A stretch of DNA of 49,821 nt from CAYFZR01 sp046760505 [NCBI: Candidatus Hydrothermarchaeota archaeon] (GTDB lineage: Archaea > CAYFZR01). Where the stretch lies: NCBI GenBank assembly GCA_046760505.1, contig JBHIEG010000014.1, positions 1 to 49,821 on the forward strand. The letters run 5' to 3'. Shown here in pieces: positions 1 through 49,821 of this stretch; the first letter of the stretch is position 1; each line of letters begins with the position of its first letter. The position numbers and the translations under genes were made by a program. A model generated the notes under the pieces. It ran no database searches and was not told the origin of the DNA. It saw nothing but the letters and a program-made list of their open reading frames with translations.

Positions 1-9
1 AGAAGGTCG

Positions 10-101
10 TGGTGGGGCCGCCGAGATTTGAACTCGAGTCCAGTGGCTTTCCGCTCGAAGTCCCGAACCACCGAGGATGGACCAAACTACCCCACGGCCC
101 C
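10..101 (-). tRNA. tRNA-Pro (CGG), probably with a ~14-nt intron; CCA encoded
   Basis: The reverse strand gives a cloverleaf. The acceptor GGGGCCG pairs with CGGCCCC, followed by A73 and an encoded CCA. The T stem TCGAG/CTCGG closes a TTCAAAT loop, and the D-arm has the TGGGGTAG...GGT...ATCC pattern that I associate with archaeal tRNA-Pro. The anticodon stem GGTGG/CCACT (with one G-U) encloses too many bases. After loop bases TTCGGG there are about 14 extra bases before the 3' stem, at the usual 37/38 archaeal intron site. Anticodon CGG (Pro) fits the D-arm and a 4-base variable region. A strict count from the D stem would instead give TCG (Arg). Intron ends are approximate. Confidence 0.8.
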
Positions 102-122
102 AGTAACAAATAGATTCAAAGA

Positions 123-130
123 ATATATAA
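123..130 (+). promoter_or_regulatory. TATA box for the 154-429 membrane protein gene
   Basis: The AT-rich stretch ATATATAA is centred about 27 bases before the ATG at 154. There is no purine-rich ribosome site in between, so the transcript is probably leaderless. Confidence 0.5.
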
Positions 131-153
131 GTTATTGAGTTTAACATCTGAAT

Positions 154-429
154 ATGGACATTCAAGAGTTATACAACCTTCTTCAAGGCCTTCCCGGAAA
201 GCTGATTCTTGCAGGAGTACTCATAAATCTAGCCGGACAGTATTTTAAGAAAGGAATAATTGAGGGCATCGGTGGTTTAATTGTCCTAGTTCCAATCTCT
301 TACATTTTTTACCTTTATGTGATATCCGTAAAGAAAATAACCATGTGGGTAATGGTGCTATTTCCACTAGGTACACTCTTAATATGCATCATAGGGTACT
401 TTAGCCTGAGGAGACTTCTCTTTCCATGA
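154..429 (+). CDS. Small three-span membrane protein of unknown function
   Basis: This 91-residue protein is mostly hydrophobic, with likely membrane segments near residues 16-30, 38-57 and 63-84 and a basic C-terminus (SLRRLLFP). I recognise no family. A TATA-like box 27 bases before the ATG and the absence of a Shine-Dalgarno sequence suggest a leaderless mRNA. Its 3' end overlaps the convergent CWB2 gene by 29 bases, so the two messages are antisense over that stretch. It sits next to the tRNA gene but is read in the opposite direction. Membrane composition and a well-placed promoter make it likely to be real; its function is unknown. Confidence 0.6.
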   Translation: MDIQELYNLLQGLPGKLILAGVLINLAGQYFKKGIIEGIGGLIVLVPISYIFYLYVISVKKITMWVMVLFPLGTLLICIIGYFSLRRLLFP

Positions 430-1954
430 GATTTTTGAGGTAAAAAGATTCATTTGCTTCAAGCAGGCCTTTTATATCATCTTTAGATATTACGACATCA
501 AATATCAAAAATCCTCGCTTGTTCAGATCATAAAGAGCATTATCTATTATTTTCTCTCTAAATAACTTATTAAGCATTTTATTTTCAATGTTTACAAGGA
601 TTTCCTTTCTTTTCTCCTCCAATTTCTTCTTACTGGCCTCCAGTATTTCGATTTCATCCCCGATGGTATTTTTATTCTCAAGATATTCAGTGAAATCTAT
701 TCCCCTGTTTTCAAAGGTTTCTTCTAGTTTGACCAATTCTTTTCTTTTTGATACTATTTTCCGGTCTATTTCGTTTATTTTCTTGGATAATTCTTGATAT
801 TCCTTTATCACATCGTTACTTGAGCCCATCAAAAGATTGGAAAGAGATTCGTATAAAAGTATCTGATTTGACATTGTGGTTATAGATGTTTCTATTGGAT
901 CTTTTCCAACGATATTCGCTACCTTGTATCCGTACCACTTGAGTAAATTGGCAGCATCCTTATCAACGCCAAATAGACATATTTTTCTTGTGTTCAAGTC
1001 TCTCAAGAATTTGTAGTCCTCACTTCCAAGTTTATTTTCTCTGAGCAATACCATCATTCCCAATTCTCCACTGAGTGCAGTTCCAGTTAGAGGTTTGTCG
1101 TCGATATCAACTACCATTATTCTCATATCTTTTTTTGACATGTAATCTCTTATCAGCATCTCACTAGTCTCAAAGGGAGATTTTGGAGGGTATCTTTCTA
1201 CACGCATCCCTAACTTAATCAAATCTGTTTCAGCATCTTCCATAGCATTTTCTGGTCCGCCCACTAAAATCACGCGCTTAACACCTAGTTTCAAAAGGGT
1301 TTTTCTAGTTTCATGGTCGAGAGGTCTTGAAGAATATACTATGATTTTATTTTTCCTCTCTGAAACTTGGTCTCTTGAGAATTTTCCGAGTTCTCTTCCT
1401 GTTGTTACATCATATAACGTTACAGTTCCGTCCTTGTACCTCCTAGAAATCTTGTGAGGATCAAGTTCAACTGATCTTAGAGGTCTTACATAGATCAAGG
1501 GAACGCCGAGTTTTGATGCAAGAGAGGATGCAACCAAGGAATCTGCATAACTATCTCCAAAACTCATCACAACTGTCTCAGATCCCCTGGTCCAGAATTT
1601 TAAAGCTACCTTTTGGGCTGTTTCGAATCTTGTGGGCCCCCAAATTCTTTCTACACTCACATACTTCTTGAGTTCTTCCTCGATTTTTTCAGAAACAGCA
1701 ACAGGTCCGCCTATAATGAATAATTTCTCTGGCTTTACCTGTTGCAATGCATAAATCAGCCTCCAATCTAAGAAGTTATTTGGCGTTACCAAAATTGGAG
1801 AAGATGAGAATACAGATGCGGGAGATCCTACCAATGCATCTGCAAATGGATCTTCGGTTACCAGTATTATGTTTTGGGAGGTTGAAAGAATTGGCATGAG
1901 AACAAAAATGATTGTAGCAACGATGAAAGGTGGTTTAATTTTTATCAAAGTCAC
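401..1954 (-). CDS. Secreted surface protein with CWB2-type repeats and C-terminal coiled coil
   Basis: The 517-residue protein starts with a signal peptide (about 1-27). It is followed by three repeats that resemble the cell-wall-binding repeat 2 (CWB2) family: about 28-115 (DPFADALVGSPAS, IIGGPVAVS, WGPTRFETA), 125-270 (GDSYADSLVASSLA, LVGGPENAM, PFETSEML) and 278-370 (a degenerate copy). Residues about 372-470 are charged and heptad-like, forming a long coiled coil, and a short helical hairpin follows. In bacteria CWB2 repeats hold proteins to the cell envelope; in archaea they are probably part of surface-layer or extracellular proteins. No C-terminal membrane anchor is visible. The gene lies 31 bases downstream of the membrane-anchored winged-helix gene and is probably co-transcribed with it. 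Confidence 0.75.
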   Translation of the reverse strand: MTLIKIKPPFIVATIIFVLMPILSTSQNIILVTEDPFADALVGSPASVFSSSPILVTPNNFLDWRLIYALQQVKPEKLFIIGGPVAVSEKIEEELKKYVSVERIWGPTRFETAQKVALKFWTRGSETVVMSFGDSYADSLVASSLASKLGVPLIYVRPLRSVELDPHKISRRYKDGTVTLYDVTTGRELGKFSRDQVSERKNKIIVYSSRPLDHETRKTLLKLGVKRVILVGGPENAMEDAETDLIKLGMRVERYPPKSPFETSEMLIRDYMSKKDMRIMVVDIDDKPLTGTALSGELGMMVLLRENKLGSEDYKFLRDLNTRKICLFGVDKDAANLLKWYGYKVANIVGKDPIETSITTMSNQILLYESLSNLLMGSSNDVIKEYQELSKKINEIDRKIVSKRKELVKLEETFENRGIDFTEYLENKNTIGDEIEILEASKKKLEEKRKEILVNIENKMLNKLFREKIIDNALYDLNKRGFLIFDVVISKDDIKGLLEANESFYLKNLMEREVSSG

Positions 1955-1985
1955 CTACCTCTTTTATGGATTATTGGATCTATTC

Positions 1986-3131
1986 CTACTCCTTATCTCT
2001 ATCTTCATTTTCATTCCTTTTGAAGAGATCTGAAAGGTATATCAAATTGGTCTTTCCCCATCTTTTCTTGCGAATTAACCCTCTAACCTCTAATTCTGCT
2101 ATCAATCTGCTGAGTTTAGCCTTGGAAAAACCAGTTGTTTCCTGCAGATCTTTTTGTGTTATTTCTTTTTTCTTCATGATCTCTTCCATAACTATCTTTT
2201 CATCCCCTTTCAGCAGAGCAAGTGTAACGCTTGGTTCTCCTCTTTCGATTTTGCTTCTCAACTCCTCTATTATAGACTCTTTTTCTTTCAACTCTTCTTT
2301 CAGGAGCTTTATTTCTTCGTTTTCCTTTAGATAACTTCTACTCTCTCTTCTAAGCAGGTCTTTTACCTGTCCTATGTGGTAGTCCAGCTCTGTTCTTAAC
2401 TGTATGAATCTGCCATGATAGGTAAACAAGAAGCCAAGTAAGAACAAGAGAACAAAACCAAGTACCACGTATAAATAAAATGGAGTCCCTGTTTCGGTTG
2501 GTAAAGGCTTTGTGGAGCTGAATATAACGAAAGCGTTTACGTTCTCCGTGTTGCTCAAGTTCTTCCAGTTCCATACAAGCACGCTTCTGTAGGTATCTGT
2601 GTCTATGTACATTTGGTCGGGAGTTGGATTGAAGGGTGGTGGAGCGTTTTCAGTTAGTGCCCCGAACATGAGCATCTCCCTTGGGAATAGGACAGTAAGT
2701 CTCATTGAATCTATTTCGGTTTCTGGTGTATAACTGAACCTGAATATGAAGTTCTCTCCAAGTTTCCCAATCAACCCCCTCGCCTTGAATTTCATGGATA
2801 ATCTAACCAGTTCACCTTTTTTAATAGGAGAGTCAAAATGAAACGTGATTATTGAACTCCATTCACCAGTTGATACACTGAATCTCGAGATTTTTTTAGA
2901 TGTTTTCTCTAAGGTTAGATCTGAGATTATGTTGGGGATTGAATAGTTGATTTGCTCCATGGGTGTATTACCGGTGTTCATAATGGCAAGATTTACTTCT
3001 TCTCTTACCGTTCCATTCTTGTCAACGTCTGCAAGAATGTTGCACTCGGTAATTTTGTACTCATACGTCAGTGCTACTTGACAGATAATAATCAGCATAA
3101 ATAGGTAGAATCGTTTCATCTTTGAACACAT
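1986..3131 (-). CDS. Membrane-anchored winged-helix transcription regulator with extracellular domain
   Basis: Domain order in the 381 residues: signal peptide or N-terminal anchor (about 5-23); a beta-rich outer domain (24-212) ending in a segment rich in aromatics and Pro; one membrane span (218-238); a cytoplasmic coiled coil (243-298); and a winged-helix domain (303-370, with ITQKDLQETTGFSKAKLSRL as the helix-turn-helix and RGLIRKKRWGKTNLIYL as the wing). This layout suggests a one-component sensor that reads a signal outside the cell and binds DNA at the membrane. Similar membrane-bound winged-helix proteins are common in euryarchaea. It precedes the CWB2 surface protein in a likely operon. 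The start at 3131 fits a TATA box about 25 bases upstream; an alternative ATG is at 3119. Confidence 0.75.
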   Translation of the reverse strand: MCSKMKRFYLFMLIIICQVALTYEYKITECNILADVDKNGTVREEVNLAIMNTGNTPMEQINYSIPNIISDLTLEKTSKKISRFSVSTGEWSSIITFHFDSPIKKGELVRLSMKFKARGLIGKLGENFIFRFSYTPETEIDSMRLTVLFPREMLMFGALTENAPPPFNPTPDQMYIDTDTYRSVLVWNWKNLSNTENVNAFVIFSSTKPLPTETGTPFYLYVVLGFVLLFLLGFLFTYHGRFIQLRTELDYHIGQVKDLLRRESRSYLKENEEIKLLKEELKEKESIIEELRSKIERGEPSVTLALLKGDEKIVMEEIMKKKEITQKDLQETTGFSKAKLSRLIAELEVRGLIRKKRWGKTNLIYLSDLFKRNENEDRDKE

Positions 3132-3150
3132 AGAAAATTCAGTATCTTAT

Positions 3151-3162
3151 TACTATAAAAAA
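3151..3162 (-). promoter_or_regulatory. TATA box for the membrane winged-helix gene
   Basis: Read on the minus strand the site is TTTTTTATAGTA. Its centre is about 25 bases before the start codon at 3131, consistent with a leaderless message. It lies in the 91-base divergent region shared with the Xre regulator. Confidence 0.45.
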
Positions 3163-3222
3163 CCCTCGCCTGTGAAACGAAAACGATATAACTCCGACGA
3201 ATGACGAATATATGGTGGTTAC

Positions 3223-3930
3223 ATGATGAGCAGCATTGCTGAAAAATTGGCGAAAGAAATGGCAGGTGAGATAACTCTATCTAGCGAGCCTGGAAAAACT
3301 TTAAAAAAATGGAGAGAGATATTTGGAATAACCCAAACCGACCTTGCCAGATACCTAGAGACTCATCCTTCAGTTATAAGCGATTATGAAAGCGGTAGGA
3401 GAAAATCACCAGGAGCATCTGTAATAAAAAAGATTGTAACTGCCCTGATAGAAATAGATGATAGAAGAGGAGGGGAGATAACAAAGGCTTTTGAGCCTTT
3501 GTTGATCGGGGAAGTAAAAACCGAGGCGATCATAGATATAAGAGAATTCAGCATTCCGGTAAAGGGCTTTGAAGTCTTGGAAGCAACAGAAGGGGAATTA
3601 CTCGTAAACAGGGATCAATTATCAAGGGAAATATATGGGTACACCGTAATCAACAGTTTAAAGGCTATCCTAGAATTCTCTTCAGAAGAATTCATAAGAT
3701 TGTACGGATGGACGAATAGGAGAGCCCTTATTTTTACCAAGGTTACTGCTGGAAGATCTCCAATGATAGCTATAAGAGTATCTCCAATGAAGCCAGGCAT
3801 GGTTGTACTCCATGGCGTAGAGAAGATGGACGAACTTGGATTAAGAATAGCGGAGATAGAGAAGATACCTTTGATCATATCTCGATTACCCCTGGATGAG
3901 CTAGTCAATAAACTCAGGCAGATTGGGTGA
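3223..3930 (+). CDS. Xre/Cro-type HTH regulator upstream of HMG-CoA reductase
   Basis: The 235-residue protein has an N-terminal Cro/C1-type helix-turn-helix at about 26-75 (LKKWREIFGITQTDLARYLE, then SVISDYESGRRKSP). An alpha/beta domain of about 140 residues follows that I cannot assign with certainty; it could be a ligand-binding domain. Several archaea carry this two-domain regulator type. The stop codon overlaps the GTG start of HMG-CoA reductase, so the two are translationally coupled, and regulation of lipid precursor synthesis is a reasonable inference. A GGTGGTT ribosome site lies just before the ATG at 3223; a second ATG follows directly at 3226. Confidence 0.8.
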   Translation: MMSSIAEKLAKEMAGEITLSSEPGKTLKKWREIFGITQTDLARYLETHPSVISDYESGRRKSPGASVIKKIVTALIEIDDRRGGEITKAFEPLLIGEVKTEAIIDIREFSIPVKGFEVLEATEGELLVNRDQLSREIYGYTVINSLKAILEFSSEEFIRLYGWTNRRALIFTKVTAGRSPMIAIRVSPMKPGMVVLHGVEKMDELGLRIAEIEKIPLIISRLPLDELVNKLRQIG

Positions 3931-5147
3931 AGGAATTGGACCACCTTAAAATGTTGAAGGAAGGGAAAATAAAGACCCATGAACTGGAAAAGTTTGTATC
4001 TCCTAGTGAAGCAATCAGCATTAGAAGAAAATATCTTGAAGACACATTGAATGTAGATCTTACAGATATTGGTAGTTTTATAATAGATCCTGAAATTGCT
4101 TCTCGTTATAACATTGAGCATATGATAGGGGCCATACAGGTTCCTCTAGGGATAGCAGGACCCGTAAGAATAAACGGAGATTATGCAAAGGGAGAATTCT
4201 ATCTACCTTTGGCAACGACAGAAGGAGCATTAGTCGCTTCTGTAAACAGAGGTTGCAGCATAATTAATGCTTCTGGCGGCTCCTATACAAAAATTCTTGA
4301 GGACAAAATGACTAGGGCCCCTGTTTTTCAGGCTAAAAACATTCATGAGGCTATTAAATTTAAGGAATGGATATACAGAAACTTTGAGAAATTAAAGGAG
4401 GAGGCAGAGAGCACAACAAGGCACGGAGAACTAAAAGACGTGCGTGCATGGTTGGTCGGGAGGACTGTTTTTCTAAGGTTTTCATTTGACACAAAGGATG
4501 CCATGGGAATGAACATGGTAACCATTGCTACGGATAAGTGCGTTGATTTCGTTGAAAAAAATTTCCCAATCAAATGTATATCTCTCTCTGGAAATCTCTG
4601 TGTTGACAAAAAACCATCAGCCCTAAATCTAATCCTCGGAAGAGGTAAAACAATCATAGCAGAGACATTTATTCCTGAAGAAACGATTAAGGATGGACTA
4701 AATACTTCTTCTAATTTGTTGGTAGAGGTAAACTATAGAAAAAACCTCATAGGTTCTAGTCTGGCATCTTCTTATGGGTTCAACGCACACTTTGCCAATA
4801 TCATTGCGGCCATGTTTCTGGCAACAGGGCAGGACATCGCTCAGGTTGTTGAGGGCAGCCACGGTTTTACTCTCGTTGAAAAAGAGGAAAAAGGAGTTTA
4901 TTTTTCTGTTACGCTGCCGGCGCTAGAAGTAGGCACGGTGGGAGGAGGTACTAGATTAGAGACTCAGAGAAACTCCCTGAAGATACTCGGAATAAAGGAA
5001 GGATCCGCAGGTAAAAATGCTAAAAAATTAGCAGAAATAATTGCTACCGGAGTATTGGCAGGAGAGATATCGTTAATTGGAGCATTAGCTGCAAAAGAAC
5101 TTGCTAGCTCTCACAAGCATTTTGCGAGAAGAGTAGAGGAGGGATAG
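3927..5147 (+). CDS. hmgA: 3-hydroxy-3-methylglutaryl-CoA reductase (class I)
   Basis: This enzyme reduces HMG-CoA to mevalonate with NADPH, the committed step of archaeal isoprenoid lipid synthesis. All four catalytic landmarks of class I enzymes are visible: Glu in TTEGALVAS (about residue 99), Lys in VDKKPSA, Asp in TGQDIAQ and His in SSHKHF near the C-terminus. The signature DAMGMNMV is at 191-198, and GTVGGGTRLETQ is the conserved glycine-rich loop. The length of 406 residues is normal for archaeal soluble enzymes without a membrane domain. The GTG start overlaps the stop of the preceding regulator, and the next gene begins 1 base after its stop, suggesting one operon. Confidence 0.95.
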   Translation: MKELDHLKMLKEGKIKTHELEKFVSPSEAISIRRKYLEDTLNVDLTDIGSFIIDPEIASRYNIEHMIGAIQVPLGIAGPVRINGDYAKGEFYLPLATTEGALVASVNRGCSIINASGGSYTKILEDKMTRAPVFQAKNIHEAIKFKEWIYRNFEKLKEEAESTTRHGELKDVRAWLVGRTVFLRFSFDTKDAMGMNMVTIATDKCVDFVEKNFPIKCISLSGNLCVDKKPSALNLILGRGKTIIAETFIPEETIKDGLNTSSNLLVEVNYRKNLIGSSLASSYGFNAHFANIIAAMFLATGQDIAQVVEGSHGFTLVEKEEKGVYFSVTLPALEVGTVGGGTRLETQRNSLKILGIKEGSAGKNAKKLAEIIATGVLAGEISLIGALAAKELASSHKHFARRVEEG

Positions 5148-5148
5148 A

Positions 5149-6093
5149 ATGGAAGTATGCGACTTATTAATTATAGGAGGAGGTCCAGCAGGATTGACTG
5201 CAGCGATATATGGAGTCAGAGGCGAACTTGAAACGATAGTTTTGGAATCAGAAATACCTGGTGGACAAATGAATCTTAGCGGGAAGATAGAGAATTATCC
5301 TGGCTTTGAATCAATAACAGGGTATGAACTATCTTTAAAGATAAAAAAACACGCAGAAAGTTGTGGAGCCGTGATTAAATCTCCTGAAATGGCAACAGAA
5401 ATTAACTTTGAGGACAATTACATAATCGTAAAGAGTGAAAAAGAAGATTACAAAGCAAAGTCTTCCATAATTGCATCGGGGGTTAGACCAAAGGAACTGG
5501 GAGTTCCTGGAGAGAAGTCTCTTGTGGGAAGAGGCGTGAGTTATTGTACAGTGTGCGATGCGCCTTTCTTCAAGGATAAGAAGGTTGTTGTGGTAGGGAG
5601 GAGCATGCCAGCTGTTTTGGGCGCTCTTACATTGGAAAAGATAGCATCTGAGGTCAAATTATTGGTAAATGGGGAAAAACTCTTGGCAACAGCCGGGGAA
5701 TCTCTGATGACAAGATGGCTTGAAAGAAGCAGTGTGAAAACCCTTTGGAACACTGAGGTAAAAGAGATCTTGGGAGATACCCATGTTGAGGGCGTTTTAG
5801 TCAAGGATAAGGAAAAGGAATACATAATTGAAACAGATGGAGTATTCATACAATCTGGAAAGGTCCCAAACAGCGAAATAGCCAGGAAAGCAGGTATAAA
5901 GGTTGATAGGAAGGGATTCATATTGGTCGATGAGCATATGAGAACAAATAAGAAGGGAGTTTTTGCATGCGGCGATGTTACAGGAGGTGTTATGCAGTTA
6001 ACCGTTGCCATGGGTGAGGCAACCATAGCGGCTATAAATGCATACAACTACTGCTGCGAGTTCAACAGGAAGGTGCTTGGAAAACCATGCTAA
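5149..6093 (+). CDS. trxB: Thioredoxin-reductase-like flavoprotein with altered NAD(P)H site
   Basis: The fold is that of low-molecular-weight thioredoxin reductase: FAD-binding GGGPAGLTAAIYG (10-22), redox-active CTVC (133-136) followed by DAPFF, and the C-terminal FAD motif FACGDVTGG. The length of 314 residues is normal. The pyridine nucleotide site is unusual. The expected GGGDSA-type loop reads VGRSMPAVLGAL (149-160), and the HRRxxxR motif that binds the NADPH phosphate is missing. Some archaeal homologues use other donors, such as reduced F420 in DFTR or an unknown donor in Thermoplasma, so NADPH should not be assumed. It follows hmgA by 1 base and overlaps the next gene by 7 bases. Confidence 0.88.
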   Translation: MEVCDLLIIGGGPAGLTAAIYGVRGELETIVLESEIPGGQMNLSGKIENYPGFESITGYELSLKIKKHAESCGAVIKSPEMATEINFEDNYIIVKSEKEDYKAKSSIIASGVRPKELGVPGEKSLVGRGVSYCTVCDAPFFKDKKVVVVGRSMPAVLGALTLEKIASEVKLLVNGEKLLATAGESLMTRWLERSSVKTLWNTEVKEILGDTHVEGVLVKDKEKEYIIETDGVFIQSGKVPNSEIARKAGIKVDRKGFILVDEHMRTNKKGVFACGDVTGGVMQLTVAMGEATIAAINAYNYCCEFNRKVLGKPC

Positions 6094-6992
6094 AAAATTT
6101 TTTATCTGCAATACTTTTGTTATCAATTCTGCCGGCATTCTGTTTAGAAGAACCTGAATTTAGCAGACCAGTCGTTGCATCCGTAAATTCGACTTTAGAG
6201 ATAATTTTTTTGGATGAAAGTACAGTTTTTGTCAGGGAGACAGACTACTTCTTTTACATCCATGGAAAGGACAACGAGACAATTATTTCATACAAAATAC
6301 CGATGAAAACCAATATGGTAAGACTTTATGCAAATAGAGACGTAAGAAAGGAGATAGATTATGAAATAAGAAATTCAGAGATAAAATTCTCGTTAGAAAA
6401 TTTTAAGAAAGGTGAATCTAGGACCGTCACATTAGAATACGTATACAAAATTAATCCTGAAATAAAAGATGCATTCTTCCTTTTCTTCAATCTGGGAAAG
6501 TATTACTCGAGTAGAATACTTATCCCTCCCTTAAACAAGCAGAGATTTTCCATAATAACTTTCATAAGATTGCCTCCAGATAACCAACCAAAGATCAAAG
6601 AGAATTCGATCCATGTGGATGATACTTGGTACCTGCACTACAAGATAGGGGGCATAAACGAAAATTCATTTGATTACGTGATGGTAGAGTACGGCAATTT
6701 TAATCTCATTGAGAAGAAAAAAAGAGAAACTTACCTGTATTTGATGATATTTTCGCTTTTCACCATATTTTTCATTACTTTCTATTACTATAAGTTTAAG
6801 GGAGCGTATGAGGAAGACGTTCCTGTACTTCGAGCCAGATATAGGGCAATCGAATCAAAAATGAAAAGACTTGAAGAAGAGTTCAGATCCAATAGGATAC
6901 CCCGGAATATGTACGAAAAAAGAAGAAAGGAGATAGAAAGAGAATTAAAGAATATAGAAAATAAAATGAGGAGAAAAAATGAAAATAACTAA
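6087..6992 (+). CDS. Signal-peptide, single-span membrane protein with cytoplasmic helical hairpin
   Basis: I do not recognise a named family. The 301 residues have a signal peptide (1-20), an outer beta-rich domain of about 190 residues, one membrane span (216-236, rich in Phe/Tyr) and a charged cytoplasmic tail (245-301). The tail forms a helix, a short turn around NRIPRNMYE and a second helix, like a SHOCT-type hairpin. The layout resembles the membrane winged-helix protein at 1986-3131 but without DNA-binding residues. The start overlaps the thioredoxin-reductase-like gene and the end overlaps the next gene by 14 bases, so the three are probably translated together. Confidence 0.7.
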   Translation: MLKNFLSAILLLSILPAFCLEEPEFSRPVVASVNSTLEIIFLDESTVFVRETDYFFYIHGKDNETIISYKIPMKTNMVRLYANRDVRKEIDYEIRNSEIKFSLENFKKGESRTVTLEYVYKINPEIKDAFFLFFNLGKYYSSRILIPPLNKQRFSIITFIRLPPDNQPKIKENSIHVDDTWYLHYKIGGINENSFDYVMVEYGNFNLIEKKKRETYLYLMIFSLFTIFFITFYYYKFKGAYEEDVPVLRARYRAIESKMKRLEEEFRSNRIPRNMYEKRRKEIERELKNIENKMRRKNENN

Positions 6993-7848
6993 TTTATCCA
7001 AAATTATTTTATTTTCGATCATTTTATCCATTTTATTTCCATCTCTGACTTCTTTCGCACTTGAGAATCAATCTAATCTAATCTATCCTCAGGTCAATCT
7101 TAAGATGGACAGGAAGATAACAGTTGTTGATGAAAAAGTTATTACCGAAGAGAAAGTAAGAATGAAAAACACTGGATTGGAGGATATAGAGGGCAGGTAC
7201 TGGACATTTTCTTTGAACAGCGAGGATGTAAAGATTTATGATTCAATTGGGGAGTTACCAACGAGGAGAAATGTGGGAAAAGAAGGAATAGATATTATTT
7301 GCACATTTAGATATCCATTGAAGCATAATGACACATATACGTATACAATCAAAGAGACTAGAAGAGACATATTGGTCACATCTAAGGAATTAAAAAATTA
7401 CATAGAATCCCTCAAGAATAAATATGAGAAAGGGGAGATATCTGAAGAAGTTTACAAAAATCTCACAGGACAATACGAAGAAATTTTAAAACATGAGAAT
7501 GCGTGGATTCTCTATAACTGGATATCTACCATATATCCTTTTCCCACCTATGATGTTACCACCAAAATAATATTGCCCAAAGAAGCAATCGTTCTGAGTG
7601 TGAATCCGAAACCACAGGAAGTAAAAAAAGAGGATGGGAGAATTGTTATAACTTATAAGAGAGATTACATACCTCCAGGACAAAATCCACCGATTAAAAT
7701 AGTTTTCAAGGCGCCTTTAAGTTTAAGTATCGCAGGGAGAGTTTCTTCTCTAAAGTTCAATCTCTATTTTATTCTTTCATTATTTCTTATCGCTGGAGTA
7801 ATTTTTTATTTCATTCACAAAAAAAGAATGTTTGGAGGAAAAGAGTAA
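6979..7848 (+). CDS. Signal-peptide protein with outer domain and C-terminal membrane anchor
   Basis: The 289 residues comprise a signal peptide (about 1-27), an extracellular domain (30-255) and a C-terminal span (261-279) with a short basic tail (HKKRMFGGKE). Within the outer part, residues 136-170 form a charged helical hairpin (KGEISEEVYKNL) like those in neighbouring proteins, here inserted between two beta-rich halves. I cannot name the family. The start lies 14 bases inside the preceding gene, indicating translational coupling. It is the last plus-strand gene before the convergent ccmF-like genes. A role in envelope redox or protein handling with the flavoprotein upstream is only a guess from position. 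Confidence 0.65.
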   Translation: MKITNLSKIILFSIILSILFPSLTSFALENQSNLIYPQVNLKMDRKITVVDEKVITEEKVRMKNTGLEDIEGRYWTFSLNSEDVKIYDSIGELPTRRNVGKEGIDIICTFRYPLKHNDTYTYTIKETRRDILVTSKELKNYIESLKNKYEKGEISEEVYKNLTGQYEEILKHENAWILYNWISTIYPFPTYDVTTKIILPKEAIVLSVNPKPQEVKKEDGRIVITYKRDYIPPGQNPPIKIVFKAPLSLSIAGRVSSLKFNLYFILSLFLIAGVIFYFIHKKRMFGGKE

Positions 7849-7858
7849 TTTTTAAATA

Positions 7859-8446
7859 CTAGGCGGAAAAATGGAATATCAATTCCCTTGTTATTCCCCA
7901 AGAGAGCAGGAAAATCAGCCATATGAGACCGTATCCGATGAATTCTATTATAATCGTTAAAAAAACCCGATATGGAATCCCCTGCCTTCTTGTTTGCGAT
8001 CTTATCCTTTTTATTGGGTTTCTTGTATGTAGATGTACTCTGATCATCAGGGCAATGGTTAAGATAAACAGTGTGAGGAAAACTAGGCTCTCTTTCATGT
8101 AAGCGATTTCCAATGCATTTATTAACCCTTTAAATTTTGGTGAAACAGTTTGCAATGAAAGAAAGGTCTCATACCCTTTTAACAATCCTATTCCAGCGAA
8201 AACTGCAATTATATATCCAAAATATCCAATCAAGGATCCAATCAGGGATGTTATGTAGAATTCACCCTCCTTATTCTCTATGAATTTTGTAACTTTTATT
8301 TTTTCACCGAACACGGTGGACACTATCAGAAGTAAACTTGCTATCACACATACGGTATATCCACCGATTGCAAGTGGAGCAGAAATGCCGTGAAGGATAC
8401 CAAAAACCTTGTAGTAATCAGGAAGATCTGGAGGATATAATACCAT
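7859..8446 (-). CDS. Multi-span membrane protein linked to split CcmF
   Basis: The protein has 195 residues with about five membrane segments. The first (about 16-42) contains a His-Gly pair (GILHGISAPLAIGG), the middle ones cover 66-92 and 115-131, and the last lies near 168-190. I do not recognise it confidently; it could be a small quinone- or haem-linked cytochrome-biogenesis protein. It starts 4 bases after the CcmF C-terminal-half gene and must be in the same transcript, so a role in c-type cytochrome assembly or in the same membrane complex is likely by context. Confidence 0.65.
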   Translation of the reverse strand: MVLYPPDLPDYYKVFGILHGISAPLAIGGYTVCVIASLLLIVSTVFGEKIKVTKFIENKEGEFYITSLIGSLIGYFGYIIAVFAGIGLLKGYETFLSLQTVSPKFKGLINALEIAYMKESLVFLTLFILTIALMIRVHLHTRNPIKRIRSQTRRQGIPYRVFLTIIIEFIGYGLIWLIFLLSWGITRELIFHFSA

Positions 8447-8450
8447 GCAA

Positions 8451-9455
8451 TCACCTTGCTAATTTTTTCTCTACAACATTCAATTCTTTTTTATACTTAT
8501 TTGATAATTCTTCATATTTTTCTCTGCTTATTTTTTTCTCATCCATCAGTATTTTTATTTCTTTCAATAAACTTTCGAGTTCTGTTTTCCTTAACAAGTA
8601 GTCGATCTCGATTTTTTCCTCTTTCGGCGTTCTAAAAGACATGAACGCACCAATTATATAAAAAAATACTCCAATCCAGATAAAATTAACAAAAGGTATC
8701 ATTTTAATCTTTATTGGAGCGTATACTTTTTCGTGAAAAGAGGTGGTGCCCTGAAATATGATATGAATATCCATGGAAAGGCTTCTATAAATAAGAGTAT
8801 GAGTTAGATAACCCCAGTTTGGTATTCTGTAGTTTATCAGTTCTGCAATGCCTTTTTTCACTAATTTTTCGCGGTTGAATATTTCTACGTACGCCTTTTC
8901 AGTAACCAGTGAAGGAGTGATTTTCTTATCAAATCTATCAACTTTTATGGAGTAACCATCTATCTCAATAGATCTCCCTTCAAAGAAGTTTTGTTCAATT
9001 TCTTTTGTTAGTGTAGTGCTTAAAACAGCGCCTAGGAGTATAAGAACAGTACCAGTATGAATCAGTTGAAACCCATAGCTTCTTACGGTTTTGTCTAGGT
9101 CTCCTGAGTAGGTTCTGAAGAACCTTATCCCAAGACTCATGAGAGCAAAGATTAGAATTATATACGAGGCATTTTCCAAGGGATTGCCTAGGTTTATTAT
9201 TTTTGATCCGACAATAGATATGAAGAGACCAGAGGTTGCTAGTGCTATAGAATATTTCCAATTGATTGAACCAACAGTTAAACAGACGATCATGCAAAGA
9301 ATCAAAAGATATGTGTAGGGTAATGTAGCCCTATTGAACCAATTAGGCTCTTCGGGATGCATAAAAATCCCATAGAGTGATACGGCAGTTAAGATGATAA
9401 ACGATCCGATTGCCAGGCCGAATGTAGACAAACTTATATCTTTTTTGGTTTCCAT
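8451..9455 (-). CDS. CcmF-like cytochrome c haem lyase, C-terminal half
   Basis: The protein corresponds to the second half of CcmF. It has membrane segments near 13-32, 45-66, 69-84, 95-111 and 131-147, with FQLIHTGTVLILLG (129-142) carrying a His expected to face the haem site. An outer beta-rich domain (about 150-245) follows, then a last span (about 252-274). Residues 280-334 are a charged cytoplasmic helical hairpin (DEKKISREKYEEL) not usual in CcmF. WFNRATLPYTYLLIL matches the CcmF pattern of Asn-Arg before a membrane helix. The first half is encoded divergently 48 bases away. CcmF attaches haem to apocytochromes on the outer face of the membrane; other ccm genes are not in the window. 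Confidence 0.75.
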   Translation of the reverse strand: METKKDISLSTFGLAIGSFIILTAVSLYGIFMHPEEPNWFNRATLPYTYLLILCMIVCLTVGSINWKYSIALATSGLFISIVGSKIINLGNPLENASYIILIFALMSLGIRFFRTYSGDLDKTVRSYGFQLIHTGTVLILLGAVLSTTLTKEIEQNFFEGRSIEIDGYSIKVDRFDKKITPSLVTEKAYVEIFNREKLVKKGIAELINYRIPNWGYLTHTLIYRSLSMDIHIIFQGTTSFHEKVYAPIKIKMIPFVNFIWIGVFFYIIGAFMSFRTPKEEKIEIDYLLRKTELESLLKEIKILMDEKKISREKYEELSNKYKKELNVVEKKLAR

Positions 9456-9503
9456 GTTTGACTCAAGAATACTCCGGGTTAAAAGGTTTATGGAGTCTCC
9501 GAT

Positions 9504-10475
9504 ATGCCACTTGTAGCAACTATGCTGATTCTTGCGTCTTCAATCGCATTATTCCTAGGTTGTTTTTCGGGTTTAACCTATGTATCTAAGGAAAAAGAGG
9601 ATTTAAAAACATTATCAAATTTTCTAGGTCTGATATCATTTTTTCTTGTTACTTCTTTATCTATATTACTTTTTTATTATTTTTTCACAGACAACTTTGG
9701 GATACTCTATGTTTACAAGTACTCTAGCGCTGATCTAAAGTGGTATTATAAATTATCTGCCTTTTGGGCAGGAAAAGAGGGAACGATTCTACTTTGGATC
9801 TGGTTTATCCTTTTATTTTACGTTTTTCTGCTCAGGATAGAATCTAAAAACGAATTTGTTTACTGGACAACGAAAGTATTAATCCTTATGGTCGCTTTAA
9901 TTTTTATTCTAGCGATGAAGAAGTACAGCGATCCGTTTCAACAAATTTTTCCTGAACCAAAATCAGGTTATGGTTTAAATCCATTACTTAAGGATCCTTG
10001 GATGATAATACATCCACCAATCACATTTTTAGGATACGCTGCCTCAACAGTTCCTTTTGCTGCGAGTATTTCTCACCTTATATTCGTCTTGAGAGGATTA
10101 ATTGGAGGAGAAAAGATCGATGATTCAAACACAGACTGGGAAGAAATCGCTAGACCTTTCGCAAGATGGGGGTGGCTTTTCCTGTCTTTAGGAATAGCCA
10201 TTGGGGGTTTTTGGTCCTATAAGGTACTTGGATGGGGAGGTTTCTGGGCTTGGGACCCGGTAGAAACAGCTTCCTTAGTTCCTTGGTTGATTTGGTCTGG
10301 ATATTTACACTCATCCACCTTACTTCGAAGTATGAAGATGAGAGGAGATGAGAGTACAAGGATATTGAATCCTTTATCCATGTTTCTTGCAGTTCTTTGT
10401 TTTGTATTGGTTATTTTCGCAACTCTTGCAACGAGAAGTGGTTTGTTTAGAGATATCTCTCCTCATTCATTTTGA
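9504..10475 (+). CDS. ccmF: CcmF-like cytochrome c haem lyase, N-terminal half with WWD domain
   Basis: The 323 residues carry the diagnostic tryptophan-rich WWD motif GWGGFWAWDPVETASLVPW (243-261), which holds haem on the outer side. They also carry FWAGKEGTILLW (87-98) and the conserved histidine regions at HPP (170-172) and H191. About eight membrane segments are present. The protein ends just after ATRSGLFRDISPHSF, which matches the TRSG....H.F segment found in the middle of full-length CcmF, so it is a clean split at a domain boundary rather than a random truncation. GGAG lies 8 bases before the ATG. The C-terminal half is read in the opposite direction from the same 48-base region. Confidence 0.88.
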   Translation: MPLVATMLILASSIALFLGCFSGLTYVSKEKEDLKTLSNFLGLISFFLVTSLSILLFYYFFTDNFGILYVYKYSSADLKWYYKLSAFWAGKEGTILLWIWFILLFYVFLLRIESKNEFVYWTTKVLILMVALIFILAMKKYSDPFQQIFPEPKSGYGLNPLLKDPWMIIHPPITFLGYAASTVPFAASISHLIFVLRGLIGGEKIDDSNTDWEEIARPFARWGWLFLSLGIAIGGFWSYKVLGWGGFWAWDPVETASLVPWLIWSGYLHSSTLLRSMKMRGDESTRILNPLSMFLAVLCFVLVIFATLATRSGLFRDISPHSF

Positions 10476-10476
10476 T

Positions 10477-11463
10477 TTACCATCTCTCGTAATAGTCCTC
10501 TATCCTTATCGTATCCTCAGGATGCGGAGTAGATACTTCGTGAATAATGAGATTTTCGCTCGCAAATATAGAGTGGGGGACATTAGGTTTTATTCTTACC
10601 GTATCGTTTGTTCCAAAGTATTCCTTTCTATCTTCAAACTCCACGAATCCAGAGCCCCTTACTATGTATAAGGTCTCATCTTTTTTCTTGTGATAATGGA
10701 AACTTGTTTTATAATCTTCTTTTATAAATATCTCTTTTGTAAGGTATTTTTCGGTACTTATAAGTATTTTTTCATATCCCCAAGGCTTATCAACTCTGTT
10801 CGCATATTCTTTTCTTACTTCCTCGAGTTCTTTACTTGTATCAATTGCCATCCAGAATACGTCCTCTGAATAATATCCAAGTTGTCTATTCTTGGCCAAC
10901 AAAGGAAATACCGTCTTTTCTATATCTCCAGACTCAAAATCATTTAGATCTAATCCTTTAATGAAGTATACTCCTCCATTGATATAGTAATCAAGCATTG
11001 GCTTCTCTCTAAATGACTTTATGTATGTGTCTCCCAATTCTACTATGCCATAGGGACTCCTCATTCGCGTTACATACATTGTTACAGGATAATCTAAAGA
11101 AATGGAGTAATCAATCATCTTTTTAATGTTTAAATCGCATACAACATCTCCGTTTCTAACAAGTATGGGTTCATCCACGTCTGCTAGACCTTCCCTTATT
11201 GCGTTCAGTGTGCCTCTAGGAGTATCTTCTACGTAGTATTCTATTTTCAGGCCCTTGTAATTAGAGCCGAATCTCTCCTCAATTTTTTCGCTTAAGTGTC
11301 CTGCAAGCATTCTTACTCTTTCTATCCCTGCGCTCTTTAGATCAAACAACTGCTTGTCCAGGATAGTATAGTTATCCTTAAGTTCGATCAAAGGTTTCGG
11401 AATCTCATCTGTTAGAGGCTTCAATCTCTTTCCATAGCCGCCACATAAAATAGCACCGATCAT
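10477..11463 (-). CDS. Sugar-phosphate nucleotidyltransferase fused to a cupin
   Basis: Residues 1-225 are a nucleotidyltransferase with the signature [19 protein letters not shown], the metal-binding aspartate in RNGDVVCD and [10 protein letters not shown]. It is most like enzymes that activate sugar-1-phosphates with GTP or CTP (mannose- or heptose-type). Residues 226-328 form a cupin with [19 protein letters not shown] and a later His (VPHSIF), comparable to the isomerase-type C-terminal half of bifunctional ManC proteins but shorter. Substrate cannot be fixed from sequence; a role in nucleotide-sugar supply for glycans or lipids is likely. The stop is 1 base from the convergent ccmF stop. 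A HAD phosphatase lies 49 bases upstream. Confidence 0.82.
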
Positions 11464-11512
11464 GTTTTTAAAGAGTTGAAAATATGGATTTAACTGTTTT
11501 GGTCATACCGGT

Positions 11513-12139
11513 CTAATCAATGTGTCTTAGTAACTCCCTCATATCTTCTATTTTCACATCCGCAATTTCATCTAACTCCTTAACTTTTGAGTTGTAAGCG
11601 ATAGAGATTCCCGCCTCCTTTAGCATTTCTATATCATTCAAATGGTCGCCCACTGCTATCGCATTTTTTGTATCTATACCTAATTTCTTACAAATCTCCT
11701 TAAAAACCTTTAATTTTCCTAAAGGACCAGGAACATTTAGTTTATAGTCTTTAAACTTGTTTTCATCGTTAAATATAATCTCAGTGCAGAAAACGTAGTC
11801 AAAGCCTAATCTTTCCCCCACTTCATTCGCTATTAAGCATGGAGCCTCTGATATCATGACGATTTTTATATTCCTTTTCTTTAATTCATTTATAACAAAT
11901 TCAACGTGAGAATTAAGTTTATAGTCCTTCAGAGCCTCTTTTAATCCTTCCTTTTTCACTTCTTTTTCTATCCAGTGTTTTTTATCTTTCTCTTTCAGTT
12001 CGAAATACGTTATTTCTTTGTTTATGTACGCGTTTACATATTCCTTTGTTAATCCGAGACTCTCTCTTATTCTATTCCAACTATTCTCCCACTCTATAAG
12101 GGTGCCGTCAAGGTCGAAAACGATTAGCTTTATGTTCAT
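11513..12139 (-). CDS. HAD-superfamily phosphatase (phosphoserine-phosphatase-like)
   Basis: HAD motif I is FDLDGTL (near residue 10), motif II is the Ser in VMISEA, motif III is a Lys in GKLKVFK, and motif IV is GDHLNDIEML. The cap between motifs I and II is helical, as in the phosphoserine phosphatase group. The length of 208 residues is typical. It precedes the nucleotidyltransferase-cupin gene by 49 bases, so it may remove a phosphate in the same sugar pathway; alternatively it is a general phosphoserine-type phosphatase. A second, more divergent HAD of the same class is at 25577-26218. Confidence 0.8.
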   Translation of the reverse strand: MNIKLIVFDLDGTLIEWENSWNRIRESLGLTKEYVNAYINKEITYFELKEKDKKHWIEKEVKKEGLKEALKDYKLNSHVEFVINELKKRNIKIVMISEAPCLIANEVGERLGFDYVFCTEIIFNDENKFKDYKLNVPGPLGKLKVFKEICKKLGIDTKNAIAVGDHLNDIEMLKEAGISIAYNSKVKELDEIADVKIEDMRELLRHID

Positions 12140-12197
12140 GTCCTTAAAAAGGGAAAAACCTTTTATATTTATTCTCCTTTCTTAAGAAAGAAGTCTG

Positions 12198-12410
12198 ATG
12201 AAATCGGAGTTAAGGGTATTGGAGTTACTGAAAAAATACGAGGAAATGGATAAGGTATCAGTAGGAAAGAAGTTAAGAATACCACCAAAAACAATAGAAT
12301 TAGTCTTAGACCATTTAGAAAAGGAAGAATTAATTTCTTCTGAAAAGGATAAAATCAAGATAACAAAAAAAGGAATAGAGAAATTAAACGAATACAAAAG
12401 CTACAGGTAG
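12198..12410 (+). CDS. Small winged-helix DNA-binding protein
   Basis: The protein of 70 residues is essentially only a winged helix: helix 1 (RVLELLKKYEEMDKVSVG), a recognition helix (PPKTIELVLDHLEKEEL) and a short wing (ISSEKDKIKITKKGIEKLN). The pattern is that of compact archaeal transcription factors. An AT-rich TATA-like stretch (around 12160-12170) lies about 30 bases before the ATG. It is divergent from the HAD phosphatase at 11513-12139 and could control it, but no operator was identified. Confidence 0.7.
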   Translation: MKSELRVLELLKKYEEMDKVSVGKKLRIPPKTIELVLDHLEKEELISSEKDKIKITKKGIEKLNEYKSYR

Positions 12411-12486
12411 AGGAGAAACAAATCGCTAATAAATCAAAGAACAATTGAGGATGTTTTTTAATTTCCTTTCTTCAATGGATGAGAAC

Positions 12487-12729
12487 CTATGTTATTGACG
12501 GAACTATTATCATTGTGGTTGTTTTTACTACCTCATCCATAGATCTGATTTTTGTTTCTATGATGAAATCAAGCATCTTAATGTCCTTTGCTACAACCTT
12601 GGCTATAATATCGTAATCCCCATAGACTTCGTCAGCGCTAACTACCTCATTCAATTTGATCAAATCGTTTTTGACCTTCGAGGTTTGACCTGCTTCTGTA
12701 TTGATCAGTACGTAAGCGCTTATTTCCAA
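12487..12729 (-). CDS. Stand-alone RAM (Lrp/AsnC ligand-binding) domain protein
   Basis: The 80 residues match the effector-binding half of Lrp/AsnC regulators (SAYVLINTEAGQTSKVKNDL, DEVYGDYDIIAKV, IIETKIRSMDEVVKTTTMI) and lack the DNA-binding half. Such stand-alone RAM proteins bind amino acids and form rings; some act as anti-activators or metabolic sensors. The gene starts 9 bases after hisG on the same strand, so it is almost certainly co-transcribed with it, which suggests a role in sensing histidine or another amino acid. Confidence 0.88.
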   Translation of the reverse strand: MEISAYVLINTEAGQTSKVKNDLIKLNEVVSADEVYGDYDIIAKVVAKDIKMLDFIIETKIRSMDEVVKTTTMIIVPSIT

Positions 12730-12738
12730 CTTATCACC

Positions 12739-13611
12739 TCATTTAACTATCTTTGAAATTTCTATCTCCAAAATGTCACAGGCACCTCTGTTTTTCAACT
12801 CAGGAATGAGTTTATTGACGTCTTTTTTACTCACGACAGTCTCCACTGCATAGTAATTTGTCTTGTAGAGTTTTGATATGGTGGGCTTTTTCATGGCAGG
12901 AAGAATGCTGATTACGTTATCCAATTTATCTTCTGGGACGTTCATTGTCAAAAGTACCTTCCCTCTGGCTTCTATGACTCCTAAAAGCAACGTCTTAATC
13001 TCTTCTATTGCCTTTCTCTTTTTTGGATCTTTCCAACTTTCTTTGTTTGCTATAAGCTTCGTCGAAGATTCTAGAAGAGTGCCTACTATTTTCAATCCAT
13101 TTTTTCTTAGTGTAGCACCTGTTTCAGTTAGATCAACAACAACATCCATTAGTTCTGGTACTTTAGCCTCAGTAGCCCCATATGAAAAGAATATCTTAAT
13201 TGGTATACCCAGTTTTTCAAAAAATCCCTTGGTTATATTCGGATATTCGGTTGTAACTCTGCTGTAAGGAGCAATCTTGGTTACATCATCTATTTCGCTC
13301 TCTTCTGGTACCGCCGCTACTATCCTTACCTTTCCGAAACCTTGCTTGCTGTAAGCGAGATCAGCGACCTCAACAACATCTGATCCAGTCTCGACTATCC
13401 AGTCGTATCCGGAGATTCCTATATCAAAGTATCCTTCTTCTACGTACTTGGGTATTTCCTGAGGTCTAAGTATTTTTACGCTGCTAATTCTCTCATCTTC
13501 TATTTTTGGATTGTACTCCCTGTCAGTTTTTTTGATTTCTAGATCTGCCTTTTTGAAGAGCAGAAGGGTTTGCTCTTCTAAGCTTCCCTTTGGCAATGCA
13601 ATTCTAAGCAT
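12739..13611 (-). CDS. hisG: ATP phosphoribosyltransferase, long form
   Basis: HisG condenses ATP with PRPP, the first step of histidine synthesis. The N-terminus MLRIALPKGSLEEQTLLLF and the PRPP-loop region VDLTETGATLRKNGL are diagnostic. The length of 290 residues and the C-terminal domain (about 215-290, ACT-like fold) mark the long, homohexameric form that is feedback-inhibited by histidine and does not need HisZ. No other his gene is in the window. A RAM-domain gene follows by 9 bases. Confidence 0.95.
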   Translation of the reverse strand: MLRIALPKGSLEEQTLLLFKKADLEIKKTDREYNPKIEDERISSVKILRPQEIPKYVEEGYFDIGISGYDWIVETGSDVVEVADLAYSKQGFGKVRIVAAVPEESEIDDVTKIAPYSRVTTEYPNITKGFFEKLGIPIKIFFSYGATEAKVPELMDVVVDLTETGATLRKNGLKIVGTLLESSTKLIANKESWKDPKKRKAIEEIKTLLLGVIEARGKVLLTMNVPEDKLDNVISILPAMKKPTISKLYKTNYYAVETVVSKKDVNKLIPELKNRGACDILEIEISKIVK

Positions 13612-13688
13612 GATTTCACATAATTTTGGTAAGATAAATTATTTTCGCCTGTTGATTAAATAACTGTAAGTAATATTTTTTAGGGAAA

Positions 13689-13700
13689 AATATTAATATT
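13689..13700. promoter_or_regulatory. Palindromic AT-rich promoter element before the homocysteine genes
   Basis: AATATTAATATT is a perfect 12-base palindrome inside a longer run of TTAATATTAATAATATTA. It lies about 37-48 bases before the preferred GTG start at 13737 and could be the TATA box, an operator, or both. Low-complexity composition makes chance possible. Confidence 0.3.
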
Positions 13701-13724
13701 AATAATATTATGATATCTGCTTCT

Positions 13725-13730
13725 GGAGGT
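13725..13730 (+). promoter_or_regulatory. Ribosome binding site deciding the GTG start at 13737
   Basis: GGAGGT is followed by 6 bases and then GTG at 13737. It touches the in-frame ATG at 13731 and lies downstream of the ATG at 13710, so both ATGs are poor candidates. Confidence 0.6.
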
Positions 13731-13736
13731 ATGTTT

Positions 13737-15227
13737 GTGAAGAGCATAGAAGAGATTAATGAAAGGATAAAAAAGGGCGAAGCAGTAGTTGTCACTGCTG
13801 AAGAAATGATAGATATAGTGGAAGATAAAGGAGTAAAAGAAGCAGCTAAAGAAGTAGACGTCGTAACAACAGGTACATTTGGAATGATGTGCAGTTCGGG
13901 AGTATTCTTTAACTTTGGTCATGCAGATCCTCCAATAAAGATGACAAGAGTTTGGATGAATAACGTTGAGGCTTATACCGGTGTAGCAGCAGTAGATGCT
14001 TATCTAGGGGTTACACAGATTAGCACTGATAGAGGGATAGAGTATGGGGGCGCGCATGTTATAGAAGATCTTTTAAATGGGAAAGAAATAGAACTTAGAG
14101 CAGAAGCATACGGCACCGATTGTTATCCAAGAAAGGTATTAGAAACGATGATTTCTTTAGAAGAGGTAAATCAGGCGGTAATGGTAAATCCAAGAAACGC
14201 CTATCAAAAATACGTTGCCGCTACAAACTCTACTGATGAAAAACTCTATACATACATGGGCGTTCTCCTGCCCAACTATGGTAACGTCACCTACTCCGGA
14301 GCTGGACAGTTAGCCCCTCTTCCAAATGATCCGAATTACGAAACGATTGGAATAGGAACCAGAATATTTCTTGGAGGAGCAGTAGGTTATATAATAGGAG
14401 AGGGAACCCAGCACAATCCTCAGAACTTTTTGGGAACTTTGATGGTCAGAGGAAACCTGAAAGAAATGAGCACAGATTTTTTAAAAGCCGCAGTAATGGA
14501 GAAATACGGTCCAACATTGTTTGTTGGGCTAGGAATTCCTATACCAATAATTAACGAGAATTTAGCAGAAAAAACAGCCATCAGAGACTCTGATATAAAT
14601 GTAAATGTCCTGGATTATGGAGTTCCAAGAAGAGATAGGCCTGTTGTAAAAGAAACGAACTACGAGGAACTTAAAAAGGGCACCATAGAGATAAATGGAA
14701 GAGAAGTAAAAACATCACCTCTCTCAAGCTATAGGAAGGCGAGAATAATAGCTGAAGAGCTAAAGTCATGGATAGAAAATAAAAAATTCTTAATTTCACT
14801 TCCTGCAGAAAGATTGCCTACTAAAAGACTTTTTAAGCCTATGGCAATCAAGAAACCACTTCCCACCGTTAGAAATGTCATGAGAAAGGAGTTTGTGATG
14901 TGTACGCCTCAAAACGATATAAAGGAAGTCGCAAGGATAATAGTAGAGAAGGGTTTTGATCACATACCAGTGGTAGAAGAAGGAAACAAACTGGTTGGAG
15001 TAGTTACATCTTGGGATATAGCAAATGCCGTAGCTAGTGACAAAAAGAGCCTCTCTGACATTATGACAACCAAGGTTATTACTGCTAGGGAAGAAGAATC
15101 CATAGATGTGGTGGCGAGAAGGTTGAGTCGACATGACATTTCAGGAGCCCCGGTAGTAGATCCACAAAACAGAGTTATTGGGATAATTACAACCGATGAT
15201 ATCGCAAGATGGCTGGGGGTAATTTGA
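13737..15227 (+). CDS. L-aspartate semialdehyde sulfurtransferase (DUF39) with two CBS domains
   Basis: The first ~375 residues are the DUF39 homocysteine-biosynthesis family (MA1821 type in Methanosarcina), which converts aspartate semialdehyde and sulfide-derived sulfur to homocysteine in anaerobes. Conserved cysteines are visible in GMMCSSGVFFNFGHADPP and GTDCYPRKVL, and NPRNAYQKYVAATNS is typical. The C-terminal ~125 residues are two CBS domains (VMRKEFVMCTPQNDIKEVAR; LSDIMTTKVITAREEESIDV), as in one group of these enzymes, perhaps sensing adenosyl compounds. The start is taken as GTG (VKSIEEINERIKKGEAVVV) because GGAGGT sits 6 bases before it; upstream ATGs at 13710 and 13731 are also in frame. 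The NIL-ferredoxin partner overlaps the stop. Confidence 0.9.
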   Translation: MKSIEEINERIKKGEAVVVTAEEMIDIVEDKGVKEAAKEVDVVTTGTFGMMCSSGVFFNFGHADPPIKMTRVWMNNVEAYTGVAAVDAYLGVTQISTDRGIEYGGAHVIEDLLNGKEIELRAEAYGTDCYPRKVLETMISLEEVNQAVMVNPRNAYQKYVAATNSTDEKLYTYMGVLLPNYGNVTYSGAGQLAPLPNDPNYETIGIGTRIFLGGAVGYIIGEGTQHNPQNFLGTLMVRGNLKEMSTDFLKAAVMEKYGPTLFVGLGIPIPIINENLAEKTAIRDSDINVNVLDYGVPRRDRPVVKETNYEELKKGTIEINGREVKTSPLSSYRKARIIAEELKSWIENKKFLISLPAERLPTKRLFKPMAIKKPLPTVRNVMRKEFVMCTPQNDIKEVARIIVEKGFDHIPVVEEGNKLVGVVTSWDIANAVASDKKSLSDIMTTKVITAREEESIDVVARRLSRHDISGAPVVDPQNRVIGIITTDDIARWLGVI

Positions 15228-15625
15228 TGAAAGTTTACCTGTATTTCCCACCAAGAGTAGTTGGCGAGCCCATAATATCTTCAGTAATTATCGAAACCGG
15301 AAAACGGATAAACATACTTAGAGCGGATATAAATTCTAGTCACGGGGAGATTGTGGCAGACATAGAGGGCAGGGAAGATGAGGTTAATGAAATTATAGAG
15401 AAACTCAGGGATAGAGGTGTTGAGGTTAGCGTCTTAGAAAGAGTAATCGAAAAGGACGATGATATATGTGTTGATTGTGGAGCATGCATTTCTTTATGCC
15501 CAGTTAATGCAATATACATAGATAAGGAGTGGAAAGTTGTTGTAGAGGGGGATAAATGTATAGGATGTAAGACATGCGTGGATGCCTGTCCTGTTAGGGC
15601 AATAAGCATGACAGAGGCGTATTAG
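15227..15625 (+). CDS. NIL-domain ferredoxin, partner of the homocysteine-forming sulfurtransferase
   Basis: The N-terminal ~75 residues form a NIL domain (VYLYFPPRVVGEPIISSVII, REDEVNEIIEKLRDRGVEV). The C-terminal half holds two 4Fe-4S clusters of the CxxCxxCxxxCP type (CVDCGACISLCP and CIGCKTCVDACP). This is the MA1822-type partner that is thought to supply electrons or sulfide chemistry for homocysteine formation. The start ATG at 15227 overlaps the stop of the sulfurtransferase (TGATG) with GGGGGT 6 bases upstream. The upstream in-frame ATG at 15209 would add MAGGNL and is less likely. Confidence 0.92.
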   Translation: MKVYLYFPPRVVGEPIISSVIIETGKRINILRADINSSHGEIVADIEGREDEVNEIIEKLRDRGVEVSVLERVIEKDDDICVDCGACISLCPVNAIYIDKEWKVVVEGDKCIGCKTCVDACPVRAISMTEAY

Positions 15626-15627
15626 AG

Positions 15628-16128
15628 TTATTGCTTAATCCTGACGATCAGTTCCTTTCTTTTTACCGGAACCAATTTTTTTATCTCTACCTTTGAATCC
15701 TTGTTCAATTCGAATTTATCCATTCCTATGTCTGGAGTCTTTCCATCAACCTCGTATATATAAAAACCTTCTTCCCCTTCGATAGAGGCTAAAAATTCCC
15801 TATCTCCAACTTTTCTCAGTTTGATGCCGGAAACCTTCCTTAATGCATCTAAAACACTTGTACCTTTGGGAACCTCCACGTGAACGGACTCTGCGAACAT
15901 ATCAAGGGCCTGGTACTGCTTGCTCAAGTTAGCTCTGATGACATGACTTCTTCCAAATTTCTTTCTTTCCACCAGACCAGCCTTTTCTAGTACATCTACA
16001 TGTTTAGCCGCAACTGGAACAGATATACCGATCTCGTTTGCTAATCCAGTAATATGCATTTCTTTCCTTGCTAAGATACCCAGCATCTTCCTTCTGGTTT
16101 CGTTACTTAAGGCCTTGAGCAAATTCAT
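15628..16128 (-). CDS. ArsR-type regulator fused to a DUF4430-like domain; candidate cobalt/cobalamin regulator
   Basis: Counting from an upstream in-frame TTG (16158), residues 11-80 are an ArsR-type winged helix (LLKALSNETRRKMLGILARK; VPVAAKHVDVLEKAGLVERK). Residues 92-168 match the DUF4430 pattern, the beta-grasp domain that caps the ligand in transcobalamin-like proteins: VEVPKGTSVLDALRKVSG, then FYIYEVDGKTPD, then KFELNKDSKVEIKKL. The classic metal cysteines of ArsR are absent. The gene is divergent from cbiM, head of the cobalt uptake and corrin synthesis operon, so corrinoid-dependent repression of that operon is a specific hypothesis. The start is taken as ATG 16128, which has GGAAGGTG 5 bases upstream. 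Confidence 0.82.
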   Translation of the reverse strand: MNLLKALSNETRRKMLGILARKEMHITGLANEIGISVPVAAKHVDVLEKAGLVERKKFGRSHVIRANLSKQYQALDMFAESVHVEVPKGTSVLDALRKVSGIKLRKVGDREFLASIEGEEGFYIYEVDGKTPDIGMDKFELNKDSKVEIKKLVPVKRKELIVRIKQ

Positions 16129-16171
16129 GCCTACACCTTCCGTTACCCTTTCTAACAACTTTGAGGAAATC

Positions 16172-16208
16172 CAGATATGTTATGGGAATTACTAATAAAT
16201 ATTATCTG
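16172..16208. promoter_or_regulatory. Candidate operator: inverted repeat CAGATA...TATCTG
   Basis: CAGATA at 16172-16177 and TATCTG at 16203-16208 form a perfect 6-base inverted repeat with a 25-base spacer, between the divergent ArsR-type gene and cbiM and just upstream of the cbiM TATA box. Such a repeat could arise by chance. Confidence 0.3.
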
Positions 16209-16214
16209 TTTCAG

Positions 16215-16226
16215 TATATATAAATA
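16215..16226 (+). promoter_or_regulatory. TATA box of the cobalt/cobalamin operon
   Basis: TATATATAAATA is centred about 26 bases before the TTG start of cbiM at 16246, the usual distance to an archaeal transcription start, so the operon transcript is probably leaderless at its first gene. Confidence 0.6.
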
Positions 16227-16245
16227 CAGGGATTTGTAGAAGAGT

Positions 16246-16923
16246 TTGGGGATCAAACTGCACATATCAGATGGTATTCTATCACCGGTATGGGTATTAA
16301 TTTGGTTTTCGGTAGCGTTTCTCTTTGTTGCAATTGGCATAACCCATATAAGGAAAAAAACAAAGGAAAACCCATCGTACATGCCCATGTTGGCTCTCAT
16401 GGGAGCCTCAATTTTCGTGATTTCTGTTTGGCACATACCTGTACCTGTGACAGGCTCATGCTCGCACCCAATAGGCACACCTATGAGCGCGATTATAGTT
16501 GGCCCTTTTCAAACTGTTGTTTTAAGCTTTATAGCCTTGTTCTTCCATATTTTCTTGGGTCACGGTGGACTGACCACCTTGGGGGCTAACACGTTTTCGA
16601 TGGGCATCGTTGGAACTTTCACAGGATATTTAACCTATAAAGCCTTTAGAAAACTTGGTGCATCTATCTGGCTATCCGCTGGTATAGCCGGATTCATTGG
16701 AGACGTGCTAACGTACATTACCACTGCATTTGAATTAGCCATATCATTGCACCCTGAATCCTTCATGTATTACTGGAAAATATTCAGCATAGGTTTTGTG
16801 CCTACTCAGATCCCCCTTGCTTTATTAGAGTTTGCTTTTACCAGTGCAGTTATGAGATACGTCTCCGATTTGAGACCGGAATTCTTGATAGAAAAGGAGA
16901 TATTGGAGGTAAATTATGAATGA
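16246..16923 (+). CDS. cbiM: Cobalt ECF transporter substrate-binding component CbiM
   Basis: CbiM is the metal-binding S-component of the energy-coupling-factor cobalt importer. The N-terminus LHISDGILSPVW matches the family's M-H-I-x-D-G start, whose His and amino terminus bind Co2+. Later conserved motifs include HIPVPVTGSCSHPIGTPMSA, LFFHIFLGHGGLTTLGANTF and GFIGDVLTYITTA. There are about seven membrane segments in 225 residues. The start is TTG at 16246, placing three residues (MGIK) before Leu-His; the codon just before His is CTG, an unusual arrangement. The TATA box spacing supports leaderless translation. The stop overlaps cbiN by 8 bases. Confidence 0.93.
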   Translation: MGIKLHISDGILSPVWVLIWFSVAFLFVAIGITHIRKKTKENPSYMPMLALMGASIFVISVWHIPVPVTGSCSHPIGTPMSAIIVGPFQTVVLSFIALFFHIFLGHGGLTTLGANTFSMGIVGTFTGYLTYKAFRKLGASIWLSAGIAGFIGDVLTYITTAFELAISLHPESFMYYWKIFSIGFVPTQIPLALLEFAFTSAVMRYVSDLRPEFLIEKEILEVNYE

Positions 16924-17197
16924 TTCTTTTGTCTTAAAGGTACTTCTGCTAATGGTATTAAGCGTCCTAGGTATCATAGTATCCGCCTACTATGGCTCTA
17001 AGGTAGGAGAGTTGCAGGGTACAGATGCATTGGTGGAGGATTTGGCCATGAAGTCGGCCGGAAAAAAAGCAGTCACCTTGATAGAACTCAATGAAACAGG
17101 CGAGTATATAGGATTCACTCTAGTCGGGATAGTAAGTGGATTTACAGTGGGGTACCTTATACCCAGCCTATTCCCCCAAAAAATTAAAAAAGGTTAA
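16916..17197 (+). CDS. cbiN: Cobalt ECF transporter auxiliary protein CbiN
   Basis: The 93-residue protein has an N-terminal span (6-25), an extracellular loop with the CbiN-typical GTDALVEDLA, and a C-terminal span (about 62-84). CbiN helps load Co2+ onto CbiM. It overlaps cbiM by 8 bases. One base separates its stop from the start of a previously unlisted 37-residue membrane ORF. Confidence 0.9.
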   Translation: MNDSFVLKVLLLMVLSVLGIIVSAYYGSKVGELQGTDALVEDLAMKSAGKKAVTLIELNETGEYIGFTLVGIVSGFTVGYLIPSLFPQKIKKG

Positions 17198-17198
17198 A

Positions 17199-17312
17199 AT
17201 GCTACCCGAATGGTTATCTGGAGATGTTCTAACAGGAATAGGGACTACGATTGGATTCTTCGTTTTTTTAGTGATAGGAAGGGAACTAAGGTTGAGAAAA
17301 ATGAGGAGATAA
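17199..17312 (+). CDS. 37-residue single-span membrane protein between cbiN and cbiQ
   Basis: The ORF begins at ATG 17199, 1 base after the cbiN stop, and ends with TAA at 17310-17312, 1 base before the cbiQ start. It reads MLPEWLSGDVLTGIGTTIGF, then a hydrophobic FFVFLVIG and a strongly basic end RELRLRKMRR, so one span with the C-terminus inside is expected. A weak AGGT lies 4 bases before the ATG. The exact fit between two cobalt transporter genes with 1-base gaps, and the fact that its last codons supply the ribosome site GAGGAGAT of cbiQ, argue that it is translated. It may be a small subunit of the CbiMNQO complex; the family is unknown to me. Confidence 0.65.
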   Translation: MLPEWLSGDVLTGIGTTIGFFVFLVIGRELRLRKMRR

Positions 17313-17313
17313 G

Positions 17314-18072
17314 ATGTATGAATTGAGATTTTCATATGTAGAGGGAGACTCCATCCTTCATAGGCTGGAGGAGCGCGTAAAAACCATATGTGCTTTTACC
17401 ATTATCTTAGGCATAACCCTGCTTAAGAATTTTTATACCGTTTTCTCAATACTCGTAATCTCGTTTCTCTTAATGATTTATGTGAAAGCACCCGTATCAG
17501 TTATTTTGAAAAGATTTCGCTATCCTTTTTTTATTGCATCATTCATTATGCTAATACAGTTCTTTACCTATGGATCCAGTGAATTGGTGACTCTGGGCTT
17601 TTTAAGGATTTATGAAGAAGGTCTTTCATTCGGCATACTTCTTTTCCTTCGGATAATGGCAGCAGTCTCTGTTCTTAACCTTTTGATATTGGTAACTCCT
17701 GTTAATAAAATTTTAGGCTCTCTTAAATGGTTTAGGGTTCCAAAGATATTATTAGACATATCAATGCTAATGTTGAGGTATATATTTGTCCTTTCTGAAG
17801 AAAGCACGAGAATATATTATGCACAGCAGTCTAGAGGTGGATACACAGGTAACTACAGGAAAAAGATAGAAAATTTTGGTGTTTTAGGAGGCATGGTTAT
17901 ACTTAGATCGCTAGATAGAGTCACGAATGTCTACAAGGCGATGATTTCGAGAGGATACAACGAAAACATAGGATATTATTCCGAGAGCAATCTATCAAAA
18001 AGAGATCTCCTTTTAGGTATTTCGATCGTTCTTTTGATGATTTTTTTCGTTACACTAGAATATACTCTATAG
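17314..18072 (+). CDS. cbiQ: Cobalt ECF transporter T-component CbiQ
   Basis: CbiQ couples the ATPase CbiO to CbiM. The 252 residues contain about five or six membrane helices, and the coupling helices carry the family's Ala-Arg-Gly-like motif (YYAQQSRGGYTG near 170 and YKAMISRGYNE near 207). GAGGAGAT lies 3 bases before the ATG, inside the end of the small upstream ORF. The start of cbiO is 12 bases after the stop. Confidence 0.92.
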   Translation: MYELRFSYVEGDSILHRLEERVKTICAFTIILGITLLKNFYTVFSILVISFLLMIYVKAPVSVILKRFRYPFFIASFIMLIQFFTYGSSELVTLGFLRIYEEGLSFGILLFLRIMAAVSVLNLLILVTPVNKILGSLKWFRVPKILLDISMLMLRYIFVLSEESTRIYYAQQSRGGYTGNYRKKIENFGVLGGMVILRSLDRVTNVYKAMISRGYNENIGYYSESNLSKRDLLLGISIVLLMIFFVTLEYTL

Positions 18073-18083
18073 AAAGTGATGAT

Positions 18084-18896
18084 ATGATTCGAGTTAATAA
18101 CATATCCTACAGGTACCCTGACGGAACCCAAGCATTGAAGAATGTTAGTATTTATGCAGAAAAAGGAGAATGCATTGCCATTCTCGGCCCAAATGGCTCC
18201 GGAAAGACTACACTACTACATCACTTAAATGGTCTTTTGTCTCCCATATCTGGTGAGATTTATATAAATGGGGAAAGAATAGAGGGCAAAAATCTAGATA
18301 AAATAAGGAGAAAGGTTGGTTTACTGTTCCAGAATCCCGATGATCAGTTGTTTGCTCCAACAGTAAGAGAGGACGTTGCATTTGGTCCAAAGAATCTGGA
18401 ACTAGAAAGAGATGAAATAAAAAAAAGGGTTGAAAAGAGTTTAAGGCTTGTCCACATTGAACATCTTGGAAACAAGCCAATAAATAGTTTAAGCTATGGA
18501 GAAAAGAAAAGAGTTGCTATAGCAGGAGTTTTAGCAATGAATCCTGATATTCTTGTTTTTGACGAGCCTATCTCTGCTTTAGACCCAGTAATGTCTTCCG
18601 AAATGATAGAATTGATCTTAAAGTTGAAGAAAGAGTTGAAAGTTACTTTGGTAATAGCTACCCATGACGTAGATTTCGTTCCGCTGTGTGCTGATCGCAT
18701 ATATGTATTGAACAAAGGTGAAATAGTGGCTGAAGGTACTCCAAAGGAAGTTTTCAGAAACAAAGAAGTAATTACTCACTGTGGTCTAAGACTTCCAATT
18801 ATATCTCAACTCTTTGAATCAATTAACAGTGGAGAAATTCCTTTAACCATAGAAGAAGCAAAAAATTTGCTAAGGGATATGAAATGGAAGGCATAG
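18084..18896 (+). CDS. cbiO: Cobalt ECF transporter ATPase CbiO
   Basis: ABC ATPase of 270 residues. Walker A is GPNGSGKTTLL (34-44), the Q-loop is LLFQNPDDQLFAPTVREDVA, which is typical of ECF ATPases, the signature is LSYGEKKRVAIAG, Walker B is ILVFDEP and the switch His is in IATHDVDF. It powers CbiMNQ cobalt uptake. It overlaps cbiX by 13 bases. Confidence 0.95.
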   Translation: MIRVNNISYRYPDGTQALKNVSIYAEKGECIAILGPNGSGKTTLLHHLNGLLSPISGEIYINGERIEGKNLDKIRRKVGLLFQNPDDQLFAPTVREDVAFGPKNLELERDEIKKRVEKSLRLVHIEHLGNKPINSLSYGEKKRVAIAGVLAMNPDILVFDEPISALDPVMSSEMIELILKLKKELKVTLVIATHDVDFVPLCADRIYVLNKGEIVAEGTPKEVFRNKEVITHCGLRLPIISQLFESINSGEIPLTIEEAKNLLRDMKWKA

Positions 18897-19270
18897 TAAT
18901 CGTTGCTCATGGTAGTAGAGTTCCTGAGAGCAAGAATGTCTATGAAGAGATAGCAAAGAAGGTGAGAAATAAAATCAATGCTGAGGTAGAAATCGGATAC
19001 ATGACTCATCTAAAACCAACTCCTGTGGAGGCAATTAACTCACTCGTAGAGAGGGGTTTTAAGAAAATAGTGGTGATTCCCTTGTTCATTTCTCCCGGCA
19101 TTCATGTTATTGAAGATATTCCGAATTTAATCGGCATATCCGATGAAGAGAAATTAAAGTTACCAGGAGACGTGGAAATTTATTATGAAAGGAACATCGG
19201 AGATGATGATAGACTGGTTGAAATTCTGGTTGATAGAGCTAAAGAGGGATTAAATGCGCTCAAAAGATAA
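18884..19270 (+). CDS. cbiX: Sirohydrochlorin cobaltochelatase, short archaeal form CbiX(S)
   Basis: The 128-residue protein has the CbiX start IVIVAHGSRVPESKNVYEEI with the metal-site His (VAHGS) and the second His pair in IPLFISPGIHVIEDI. The short length means it acts as a homodimer, each subunit equivalent to half of a bacterial chelatase. It inserts Co2+ into sirohydrochlorin, the entry to anaerobic B12 synthesis. In methanogens the same type (CfbA) inserts Ni2+ for F430; here the context favours cobalt. It overlaps both neighbours. Confidence 0.93.
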   Translation: MEGIVIVAHGSRVPESKNVYEEIAKKVRNKINAEVEIGYMTHLKPTPVEAINSLVERGFKKIVVIPLFISPGIHVIEDIPNLIGISDEEKLKLPGDVEIYYERNIGDDDRLVEILVDRAKEGLNALKR

Positions 19271-19883
19271 AATAGAAGGAGATAAAATAGAAGAAGAAAG
19301 TCTGAAAATAATCAGAAACAAGCTTGATGGTTTCCCCTATCCTGAGAGGGAGGTTATAGCTAGAGCAATTCATGCCACCGCTGATTTTGATTTCGCCAAT
19401 CTGTTAATTTTCAAGAATGATCCTATAAAAAAGGGCGTTAAAATGATAAGAGAAGGTAAAGATGTGGTTACAGATGTTAACATGGTAAGATCAGGCATAA
19501 ATCACAGATCTTTATCTAAATTCGGCGGTAACGTTAAGTGTTTTATAGACGATGAAAATGTTTTTAGACTTTCAGAAAAAGAGGGTATTACCAGATCTTC
19601 CGCATCCTTTCGCCTTTTCAAGGAAGAAATAGAGGATACCATAGTAGTTGTTGGAATCGCCCCCACCGCTATATTTGAACTATGCGATCTAATTGAAGAA
19701 GGGATCAAGCCAGGAATCATTATTGCTACTGCTTTAGGTTTTGTCGGAGCTAAAGAATCAAAAGAAAAAATCTTAGAGTACGATATCCCGAGTATAGTAG
19801 TCAGGGGACATAAAGGAGGAAGCCCAGTAGCAGTAGCGATAGCAAACTCATTAATTAGACTTGCTGAATCAGGCTGGCAGTAA
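19254..19883 (+). CDS. cbiC: Cobalt-precorrin-8 methylmutase CbiC
   Basis: CbiC moves the C11 methyl group to C12 to give cobyrinate. The catalytic His is in REVIARAIHATADFDF, and the family motifs TDVNMVRSGI, VGIAPTAIFEL and IVVRGHKGGSPVAVAIANSL are all present in 209 residues. The start lies 17 bases inside cbiX. The stop is 1 base before the preferred cbiD ATG. Confidence 0.94.
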   Translation: MRSKDKIEGDKIEEESLKIIRNKLDGFPYPEREVIARAIHATADFDFANLLIFKNDPIKKGVKMIREGKDVVTDVNMVRSGINHRSLSKFGGNVKCFIDDENVFRLSEKEGITRSSASFRLFKEEIEDTIVVVGIAPTAIFELCDLIEEGIKPGIIIATALGFVGAKESKEKILEYDIPSIVVRGHKGGSPVAVAIANSLIRLAESGWQ

Positions 19884-19884
19884 A

Positions 19885-21006
19885 ATGATTAAATATATTG
19901 AGAAAAATGGACAATTGTTGAGAATGGGTTTTACAACGGGCACGTGCGCCGCTGCAGCAGCAAAAGCAGCTGTTAAAATGCTTTTCTCCGGAAGGGAAAT
20001 AAAGAAAGTAGAAATAACTCTGCCCATAAATGAGAAGGTTGAGCTGGATATAGTGGATTTTAGAATGAATGATGAAGAAGTCTCTTGCTGCATAAAAAAA
20101 GATGCAGGAGACGATCCTGATGTAACAGATGGAGCTAAGATATGTGCTAAGGCTAAAAAATCTGGCTTTAATGGAATAAAGATTAAGGGCGGTGATGGAG
20201 TAGGAAGAGTAACGAAGAAAGGATTGCCGGTAAAAGTTGGGGAATGCGCTATAAATCCAGTACCTAGGGAAATGATTGTGAAAGGAGTAAGAGAAGTATT
20301 GCCAAAGAATGAAGGAGTTGAGATAGAGATTTTTGTTCCGGGTGGGAAGGAGTTGGCTAAAAAAACAATGAACGAAAAACTTGGAATCATAGGTGGAATC
20401 TCAATACTGGGTACCACAGGCATTGTTGAGCCTAAATCTTTAGATGCCTTCAAAAATTCATTGACCTTACAGATAGATGTTGCAAACTCAGCCGGAATAA
20501 AAGAGGTGGTTTTGACCCCTGGAAGGTTTGGTGAGAAAAGAGCGATGAGAAAAGGCATTCCAGAGGATGCCATCGTACAGACAGGTAACTTCATAGGTTT
20601 TATGCTAAAGGAATGCGTTAGAAAAGGGATGAAAAAAGGTCTTTTGTTCGGACACATAGGCAAGTTGGTTAAGGTCTCAGCAGGGATATTCGATACTCAT
20701 AGTAGTGTAGCGGATGCCAGAATGGAGACTATGGCTGCTTATGCATCGTTGTGTGGAGCAAGCAGGGATATTGTTAACGATATACTAAACTCAAATACCA
20801 CGGAAACCGCCTTGGATATTCTCAAACAAAATGGATTGACTCAAGTCTTCGATATTTTGGCTGAAAGAGCAAGCCTCAGAGCCATGGATTACGTGGATGG
20901 AGAGATGAAGATAGGTACTATCATGATATCAAAGGAAGGTATCGTGGTTGGTAGCGACAAAAATGCAGGAAGATCGAAATGGGCAAAATATTTGTTGTGG
21001 GAGTAG
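19885..21006 (+). CDS. cbiD: Cobalt-precorrin-5B C1-methyltransferase CbiD
   Basis: CbiD methylates C1 using SAM in the anaerobic route. The N-terminus LRMGFTTGTCAAAAAKAA is diagnostic, followed by IKKDAGDDPDVTDGAKI, GDGVGRVTKKGLPVKVGECAINPVP (read as two joined motifs) and FGHIGKLVKVSAGIFDTHS in the C-terminal half. The start is ATG 19885 (MIKYIEKNG), 1 base after cbiC ends; an in-frame TTG at 19861 inside cbiC would add eight residues. Length 373. It overlaps cbiE by 28 bases. Confidence 0.94.
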   Translation: MIKYIEKNGQLLRMGFTTGTCAAAAAKAAVKMLFSGREIKKVEITLPINEKVELDIVDFRMNDEEVSCCIKKDAGDDPDVTDGAKICAKAKKSGFNGIKIKGGDGVGRVTKKGLPVKVGECAINPVPREMIVKGVREVLPKNEGVEIEIFVPGGKELAKKTMNEKLGIIGGISILGTTGIVEPKSLDAFKNSLTLQIDVANSAGIKEVVLTPGRFGEKRAMRKGIPEDAIVQTGNFIGFMLKECVRKGMKKGLLFGHIGKLVKVSAGIFDTHSSVADARMETMAAYASLCGASRDIVNDILNSNTTETALDILKQNGLTQVFDILAERASLRAMDYVDGEMKIGTIMISKEGIVVGSDKNAGRSKWAKYLLWE

Positions 21007-21590
21007 GTCCCGGGTCAGATGAGTTCTTGACTCCCTGTGCAAGAAAAATAATAGATAAGGCAGACATCTTAGTTGGTGGGAATAAAATACTGTCTTCATT
21101 TAAGAATAAGAGAAAAAAGGTAATAGATAAGGATCTTGAAGAAATCATAGGATTTATAGGTGAACATAAAGAAAAGAATATCGCAGTCTTAACTTCTGGA
21201 GATCCTGGTTTTTACAGCATCCTCGCATTGATTTTGAAAAAATTTCCGAAAGAAGAAATCGAAGTGATCCCGGGCATAAGCTCTATGCAGCTCTGCTTTG
21301 CAAAAATAAAAGAAATTTGGCATGATGCAAAGTTTATCAGTTTACATGGGAGAAATATGGATATATTGGTTGAAGAAATAAAAGATCATCCTAAGATAGC
21401 CATCCTGACAGACCCATCTAATCCTCCCAACAAGATTGCAGAACTATTAATTCAGAACAATATACCATGCGAAAAAATTGCGGTATGTGAGAATTTATCT
21501 TTATCTTCAGAAAAAGTCATTCTAACAAGCGTTGAGGAGGTTTTCAGAAAAAAATTTTCAGGAAACTGTGTTGTGGTGATATTCAGATGA
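20979..21590 (+). CDS. cbiE: Cobalt-precorrin-7 C5-methyltransferase CbiE
   Basis: A SAM-dependent tetrapyrrole methyltransferase of 203 residues. The N-terminal loop IFVVGVGPGSDEFLTPCA and the second glycine-rich loop LTSGDPGFYSI identify the superfamily, and position before cbiT identifies CbiE. CbiE and CbiT together replace aerobic CobL. Its ATG lies 28 bases inside cbiD and its stop overlaps cbiT by 4 bases. Confidence 0.92.
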   Translation: MGKIFVVGVGPGSDEFLTPCARKIIDKADILVGGNKILSSFKNKRKKVIDKDLEEIIGFIGEHKEKNIAVLTSGDPGFYSILALILKKFPKEEIEVIPGISSMQLCFAKIKEIWHDAKFISLHGRNMDILVEEIKDHPKIAILTDPSNPPNKIAELLIQNNIPCEKIAVCENLSLSSEKVILTSVEEVFRKKFSGNCVVVIFR

Positions 21591-22180
21591 AATGGAAATT
21601 CGTTGTTCCGGGAATACCAGAGGAATACTTCATATCGGAAGGAAATTCAATGACAAAGGAAGAGATAAGAACGATAACCCTCTCCAAGTCAAGGATCAAA
21701 GAAGAAAGCACGGTCTACGATATAGGCGCAGGAAACGGATGTATATCCATTGAGGCTGCGTTGTTGGCAAAGAGAGGGAAGATTTTTTCAATCGAAAAAA
21801 AACCAAGCAGAATAGAGATAATTAAAGCGAACGCTAAGAGATTTAATGTAAAGAATATGGAGGTTATAGAGGGAGAAGCTCCATATGCCTTAGAAAATTT
21901 ACCTGAAGCTGACAGGATAATAATAGGTGGAACAGGGGGGAAACTGAGAGAAATTTTATTCAAATGTAATGAAAAGCTGAAGGACGAAGGAATCGTAGTA
22001 ATAAATGCGGTAACGATAGATACATTAAAAGATGCGGTTTCATCCTTGGAAGATCTAAAATTTAACTTCAATATCACACAGGTTTCTATAAATAGAGCCG
22101 AAAAAATAGGTAAAAATAAAATAATGAAGGCATTGAATCCTGTTTGGATTATTGATGCCAGAAAGGAGGAAAAAGATTGA
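21587..22180 (+). CDS. cbiT: Cobalt-precorrin-6B C15-methyltransferase (decarboxylating) CbiT
   Basis: Rossmann-type methyltransferase with the SAM loop VYDIGAGNGCISIEAAL (near residue 45) and the acidic residue in FSIEKKPSR. It methylates C15 and removes the acetate carboxyl at C12. The start GIPEEYFISEGNSMTKEEIRTI is typical of CbiT. The length is 197 residues. The ATGA overlap with cbiE and 4-base overlap with cbiL indicate one translational unit. Confidence 0.93.
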   Translation: MKWKFVVPGIPEEYFISEGNSMTKEEIRTITLSKSRIKEESTVYDIGAGNGCISIEAALLAKRGKIFSIEKKPSRIEIIKANAKRFNVKNMEVIEGEAPYALENLPEADRIIIGGTGGKLREILFKCNEKLKDEGIVVINAVTIDTLKDAVSSLEDLKFNFNITQVSINRAEKIGKNKIMKALNPVWIIDARKEEKD

Positions 22181-22881
22181 GACTCGGAAAATTATACGGT
22201 ATTGGAGTAGGCCCAGGGGATCCTGAACTCATAACTATGAAGGCCATTAAAATTTTAAAAGAGGTTGATGTGGTTTTAACTCCTAAATCAGGAGAGAATA
22301 AAGATAGCATGGCATTCTCTATCGTGAAAAAAATATTAAGTAAGGATTTCAAAATCATAGATCCTGTTTTTCCAATGATTAAAGATGAAGAGATCCTTGA
22401 AAAACACTGGAATAATACTGTGGACTTGATCTTTTCTGAACTAAAGGAAGGAAAGAACGTTGCATTCATAACAATTGGAGATCCATTGTTTTACAGTACA
22501 TATTCATACGTAGTAAGAAAAATGAAAGAAAGGTATCCAGAGGTAGAAATAGAGACCGTTCCGGGTATAACTTCTCTTTCGGCATGTTTAGCCGAATTGA
22601 ACATTCCTTTAGGAGAGAAAGATGAGAGAATAGGCATATTTCCTGCCAGTTATGGCTTAGAGAAGTTAGAAGAACTTGCTAATATATTTGATTCCCTAGT
22701 ACTGATGAAGGTATCTAAAAATTTTGACGAGATAGTAAGGACATTAGAAAAAACAGGTCTCAAAAATAAGTCAATATTTGTTAGCAGATGCGGTAGTGAA
22801 GACTTTGTCTCATCCGACCTCGACTCTATGGTTGGTAAGGAAATAGATTACTTCTCTATGATAATAATAAAAGGAAAATAA
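22177..22881 (+). CDS. cbiL: Cobalt-precorrin-2 C20-methyltransferase CbiL
   Basis: Tetrapyrrole methyltransferase of 234 residues with LYGIGVGPGDPELITMKAIK at the N-terminus, the CbiL-type LTPKSGENKDSMAFSI, and ITIGDPLFYSTYSYV as the second loop. It is the first methylation after cobalt insertion. The start is TTG overlapping the cbiT stop. Confidence 0.92.
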   Translation: MRLGKLYGIGVGPGDPELITMKAIKILKEVDVVLTPKSGENKDSMAFSIVKKILSKDFKIIDPVFPMIKDEEILEKHWNNTVDLIFSELKEGKNVAFITIGDPLFYSTYSYVVRKMKERYPEVEIETVPGITSLSACLAELNIPLGEKDERIGIFPASYGLEKLEELANIFDSLVLMKVSKNFDEIVRTLEKTGLKNKSIFVSRCGSEDFVSSDLDSMVGKEIDYFSMIIIKGK

Positions 22882-22897
22882 AATAAAAGGGATAGGG

Positions 22898-23650
22898 ATG
22901 AAGGTTTATTTTATCGGCGCAGGCCCGGGAGATCCTGATCTCTTAACAATCAAGGCTAAAAAGGTCATTGAGGAATCAGACGTAATAATATATGCTGGCT
23001 CATTGATAAATCCGGAGATACTTAAGTACGCAAAAAAAGATGCGGATTTATTTGATAGTTCTGGCATGACGCTTGAAGAAATAAAAGAAGTTATCTATGA
23101 AGCTGTAAATAATAAAAAAACGGTTGCTAGGATACACAGTGGAGATCCAAGTATATACGGTGCAATTCAAGAACAGATTGACTTCTTGGAAGAAAAAAAA
23201 ATTGAGTTTGAAATCATCCCTGGAGTGAGTTCTTTTCTTTCCGCAGCAGCTTCTTTAAAAAGAGAGTACACAATCCCAGAGGTCTCCCAAACACTTATTA
23301 TAACAAGAATTTCAGGAAGGACAAAAGTTCCTGAAAAAGAAAGTTTGAGGGAACTATCGAGACATAAAGCGAGCATGTGCATCTTTCTAAGTGCCCATAT
23401 GATTGACGAAGTGGTAAATGAACTCATAAATTTCTACGATGAAAATACTCCAGTTGCGGTAGTTTATAAGGCTTCTTTACCAGATGAAAAGATAGTCCAT
23501 GGTAACTTAGGAAATATAGCAGAAAAGGTAAAAAATGAGCGTATAGAAAGAAAGGCATTGATTTTGGTTGGAGATTTTTTAATGTCTAAGGGAAAGAGAT
23601 CAAAACTCTATGATAAAGATTTTACCCACAGTTTCAGGGATAATAAATGA
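22898..23650 (+). CDS. cbiF: Cobalt-precorrin-4 C11-methyltransferase CbiF
   Basis: The 250-residue protein has VYFIGAGPGDPDLLTIKAKK, VIIYAGSLINPEILKYA and RIHSGDPSIYGAIQEQ, the last two being specific to CbiF/CobM. It methylates C11 before ring contraction is completed by CbiG. It begins 16 bases after cbiL, the largest gap in the corrin block, with the purine-rich AAAAGGGATAGGG as a ribosome site. The stop overlaps cbiGH. Confidence 0.93.
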   Translation: MKVYFIGAGPGDPDLLTIKAKKVIEESDVIIYAGSLINPEILKYAKKDADLFDSSGMTLEEIKEVIYEAVNNKKTVARIHSGDPSIYGAIQEQIDFLEEKKIEFEIIPGVSSFLSAAASLKREYTIPEVSQTLIITRISGRTKVPEKESLRELSRHKASMCIFLSAHMIDEVVNELINFYDENTPVAVVYKASLPDEKIVHGNLGNIAEKVKNERIERKALILVGDFLMSKGKRSKLYDKDFTHSFRDNK

Positions 23651-25452
23651 AAATAGCCATTATAACCCTTACAAAAGATGGCATGGATCTTGGGAGGAAA
23701 ATATCTAAGGCATTGAGAGAACATGAAACGAATTTATTTGTAAACAAGAGATTCCAAAATGATGAAGCAAGAGCCATTGAGACTCCACTTAGCGAATTTT
23801 TAGGGAAAATTTTCCCGGATTATGATGCTCTGGTTTTCGTTATGGCACTGGGAATCGTTGTAAGAGTGATTTCAAACCATATAAAAAATAAAAGGACAGA
23901 TCCCTCTATAGTGGTGGTTGATGAAAAAGGTCAGTTCGCCATAAGTCTCCTGTCTGGGCATCATGGGGCAAATGAACTTGCAAGATTGATAGCTAAGAGA
24001 ATTAATGCCAAAGAAGTAATTACAACTGCTTCGGAGATTAAAAAAAAGCCATCTGTAGAATCAATTGCAAAAAGGTTTAATCTAGTAGCTTCTGATGTGA
24101 AGGATTCAAAGCTTGTAAATTCATCGATTTTAAACGATGAAATGGTAGGAATATTTACAGAATTTGAAATAGACCTTGATTTATCTGAAAACATTGTTTT
24201 AAATGATTTAACAGACTTAGAATCAAAAAAAGACAATTTTGAGTCCTTTATATTTATAACAAATAAAGCAATAGAAAAATTAGATAAACTAGAAAAACCA
24301 CTCGTAATTCTAAGGCCTAGGAACCTTTTGGCTGGAATCGGGTTTAAGAAAGGGACCAGTAAAGAAGATATACTGGAAGCAATAAGGTACTCTTTCCTAA
24401 AAGCAGGACTCAGCATCGAAAGTTTGAAGGCTATAGCGACACTAGATTTTAAAGCGAATGAAGATTGTATCCTCGAAGCTGCGAGAGAATTAAACACTCA
24501 TGTCTTGGGAATCAGTATAGAGGAAGTTAAAAGAGTTGAGAGAAATTATGAAATCTCTGAGCATGTAAGAGAAAAAATTGGAGTGGGAGCCGTAAGTGAG
24601 CCAATTGCAGTAATTGCCGGAAATAACGCAAATTTGATCCAAAGAAAAGTTAAATTTAAAGGAGTTACGGTAGCAATTGCAGAGGAGAAAATAATGGAGA
24701 AAGGAACCATATTTCTAGTGGGAATCGGCCCGGGAAGCAAAGATCATATGACCTTTAGAGCGTATGATGCCATAAAGGGCGCAGACGTTGTAATAGGTTA
24801 TGATAGATATTTGGAATTAATCAAGGATTTAACATCAGGAAAAGAAGTTATTTCAAAAGGTATGAGAAAAGAGGTTGAGAGAGCAAAAATCGCTGTTGAT
24901 AAAGCTTTGATGGGTAAAAAAGTTGTTCTTGTGAGCGGAGGAGATCCAGGGATATATGGAATGGCTAGCGTTTTATTTGAATACTTAGAAGAAAGGAGCA
25001 TTGATCTTCACGTTGAAGTAGTTCCCGGAGTAACAGCTGCAATTGCTGCATCAGCATGTTTAGGCTCTCCTTTAAGCCATGATTTTGCCGTAATAAGTTT
25101 AAGCGATTTCTTGACCCCGTGGAAAATTATTGAAAAAAGGTTGGAAAGCGCTGCCAAGGCAGATTTTATAATTGTTCTATATAATCCGAAAAGTAAAGAA
25201 AGAGAATGGCAAATTGAAAGAGCAATTAATATCTTAATGAAATATAAAAAACCTGAAACTCCAGTAGGAATTGTAAAAAAAGCAATGAGAGAGAATGAAG
25301 AGATTAAAATAACAACATTGAAAGAAATGTTAACTCATGAAATTGATATGCAAACCACGATCATCATAGGCAATTCAGAAACATTCGCATTCAATGATAG
25401 GATTATAACGCCAAGAGGTTATCGCTCAAAATACGATTTTAAGAGTAAATAA
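23647..25452 (+). CDS. cbiGH: Fused CbiG (cobalt-precorrin-5A hydrolase) and CbiH (C17-methyltransferase)
   Basis: Residues 1 to about 345 are CbiG: an N-terminal domain with ALVFVMALGIVVRVISNHI and VVVDEKGQFAISLLSGHHGGA-like sequence (here SGHHGANELARLIA), and a C-terminal CbiG domain with LLAGIGFKKGTSKEDILEAI. Residues about 350-601 are CbiH, with IFLVGIGPGSKDHMTFRA, VVIGYDRYLEL and VSGGDPGIYGMASV. CbiH methylates C17 with ring contraction and CbiG opens the lactone, so the fusion joins nearby steps. An in-frame ATG at 24694 (residue 350) has GAGGAG 6 bases upstream, so free CbiH could also be made. CbiJ, CbiA and CbiP are not in the window. Confidence 0.93.
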   Translation: MKIAIITLTKDGMDLGRKISKALREHETNLFVNKRFQNDEARAIETPLSEFLGKIFPDYDALVFVMALGIVVRVISNHIKNKRTDPSIVVVDEKGQFAISLLSGHHGANELARLIAKRINAKEVITTASEIKKKPSVESIAKRFNLVASDVKDSKLVNSSILNDEMVGIFTEFEIDLDLSENIVLNDLTDLESKKDNFESFIFITNKAIEKLDKLEKPLVILRPRNLLAGIGFKKGTSKEDILEAIRYSFLKAGLSIESLKAIATLDFKANEDCILEAARELNTHVLGISIEEVKRVERNYEISEHVREKIGVGAVSEPIAVIAGNNANLIQRKVKFKGVTVAIAEEKIMEKGTIFLVGIGPGSKDHMTFRAYDAIKGADVVIGYDRYLELIKDLTSGKEVISKGMRKEVERAKIAVDKALMGKKVVLVSGGDPGIYGMASVLFEYLEERSIDLHVEVVPGVTAAIAASACLGSPLSHDFAVISLSDFLTPWKIIEKRLESAAKADFIIVLYNPKSKEREWQIERAINILMKYKKPETPVGIVKKAMRENEEIKITTLKEMLTHEIDMQTTIIIGNSETFAFNDRIITPRGYRSKYDFKSK

Positions 25453-25576
25453 ACTTTATAACGTCAACAAATTTTAATAGAGCAAATCCAGAGTATTATA
25501 ATTCGCGTGCCATAATCATGTCTCATAATTGCAAGTGACAAAAAGAGTCAAAGGTTTTCAATAGATTTGGAGATTA

Positions 25577-26218
25577 CTATTTTTTCAAATTCAGATGCTT
25601 TATTGTTGGAACTAGATCTTCGATATCATCTAGGAAAATGTCCGCATTTTTAATGACATTGATGTTTTCTGTGTTTACGGCAATTCCATAGGCACATCTT
25701 TTGAAAAGAGGAATTCCATTTGTTCCATCATCTACATGTATGACTTCATTATAAGAAACACCCTTATCTTTGACCATTCTTTCAAAAAGTTCTGTTTTTG
25801 TTGTTATATCAATATTAAATAATATTCCGTTAACAAAATTGCTTTTTGTTCCGCAATAGACGTCTACTTCTAAATCTTTCGTCACGTGATTCACGTATAG
25901 ATCAAAACCTCCGGTAACAATGGCAACATCTAAATTTAGATCTTTTAATGTATTTATGGCATTATAAAATTTACCATCTAATTCTATATCGTTTATTATA
26001 TCTAAAAAAATATCCTTTTTGACTCCGTGCCATAGACCGTAACTTTTTTTCATAAATTCGTATTCAGACAGGGTTCCAGAATTGTATTTATTCACAAGAC
26101 TTTTTATTTCTTCAGTTTTTCCGATTTTTTCATCTACACGGCTGTAGAAGATTTCCCAACTGTTTTTTATCAGCGTACCATCTAAATCGAGCGATATTAA
26201 TTTTATGTCAGAATTCAT
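25577..26218 (-). CDS. HAD-superfamily phosphatase, divergent motif IV
   Basis: The 213 residues have motif I SLDLDGTL, motif II VTGG, Lys in KTELFERM and a motif IV reading HVDDGTNGIPLF instead of the usual GDxxND, so metal binding may be altered. It resembles the phosphoserine-phosphatase group and the HAD at 11513-12139 (both have the helical cap starting right after motif I). The gene stands alone on the minus strand after the cobalamin operon, ending convergently 124 bases from cbiGH. A substrate cannot be proposed. Confidence 0.75.
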   Translation of the reverse strand: MNSDIKLISLDLDGTLIKNSWEIFYSRVDEKIGKTEEIKSLVNKYNSGTLSEYEFMKKSYGLWHGVKKDIFLDIINDIELDGKFYNAINTLKDLNLDVAIVTGGFDLYVNHVTKDLEVDVYCGTKSNFVNGILFNIDITTKTELFERMVKDKGVSYNEVIHVDDGTNGIPLFKRCAYGIAVNTENINVIKNADIFLDDIEDLVPTIKHLNLKK

Positions 26219-26268
26219 GAAAACGTGTTTAATGTATTCGCCTATATATTTTTTCAGGTGTGAATGCC

Positions 26269-26511
26269 ATGATACTAGAGGAAGAACTCAGGTATGAGAT
26301 AGATAAGTGGCTAAACAAAGCTGAATCTCTGATTCCAAGGATTAGGCCACTAGAAAGCAAAGGAAAGGATTTCCTAACAAACATAAATGCGTACATAAAG
26401 GATTCAAGATATTTTCTGGAAAAGAAAGATCTTATAAGATCTTTTGAGGCAATTATCTGGGCTTGGGCTTGGTGCGAGATAGGAAAGGAGATAGGCATCC
26501 TGGATTACTGA
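26269..26511 (+). CDS. DUF357 protein
   Basis: An 80-residue, all-helical protein matching the archaeal DUF357 pattern (LEEELRYEIDKWLNKAESL, then NINAYIKDSRYFLEKKDLI, then SFEAIIWAWAWCEIGKEIG). The function is unknown; the family is widespread in euryarchaea. The start is ATG 26269 because CAGGTG lies 8 bases upstream; an in-frame GTG at 26260 overlaps that site. The stop is 1 base from the convergent AAA+ gene. Confidence 0.8.
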   Translation: MILEEELRYEIDKWLNKAESLIPRIRPLESKGKDFLTNINAYIKDSRYFLEKKDLIRSFEAIIWAWAWCEIGKEIGILDY

Positions 26512-26512
26512 T

Positions 26513-28612
26513 TTAGATGCGAAAACTTTTTATTTTTTCGTGTAGTTTCTTCTCATCCACCATAGGTTTGGTAAACTCGGTTATTATCGAAATATTTTCT
26601 ACTTCCACATGACCGTTTGATACATTTCTGATAAGATTCACTATATCTGTTGGCGTTAGAGTATCTTGAGCGTCTACGATTATACCATCTTTTATTGCAC
26701 TGACTCCATCTATTCCAATATATCGCATCAAACCTTTTGAAATCTCTTCAGAGACAGCATGAGGATGCATTTCTCCTATGAACTTCAACTTAACATCGTA
26801 AGATATGATTCTCTTCTCTGTCTGATAGCCCAGTCTCCTCGGATCTGCCCCGATTTTCCCTAGAGTAATGACAATATGTCTTTCAATGGCCTTCAATAGA
26901 ATATCTTTAGTTATCACATCTTTTCCCTCAGAAATCCTTATTCCCTGAGATATCTGGGCCAGATCTCTGGCATGAGCAAATGAAGGTTTTACTCTAGGGT
27001 CCTGATAGAGTTTTTCTAAGACCTCTTCGCAGTTTTCTTCCAATTTTTCTCCGAGCCTTACTAGATTATTCTTGAATACTTTTATGACATGCTCTACAGG
27101 AGGGTAACTCAAGTAAATATAACAGGGAGCCCTTCGCAAATGAGCCTCATCGAATATAGCTATGTTTAAGTTAGTCGAGAATATGGGAATGAAAGTTGTG
27201 AAGAGCACCACAGGAGTGCCGCCTACATAGATTATGTCTCTCCGATTTTCCATGGGTACGATCAACCTGTTCAGTATGGCGTCATGACTATCCATCTGCC
27301 TGCCTAGGTCATCTATAAGTAAAACTCCTCCATGCGCCTTCACTTGAGGAGGACTTTCATAAACACCTTCATTTTCGTTGAATCTTCCTTCTAATCTACT
27401 TACTGATAATTCTGCTCCGGTAAAAACAAAGGGTGCGTATATTTTTACCCATCTAGGATCTTCTGGTTGCTCCTCTCTGGGGCATGGTACGTGAAAGTCG
27501 GAGTCGAATATCTTGATCACACGCTCTCCTACCAAAATATTTTTTGGTATCAACATTGGAGGTAGTACTTTTGATATTTTGCTGCTTATGAATGTCTTTC
27601 CGGTGCCAGGAGGTCCGCAGATAAACATGCCTTCCCCTGTAGATAGAGATTCTAGGATTATTTTTTTCGCGTAGTCTAATCCTATTACTTCCTCAAAGGC
27701 TTTTTCAAAAACACTCTTCGAAATCTTTATGGGAAACCTTTTCTGGGACAATTCCTCAGTAATTCGGTAGTAATCCTTATAGGGCACTGGAGCCACACCT
27801 ACGAACGGATCTAAGGTCTCTAACATTTTTGCTCTTTCTCTTCCTTTTTCCGTAGGTATGTATCTTAAATCAGAGAACATCATTGCTCCTGTTCCGATGT
27901 ATTCCACCATTACTCTCTCTTCTAGATCACGGATTATTTCTTCAACTATGTTCACGTGAAGTCCTGTGGTCGCTATTATGTCTTTTACCAAAATTGGACC
28001 TCTTTGATTTATTATTTTGAGTATAAGGGCTTCAATAAATTCTTTAGGCAATTTTGTCTCGCTAACTGTCTTTGGTTGTTCGATTCTCTTTATTATTTCC
28101 AAGAGTTTTTTATTTAACATTTCTATGGTTACGATTGGCTCTCTGTAATCCTCTAAGAGACTCTCTACAAATGTTTCTCCTGGCTCGGTGATTCTATATT
28201 TCTTCAATAATTCTTCCCTAGATATTGGGGATTTTGATTCTTCAATGACTTCGTAATCGCTTTCTTCACCCTTGGTCTCTTCAACCAATAAGTCTTTTCT
28301 TGCAGCAATAACAATCGAAATGGTGGTATCTTTATCTGCCTCTAAGTTTCCCACGCTTCTACTTTGAAATCCCATGTAAAGGAGTTTTTTTCTGAAATCA
28401 ACCTTAATTTCTTCTATAGTGCTACTTCCTTTCTTTATATCTTCAACTTTTTGCTCTATTATTGTAAAATCATTAAAGGACATGTTTTTGGAATCTAAAA
28501 AAGCAGTTAGAGCCTTTAAAGAATCATCCTTTTTGCTACCCTTGGTAATACAGTATGCTATTGCCACGTTTTCGTCTTCGTCAATTCCGTAAAGAACAAG
28601 GGTATCTTTCAT
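26513..28612 (-). CDS. Large AAA+ ATPase with N-terminal winged-helix region
   Basis: A 699-residue protein. Residues 1-125 form an unrecognised alpha/beta domain. Residues 190-265 look like a winged helix (EALILKIINQRGPILVKDI, VNIVEEIIRDLEERVMVEYI). Residues about 300-560 are an AAA+ module with Walker A GPPGTGKT (333-340) and Walker B GVLLIDDLGRQ (429-439), where the usual DE is DD. Residues after 560 may be a lid plus a small C-terminal domain. It is like archaeal and bacterial ATPases annotated as chaperone-like and linked with Flp pilus loci, but no pilus genes are nearby. It is divergent from ribL. Function unknown. Confidence 0.75.
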   Translation of the reverse strand: MKDTLVLYGIDEDENVAIAYCITKGSKKDDSLKALTAFLDSKNMSFNDFTIIEQKVEDIKKGSSTIEEIKVDFRKKLLYMGFQSRSVGNLEADKDTTISIVIAARKDLLVEETKGEESDYEVIEESKSPISREELLKKYRITEPGETFVESLLEDYREPIVTIEMLNKKLLEIIKRIEQPKTVSETKLPKEFIEALILKIINQRGPILVKDIIATTGLHVNIVEEIIRDLEERVMVEYIGTGAMMFSDLRYIPTEKGRERAKMLETLDPFVGVAPVPYKDYYRITEELSQKRFPIKISKSVFEKAFEEVIGLDYAKKIILESLSTGEGMFICGPPGTGKTFISSKISKVLPPMLIPKNILVGERVIKIFDSDFHVPCPREEQPEDPRWVKIYAPFVFTGAELSVSRLEGRFNENEGVYESPPQVKAHGGVLLIDDLGRQMDSHDAILNRLIVPMENRRDIIYVGGTPVVLFTTFIPIFSTNLNIAIFDEAHLRRAPCYIYLSYPPVEHVIKVFKNNLVRLGEKLEENCEEVLEKLYQDPRVKPSFAHARDLAQISQGIRISEGKDVITKDILLKAIERHIVITLGKIGADPRRLGYQTEKRIISYDVKLKFIGEMHPHAVSEEISKGLMRYIGIDGVSAIKDGIIVDAQDTLTPTDIVNLIRNVSNGHVEVENISIITEFTKPMVDEKKLHEKIKSFRI

Positions 28613-28713
28613 AAAAACATATCTCGCCTTCTTGGTAGATATAACTTATGCCAAGATAGATATTTAATGGAAAAAGATTAACTCTTGGATAGGAAATAGG
28701 AAAGGTTGATTGC

Positions 28714-29142
28714 ATGCGCGTGATGGCAACAGGGGTATTCGATATAATACATCCTGGACACATATACTATCTTGAAGAAGCAAAAAAACTTGGTGACGAG
28801 TTGATTGTGATTGTCGCCAGGGACAAAACGGTTAGAAATAGGAAAAGAGAGCCTGTTATAGAAGAAAAACAGAGATTAGAGGTTGTAAAAGCATTAAAAC
28901 CCGTCGATGAAGCCTTTCTAGGCTCAGAGAAAGATATATTCGATTCTGTTAAAAAAATAAGACCAGATATAATAGCATTGGGTCCAAATCAGGATGTTAA
29001 TGAGGAATGGTTAAAGAAGGAGTTGAAAAAAAGAGGTTTTGATAATATCAGGATAGAAAGGATTAAAAAAATGAAAGTTTCTCGTCTGAACAGTTCTCAT
29101 CTTATAATAGAGGAAATATTAAAAAAATATAAGGGAGTTTAG
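28714..29142 (+). CDS. ribL: Archaeal FAD synthase (FMN adenylyltransferase) RibL
   Basis: A 142-residue cytidylyltransferase-like protein with HPGH at residues 13-16 ([20 protein letters not shown]), [14 protein letters not shown] and the C-terminal RLNSSHLI motif. RibL converts FMN to FAD in archaea. Its presence facing ribH, with a 4-base overlap of the 3' ends, supports the assignment over a glycerol-phosphate cytidylyltransferase. AGGTTGAT lies just before the ATG. Confidence 0.92.
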
Positions 29143-29558
29143 CCCCCTTCTATCTCTTTCACTCTCTTCACCATTTTAACCGCTGATTCAACCGCTCTCT
29201 TTGCATATTTAACTCTTTCATGCGCTTGGAGCCTGCTCATGCCGGGTCCAGAGATTCCTAAGGTAACCGGCTTACCAAACTCTACGGAAAGATCTGTTAT
29301 TTTCCTAGCACAGTGCTGGATGACAATTTCATCGTGTTCGGTTTCTCCTTCTATAACCGCTCCAAGGGTTACAACCGCCTCTATGTCTGGTCTTTCCAGC
29401 ATTTTTTTAACTGCCAAAGGTATATCGAAGGTACCTGGAACCTTTATTATTTTTACTATTTCAGCATCTAGAAATGCAGCATGCTCTTTTGCGAGTTCTA
29501 TCATTGCATACACAATATCATAGTTGAACTCTGCTGCGACAATTCCAAGTTTTACCAC
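29139..29558 (-). CDS. ribH: 6,7-dimethyl-8-ribityllumazine synthase
   Basis: RibH makes lumazine from the ribitylamino-uracil and dihydroxybutanone phosphate. The 139-residue protein shows [31 protein letters not shown] and the catalytic-loop motif [15 protein letters not shown] with the general-base His. It starts 11 bases after ribC on the same strand. Confidence 0.95.
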
Positions 29559-29569
29559 ATAAAAACCTC

Positions 29570-30912
<1,343 letters not shown>

Positions 30913-30921
30913 TTATCTTTT

Positions 30922-31320
30922 TTAGCCTCCTTCAACGTCTAACCAAAAGAAGAGTTTTTCACCGTTAATAAGTATGTCCACCCTCCCTGAGTAGTATCCT
31001 CTTCCGGTATATTCTACTTTTGCCTCTTCATTAGGATTTACCTTGATGCTCTCATTTTTTAGTAGCAATGAGTGCGTGTTGTTTGATAGGTATATCGAGT
31101 ATACATAGACATTTTCTTTTTTTTCATGATTTTCTATTGTAAATGTGAAAGAGAAATTCGACCCACTCATGATTGTGGTTTTAGGATAGTCATCAAGGTG
31201 ATATGCACTAAACTCTTCTTCTCCAGGCATCTTTGTTATTGCAAGTCCAATGATAATTACTATCGCGAGAATTAAAAACATAGAAAAAATCGTCTCTTCT
31301 GATAAATCTAGTTTCTTCAT
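30922..31320 (-). CDS. Single-span membrane protein with extracellular beta domain
   Basis: The 132-residue protein has one N-terminal span (about 12-29) followed by an outer domain of about 100 residues with beta-strand pattern (FSFTFTIENHEKKENVYVYS, AKVEYTGRGYYSGRVDILI), reminiscent of the soluble part of DUF1616-like proteins. Its ATGA start overlaps the stop of the class V aminotransferase. No function can be assigned. Confidence 0.65.
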   Translation of the reverse strand: MKKLDLSEETIFSMFLILAIVIIIGLAITKMPGEEEFSAYHLDDYPKTTIMSGSNFSFTFTIENHEKKENVYVYSIYLSNNTHSLLLKNESIKVNPNEEAKVEYTGRGYYSGRVDILINGEKLFFWLDVEGG

Positions 31321-32465
31321 TGAAGATAGACCTCTTCCACTGCTGAAACGCCGCTTCCAGGTTCTATATCTAAGCCAGATTCCTTCAGAATAAGTTCAAG
31401 CGCTCCTATTGTTTGAAGTATGTCTGATATTTGAACAGTTCCCATGTGTCCGATTCTGAATATCTTGCCCTTTAGATGGTCTTGACCTCCAGCAACTTCT
31501 ATGCCGTATTTCTCTCTCATCTTTCCTCTTAACTCAGAGTCTGTTATACCTTCTGGGATATTGATAGCCGTAACCGTGTTGGAAGCATACTTCTGATTTG
31601 CAAATAAGGATAAACCAAGGGCTCTTATTCCTGCTCTTACTGCCTTTGCAATCTTTTCATGCCTTTTTATGCGTTTTTCCAATCCCTCTTCCAAAACCAT
31701 TTTCAAAGCCTCGTTCAAAGCATAAAAAAGCGGTATTGCTGGAGTATAAGGTGTTTGGGGAGGATTCCTGTTGAAATACTCTTTGCATTGCCTTAAACTA
31801 AGGTAATAAGTGCGAGCCTCCACGTTATCTATCACTTCCCACGCCTTTTCACTCACCGCAATTGGCGAAATACCCGGTGGAGCCGCTAGATCTTTTTGAG
31901 AACCGTTTACACATATATCTACGTTGTATTTGTCCGTATAGAATTCGTCAGCACTCAACGCGGATATGGTGTCCACTATGAAGAGTGCATCATAATCTTT
32001 AACTATATCTCCAATTTCTTTGACAGGATTCTTTGTTGCCGTAGATGTCTCGTTGAATACTAAAGTAACTGCCTTTGTATCCGGGTTTTCTTCCAATTTT
32101 CTCTTTATATCATCGGGATTGATGGGCTGTCCCCACTCTGCTGAGACCTCTATGGGATTCCCACCGAATGTTTCCACTATTTTCTTAAATCTTTGACCAA
32201 ATTTTCCTGAGATCGCGCAGAGTACTTTATCGCCTGGCTCGATTATATTTGCAATGGCAGCTTCCATTCCTGCGGTTCCTGAGCCGGTGAGAAGAAAAAC
32301 ATCATTTTCCGTTCTAAAAACAGTCTTCATCATTTCACATGTCTCGGTCAGGATTTTTCCGAATGCTTGGCTTCTATGGTTTATTATTGGTCTCATCATA
32401 GCCCGTAAAACTCTGGGATCAACGTTCGTAGGTCCAGGTATCATCAAAAGCCTTCTTTCATACAT
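31317..32465 (-). CDS. Class V aminotransferase (alanine-glyoxylate/serine-pyruvate type)
   Basis: PLP-dependent enzyme of about 382 residues. MIPGPTNVDPRVLRAM and INHRSQAF are at the N-terminus, LTGSGTAGMEAAI is the cofactor-phosphate region, FIVDTISALSADEF contains the Asp that binds the pyridine nitrogen, and the Schiff-base Lys is in NGSQKDLAAPPG. In archaea such enzymes use alanine, serine or glyoxylate, or phosphoserine-like substrates; the exact substrates are uncertain. The start is ATG 32465 (MYERRLLMIPGP) with AGGTGAT upstream; the longer frame back to 32549 overlaps the upstream gene and adds unlikely residues. Confidence 0.9.
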   Translation of the reverse strand: MYERRLLMIPGPTNVDPRVLRAMMRPIINHRSQAFGKILTETCEMMKTVFRTENDVFLLTGSGTAGMEAAIANIIEPGDKVLCAISGKFGQRFKKIVETFGGNPIEVSAEWGQPINPDDIKRKLEENPDTKAVTLVFNETSTATKNPVKEIGDIVKDYDALFIVDTISALSADEFYTDKYNVDICVNGSQKDLAAPPGISPIAVSEKAWEVIDNVEARTYYLSLRQCKEYFNRNPPQTPYTPAIPLFYALNEALKMVLEEGLEKRIKRHEKIAKAVRAGIRALGLSLFANQKYASNTVTAINIPEGITDSELRGKMREKYGIEVAGGQDHLKGKIFRIGHMGTVQISDILQTIGALELILKESGLDIEPGSGVSAVEEVYLQ

Positions 32466-32469
32466 AAAA

Positions 32470-32955
32470 TCACCTAAAAACAGATGTATGTATTCTTTTA
32501 GCAATATGCAATATTTCATTGGATATATCGTTAAGTCTAACTGTATCAAAATCAGGATTCTCGAATTCCTTTTTTATTTCCTTCATTTCATTTACTAATG
32601 TCTTTAATAAAGGATTTAAGGATCTCTCTGAAGCTCCTTCAGCAGCATACTTTATACAGGCCCTTTGAACGGTGTTCTTTGCTAGTTCAATGCTTTCCAA
32701 GAGAAGCTGATACTTTTCTTCGCTAGAGAATCTCTTTCCAGCATCCTTTAACTCATCAAGAACTGAGTCCATGGAGTAGAAGAGTTCGATGTTTTTGAAA
32801 AAGAAAGCTTCCCTAAGGAAGTATAGTCCAATAAGTGCTATGAAGAAACCCCATATCCAAAGGTAAACGGTTATCCCGTATATGGCGGATAGGAAAAAAA
32901 TAAATGCTATGATGAAAGATACTATTCCCATAGTAGTTCTAATGTCCGCTCTCAA
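32470..32955 (-). CDS. Two-span membrane protein with cytoplasmic helical domain
   Basis: The 161-residue protein has two hydrophobic segments (about 9-28 and 31-47) and a charged helical C-terminal part of about 110 residues (ELFYSMDSVLDELKDAGKRF onwards). I recognise no family. The start is TTG at 32955, or ATG at 32931. It ends 4 bases before the aminotransferase start, so the two are probably one operon, 52 bases after ilvC. Confidence 0.6.
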   Translation of the reverse strand: MRADIRTTMGIVSFIIAFIFFLSAIYGITVYLWIWGFFIALIGLYFLREAFFFKNIELFYSMDSVLDELKDAGKRFSSEEKYQLLLESIELAKNTVQRACIKYAAEGASERSLNPLLKTLVNEMKEIKKEFENPDFDTVRLNDISNEILHIAKRIHTSVFR

Positions 32956-33007
32956 TTTTTGCCCCTATATTTCTCTGAGTAATTTCCAATAAAAAGTTTT
33001 CTGGGAG

Positions 33008-33997
33008 TTAGCCTGGCTTTTGCATCATTTCCCTTAACTTCTTACCTATCTTTTCGATGAGAAGTTCTTCTTCCTTTTTTCTTAATGAGTTAAGTACCGG
33101 AGCATTCGCCTTATTTTCTAGGACCCATTCTTTAGCGAAAGCACCGCTTCTAATTTCTTCTAGGGTTTTTCGCATCATTGCCTTTACATCATCGTTGAAA
33201 ATACGTTTTCCTCTGGTCAACCCCCCGTATTCAGCAGTATTGGACACATTTCTCCACATGTGGCAAAGACCGCCCTCGTAGATTAAGTCTACTATCAGTT
33301 TTAACTCGTGAAGTGTTTCAAAGTAGCATACCTCTGGTTGATATCCTGCCTCGACTAATACCTCAAAAGATGCCTTTATCATCTCTGTAACTCCTCCGCA
33401 AAGGTCCATTTGTTCTCCAAATAGGTCTGTCTCGGTTTCTTCTTCAAAAGTTGTTTCGATAACTCCCACTCTCGTAGTTCCCAAGGCTTTTGCCATTGCT
33501 AAAGCTCTTTGCATGGCTCTTCCTGTGTAATCTTGTTTTACGGCTACAAGAGATGGAACTCCATAACCTTCTTCGTAGGTACTCCTCAGCATCCTTCCGG
33601 GAGCCTTTGGCGCCACCATGATTACATCAACAAACTCCGGGGGAACTATCTGATTAAAGCATATGTTAAATCCATGAGAAAACCCTAGAGCATTGCCTTC
33701 TTCTAATTTATCGCGAATGTAAGCATTGTAGACCGCAGGTTGGGTTTCGTCTGGGATAAGGATTTGAATTATGTCTGCCCTCTCTACCGCTTCTGGTATG
33801 GGGTATACATCAAATCCCTCCTTCTTCGCTATTTCCCATGATTTACCTCCCTCTCTTAATCCAAGGATAACTTTAAGTCCAGAATCTCTGTAGTTTAACG
33901 ATTGAGCCCTTCCCTGACTTCCGTATCCAATCACCGCTATGGTTTCATCCTTGATGGCATCTAAACTTGCATCTTTTTCGTAGTATATTTTAGCCAA
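33008..33997 (-). CDS. ilvC: Ketol-acid reductoisomerase
   Basis: IlvC isomerises and reduces acetolactate or acetohydroxybutyrate to the dihydroxy acid. The 329 residues show [20 protein letters not shown] as the nucleotide loop and VMVAPKAPG, with the catalytic acidic residues in [14 protein letters not shown] and [12 protein letters not shown]. The length marks the short class I enzyme. It is last in the leuA-ilvD-ilvB-ilvH-ilvC run, 3 bases after ilvH. Confidence 0.97.
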
Positions 33998-34000
33998 CTA

Positions 34001-34504
34001 CTACACCTCCTCAATTAGTCTTGCACCTCGAGTTATTGATGTTATTCCTGTTCTTACCAACTCTCTAATTCCAAAAGGTTTCATCATATCTAGAAATGCT
34101 TTTATTTTATCAGGATCGCCAGTTATCTCTATTGTAAGGGTCTCTGGGCCGACATCCACGACACTGGCTCTGAATATGTTGGCATATTGAATGATTTCCG
34201 ACCTTATCGCCCCAGTAGGAGCATGAATCTTTGCAAGTGCAAGTTCTCTGACTACGCACTCATCGGGATTCATTTCACTCACCTTTATGACTTCCACAAG
34301 TTTCTCCAATTGTTTCCTGACCTGTTCAAGCACCTTCTCGTCTCCGCTGGTTACAAGTGTTATTCTTGAGAATCCTTCCTTCTCGCAGGGGCCTACCGCA
34401 ATACTATCGATATTAAATGCTCTTTGTCTGAATAATCCAGATACCCTTTGCATAACGCCTGGTTTATCCTCTACCAAAACGCTTAACATATGTTTCTCGG
34501 TCAT
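34001..34504 (-). CDS. ilvH: Acetolactate synthase small regulatory subunit
   Basis: The N-terminal ACT domain (HMLSVLVEDKPGVMQRVSGL, FNIDSIAVGPCEKEGFSRIT) binds branched-chain amino acids and controls IlvB; the C-terminal domain (about 85-165) contains IRSEIIQYANIFRASVVDVG. The start is ATG 34504 (MTEKHMLSV), with GGTGAGG 4 bases upstream; the longer frame to 34564 is a shadow inside ilvB. Length 167, normal for the family. Confidence 0.95.
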   Translation of the reverse strand: MTEKHMLSVLVEDKPGVMQRVSGLFRQRAFNIDSIAVGPCEKEGFSRITLVTSGDEKVLEQVRKQLEKLVEVIKVSEMNPDECVVRELALAKIHAPTGAIRSEIIQYANIFRASVVDVGPETLTIEITGDPDKIKAFLDMMKPFGIRELVRTGITSITRGARLIEEV

Positions 34505-34509
34505 TTTCC

Positions 34510-36192
34510 TCACCCGATCATTTCGGTCATTTTTGCCCCAGGAGGTATCATCGGGAACACACACTCGTCTCTGTCTACTATAACGTTTATGACAGTAGGC
34601 TTTCCTGAGTCAAATGCTTCTTTTAGTGCCGGAGCAACTTCTCCTGGTCTTTCTACAAGTTCTCCCCTAGCTCCAAATGCCTCAGCTAGTTTTACGAAGT
34701 CTGGCTGTGCACGGAAGTCAACTGCAGAGTATCTCTTATCGAAAAAGAGCATCTGCCATTGTCTTACCATCCCTAAAGCCCTGTTGTCAAGGATGAGGAC
34801 TACTACAGGAATATTGTTCTCTACTACGGTAGCGAGATCCTGACATACCATAAGAAAGCTTCCATCACCTGCTATGTCCACTACGTTTGACTCAGGACGT
34901 GCTACTTTAGCACCCATTGCCGCAGGAAATCCAAAACCCATAGTCCCTAAGCCACCTGAACTTATGAATGTTCTTATTTTATTCCTTGTCAGATAATGAC
35001 CAGCCCACATCTGACACTGGCCTACTTCCGTGGTGACTATGTCATCTTCACCGAGAACTTCCATAACCTCCTTCATGACCTGCTGGGGCTTTAGAGGTAT
35101 TGCATCAGGATAATCATATTTTGGCGGGAATTCTTTCTTCCATTGTTCTATTTTTTCTATCCATGCTGTTTTTTTCTTCAACGCCATTTTTTCCAATATT
35201 TTTATTAAATCTTGAAGGACTAAGCGTGCATCTCCAACGATTGGAACATCAACAGGTACGTTTTTGCCTATTTCAGCAGGGTCTATGTCTATATGTATTT
35301 TCTTGGATTCTGTGGAGAAATAGGCTACAGCTCCAGTAGATCTATCTGAGAATCTTGTTCCAACTCCTAGCAATACATCTGCCTCTGATACAGCAAAATT
35401 GGATGGTTTTCTACCATGCATGCCTACTAATCCTAAAACTAAAGGATGACTTTCTGGTACGCAGGATTTACCCATTAAAGGAGTTATTATTGGTGCTCCT
35501 AACATTTCTGCTAATTGTATAAGTTCCTTTGTAGCGTTAGAGTGGACTGCACCACCACCAGCCATTATTACAGGCCTTTCAGCATTTGCCAACAATTCTG
35601 CTGCCTTTTTTATCTGGGCGAAGTTTCCCTTAAGAGTAGGCTTGTATCCGGGCAGTTCTATTCTTTCTGGGAAATCCATTTCTGCTTCTGCCTGAATCAC
35701 ATCTCTTGGGAAGTCGATATGTACAGGTCCAGGTCTACCACTCTTTGCTATCTGAAAAGCTGCTTTTATGGTGTAAGGTATATCTCTTGGATCTGTGAGC
35801 CTGAAATTATGTTTCGTTATTGGCATGGTAATGCCGGTTGCATCTATTTCTTGAAACGCATCTTTTCCTATCAAAGGTCTTACTACGTTGCCAGTAATTG
35901 CCACGATTGGGCTAGAGTCCATGTATGCGGTCGCAATCCCGGTTGTTAGGTTAGTGGCTCCAGGTCCAGAAGTCGCTATACATACACCAACTTCTCCACT
36001 AGCTCGAGCATAACCATCTGCTGCATGAGCAGCACATTGCTCGTGCCTTACCAAAATATGCCTTATATCTGTTTCATCGTAAATCGCATCGTAAAGCTCT
36101 ATAACTGCTCCTCCGGGGAGCCCAAATGCCACTTTGACGCCTTCTCTTTTTAATCCCTCAATAATAGCCTTGCCTCCTCTCATCACCACCAT
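34510..36192 (-). CDS. ilvB: Acetolactate synthase large catalytic subunit
   Basis: Thiamine-diphosphate enzyme of 560 residues. The catalytic Glu lies in ILVRHEQCAAHAADGYARAS, the Pyr/FAD domain in the middle has FSDRSTGAVAYFS, and the TPP-binding motif is DIAGDGSFLMVCQDLATV with the metal-binding Asn in LDNRALGMV. It condenses pyruvate to acetolactate. The start ATG 36192 has GGAGGAT 5 bases upstream. It ends 5 bases before ilvH. Confidence 0.97.
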   Translation of the reverse strand: MVVMRGGKAIIEGLKREGVKVAFGLPGGAVIELYDAIYDETDIRHILVRHEQCAAHAADGYARASGEVGVCIATSGPGATNLTTGIATAYMDSSPIVAITGNVVRPLIGKDAFQEIDATGITMPITKHNFRLTDPRDIPYTIKAAFQIAKSGRPGPVHIDFPRDVIQAEAEMDFPERIELPGYKPTLKGNFAQIKKAAELLANAERPVIMAGGGAVHSNATKELIQLAEMLGAPIITPLMGKSCVPESHPLVLGLVGMHGRKPSNFAVSEADVLLGVGTRFSDRSTGAVAYFSTESKKIHIDIDPAEIGKNVPVDVPIVGDARLVLQDLIKILEKMALKKKTAWIEKIEQWKKEFPPKYDYPDAIPLKPQQVMKEVMEVLGEDDIVTTEVGQCQMWAGHYLTRNKIRTFISSGGLGTMGFGFPAAMGAKVARPESNVVDIAGDGSFLMVCQDLATVVENNIPVVVLILDNRALGMVRQWQMLFFDKRYSAVDFRAQPDFVKLAEAFGARGELVERPGEVAPALKEAFDSGKPTVINVIVDRDECVFPMIPPGAKMTEMIG

Positions 36193-36195
36193 TTT

Positions 36196-37815
36196 TTATC
36201 CTCCAATGTATTTTGCTAATACTCCTTTTTTGAACTTAGATTCAGGAGGTTTCCAGTGTGATAACCTCTCTTTTATTTCTTCAGCGTCTATTAATAGATT
36301 GAGCACTCTATTTGGAATATCTATCTCAATGATGTCATCGTTTTTTACAATCGCAATCGGTCCCCCATCCATTGCCTCTGGCATTACATGACCTATGCAT
36401 GGTCCTCTTGTGCCGCCGGAGAATCTACCATCGGTTATCAAAGCAACAGAGTCGTCTAGTTCTTCTCCGGAAATTACCGATGTTACAGCAAGCATCTCTC
36501 TCATTCCTGGCCCGCCTTTGGGGCCTTCATATCTTATAATGATCACGTCTCCTCTTTCGATTTTTCCGTCTAAGACAGCCTTTACCGCATCTTCTTCACA
36601 ATCAAAAACCCTTGCAGGTCCTTTATGGGACAATATTTTCTCGTTCACTGCTGTTTGTTTTACAACACTTCCTTTAGGGGCAAGAGATCCCTTTAAAACC
36701 GCAATACCTCCTTCAGGATGTACAGGATTGTCCATTGGGCGAATAACATCTGGGTTGTATATCTTTGCCTCCTCTATAATTTCTTTGAGAAATTTCCCAG
36801 AAACCGTCATGCATTCTAAATTCATTAGATCAGAAAGAGATCTCATCACTCCAGGAATTCCGCCGGCATAATGAAGATCTTCCATGAAATTAGGTCCGCC
36901 AGGTCTCATATCGCATATGTGAGGTGTAATTCTTGCTAACTCGTCGAACAACTCTATTGAGATATCTAACCCCAGTTCTTTCGCTATGGCTGTTATGTGT
37001 AAAACGGTATTGGTGGATCCACCAAGAGCTAAGTCTACAAGGATGGCATTCTCAATCGCATCGAATGTCATGATCTGAGACGGAGTTATATTTGCCTCCA
37101 ACAATTCTAAGATGCGGATACCAGTTTCTTTGGCTATTCTGAGCCTTTGAGACGAATTTGCTAAGGCAGTGCCGGAATAGGGTAAACTCATGCCCAAAGC
37201 CTCAGTTATACATGCCATAGAATTCGCGGTAAACAACCCTGCGCAAGATCCGTAGCTTGGACATGCACTATTTTCTATTTCTAGTAATCTTTTTTCATCA
37301 ATTTTTCCGATTTTAAACTCTCCAATTGCTTCGAAACACGAAATTAGATCTATTTTTCTTCCATTTATGATTCCTGCCTCCATAGGACCTCCTGTGATTA
37401 CTATGCTTGGTATATCGATTCTTGCACAAGCCATCAGGTGTCCGGGAATGATCTTATCGCAAGAAGGTATCATTACCATTGCATCGAATCTATGTGCCTC
37501 TATCATCACTTCTATTGAGTCCGCTATCAGATCTCTGGAAGGCAGAGAGTACTTCATACCCACATGTCCCATTGCGATTCCGTCACATACTCCAATTGTG
37601 TTGAATTCAAATGGAACTCCTCCAGCGATGCGAATTCCAGTTTTAACCGCGTCTGATATTTTCTGTAAGTGAACATGCCCTGGTACGATTTCGTTCCAAG
37701 AGTTGACGACCGCTATAAAAGGCTTGCTCATTTCTTCATCAGTAATGCCCAATGCCTTGAGCAGGGATCTGTGGGGTGCTCTTTCAAACCCTTCTTTGAT
37801 TTCAAGACTTCTCAT
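36196..37815 (-). CDS. ilvD: Dihydroxy-acid dehydratase
   Basis: Fe-S dehydratase that makes the 2-oxo acid precursors of valine and isoleucine. The 539-residue protein has cluster cysteines in [12 protein letters not shown] and [18 protein letters not shown], plus [14 protein letters not shown] and the C-terminal [17 protein letters not shown]. The ATG at 37815 has GAGGTAA 5 bases upstream. Upstream of it lie two abutting 16-base repeats. Confidence 0.97.
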
Positions 37816-37846
37816 TATTTTACCTCTTCTAACCTTATTTTTTCAC

Positions 37847-37878
37847 TTTAATTTATTCAGTCTTTAATTTATTTAGTC
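37847..37878. repeat. Two abutting 16-base direct repeats between leuA and ilvD
   Basis: TTTAATTTATTCAGTC (37847-37862) is followed directly by TTTAATTTATTTAGTC (37863-37878), 15 of 16 bases identical. They sit in the 67-base gap before ilvD and could be a promoter with a regulator site for the ilv genes. Confidence 0.6.
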
Positions 37879-37882
37879 TATT

Positions 37883-39442
37883 TTATTTGCTCTCCAAGTT
37901 GCCTCTTTTTCTGAGAAGCATGAGTCTGTTTATTCCCTCTATCATCGCATCAACGCTTGCCATTACTATATCTTCTCTTGCACCTTTTGCAGACGCTATA
38001 TTCCCTTTATCATCTTCTACTTTGATCATTACCTCTGCTATTGCATCTGATCCTCCGGTAATTGCTTTTAATCTATATTCATTCAATTTAATAAATTCTG
38101 CACCGATAGCACTTCTAATAGCTTTAATAGCAGCATCTACCGGTCCTACTCCGGTTTCTGAGGCTATTTTTTCTTTTCCTTCGAATAAAAGCCTTACACT
38201 AGCGGTAGGAATCATCTGACTGCCGGTCATTACTGATAAATCTCTCATCTCTACTGTTCTCTTTTCTTTGGCTATTTCTCCTATTACTGTCTCTGCAATT
38301 GTTCTCAAGTCTACATCTGTAACTTTTTTACCCTTATCACCGACTTCTTTTACTCTGTTTACAATTTCTTTAAGTTGTTCTTTGGTAACGGAAATACCAA
38401 GATCGCTAAGCCATTTCTCTACAGAATGAGTACCGGTGTGCTTTCCTAAGACAATCTCTCTCCTGTGTCCAACCATTTCTGGTGTGATAGGTTCGTATGT
38501 GAAGGATTTTCCAAGTACACCATGAACATGTATTCCAGATTCATGGGCAAAGGCGTTCTCCCCTACTATTGGAGTACAAGGAGGCAGGTATATTCCAGTA
38601 AGCATCTCCACCAGTTCAGATGTCTCAACTAAGTATCGCAGGTTTATTTTGGTCTTAACATCGTAGAGCGCATAGAGAGATGTTACCACCTCTTCTAAAG
38701 ATGCATTTCCAGCTCTCTCTCCAAGACCGTTCACGCAAACATGCACCTCTTCACATCCTGCCTCAACAGCTGACAATGAATTGGCTGTAGCAAGCCCAAA
38801 GTCGTTGTGACAGTGCACAGCTATAGGAATGTCCACCGTGTTTTTTATCTCGCTTATGAGGTAGTACATCGCCCTAGGGGTTATCACACCAACCGTATCA
38901 GGAACATCTATTCTATCTGCTCCAGCCTCTTGTACAGCCAAGAAAACTTCTTTTAAGAATGAAACCTCTGTCCTAGTTGCATCTTCAGCTGAAAATTCAA
39001 CCGTTACTCCATGAGATTTGGCATATTCAACAGCCCATATTGCCTGTTCTTTTGCTTCTTCTCTCGTCATTTTTAATTTGTGTTCTAAATGTAAGTCTGA
39101 AGTCGCAACAAATGTATGTATGGCATCTACATCGCATGCTAATGCTGTGTCTATGTCTTTTTTGTCTACTCTTGCCAGTGCGATTATCTCGCTGTCCAAC
39201 CCTTCTTTCGCTATAAGTTTAACTGCTTCCTTCTCTCCCTTTGAAGTGATGGGCATACCAGCCTCTATCGTATCAACACCGAGTTTGTCTAACTGCCTTG
39301 CGATCGTTAACTTATCTTCTACAGTTAAAGAAACTCCAGGGGTTTGTTCTCCGTCTCTTAAGGTTGTATCAAAAATCCTAACTTCTTTAGGTAAATCTTT
39401 CGGTCTCACCACATCCATGAGTTCACTAACATAGAACGCCAT
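37883..39442 (-). CDS. leuA: 2-isopropylmalate synthase (or citramalate synthase)
   Basis: The HMGL-like domain has FDTTLRDGEQTPGVSLT (24-40), metal-binding HCHNDFG and GLGERAGNASLEEVV, and the C-terminal third (about 395-505) is the LeuA allosteric dimer domain that binds leucine or isoleucine. Length 519 is normal. Placement with leuC, leuD and leuB favours leucine synthesis, but archaeal citramalate synthase (CimA) has the same architecture and cannot be excluded by eye. GAGGG lies directly before the ATG at 39442 with no spacer, whereas a stronger site serves an overlapping short frame (see 39426-39452). Confidence 0.88.
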   Translation of the reverse strand: MAFYVSELMDVVRPKDLPKEVRIFDTTLRDGEQTPGVSLTVEDKLTIARQLDKLGVDTIEAGMPITSKGEKEAVKLIAKEGLDSEIIALARVDKKDIDTALACDVDAIHTFVATSDLHLEHKLKMTREEAKEQAIWAVEYAKSHGVTVEFSAEDATRTEVSFLKEVFLAVQEAGADRIDVPDTVGVITPRAMYYLISEIKNTVDIPIAVHCHNDFGLATANSLSAVEAGCEEVHVCVNGLGERAGNASLEEVVTSLYALYDVKTKINLRYLVETSELVEMLTGIYLPPCTPIVGENAFAHESGIHVHGVLGKSFTYEPITPEMVGHRREIVLGKHTGTHSVEKWLSDLGISVTKEQLKEIVNRVKEVGDKGKKVTDVDLRTIAETVIGEIAKEKRTVEMRDLSVMTGSQMIPTASVRLLFEGKEKIASETGVGPVDAAIKAIRSAIGAEFIKLNEYRLKAITGGSDAIAEVMIKVEDDKGNIASAKGAREDIVMASVDAMIEGINRLMLLRKRGNLESK

Positions 39443-39452
39443 CCCTCTTCAT
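39426..39452 (-). CDS. Possible 8-residue leader ORF overlapping the leuA start
   Basis: ATG at 39452 is 6 bases after AAGAGGTG and reads M-K-R-D-G-V-L-C-stop in a different frame from leuA, covering the leuA ATG at 39442. It has a better ribosome site than leuA itself. It may be a leader or coupling peptide, or chance. Confidence 0.25.
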   Translation of the reverse strand: MKRDGVLC

Positions 39453-39497
39453 TAAATACACCTCTTAAATGTACCTCTTAACTATTTGCCCAACTTT

Positions 39498-39507
39498 CTT
39501 ATAATCT
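39498..39507 (-). promoter_or_regulatory. Candidate TATA box for leuA
   Basis: On the minus strand ATTATAAG is centred about 60 bases before the leuA ATG, predicting a transcript start near 39476 and a 5' leader of about 34 bases that carries two copies of TTAAGAGGT (39460-39468 and 39473-39481). Confidence 0.35.
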
Positions 39508-39561
39508 TTTTGTGGAAACCCTTTTAAACTTAGAGATAAATTCAAGAGGAGGGGAATTCCG

Positions 39562-40818
39562 ATGAAAGGGACAATTTCAGAAAAAATACTTGCACGGGCC
39601 AGTAATAAAAAGGAAGTTTCTCCGGGGGATATAGTAGTAGCAGAAGTAGACATTGTCATGATAAACGACATAACTGGTCCACCTGCAATAAATGCATTTA
39701 GGAGTATTGGGAAACCGATTTGGGACAGGAACAAAATTGTCATGGTTATCGATCATATTGTACCTCCCTCTAGCGAACATGCTGCCAGACTGCATAGAGA
39801 AATGAAGAATTTTGCCAGAGAAGAAGAGATACCACATTACTATGATTCTGCCGGAATATGTCATCAGATATTGCCGGAAAAAGGACATGTTGCTCCAGGA
39901 AATTTGATCGTGGGAGCAGACTCTCATACATGCACCTATGGAGCCTTTGGTGCTTTTGCAACAGGTATAGGGTCTACTGAAGCTGCAGCAGTATTTGCAA
40001 CCGGTAAAATTTGGTTAAGGGTACCGGAAACCATAGAAATTAAGATAGAAGGGACTTTAAAAGATATGGTAACACCTAAAGACGTAATCCTTAATATATT
40101 GGGCGAAATAAAGGCTGATGGAGCCTCTTACAAAGCCATAGAATTTAGAGGGAATACAGTAAAGGATATGAGCATATCTGGAAGAATGACTCTCTGCAAT
40201 ATGGCGGTGGAAATGGGCGCTAAGGTAGGGCTTATAGAACCAGATAAAAAGACAGAGGAGTTTTTAAAAGACAGAAATGTAGAATTTAAGCACATCAAGA
40301 GCGAAGGAAAGTACGAACAAACTTATAATTTTGAGGTCTCAGACTTAGAACCTCAGGTAGCGAAACCCCATAGGGTAGATGATGTAACAAGCGTTTCCGA
40401 AGTGGAGGGCATGGAAATAGATCAAGGTTTTATAGGAACGTGTACAAATGGGAGATTGGAAGATTTAAAGCAAGCAGCAATGATATTAAAAAATCAAAAG
40501 GTAGATGAAAATTGCAGGCTTATAGTCATACCGGCTTCGATAGAAGTTTATAATCAGGCTTTAAACCAAGGATTGATAAACATATTCTTGAAATCAGGCG
40601 CTATTGTTTGTCACCCGAATTGTGGACCCTGCTTGGGCAGCCATGAAGGTGTTTTATCGGAAGGAGAAGTATGTATATCGTCTTCAAACAGAAATTTCCC
40701 TGGAAGAATGGGAAGTAGAGAGGCAAAGATTTATCTTGCCTCGCCTGTAACCGTTGCAGCATCCGCAATAAAAGGGAAGATAACAGATCCCAGAGAGATG
40801 TATTCTAGGGGTATTTGA
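39562..40818 (+). CDS. leuC: 3-isopropylmalate dehydratase large subunit
   Basis: Aconitase-family subunit of 418 residues. The three cluster cysteines are in GADSHTCTYGAFG, GTCTNGRLEDL and HPNCGPCLG, and VIDHIVPPSS and CISSSNRNFPGRMG are family motifs. It converts 2-isopropylmalate to 3-isopropylmalate with LeuD. Some archaeal homologues also act as homoaconitase or citraconate hydratase. A strong GAGGAGGGG ribosome site and a TTTTAAAC box precede the gene, which is divergent from leuA. leuD starts directly after its stop. Confidence 0.94.
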   Translation: MKGTISEKILARASNKKEVSPGDIVVAEVDIVMINDITGPPAINAFRSIGKPIWDRNKIVMVIDHIVPPSSEHAARLHREMKNFAREEEIPHYYDSAGICHQILPEKGHVAPGNLIVGADSHTCTYGAFGAFATGIGSTEAAAVFATGKIWLRVPETIEIKIEGTLKDMVTPKDVILNILGEIKADGASYKAIEFRGNTVKDMSISGRMTLCNMAVEMGAKVGLIEPDKKTEEFLKDRNVEFKHIKSEGKYEQTYNFEVSDLEPQVAKPHRVDDVTSVSEVEGMEIDQGFIGTCTNGRLEDLKQAAMILKNQKVDENCRLIVIPASIEVYNQALNQGLINIFLKSGAIVCHPNCGPCLGSHEGVLSEGEVCISSSNRNFPGRMGSREAKIYLASPVTVAASAIKGKITDPREMYSRGI

Positions 40819-41301
40819 ATGGGTAAAGCCTTTAAGTTTGGTAATAATATAGATACAGATCAAATCATACCTGGAAAATATCTCGTAATCCAAGATCCCA
40901 AAGAACTGGCTAAACATGTCATGGAAGGTGCAGATCCTGATTTTGCCAAGAAAATGAGGGAAGGAGACATCATAGTAGCAGGAAAAAACTTTGGATGTGG
41001 TTCTAGCAGAGAACATGCCCCCATGGCATTGAAACAAAGCGGAATAAAATGTGTCGTGGCAGAGAGTTTTGCAAGAATATTCTACAGAAACTCAATCAAC
41101 ATAGGATTCCCTATACTTGAACTTAAAGAAGCCTCCAATCTTATAGAGGAGGGAGATATCCTTGAAATAGATCTTAATAAGGGGGAGATAAGAAATATTT
41201 CGAGAAATGAGGTGTATCATGCCAATCCAATTCCAAAATTTATCATAGATATTATCGAGTCAGGAGGGCTGTTGGAGTACATAAAGAAGATGAGGGATTA
41301 A
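40819..41301 (+). CDS. leuD: 3-isopropylmalate dehydratase small subunit
   Basis: The 160-residue swivel domain shows [16 protein letters not shown] at the N-terminus and the active-site loop [18 protein letters not shown], with [14 protein letters not shown] further on. It completes the LeuC active site. The gene starts on the base after the leuC stop and leuB starts 1 base after it. Confidence 0.95.
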
Positions 41302-41302
41302 A

Positions 41303-42439
41303 ATGGGCAGTTATAAGATAGCCGTAATACCCGGAGATGGAATTGGACCAGAAGTAATAAGAGAAGGAATAAAGGTTCTAAATGCGGTAGAGGAGGTAGA
41401 AAATTTAAACTTTCACTTCATAGAGTTTCCTTATGGAGCGGATCATTACTTAGAAACCGGGGAATTACTTCCAGAAGATGGACTAAAGGAGATTGAAAGG
41501 ACAGACGCCATATATCTTGGTGCTTTAGGAGATCCAAGGATAAAGCCGGGAATACTTGAACAAGGGATATTGCTTAAGATGAGATTTTATTTTGATCAGT
41601 TCGTAAACCTCAGACCTGTAAAGTTATATCCAAATGTTCCATGTCCCCTGAGAGGCAAGGGGTATGGAGACATTGACTTTTACGTTGTGAGAGAAAATAC
41701 AGAAGATTTCTATGTAGGTATTGGCTCAAGATTCAAGGGAAAAAAGGATAAGAAAGAATTAGAAGTTCTTAGAGAGTTATATAATATAAAATTCAATGTT
41801 GAGGTAGATTCAGACAGAGATGAGGAGATAGCATACCAGATAGGTTTGACGAGCAGATCTGGTGCCGAAAGGGTAATTAGATACGCATTTGAACTCGCAA
41901 AAAGGAAAAATAAAAGTAGGGTAACTTCGGTGGATAAGGCAAATGTATTGACCGAGATATATGGTCTTTGGAGAGAGGTATTCGAAGAGGTTGCAAAAGA
42001 TTATCCTGATATCGAGTATGAATTCTCATTCGTGGATGCCATAACCATGTGGTTCGTGAAGAATCCAGAGTGGTATCAGGTTGTGGTTACTCCAAACATG
42101 TTCGGGGACATCATTACAGATTTAGGCGCAATGATTCAAGGAGGCTTAGGTCTTGCACCAGGCGGAAACATAAGCATAAATAAGGTTTCAATGTTCGAGC
42201 CAATTCACGGTAGTGCACCTAAATACAAGGGCAGGAACGTTTCCAATCCTCTTGCAACTATCTTAGCAGGACAGATGATGCTGGAAGAACTTGGAGAGGA
42301 AAGATCTGCAAATTTAATCGAAAGATCAGTCATTAAGGTTCTGAGTGAGGGAAAAACATTGACTTACGATCTCGGAGGGAAATCAAAGACCTCTGAAGTG
42401 GGTGATGAAGTGGCGAGAGTAATAAAGGCCCTATCTTAG
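41303..42439 (+). CDS. leuB: 3-isopropylmalate dehydrogenase family enzyme
   Basis: A beta-decarboxylating dehydrogenase of 378 residues: [62 protein letters not shown] and [17 protein letters not shown], with [18 protein letters not shown] as the NAD-site region. It oxidises 3-isopropylmalate to the leucine 2-oxo acid. The insert around [20 protein letters not shown] and the [17 protein letters not shown] loop also resemble the tartrate/homoisocitrate branch, but gene context supports leucine synthesis. Confidence 0.9.
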
Positions 42440-42528
42440 AATTTTCACATTAGAAACATATATTCATGCATTTTTTTCTTTCGAAAACAGAAAATTTAAT
42501 ACTCAAACAACTAGCAATTATTGTTACC

Positions 42529-44898
42529 ATGATGAAAAGAATAACCATAGGATTAGAAGGAATGACATGCGCATCCTGTGCTGTCACAATAGAAAATGCC
42601 TTAAGTAAGTTAGATGGAGTTTCTGAGGTTAGTGTAAATTTAGCGGCAGAAAAAGCTTCAATTAAGTATGATTCAGACATTATCGGAGTAGATGAGATCC
42701 TCGAAAAAATAAGGGAAGTAGGTTATGAAGTTAGAATTGAGAGGGCGACATTTCCAATCAAGGGAATGACATGCGCATCTTGTGCTTTGACAATAGAAGA
42801 AGGACTGCGAAACTTCGAAGGCGTTTTGTCTGCAGGTGTAAATTTAGCCGCAGAAAAGGCCAATGTAGAGTATTTACACGAACAGGTTAATTTGAGAGAT
42901 CTGAAAAAGATAGTTGAGGATTTGGGCTATGAGGCGCCAGAATTACCTGAGGATATTGAAAAAGAAGCCAGAGAAAAAGAAATTACCAGACAAAAAAATC
43001 TTCTCATATTTGGGACTTCTCTAACCGTACCGATATTTCTGATTAGCGTACTTTTAAGTACAGAAACTTTCCCAGCTAAACATTACCTCCTCTTTGCCTT
43101 GGCAACCCCTGTTCAGGCAATCCTAGGTTATCAGTTTTACAGGGTCTCTTTTAGGGTCTTAAGGCATGGAAGAGCTAACATGGATGTCCTAATTGCAATG
43201 GGTACTTCTGCGGCGTATTTTTACAGTTTGGCAACCACTTTTATAATTCCTGGGGAAGTATACTACGATACCGCCGCAGTAATCCTTACATTAATCACTC
43301 TAGGCAGATACCTTGAAGCAGTTGCGAAAGGTAAGACTTCTGAGGCAATAAAGAGGCTTATGGGTTTACAGGCTAAAACTGCCACGGTCATTAGAGACGG
43401 TAAAGAAATGAACGTTCCTGTAGAGGATGTAGTAGTTGGAGACATCATAGTAGTTAAACCAGGGGAGAAGATACCTGTCGATGGTGTAGTAAGAGAAGGA
43501 CATTCAAGCGTTGACGAATCTATGCTAACTGGAGAGAGCATTCCTGTTGAAAAAAACGTTGGTGACGAGGTGATTGGAGGGACAATTAACAAAACAGGGC
43601 TACTTAAATTCGAGGCGACCAAGATAGGTAAAGACACAGCTCTAGCACAAATAATCAAACTGGTAGAGGAAGCACAAGGATCTAAAGCACCAATACAAAG
43701 ACTTGCGGATAAAGTAGCTGGAATTTTTGTTCCTTCCGTTATAATTATAGCACTATTCACGTTCTCTTTCTGGTATATTTTTGGTACTGGCCCTGAACGC
43801 TTCACACCTGCTCTTCTCAATATGGTAGCAGTTCTGGTAATAGCCTGTCCATGCGCCTTAGGTCTTGCTACTCCCACTGCAATAATGGTTGGAACAGGAA
43901 AGGGAGCAGAATACGGAATTCTGGTCAAAGGTGGAGAAAGCCTAGAAAGGGCTCATAAAATTGATACAATAGTCTTCGATAAGACAGGAACTCTAACAAA
44001 AGGAAAACCAGAAGTTACAGACATTTTTTGTGCAGATGGATATAAAGAAGAAGAAATCTTAAAACTTGCTGCGATCGCTGAAAAAGGCTCGGAACATCCT
44101 TTAGGAGAAGCAATAGTTTCAAAGGCAAATGAAAAAGAACTTGAAGTTCCAGATCCCGAGAACTTCGAGGCGATACCTGGACAAGGTGTAAAAGCAAACT
44201 TCAATGGATATGAGATATTGCTAGGGAACCGTAGATTGCTGGAAAATAACGGAATTGATTTTGAATTTTTAAACGAAAAAATAGAAAATCTCGAAGAGGA
44301 AGGAAAGACAGTGATGACTATTGCAATAAACGGAAACTTAGTGGGGGTAATCGCTGTTGCAGACACCCTCAAGGAAAAATCAAAGGAAGCGGTAAAGGAA
44401 CTTCAGGGGATGGGTATTGAGGTGGTTATGCTTACAGGTGATAACGAAAGGACTGCAAAGGCAATAGCAAAACAGGTAAATATCAATCGGGTTTTAGCAG
44501 AGGTCTTACCAGAAGAAAAAACCAATGAAATCAAGAGACTTCAGAATGAAGGAAGGATTGTTGGCATGGTAGGAGATGGGATAAACGATGCTCCTGCTTT
44601 GGCGCAAGCGGATATTGGCATAGCAATTGGAACTGGCACTGACATTGCTATGGAAGCATCTGATATCACCCTAATGACCGAAGACTTAAGAGGAGTAGTA
44701 AACGGAATAAACCTTAGTAAGAGAACGATGCGAACGATAAAACAAAACCTCTTCTGGGCATTTTTCTACAATACAATAGGGATCCCTGTGGCAGCTTCAG
44801 GTTTTTTAAATCCCATGATAGCGGCTGGAGCAATGGCATTCAGCTCGGTTTCTGTTGTTTCAAACTCATTGCGTTTGAGAAGATACAAACTAGAATGA
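42529..44898 (+). CDS. copA: Copper-exporting P1B-type ATPase CopA
   Basis: The protein of about 789 residues has two N-terminal heavy-metal domains ([15 protein letters not shown] and [15 protein letters not shown]), eight membrane segments with the CPC metal site ([13 protein letters not shown]), the actuator [11 protein letters not shown], phosphorylation motif [13 protein letters not shown] and hinge [18 protein letters not shown] in FFYNTIG and [17 protein letters not shown] in the last helices mark the Cu+ (P1B-1) class. The start is ATG 42529 or 42532, placed about 30 bases after an ATTTAATA box; the upstream frame to 42466 lies before the predicted transcript start. A YHS gene follows at 10 bases. 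Confidence 0.96.
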
Positions 44899-44907
44899 GG
44901 TGGTTTA

Positions 44908-45051
44908 ATGGCAATAGACCCCATATGTAAGATGGAGGTAGATGAAAGTACCGCGAAGTATGTTAGTGAATATAAAGGGAAAAAATATTATTTCTGTGCA
45001 AAAGGGTGCAAGGTCAAGTTTGATAAGGATCCAGAAAAATATGCAACCTGA
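44908..45051 (+). CDS. 47-residue YHS-domain metal-binding protein next to copA
   Basis: The reading frame gives MAIDPICKMEVDESTAKYV, followed by EYKGKKYYFCAKGCKVKFD and KDPEKYAT. It is a complete YHS domain, with the D-P-x-C-x-M motif and the CAKGCK pair of cysteines, the same fold as TRASH-type metal-binding domains. Such proteins are frequently encoded with copper ATPases and probably carry or sense Cu+. GAGGTGG lies 5 bases before the ATG, and the gene is 9 bases after copA, so it is probably co-transcribed. The gene is short and easily missed. Confidence 0.88.
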   Translation: MAIDPICKMEVDESTAKYVSEYKGKKYYFCAKGCKVKFDKDPEKYAT

Positions 45052-45143
45052 TTTTTAGCATCTAAAATGCTTAAAAAATAACGCACCCTTAATTTTTTAT
45101 TGAAGCGCCAATAATACAAAATAATTATTTTTTTCACTTTTGA

Positions 45144-45163
45144 TAAAAAATGGAAAAAACTTT
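45144..45163. other. Short inverted repeat in the 235-base gap after the YHS gene
   Basis: The gap 45052-45286 is AT-rich, with T-runs just after the YHS stop that could end transcription. Near 45163-45176 TTTCG-AAATG-CGAAA forms an imperfect hairpin or operator-like repeat; I see no gene or RNA motif there. Confidence 0.25.
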
Positions 45164-45187
45164 TCGAAATGCGAAACCGTAGGAATC

Positions 45188-45200
45188 TTTTAAATATTTA
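45188..45200 (+). promoter_or_regulatory. Candidate TATA box for the 45287 winged-helix gene
   Basis: The AT stretch TTTTAAATATTTA is about 90 bases before the ATG at 45287, which would give a 5' leader of about 60 bases, longer than most in this window. Confidence 0.35.
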
Positions 45201-45286
45201 AGTAATCAGATGTATTCAGGGAGAATATCTAAATTTCTCTTCCATAAACCCTCCGAACATTTTAGCTTCCAAAATTGGTGAATAAA

Positions 45287-45553
45287 ATGAAACTTGCTCG
45301 TCTAATTCATTTGGTTGTGGATGATTTTAATGATCTGAAGCAATTCAATCTCGCATGCAATCTCATAGGATTATTGTCGGAGAGAAAAGAGATGAGTGTG
45401 GATGAAATCTCAAGGGAACTTAAGGTTAATCTGGGTGATTTGGAAGATATATTAAAGAAGTTGATAAAAAAAGGATTGATTAAATCATCAGCAAATGATA
45501 TTGCCTTACTGATCACTCAGGAATCAAACGATATGATGTTGGATACTATCTAA
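45287..45553 (+). CDS. Small winged-helix protein downstream of the copper genes
   Basis: An 88-residue protein with a winged-helix fold: helical N-terminus (IHLVVDDFNDLKQFNLACNL), then IGLLSERKEMSVDEISRELK and a recognition helix LGDLEDILKKLIKKGLIKSS. No metal-binding Cys or His cluster is visible, so a copper-responsive role is only suggested by position. The start is ATG 45287 because GGTG is 6 bases upstream; TTG 45275 and GTG 45278 are in-frame alternatives. It may be transcribed alone from its own promoter. Confidence 0.65.
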   Translation: MKLARLIHLVVDDFNDLKQFNLACNLIGLLSERKEMSVDEISRELKVNLGDLEDILKKLIKKGLIKSSANDIALLITQESNDMMLDTI

Positions 45554-45689
45554 TTTGCTAACCTATTATAGGAGTACTCACAATCAAAATAACAATCTAT
45601 CGTTACATCATAGATAATAGTTTGACGATAAATGATTGTATGATAAATGCTCTTTATATAGTGATGGTTATTATGGTAATATGTAAGAT

Positions 45690-45747
45690 TCTCACGCAAT
45701 AATTTAATTATCTATAATTTAATTATCTGAGAGCAAATAGTGTGAGA
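45690..45747. repeat. Tandem palindromic repeat flanked by TCTCAC/GTGAGA arms
   Basis: ATAATTTAATTATCT occurs twice without a gap (45699-45713 and 45714-45728, identical). Each unit contains the palindrome ATAATT-T-AATTAT. The pair is flanked by TCTCAC (45690-45695) and GTGAGA (45742-45747), an inverted repeat that could form a stem around them. It lies in the 280-base gap before the DUF1614 gene; it may be an operator or structured RNA. Confidence 0.6.
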
Positions 45748-45799
45748 GGCCCGGTGTTCAGTTGAATCCTTATTTAAGTTCAAAAATTTGCATGTATAA

Positions 45800-45811
45800 A
45801 CTTTTTATATT
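45800..45811 (+). promoter_or_regulatory. TATA box of the DUF1614 gene
   Basis: ACTTTTTATATT is centred about 27 bases before ATG 45834, indicating a leaderless transcript and excluding the longer frame back to 45762. Confidence 0.55.
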
Positions 45812-45833
45812 TTTCCGTTGTATTCCTAAGGTA

Positions 45834-46514
45834 ATGCCTCGTTTAGCCTATCCCCCACTGGTAATTCCTTTCATCATAATATTTTTCATCCTATTATCTT
45901 TGGTTTTGCTACTAGTTCAGATAGGTATCTTTGGCATCGCCTTTACAAAACTTGGTTTCGATCCCAGAGTTATTTTATCACTTTTGTTCCTCTCTTTGTT
46001 CGGAAGTTTTGTAAATATTCCAATAAAAAGGCTAGAATCAGAGCGTCCTATGATCTCAGGTGAAATCGTTGATTTTTTTGGAATGAAATACGTAATACCG
46101 GTAGTGAGAAGAAAAACTGCAACAATAATTGCCATAAACTTTGGAGGCGGAATAATACCTCTTCTTGTCTCAATTTATTTGATGAGCAAGGTACAACACA
46201 TAGAAAGAGTATTACTCGCGGTATTCATACTCGCCATAATGATAAACAGGATGGCAAGACCAGTGAGGGGAGTCGGTATTGCAGTCCCAGCATTGATTCC
46301 TCCTCTTTTAGCCGCAACCATTGCATATATTTTATCTCCCTTTGAGGCGCCAGCTGTTGCCTATATTTCCGGAACTCTGGGCAGCCTGTTAGGCGCTGAT
46401 ATACTCAATATAAATAAGGTTAAGGACCTAGGAGCTCCTGTTGCATCTATAGGTGGAGCGGGCACATTTGATGGAATATTTCTGACTGGAATAATAGCCG
46501 TACTTCTTACTTAG
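45834..46514 (+). CDS. DUF1614 membrane protein
   Basis: The protein has about 226 residues and six or seven hydrophobic segments. The start MPRLAYPPLVIPF, the helix pair VLLLVQIGIFGIAFTKLGFD, GSFVNIPIKRLES and the glycine-rich C-terminus LGAPVASIGGAGTFDGIFLTG match the DUF1614 family found in archaea and some bacteria. The conserved ends suggest a transporter or enzyme in the membrane, but no function is established. It is convergent with corA. A palindromic repeat and a TATA box precede it. Confidence 0.75.
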   Translation: MPRLAYPPLVIPFIIIFFILLSLVLLLVQIGIFGIAFTKLGFDPRVILSLLFLSLFGSFVNIPIKRLESERPMISGEIVDFFGMKYVIPVVRRKTATIIAINFGGGIIPLLVSIYLMSKVQHIERVLLAVFILAIMINRMARPVRGVGIAVPALIPPLLAATIAYILSPFEAPAVAYISGTLGSLLGADILNINKVKDLGAPVASIGGAGTFDGIFLTGIIAVLLT

Positions 46515-46551
46515 GTTTACTCCAAGTTTTTATTTTATATCCTTTTTATTT

Positions 46552-47673
46552 TTATATCCATTTTTTTCTCCTAAAATAGAGTAACATCGAGATGCCTATG
46601 GCAAGCATAATGAGCCAAACTAAGGGATAGCCCAAACGCCATTCAAGTTCTGGCATATATTCAAAATTCATCCCATATACGCCCGCTAAAAAAGTCATAG
46701 GAATGAATATCGTGGCAATAATCGTTAAAACTTTCATAACTTCATTCATCATATTGCTGATACTAGAAAGGTACACATCGAGCATTCCGGAAATCATATC
46801 TCTAAGCGACTCCAATGTATCAATAACTTGGATCGTATGATCGTAAACATCTCTTAGATATATACGTGTAGATTCATGAATAAGCGCTGATTCTCCTCTT
46901 TCCAATCCATTAACTACTTCTCTTAAGGGCCAGAAAGACTTGCGCAAGAATATCATGTCCCTTTTTAAATTGTGGATGATTTGCAAGGTCTCTGGTGTGG
47001 GATTTTTCACCAACTCTTCTTCTATATCTTCTATTTTTTCTCCAAGTTTCTCAAGTATTATGAAGTAACTGTCGACAATTGCATCTATTAAGGCATATGC
47101 GAGGTAGTCAGAACCCATTTTTCTGATTCGACCTTTTCCGCTTCTAATTCTTTCTCTCACCTGATTAAAAATATCTCTCTCACTTTCTTGAAATGATATA
47201 ACGAAATTTGGACCGAGAATTAAACTAACCTGCTGGGTATCTATTTCATTCTCTTTTTCATCATAGTAGAACATCTTTAAAACTATGAAGATATACTCCT
47301 CAAAGTCCTCAATTTTGGGTCGTTGTTCAGTGTTCAATATATCTTCAAGTATAAGAGGATGTAAGTTGAAATTTTCTCCGATTTTTTCAATAACATCAAT
47401 CTGATGAATTCCATCTATGTTTATCCATCTTACAGTTGCTTTGCCTTTTAATGGAAAGCATTCATCAACATTCTTTGCTACTTTCTCTTGGAAATAAACC
47501 TCACCGTAATCTATTATTGTAATCTTTACCTTCTCAGTTTTTCTCTCTCCTATATGAATTAAAGTTCCGGGAGGAAGCCAACTTTTTTCTCTCTGGGCAT
47601 AAAATTCCCTCCAGAGGGTTGCAAGGTAATTTAATATAAAAAGTATAAAATCTATTGCGTGGAAAAAGTCCAA
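46552..47673 (-). CDS. corA: CorA magnesium/cobalt transporter
   Basis: CorA-type pentameric Mg2+/Co2+ channel of 373 residues. The large cytoplasmic domain contains LPPGTLIHIGERKTEKV and LILEDILNTEQRPKIEDFEE, the long stalk helix follows, and the membrane part begins VLTIIATIFIPMTFLAGVYGMNF with the selectivity motif GMN, ending in a basic tail RRKKWI. The first ~30 residues (MDFFHAIDFILFILNYL) are an unusual hydrophobic extension starting at TTG 47673; no better in-frame start was found, so the true N-terminus is uncertain. It is divergent from DUF432-mscS. Confidence 0.92.
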   Translation of the reverse strand: MDFFHAIDFILFILNYLATLWREFYAQREKSWLPPGTLIHIGERKTEKVKITIIDYGEVYFQEKVAKNVDECFPLKGKATVRWINIDGIHQIDVIEKIGENFNLHPLILEDILNTEQRPKIEDFEEYIFIVLKMFYYDEKENEIDTQQVSLILGPNFVISFQESERDIFNQVRERIRSGKGRIRKMGSDYLAYALIDAIVDSYFIILEKLGEKIEDIEEELVKNPTPETLQIIHNLKRDMIFLRKSFWPLREVVNGLERGESALIHESTRIYLRDVYDHTIQVIDTLESLRDMISGMLDVYLSSISNMMNEVMKVLTIIATIFIPMTFLAGVYGMNFEYMPELEWRLGYPLVWLIMLAIGISMLLYFRRKKWI

Positions 47674-47674
47674 A

Positions 47675-47685
47675 GTTTTAAATAG
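47675..47685. promoter_or_regulatory. Shared TATA-like TTTAAA for the DUF432 gene (and possibly corA)
   Basis: GTTTTAAATAG is centred 27 bases before ATG 47707, giving a leaderless DUF432 message. Its core TTTAAA is palindromic and overlaps the first bases upstream of corA. Confidence 0.45.
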
Positions 47686-47706
47686 AATTGATACATCCCA
47701 AGCGAT

Positions 47707-48447
47707 ATGGTTTACGGAGAATATGAATTAGAGAGCAGGGAACTAGAATTAAATGATCAGATCATCCGGGTAGAAAAAGTAGGAGAAGGATCCTTTACTT
47801 ACAGGAGAATATACTTAGAAGAAGAACAGAAAAAAGTTTTAGTAGATTCTCATGAAGGAAGAATTGGTATCTATCCAATTCCTCCTGTGTTCATACCTCA
47901 AAGAATATCTGATCATGTCGAACTTGTATTCGATTCTAGTATTCTATTGGGACCTAACGAATCCAGGGATGTTTTTTTCTTTATGCCCATTGAAATAGGA
48001 ATATTTTTGATTGAAAAAAATTCTCTAAGCCTAATAGATTCTTTCAATTTTGAAAAAGTTAAATATGCTTTATACGGTCCAGCTGAGAATGGAATAATAT
48101 GTAGGTACTACAAAACATCTCCCTCATACAAAAAACCAGAAGCAGACCCTTTTAAATATGCTATCGTAAGCCTTAAAGCAAACAATAAAACAAATAACTG
48201 GATAAGCATAAGTAGACTGGTTCTTCCTGCTCTAGATTTGGTCTTCTATTATAGCGAGAATTCAGTATTCCTTGGGAAGAGTACGATGGAAATAGTGAGT
48301 GATCAAGTTGCCAAAACAGATTGCACCGAGAAACCACCTTTAAAAGATCTAAAAAAGGCTTTAAGTATGCGAGATTTGGAAAAAAAGAAAATACCCGGCG
48401 CTAAAATGTTAGAAAAAACGAAGTTCATCATGGAGTGGGGATATTGA
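47707..48447 (+). CDS. DUF432 protein coupled to MscS
   Basis: A 246-residue soluble protein of the archaeal DUF432 family. It begins MVYGEYELESRELELNDQII; the family trait of aromatic and proline-rich stretches (GIYPIPPVFIPQRISDHVEL, VFFFMPIEIGIFLI) is visible. I know of no activity. It overlaps the following mscS gene by 13 bases, so both proteins are made together, suggesting it modulates or is gated with the channel. The gene begins at ATG 47707 behind a TATA-like box. Confidence 0.8.
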   Translation: MVYGEYELESRELELNDQIIRVEKVGEGSFTYRRIYLEEEQKKVLVDSHEGRIGIYPIPPVFIPQRISDHVELVFDSSILLGPNESRDVFFFMPIEIGIFLIEKNSLSLIDSFNFEKVKYALYGPAENGIICRYYKTSPSYKKPEADPFKYAIVSLKANNKTNNWISISRLVLPALDLVFYYSENSVFLGKSTMEIVSDQVAKTDCTEKPPLKDLKKALSMRDLEKKKIPGAKMLEKTKFIMEWGY

Positions 48448-49277
48448 TAGATGTCTTATCCTATAAGGTTTGGGGAGAAGCAACGCTTCTAGATCTCCTG
48501 ATAGTTGCAGTACTGATGTTTTTCGCTTTAATAATTGCAAGCATGGTTAGATCAACTCTTAGAAGATCCTTAAAGCATGTTTACCCTCCCTCAACACTCT
48601 CTGTATTGGAGAAGATCACCTACTATGGAATCCTCTCAATCGCCTTTTTAGCAGCCCTAACTCAGCTTGGAGTGAATTTTACAGGCTTAGTAATTGCTGG
48701 TGGTTTTCTTGGAATAATAATTGGTTTTGCCAGCCAGACTGTAGTAAGCAACTTGATTTCCGGGATATTTTTATTCATCGATAAGCCGTTCAAGATAGGT
48801 GAAGCAGTTGACATTGGAGGGGTATCGGGAGTTGTTACCGATATTTCGATTTTCTCAACAAAAATTAGAACTTGGGATGGTATTTACGTTAGATTGGCTA
48901 ATGAGAAGGTTTTTTCGTCTGAGATACATAATTTTCACGCACATGTTGTTAGAAGATTTAGTTACATAGTAGGGATAAGATACGCTGATGATGCAGATAA
49001 AGCGATTGAAATCATAAAAAAAGTTATAGAAGAGCATCCTCTTGCTCTAGCAGAGCCTGAACCAGTTGTTTTTGTGGATGAATTGGCGGATAATAGCGTA
49101 AACATTCGAGTTAATATTTGGGCTCCTTCTAAACAATGGTACACGGTTAAAATGGAGTTACTCTGGAAAATCAAAAGAGCACTCGAAGAAGAGGGAATAC
49201 AGATTCCATTTCCGCAGAGAGTAATATGGTATGGGAAAGAGAACCCAAAGGGGGACTCGGATTCACCAGATGCTTAA
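48435..49277 (+). CDS. mscS: Small-conductance mechanosensitive channel MscS
   Basis: The 280-residue channel has three N-terminal spans. The pore helix is VIAGGFLGIIIGFASQTVVS, followed by NLISGIFLFIDKPFKIGEAVDI, the hallmark sequence of MscS. The cytoplasmic beta and alpha/beta vestibule follows (VVTDISIFSTKIRTWDGIYV, VNIRVNIWAPSKQWYTVKME). It releases solutes on osmotic down-shock. The GTG start overlaps the DUF432 gene. Confidence 0.92.
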   Translation: MGILIDVLSYKVWGEATLLDLLIVAVLMFFALIIASMVRSTLRRSLKHVYPPSTLSVLEKITYYGILSIAFLAALTQLGVNFTGLVIAGGFLGIIIGFASQTVVSNLISGIFLFIDKPFKIGEAVDIGGVSGVVTDISIFSTKIRTWDGIYVRLANEKVFSSEIHNFHAHVVRRFSYIVGIRYADDADKAIEIIKKVIEEHPLALAEPEPVVFVDELADNSVNIRVNIWAPSKQWYTVKMELLWKIKRALEEEGIQIPFPQRVIWYGKENPKGDSDSPDA

Positions 49278-49293
49278 GATCAAAAGACCCGTC

Positions 49294-49821
49294 TCAACCC
49301 AATTCTGGAACAAAGATCTCAGGCATCTTTCTCTTATGGTCTGACTTTCTTATCATTTCTTTAACATTATCAACGTCTTTTTCTTCGATTTTCTCTAATT
49401 TTTCTTCTTCTATAGCCTTTAAAATTCTGTCTAGATTCTCATAGGTTATACCTAACTCTTCTTCATCTGTCTGCCCTTCCCACAGTCCTGCTGAAGGTGG
49501 CTTCTCTATGATTTCTCCTGGAATTTCTAGTACTTTTGCCAGTTTTCTTACTTGAGTCTTGTATAACCCTCCTAAGGGCAATAGATCTACTCCTCCGTCT
49601 CCATATTTCGTGAAGTATCCTACCATAAGTTCGCTTTTGTTACCGGATCCGCAAACCAGATAATCGTACACACTGGCAAAATAATAAAGAGTAATCATTC
49701 TTAATCTTGGCTTGAGATTTGATTTTGCTATTAAATCATCTTCAGGCAAGATTTCTAAGAATTTATCGTATAAAGGAGTTAAATCTATCCTTTCTGTTCT
49801 TATATCAAATTTTTCCGCTAC
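49294..49821 (-). CDS. nadE: NAD+ synthetase (ammonia-dependent), C-terminal part, cut by the window edge
   Basis: The frame is open from 49821 down to the stop at 49294 and lacks the N-terminal ATP loop SGGxDS, which would lie beyond the window. Visible are GSGNKSELMVGYFTKYGDG, PLGGLYKTQVRKLAKVLEIP and the KPPSAGLWEGQTDEEELG motif, which together define NadE. It amidates deamido-NAD with ammonia. The gene is convergent with mscS, ending 17 bases away. Confidence 0.93.
   Translation of the reverse strand, partial: VAEKFDIRTERIDLTPLYDKFLEILPEDDLIAKSNLKPRLRMITLYYFASVYDYLVCGSGNKSELMVGYFTKYGDGGVDLLPLGGLYKTQVRKLAKVLEIPGEIIEKPPSAGLWEGQTDEEELGITYENLDRILKAIEEEKLEKIEEKDVDNVKEMIRKSDHKRKMPEIFVPELG

Follow-up and report, generated by a model that had tools for sequence, protein, structure and literature searches.

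Which signal is read by a DNA-binding protein that ends in a transcobalamin-like domain, and which genes answer to it, is the question raised by a gene in the 49,821-nucleotide stretch of archaeal DNA analysed here (the window). The gene lies on the minus strand at 15631..16128, with its stop codon at 15628-15630 (ORF 15628-16128), and encodes a one-component regulator of 166 amino acids from an ATG at 16128; an alternative TTG at 16158 would add 10 residues. A sequence-only reading had proposed that this protein fuses an ArsR winged helix to a DUF4430 domain and senses a corrinoid, thereby controlling the divergent cobalt and B12 genes. Our analysis confirms part of what was observed there and supports part of its interpretation, and the protein probably regulates cobalt uptake and B12-sparing genes in response to a corrinoid. 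The N-terminal winged helix (residues 1-76, 15901..16128, minus strand) matches two ArsR-type HTH profiles, PF12840 (4.4e-9, 36.6 bits, cut-off 27) and PF01022 (1.7e-8, 34.7 bits, cut-off 22), and the protein also matches PF14478, the DUF4430 profile (9.3e-6, 26.4 bits, curated cut-off 23.8), so the fusion itself is borne out. The last 90 amino acids on their own (residues 77-166, 15631..15900, minus strand) reach 28.1 bits against PF14478; two orthologues fall under the cut-off of 23.8, at 22.3 and 14.1 bits. No NCBIfam model matched the regulator above its own cut-off, and the metalloregulator model NF033788 gave 53.9 bits, below its cut-off of 55.

The predicted structure of the regulator bears on what the C-terminal domain might hold. 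The whole-protein model (pLDDT 81, pTM 0.50) has the ArsR fold, with a Z of 14.4 to the ArsR repressor 6j05 over 80 aligned residues, and the C-terminal domain was also modelled alone from 17 sequences (pLDDT about 89.3, pTM 0.78). When 995 chains were aligned to this second model, the top 13 entries were cobalamin carriers, every one, with Z values for their beta-domains of 9.5 (haptocorrin), 8.7-9.3 (transcobalamin), and 8.9 (intrinsic factor) over 78 residues at an rmsd of 2.1-2.3; 3u7z followed at Z 8.4, and all other entries were at 5.5 or below, the next unrelated one at 5.5. Foldseek by itself placed the carrier family near the top, weakly (best beta-domain matches E 0.17-0.29), and the C-terminal sequence profile found no match in the PDB below E 0.2. 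The part of PMC1796856 available to us gives the hallmarks of the DUF4430/transcobalamin-like SLBB clade as a beta-hairpin inserted after a helix and two conserved glycines. In the C-terminal model, strands 26-31 and 34-40 form such a hairpin after helix 16-21, and glycines 13 and 53 of the domain are invariant and are read here as the conserved pair. The modelled fold thus agrees with the proposal of a beta-grasp of the transcobalamin type; a carrier-like fold alone does not imply corrinoid binding.

The fusion and the idea that it senses B12 were already published in 2007, when Burroughs, Balaji, Iyer, and Aravind (PMC1796856), in the part of their paper available to us, described an ArsR-SLBB fusion of Methanosarcina and predicted that it acts as a one-component factor whose signal is B12, a B12 precursor, or some other soluble ligand. 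The window gene is a further member of this family, and the additions made here are its occurrence in 109 of 392 genomes, a 22-bp palindrome, and the link of that palindrome to corrinoid-type targets. A scan of genome contigs returned 23 full-length relatives at 45-56% identity, along with one partial match to the HTH; the titles of the 23 name Methanosarcina, Methanosarcinales, Methanophagales, Methanoperedens, Methanomicrobia, or something less exact, with one Nitrosotalea. The family is clearly separated, as 22 genomes gave 24 full-length matches of at least 247 bits and the next best match scored 36.4 bits. The 392 genomes belong to one archaeal phylum; counted at E 1e-20 or better, 82 of the 109 have one match and 27 have two to five, with at most three full-length copies in the multi-match genomes and the remainder partial. 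In a tree, the window protein joins the proteins of loci L089 and L021 on long branches, which may make this a false grouping. Throughout, a genome is called Methanosarcina-type if it clusters with loci bearing the title Methanosarcina or was included alongside them.

In the window, 12 cobalt/corrin genes, headed by cbiM, run divergently from the regulator, an arrangement that had been recognised from the sequence. The cbiM gene (16246..16923, plus strand; listed start TTG) encodes a TGSCSHP motif and matches PF01891 (4.3e-53, 180.6 bits) and NF006184 (231.4, over the cut-off of 180), and it falls under the cut-off of TIGR00123 cbiM (163.7 against 184.15). Behind it on the plus strand lie a small membrane protein placed as CbiN by position, with no family match above cut-off (16916..17197), cbiQ (17314..18072; TIGR02454, 162.6 bits, cut-off 111.8), the cbiO ATPase gene (18084..18896; TIGR01166, 226.8 bits, cut-off 211.8), and, in order, genes for CbiX (or CfbA), CbiC, CbiD, CbiE, CbiT, CbiL, CbiF, and a CbiG-CbiH fusion (18884..25452). 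The CbiX product (18884-19270) scores 109 bits against CfbA, the nickel chelatase of F430 synthesis (cut-off 120), and its gene lies among the corrin genes. Convergent with the regulator, at 13710-15625, are an HcyBio enzyme with CBS domains (PF01837, 494.8 bits) and then a NIL-domain 4Fe-4S ferredoxin, which we take to resemble an archaeal homocysteine-from-sulfide pair. B12 riboswitches are the bacterial counterpart of control by such a regulator; an Rfam scan of the window gave no match at gathering score, and hence no B12 riboswitch by that test, which supports the earlier suggestion of protein-based control in place of a riboswitch.

The 117-bp gap between the two divergent genes (16129..16245) holds TATATATAAATA at 16215..16226 on the plus strand, the likely cbiM TATA box, as had been suggested. 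A CAGATA/TATCTG inverted repeat (16172-16177 and 16203-16208) that had been pointed to in the same gap is indeed present, but we reject it as an operator since it is at chance level: when the gap was shuffled 500 times, 72% of the copies had an inverted repeat of 6 bp with a loop no longer than 40. The best candidates in the window for the family palindrome described below are weak. One, ATGTTATGGGAATTACTAATAA (16177..16198; 2.2 bits), has the family spacing, and the other, CCGTTACCCTTTCTAACAACTT (16140..16161; 2.8 bits), has half-sites 3 bp too close; scores as high occur in 604 and 517, respectively, of 7003 240-bp windows in relatives' loci, or 7-9%.

Gene order around the relatives varies. 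Stretches fetched around the family matches, some of them short, represent 137 distinct instances, and in 102 of these no CbiM/NikM, CbiQ, CobN, CbtA, or DUF2162 gene was found in the stretch. The sequence-only reading had named homologues lying mostly away from cobalt/cobalamin genes as evidence against itself, and taken literally this is what was found; neighbourhood alone would not carry the claim, it is rejected here as evidence for a B12 role, and the link lies instead in sites acting in trans. In Methanosarcina-type loci, the regulator is divergent from genes for DUF2162, an ExbB-type channel, DUF2149, and a CobN-type chelatase (Pfam assignments from one locus), and its divergent neighbour in two Methanoperedens-like loci is CbtA. 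CbiM or CbiQ is found near the regulator in several separate branches, and in other large groups the regulator adjoins an ADP-ribosylglycohydrolase, a CofE-like gene (by our reading), or TIM-barrel and radical-SAM genes. Genomes with extra copies (L137, L143, L145, L148, L149, L150) have some of these near CbiQ/CbiM; at L148 a gene read as a NicO-like transporter is also close, and another copy lies in a locus with radical-SAM and his-like genes.

Relatives' loci and corrinoid-type target genes have in common a 22-bp palindrome, TTGTTAYC-N6-GRTAACAA, which was first seen near the DUF2162 promoter in the aligned divergent regions of 15 Methanosarcina-type loci. Genome-wide counts were set aside as evidence: with up to two mismatches, 12 Methanosarcina-type genomes contain 134 matches (backward control, 96), and a looser consensus with at most one mismatch found 34 sites against 65 for the backward control in 23 other genomes, which is no excess. 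The neighbourhoods of 20 of the latter sites include four with nrdD, two with cbiM, and 14 with neither. Among the matches listed, which cover seven of the 12 genomes, a site with at most one mismatch precedes nrdD and nrdG in all seven, with a glutaredoxin gene between the site and nrdD where the ORF list shows it (Pfam for one locus). Among the same matches, a site with at most one mismatch lies 408-515 bp upstream of the regulator in six of seven, the site in G173 having two mismatches, and in the five genomes fetched these upstream sites fall in the gap where the divergent DUF2162-CobN genes begin. A further five one-mismatch sites were found, four in G386 and one in G384, and the two that were fetched do not precede such genes. 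At locus L162 of genome G173, very large genes stand in tandem, and a palindrome lies ahead of each stretch (at 4488, 9932, and 15905), scoring 23.0 bits before a DUF2162-like ORF, 15.7 before a CobN gene, and 26.1 before a gene for 1373 amino acids. One of the large genes is a second CobN (949.5 bits), and the other two ORFs encode 1749 and 1373 amino acids.

Further elements were noted beside the palindrome. Upstream of the regulator in L009, L013, L019, and other Methanosarcina-type loci, two are conserved: AAGTAAATTTG and TTTACTTG, separated by about 50-60 bp, the second immediately preceding the regulator's TATA-like sequence, and TTTAACA...TGTTAAC, which sits mid-gap. The AAGTAAATTTG...TTTACTTG pair was seen at the Methanosarcina-type regulator promoter only. 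At the nrdD promoters of L212, L213, L201, and L175, extra half-sites can be seen by eye after the main palindrome, as if several dimers were to bind side by side.

A position matrix trained on 18 Methanosarcina-type sites was then applied elsewhere. Within -200 to +40 of the regulator start, 34 of 137 instances carry a site of at least 9 bits, against 52 of 6211 background windows, and none of 200 column-permuted matrices reached 34 (mean 2.4, maximum 21). When upstream sequences were grouped into 21 clusters, seven had a site; permuted matrices gave 1.6 on average and at most seven. Across clusters these sequence comparisons give moderate independent support for a site at the regulator start. 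Some clades, among them the Methanoperedens-like ones, have the site across the start codon (19.8 and 18.9 bits in the two CbtA loci); in ANME-1-type loci and a number of others it falls in sequence that appears not to code. Where sites run into the beginning of the coding sequence, as several do, they could be due to protein conservation. The GTTACC-type palindrome near regulators was recovered solely by the matrix, as a scan for the strict pattern within 300 bp, which covered all but 15 instances, found none bar one falsely positioned match (L096).

Sites were also compared at genes that lie elsewhere in the genome. NrdD, the class III ribonucleotide reductase, which does not need B12, is present in 35 of 35 regulator-bearing genomes searched and in 30 of 45 regulator-lacking ones. 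Upstream of nrdD, a site of at least 6 bits occurs in 23 of the 30 loci retrieved from regulator-bearing genomes and in six of 30 from regulator-lacking genomes (Fisher 2.3e-5, kinship ignored), the latter fraction becoming 6/23 once seven loci with fewer than 100 upstream bases are dropped, and a site of at least 10 bits occurs in 16/30 and 3/30, respectively. In 16 nrdD sites, the flanks are 30-33% identical and the half-sites 73%, a value inflated because the sites were picked by score. The B12-dependent NrdJ is found in 22 of 40 genomes searched, including all eight of the Methanosarcina type. Outside these and five ANME-like genomes, it occurs in nine of 22 regulator-bearing genomes, and since the other 13 are without it, B12 sparing does not explain control of nrdD there. 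Promoters of PF01891 transporters have a site in 13 of 30 regulator-bearing and two of 30 regulator-lacking genomes when one locus was taken per genome (p 0.002, kinship ignored). Regulator-bearing genomes share the site at cobalt- and B12-related genes.

The fusion might instead sense another tetrapyrrole or cofactor, such as heme, F430 or a precursor of it, or siroheme, and control tetrapyrrole chelation and anaerobic metabolism generally. A main target in Methanosarcina-type genomes is the set of CobN/HmuS-like chelatase genes, and a 2025 paper, PMC12583661, as far as we had access to it, reports that bacterial HmuS takes iron from heme and calls the role of the archaeal homologues unclear. 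In the available part of their paper, Burroughs et al. (PMC1796856) also remark that archaea carrying these domains are often B12 producers, for which the ligand could be a different one, and the window CbiX falls only just under the CfbA cut-off. We nevertheless consider this account unlikely. When the PF01891 loci of regulator-bearing genomes were split by a sequence motif of our own choosing, the site was present at 13 of 23 CbiM-type loci and at none of the seven others (p 0.010, kinship ignored), four of which have a NikM fragment as their best match. This suggests that the site tracks uptake of cobalt and not of nickel. CbiM-type loci in regulator-lacking genomes have it in none of seven (p 0.010 against 13/23, kinship ignored). 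CbtA and the corrin genes of the window likewise indicate cobalt and B12, and the best structural matches of the sensor domain are cobalamin carriers.

The palindrome could also belong to another regulator, with the ArsR-DUF4430 gene being one target only and its product acting elsewhere. Five genomes in which no DUF4430 regulator was found (G027, G037, G046, G057, G065) keep a related site before nrdD, at 9.1-12.7 bits, G057 also having one before a NikM-type gene, and in a sixth regulator-lacking genome, G030, the nrdD site is likewise at least 6 bits. In four of the five (L256, L258, L259, L262), a conserved, unrelated gene for 194-197 amino acids is divergent from nrdD (grx-nrdD), one scanned copy of which gave no Pfam match. 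Another factor can use the site in the five exceptions, or the fusion was lost or missed there, and the 194-197 amino acid protein might be a substitute regulator. That the palindrome is generally another protein's is improbable, however, as the site recurs at the start of the regulator itself in several clades whose neighbouring genes differ and as nrdD and cbiM sites are commoner with the fusion than without it. A direct cobalt sensor of the SmtB/ArsR kind would suit the ArsR fold and the cobalt transporter targets but is very improbable, because cysteine is absent from the window protein, confirming the missing metal cysteines already noticed from its sequence, and from 76 of 138 family rows, and because the invariant residues outside the HTH are concentrated in the sensor domain's EEGFYIYEV-G stretch, whose EEG...YE[VI] pattern is kept in 94 of the 138 rows.

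For the corrinoid-responsive regulator that we favour, the following mechanism is plausible. The ArsR winged helix would sit as a dimer on the 22-bp palindrome, while the fused DUF4430 domain would hold a corrinoid or corrin intermediate, the gain or loss of which would alter affinity for DNA. At low corrinoid, cobalt uptake, corrin synthesis, CobN-type chelation, and NrdD would be expected to rise. In the relatives, the targets would comprise the regulator's own promoter, CbiMNQO cobalt uptake, CbtA, CobN-like chelatases with an ExbB-type motor, and the B12-independent NrdD. Sites over regulator start codons suggest self-repression, whereas those at DUF2162, cbiM, and nrdD are far enough upstream that activation is also possible. 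In the window, the divergent genes from cbiM to cbiH would most likely be under the regulator, with a protein in the role that a B12 riboswitch has in bacteria.

We would more tentatively extend this reading to the family as a whole, which is possibly, although not yet probably, a general B12 regulator of methane-cycling archaea. It would govern cobalt uptake and the CobN-type chelatases that have a proton-driven motor, and would also decide whether DNA precursors are made by the B12-dependent or the B12-independent route. Corrinoid dependence is heavy in methanogens and methane-oxidising archaea. In a literature search on narrow terms, with most subscription journals outside its reach, neither the palindrome nor its targets were met, nor, other than the 2007 prediction, a named protein controlling the cobalt and B12 genes of methanogens or methane oxidisers. 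Since the protein is named, the 22-bp palindrome defined, and the list of targets short, the proposal can be tested directly in Methanosarcina. The shared site also provides a functional lead for the archaeal CobN/HmuS homologues, which would have a corrinoid or cobalt role if the proposal is true; in that case, the domain that transports B12 in human blood would also have been used to build a B12-sensing factor.

Comparison with known systems places the regulator among several partial parallels. A 'CBL-box' was reportedly predicted by Rodionov et al. in 2003 for a hypothetical archaeal B12 regulator; by this description it is likewise a predicted operator of archaeal B12 genes without a known protein. 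CarH has a MerR-type HTH and a B12-binding fold unlike DUF4430, and it serves light sensing rather than B12 homeostasis. As an AdoCbl-dependent repressor, it is likewise a protein transcription factor that reads B12, according to the part of PMC8123684 available to us. The beta-domains of transcobalamin, haptocorrin, and intrinsic factor resemble the regulator domain in being a beta-grasp with a hairpin after the helix (Z 8.7-9.5), at 8-19% identity; in the carriers, however, an alpha/alpha barrel also holds B12, whereas the regulator is without the barrel and has a winged helix fused instead. The Methanosarcina ArsR-SLBB protein (PMC1796856) has the same architecture as the window regulator, and the same prediction was made for it. 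The part of that paper available to us names no operator or target genes for it, whereas the member in the window adjoins a full run of cobalt and corrin genes.
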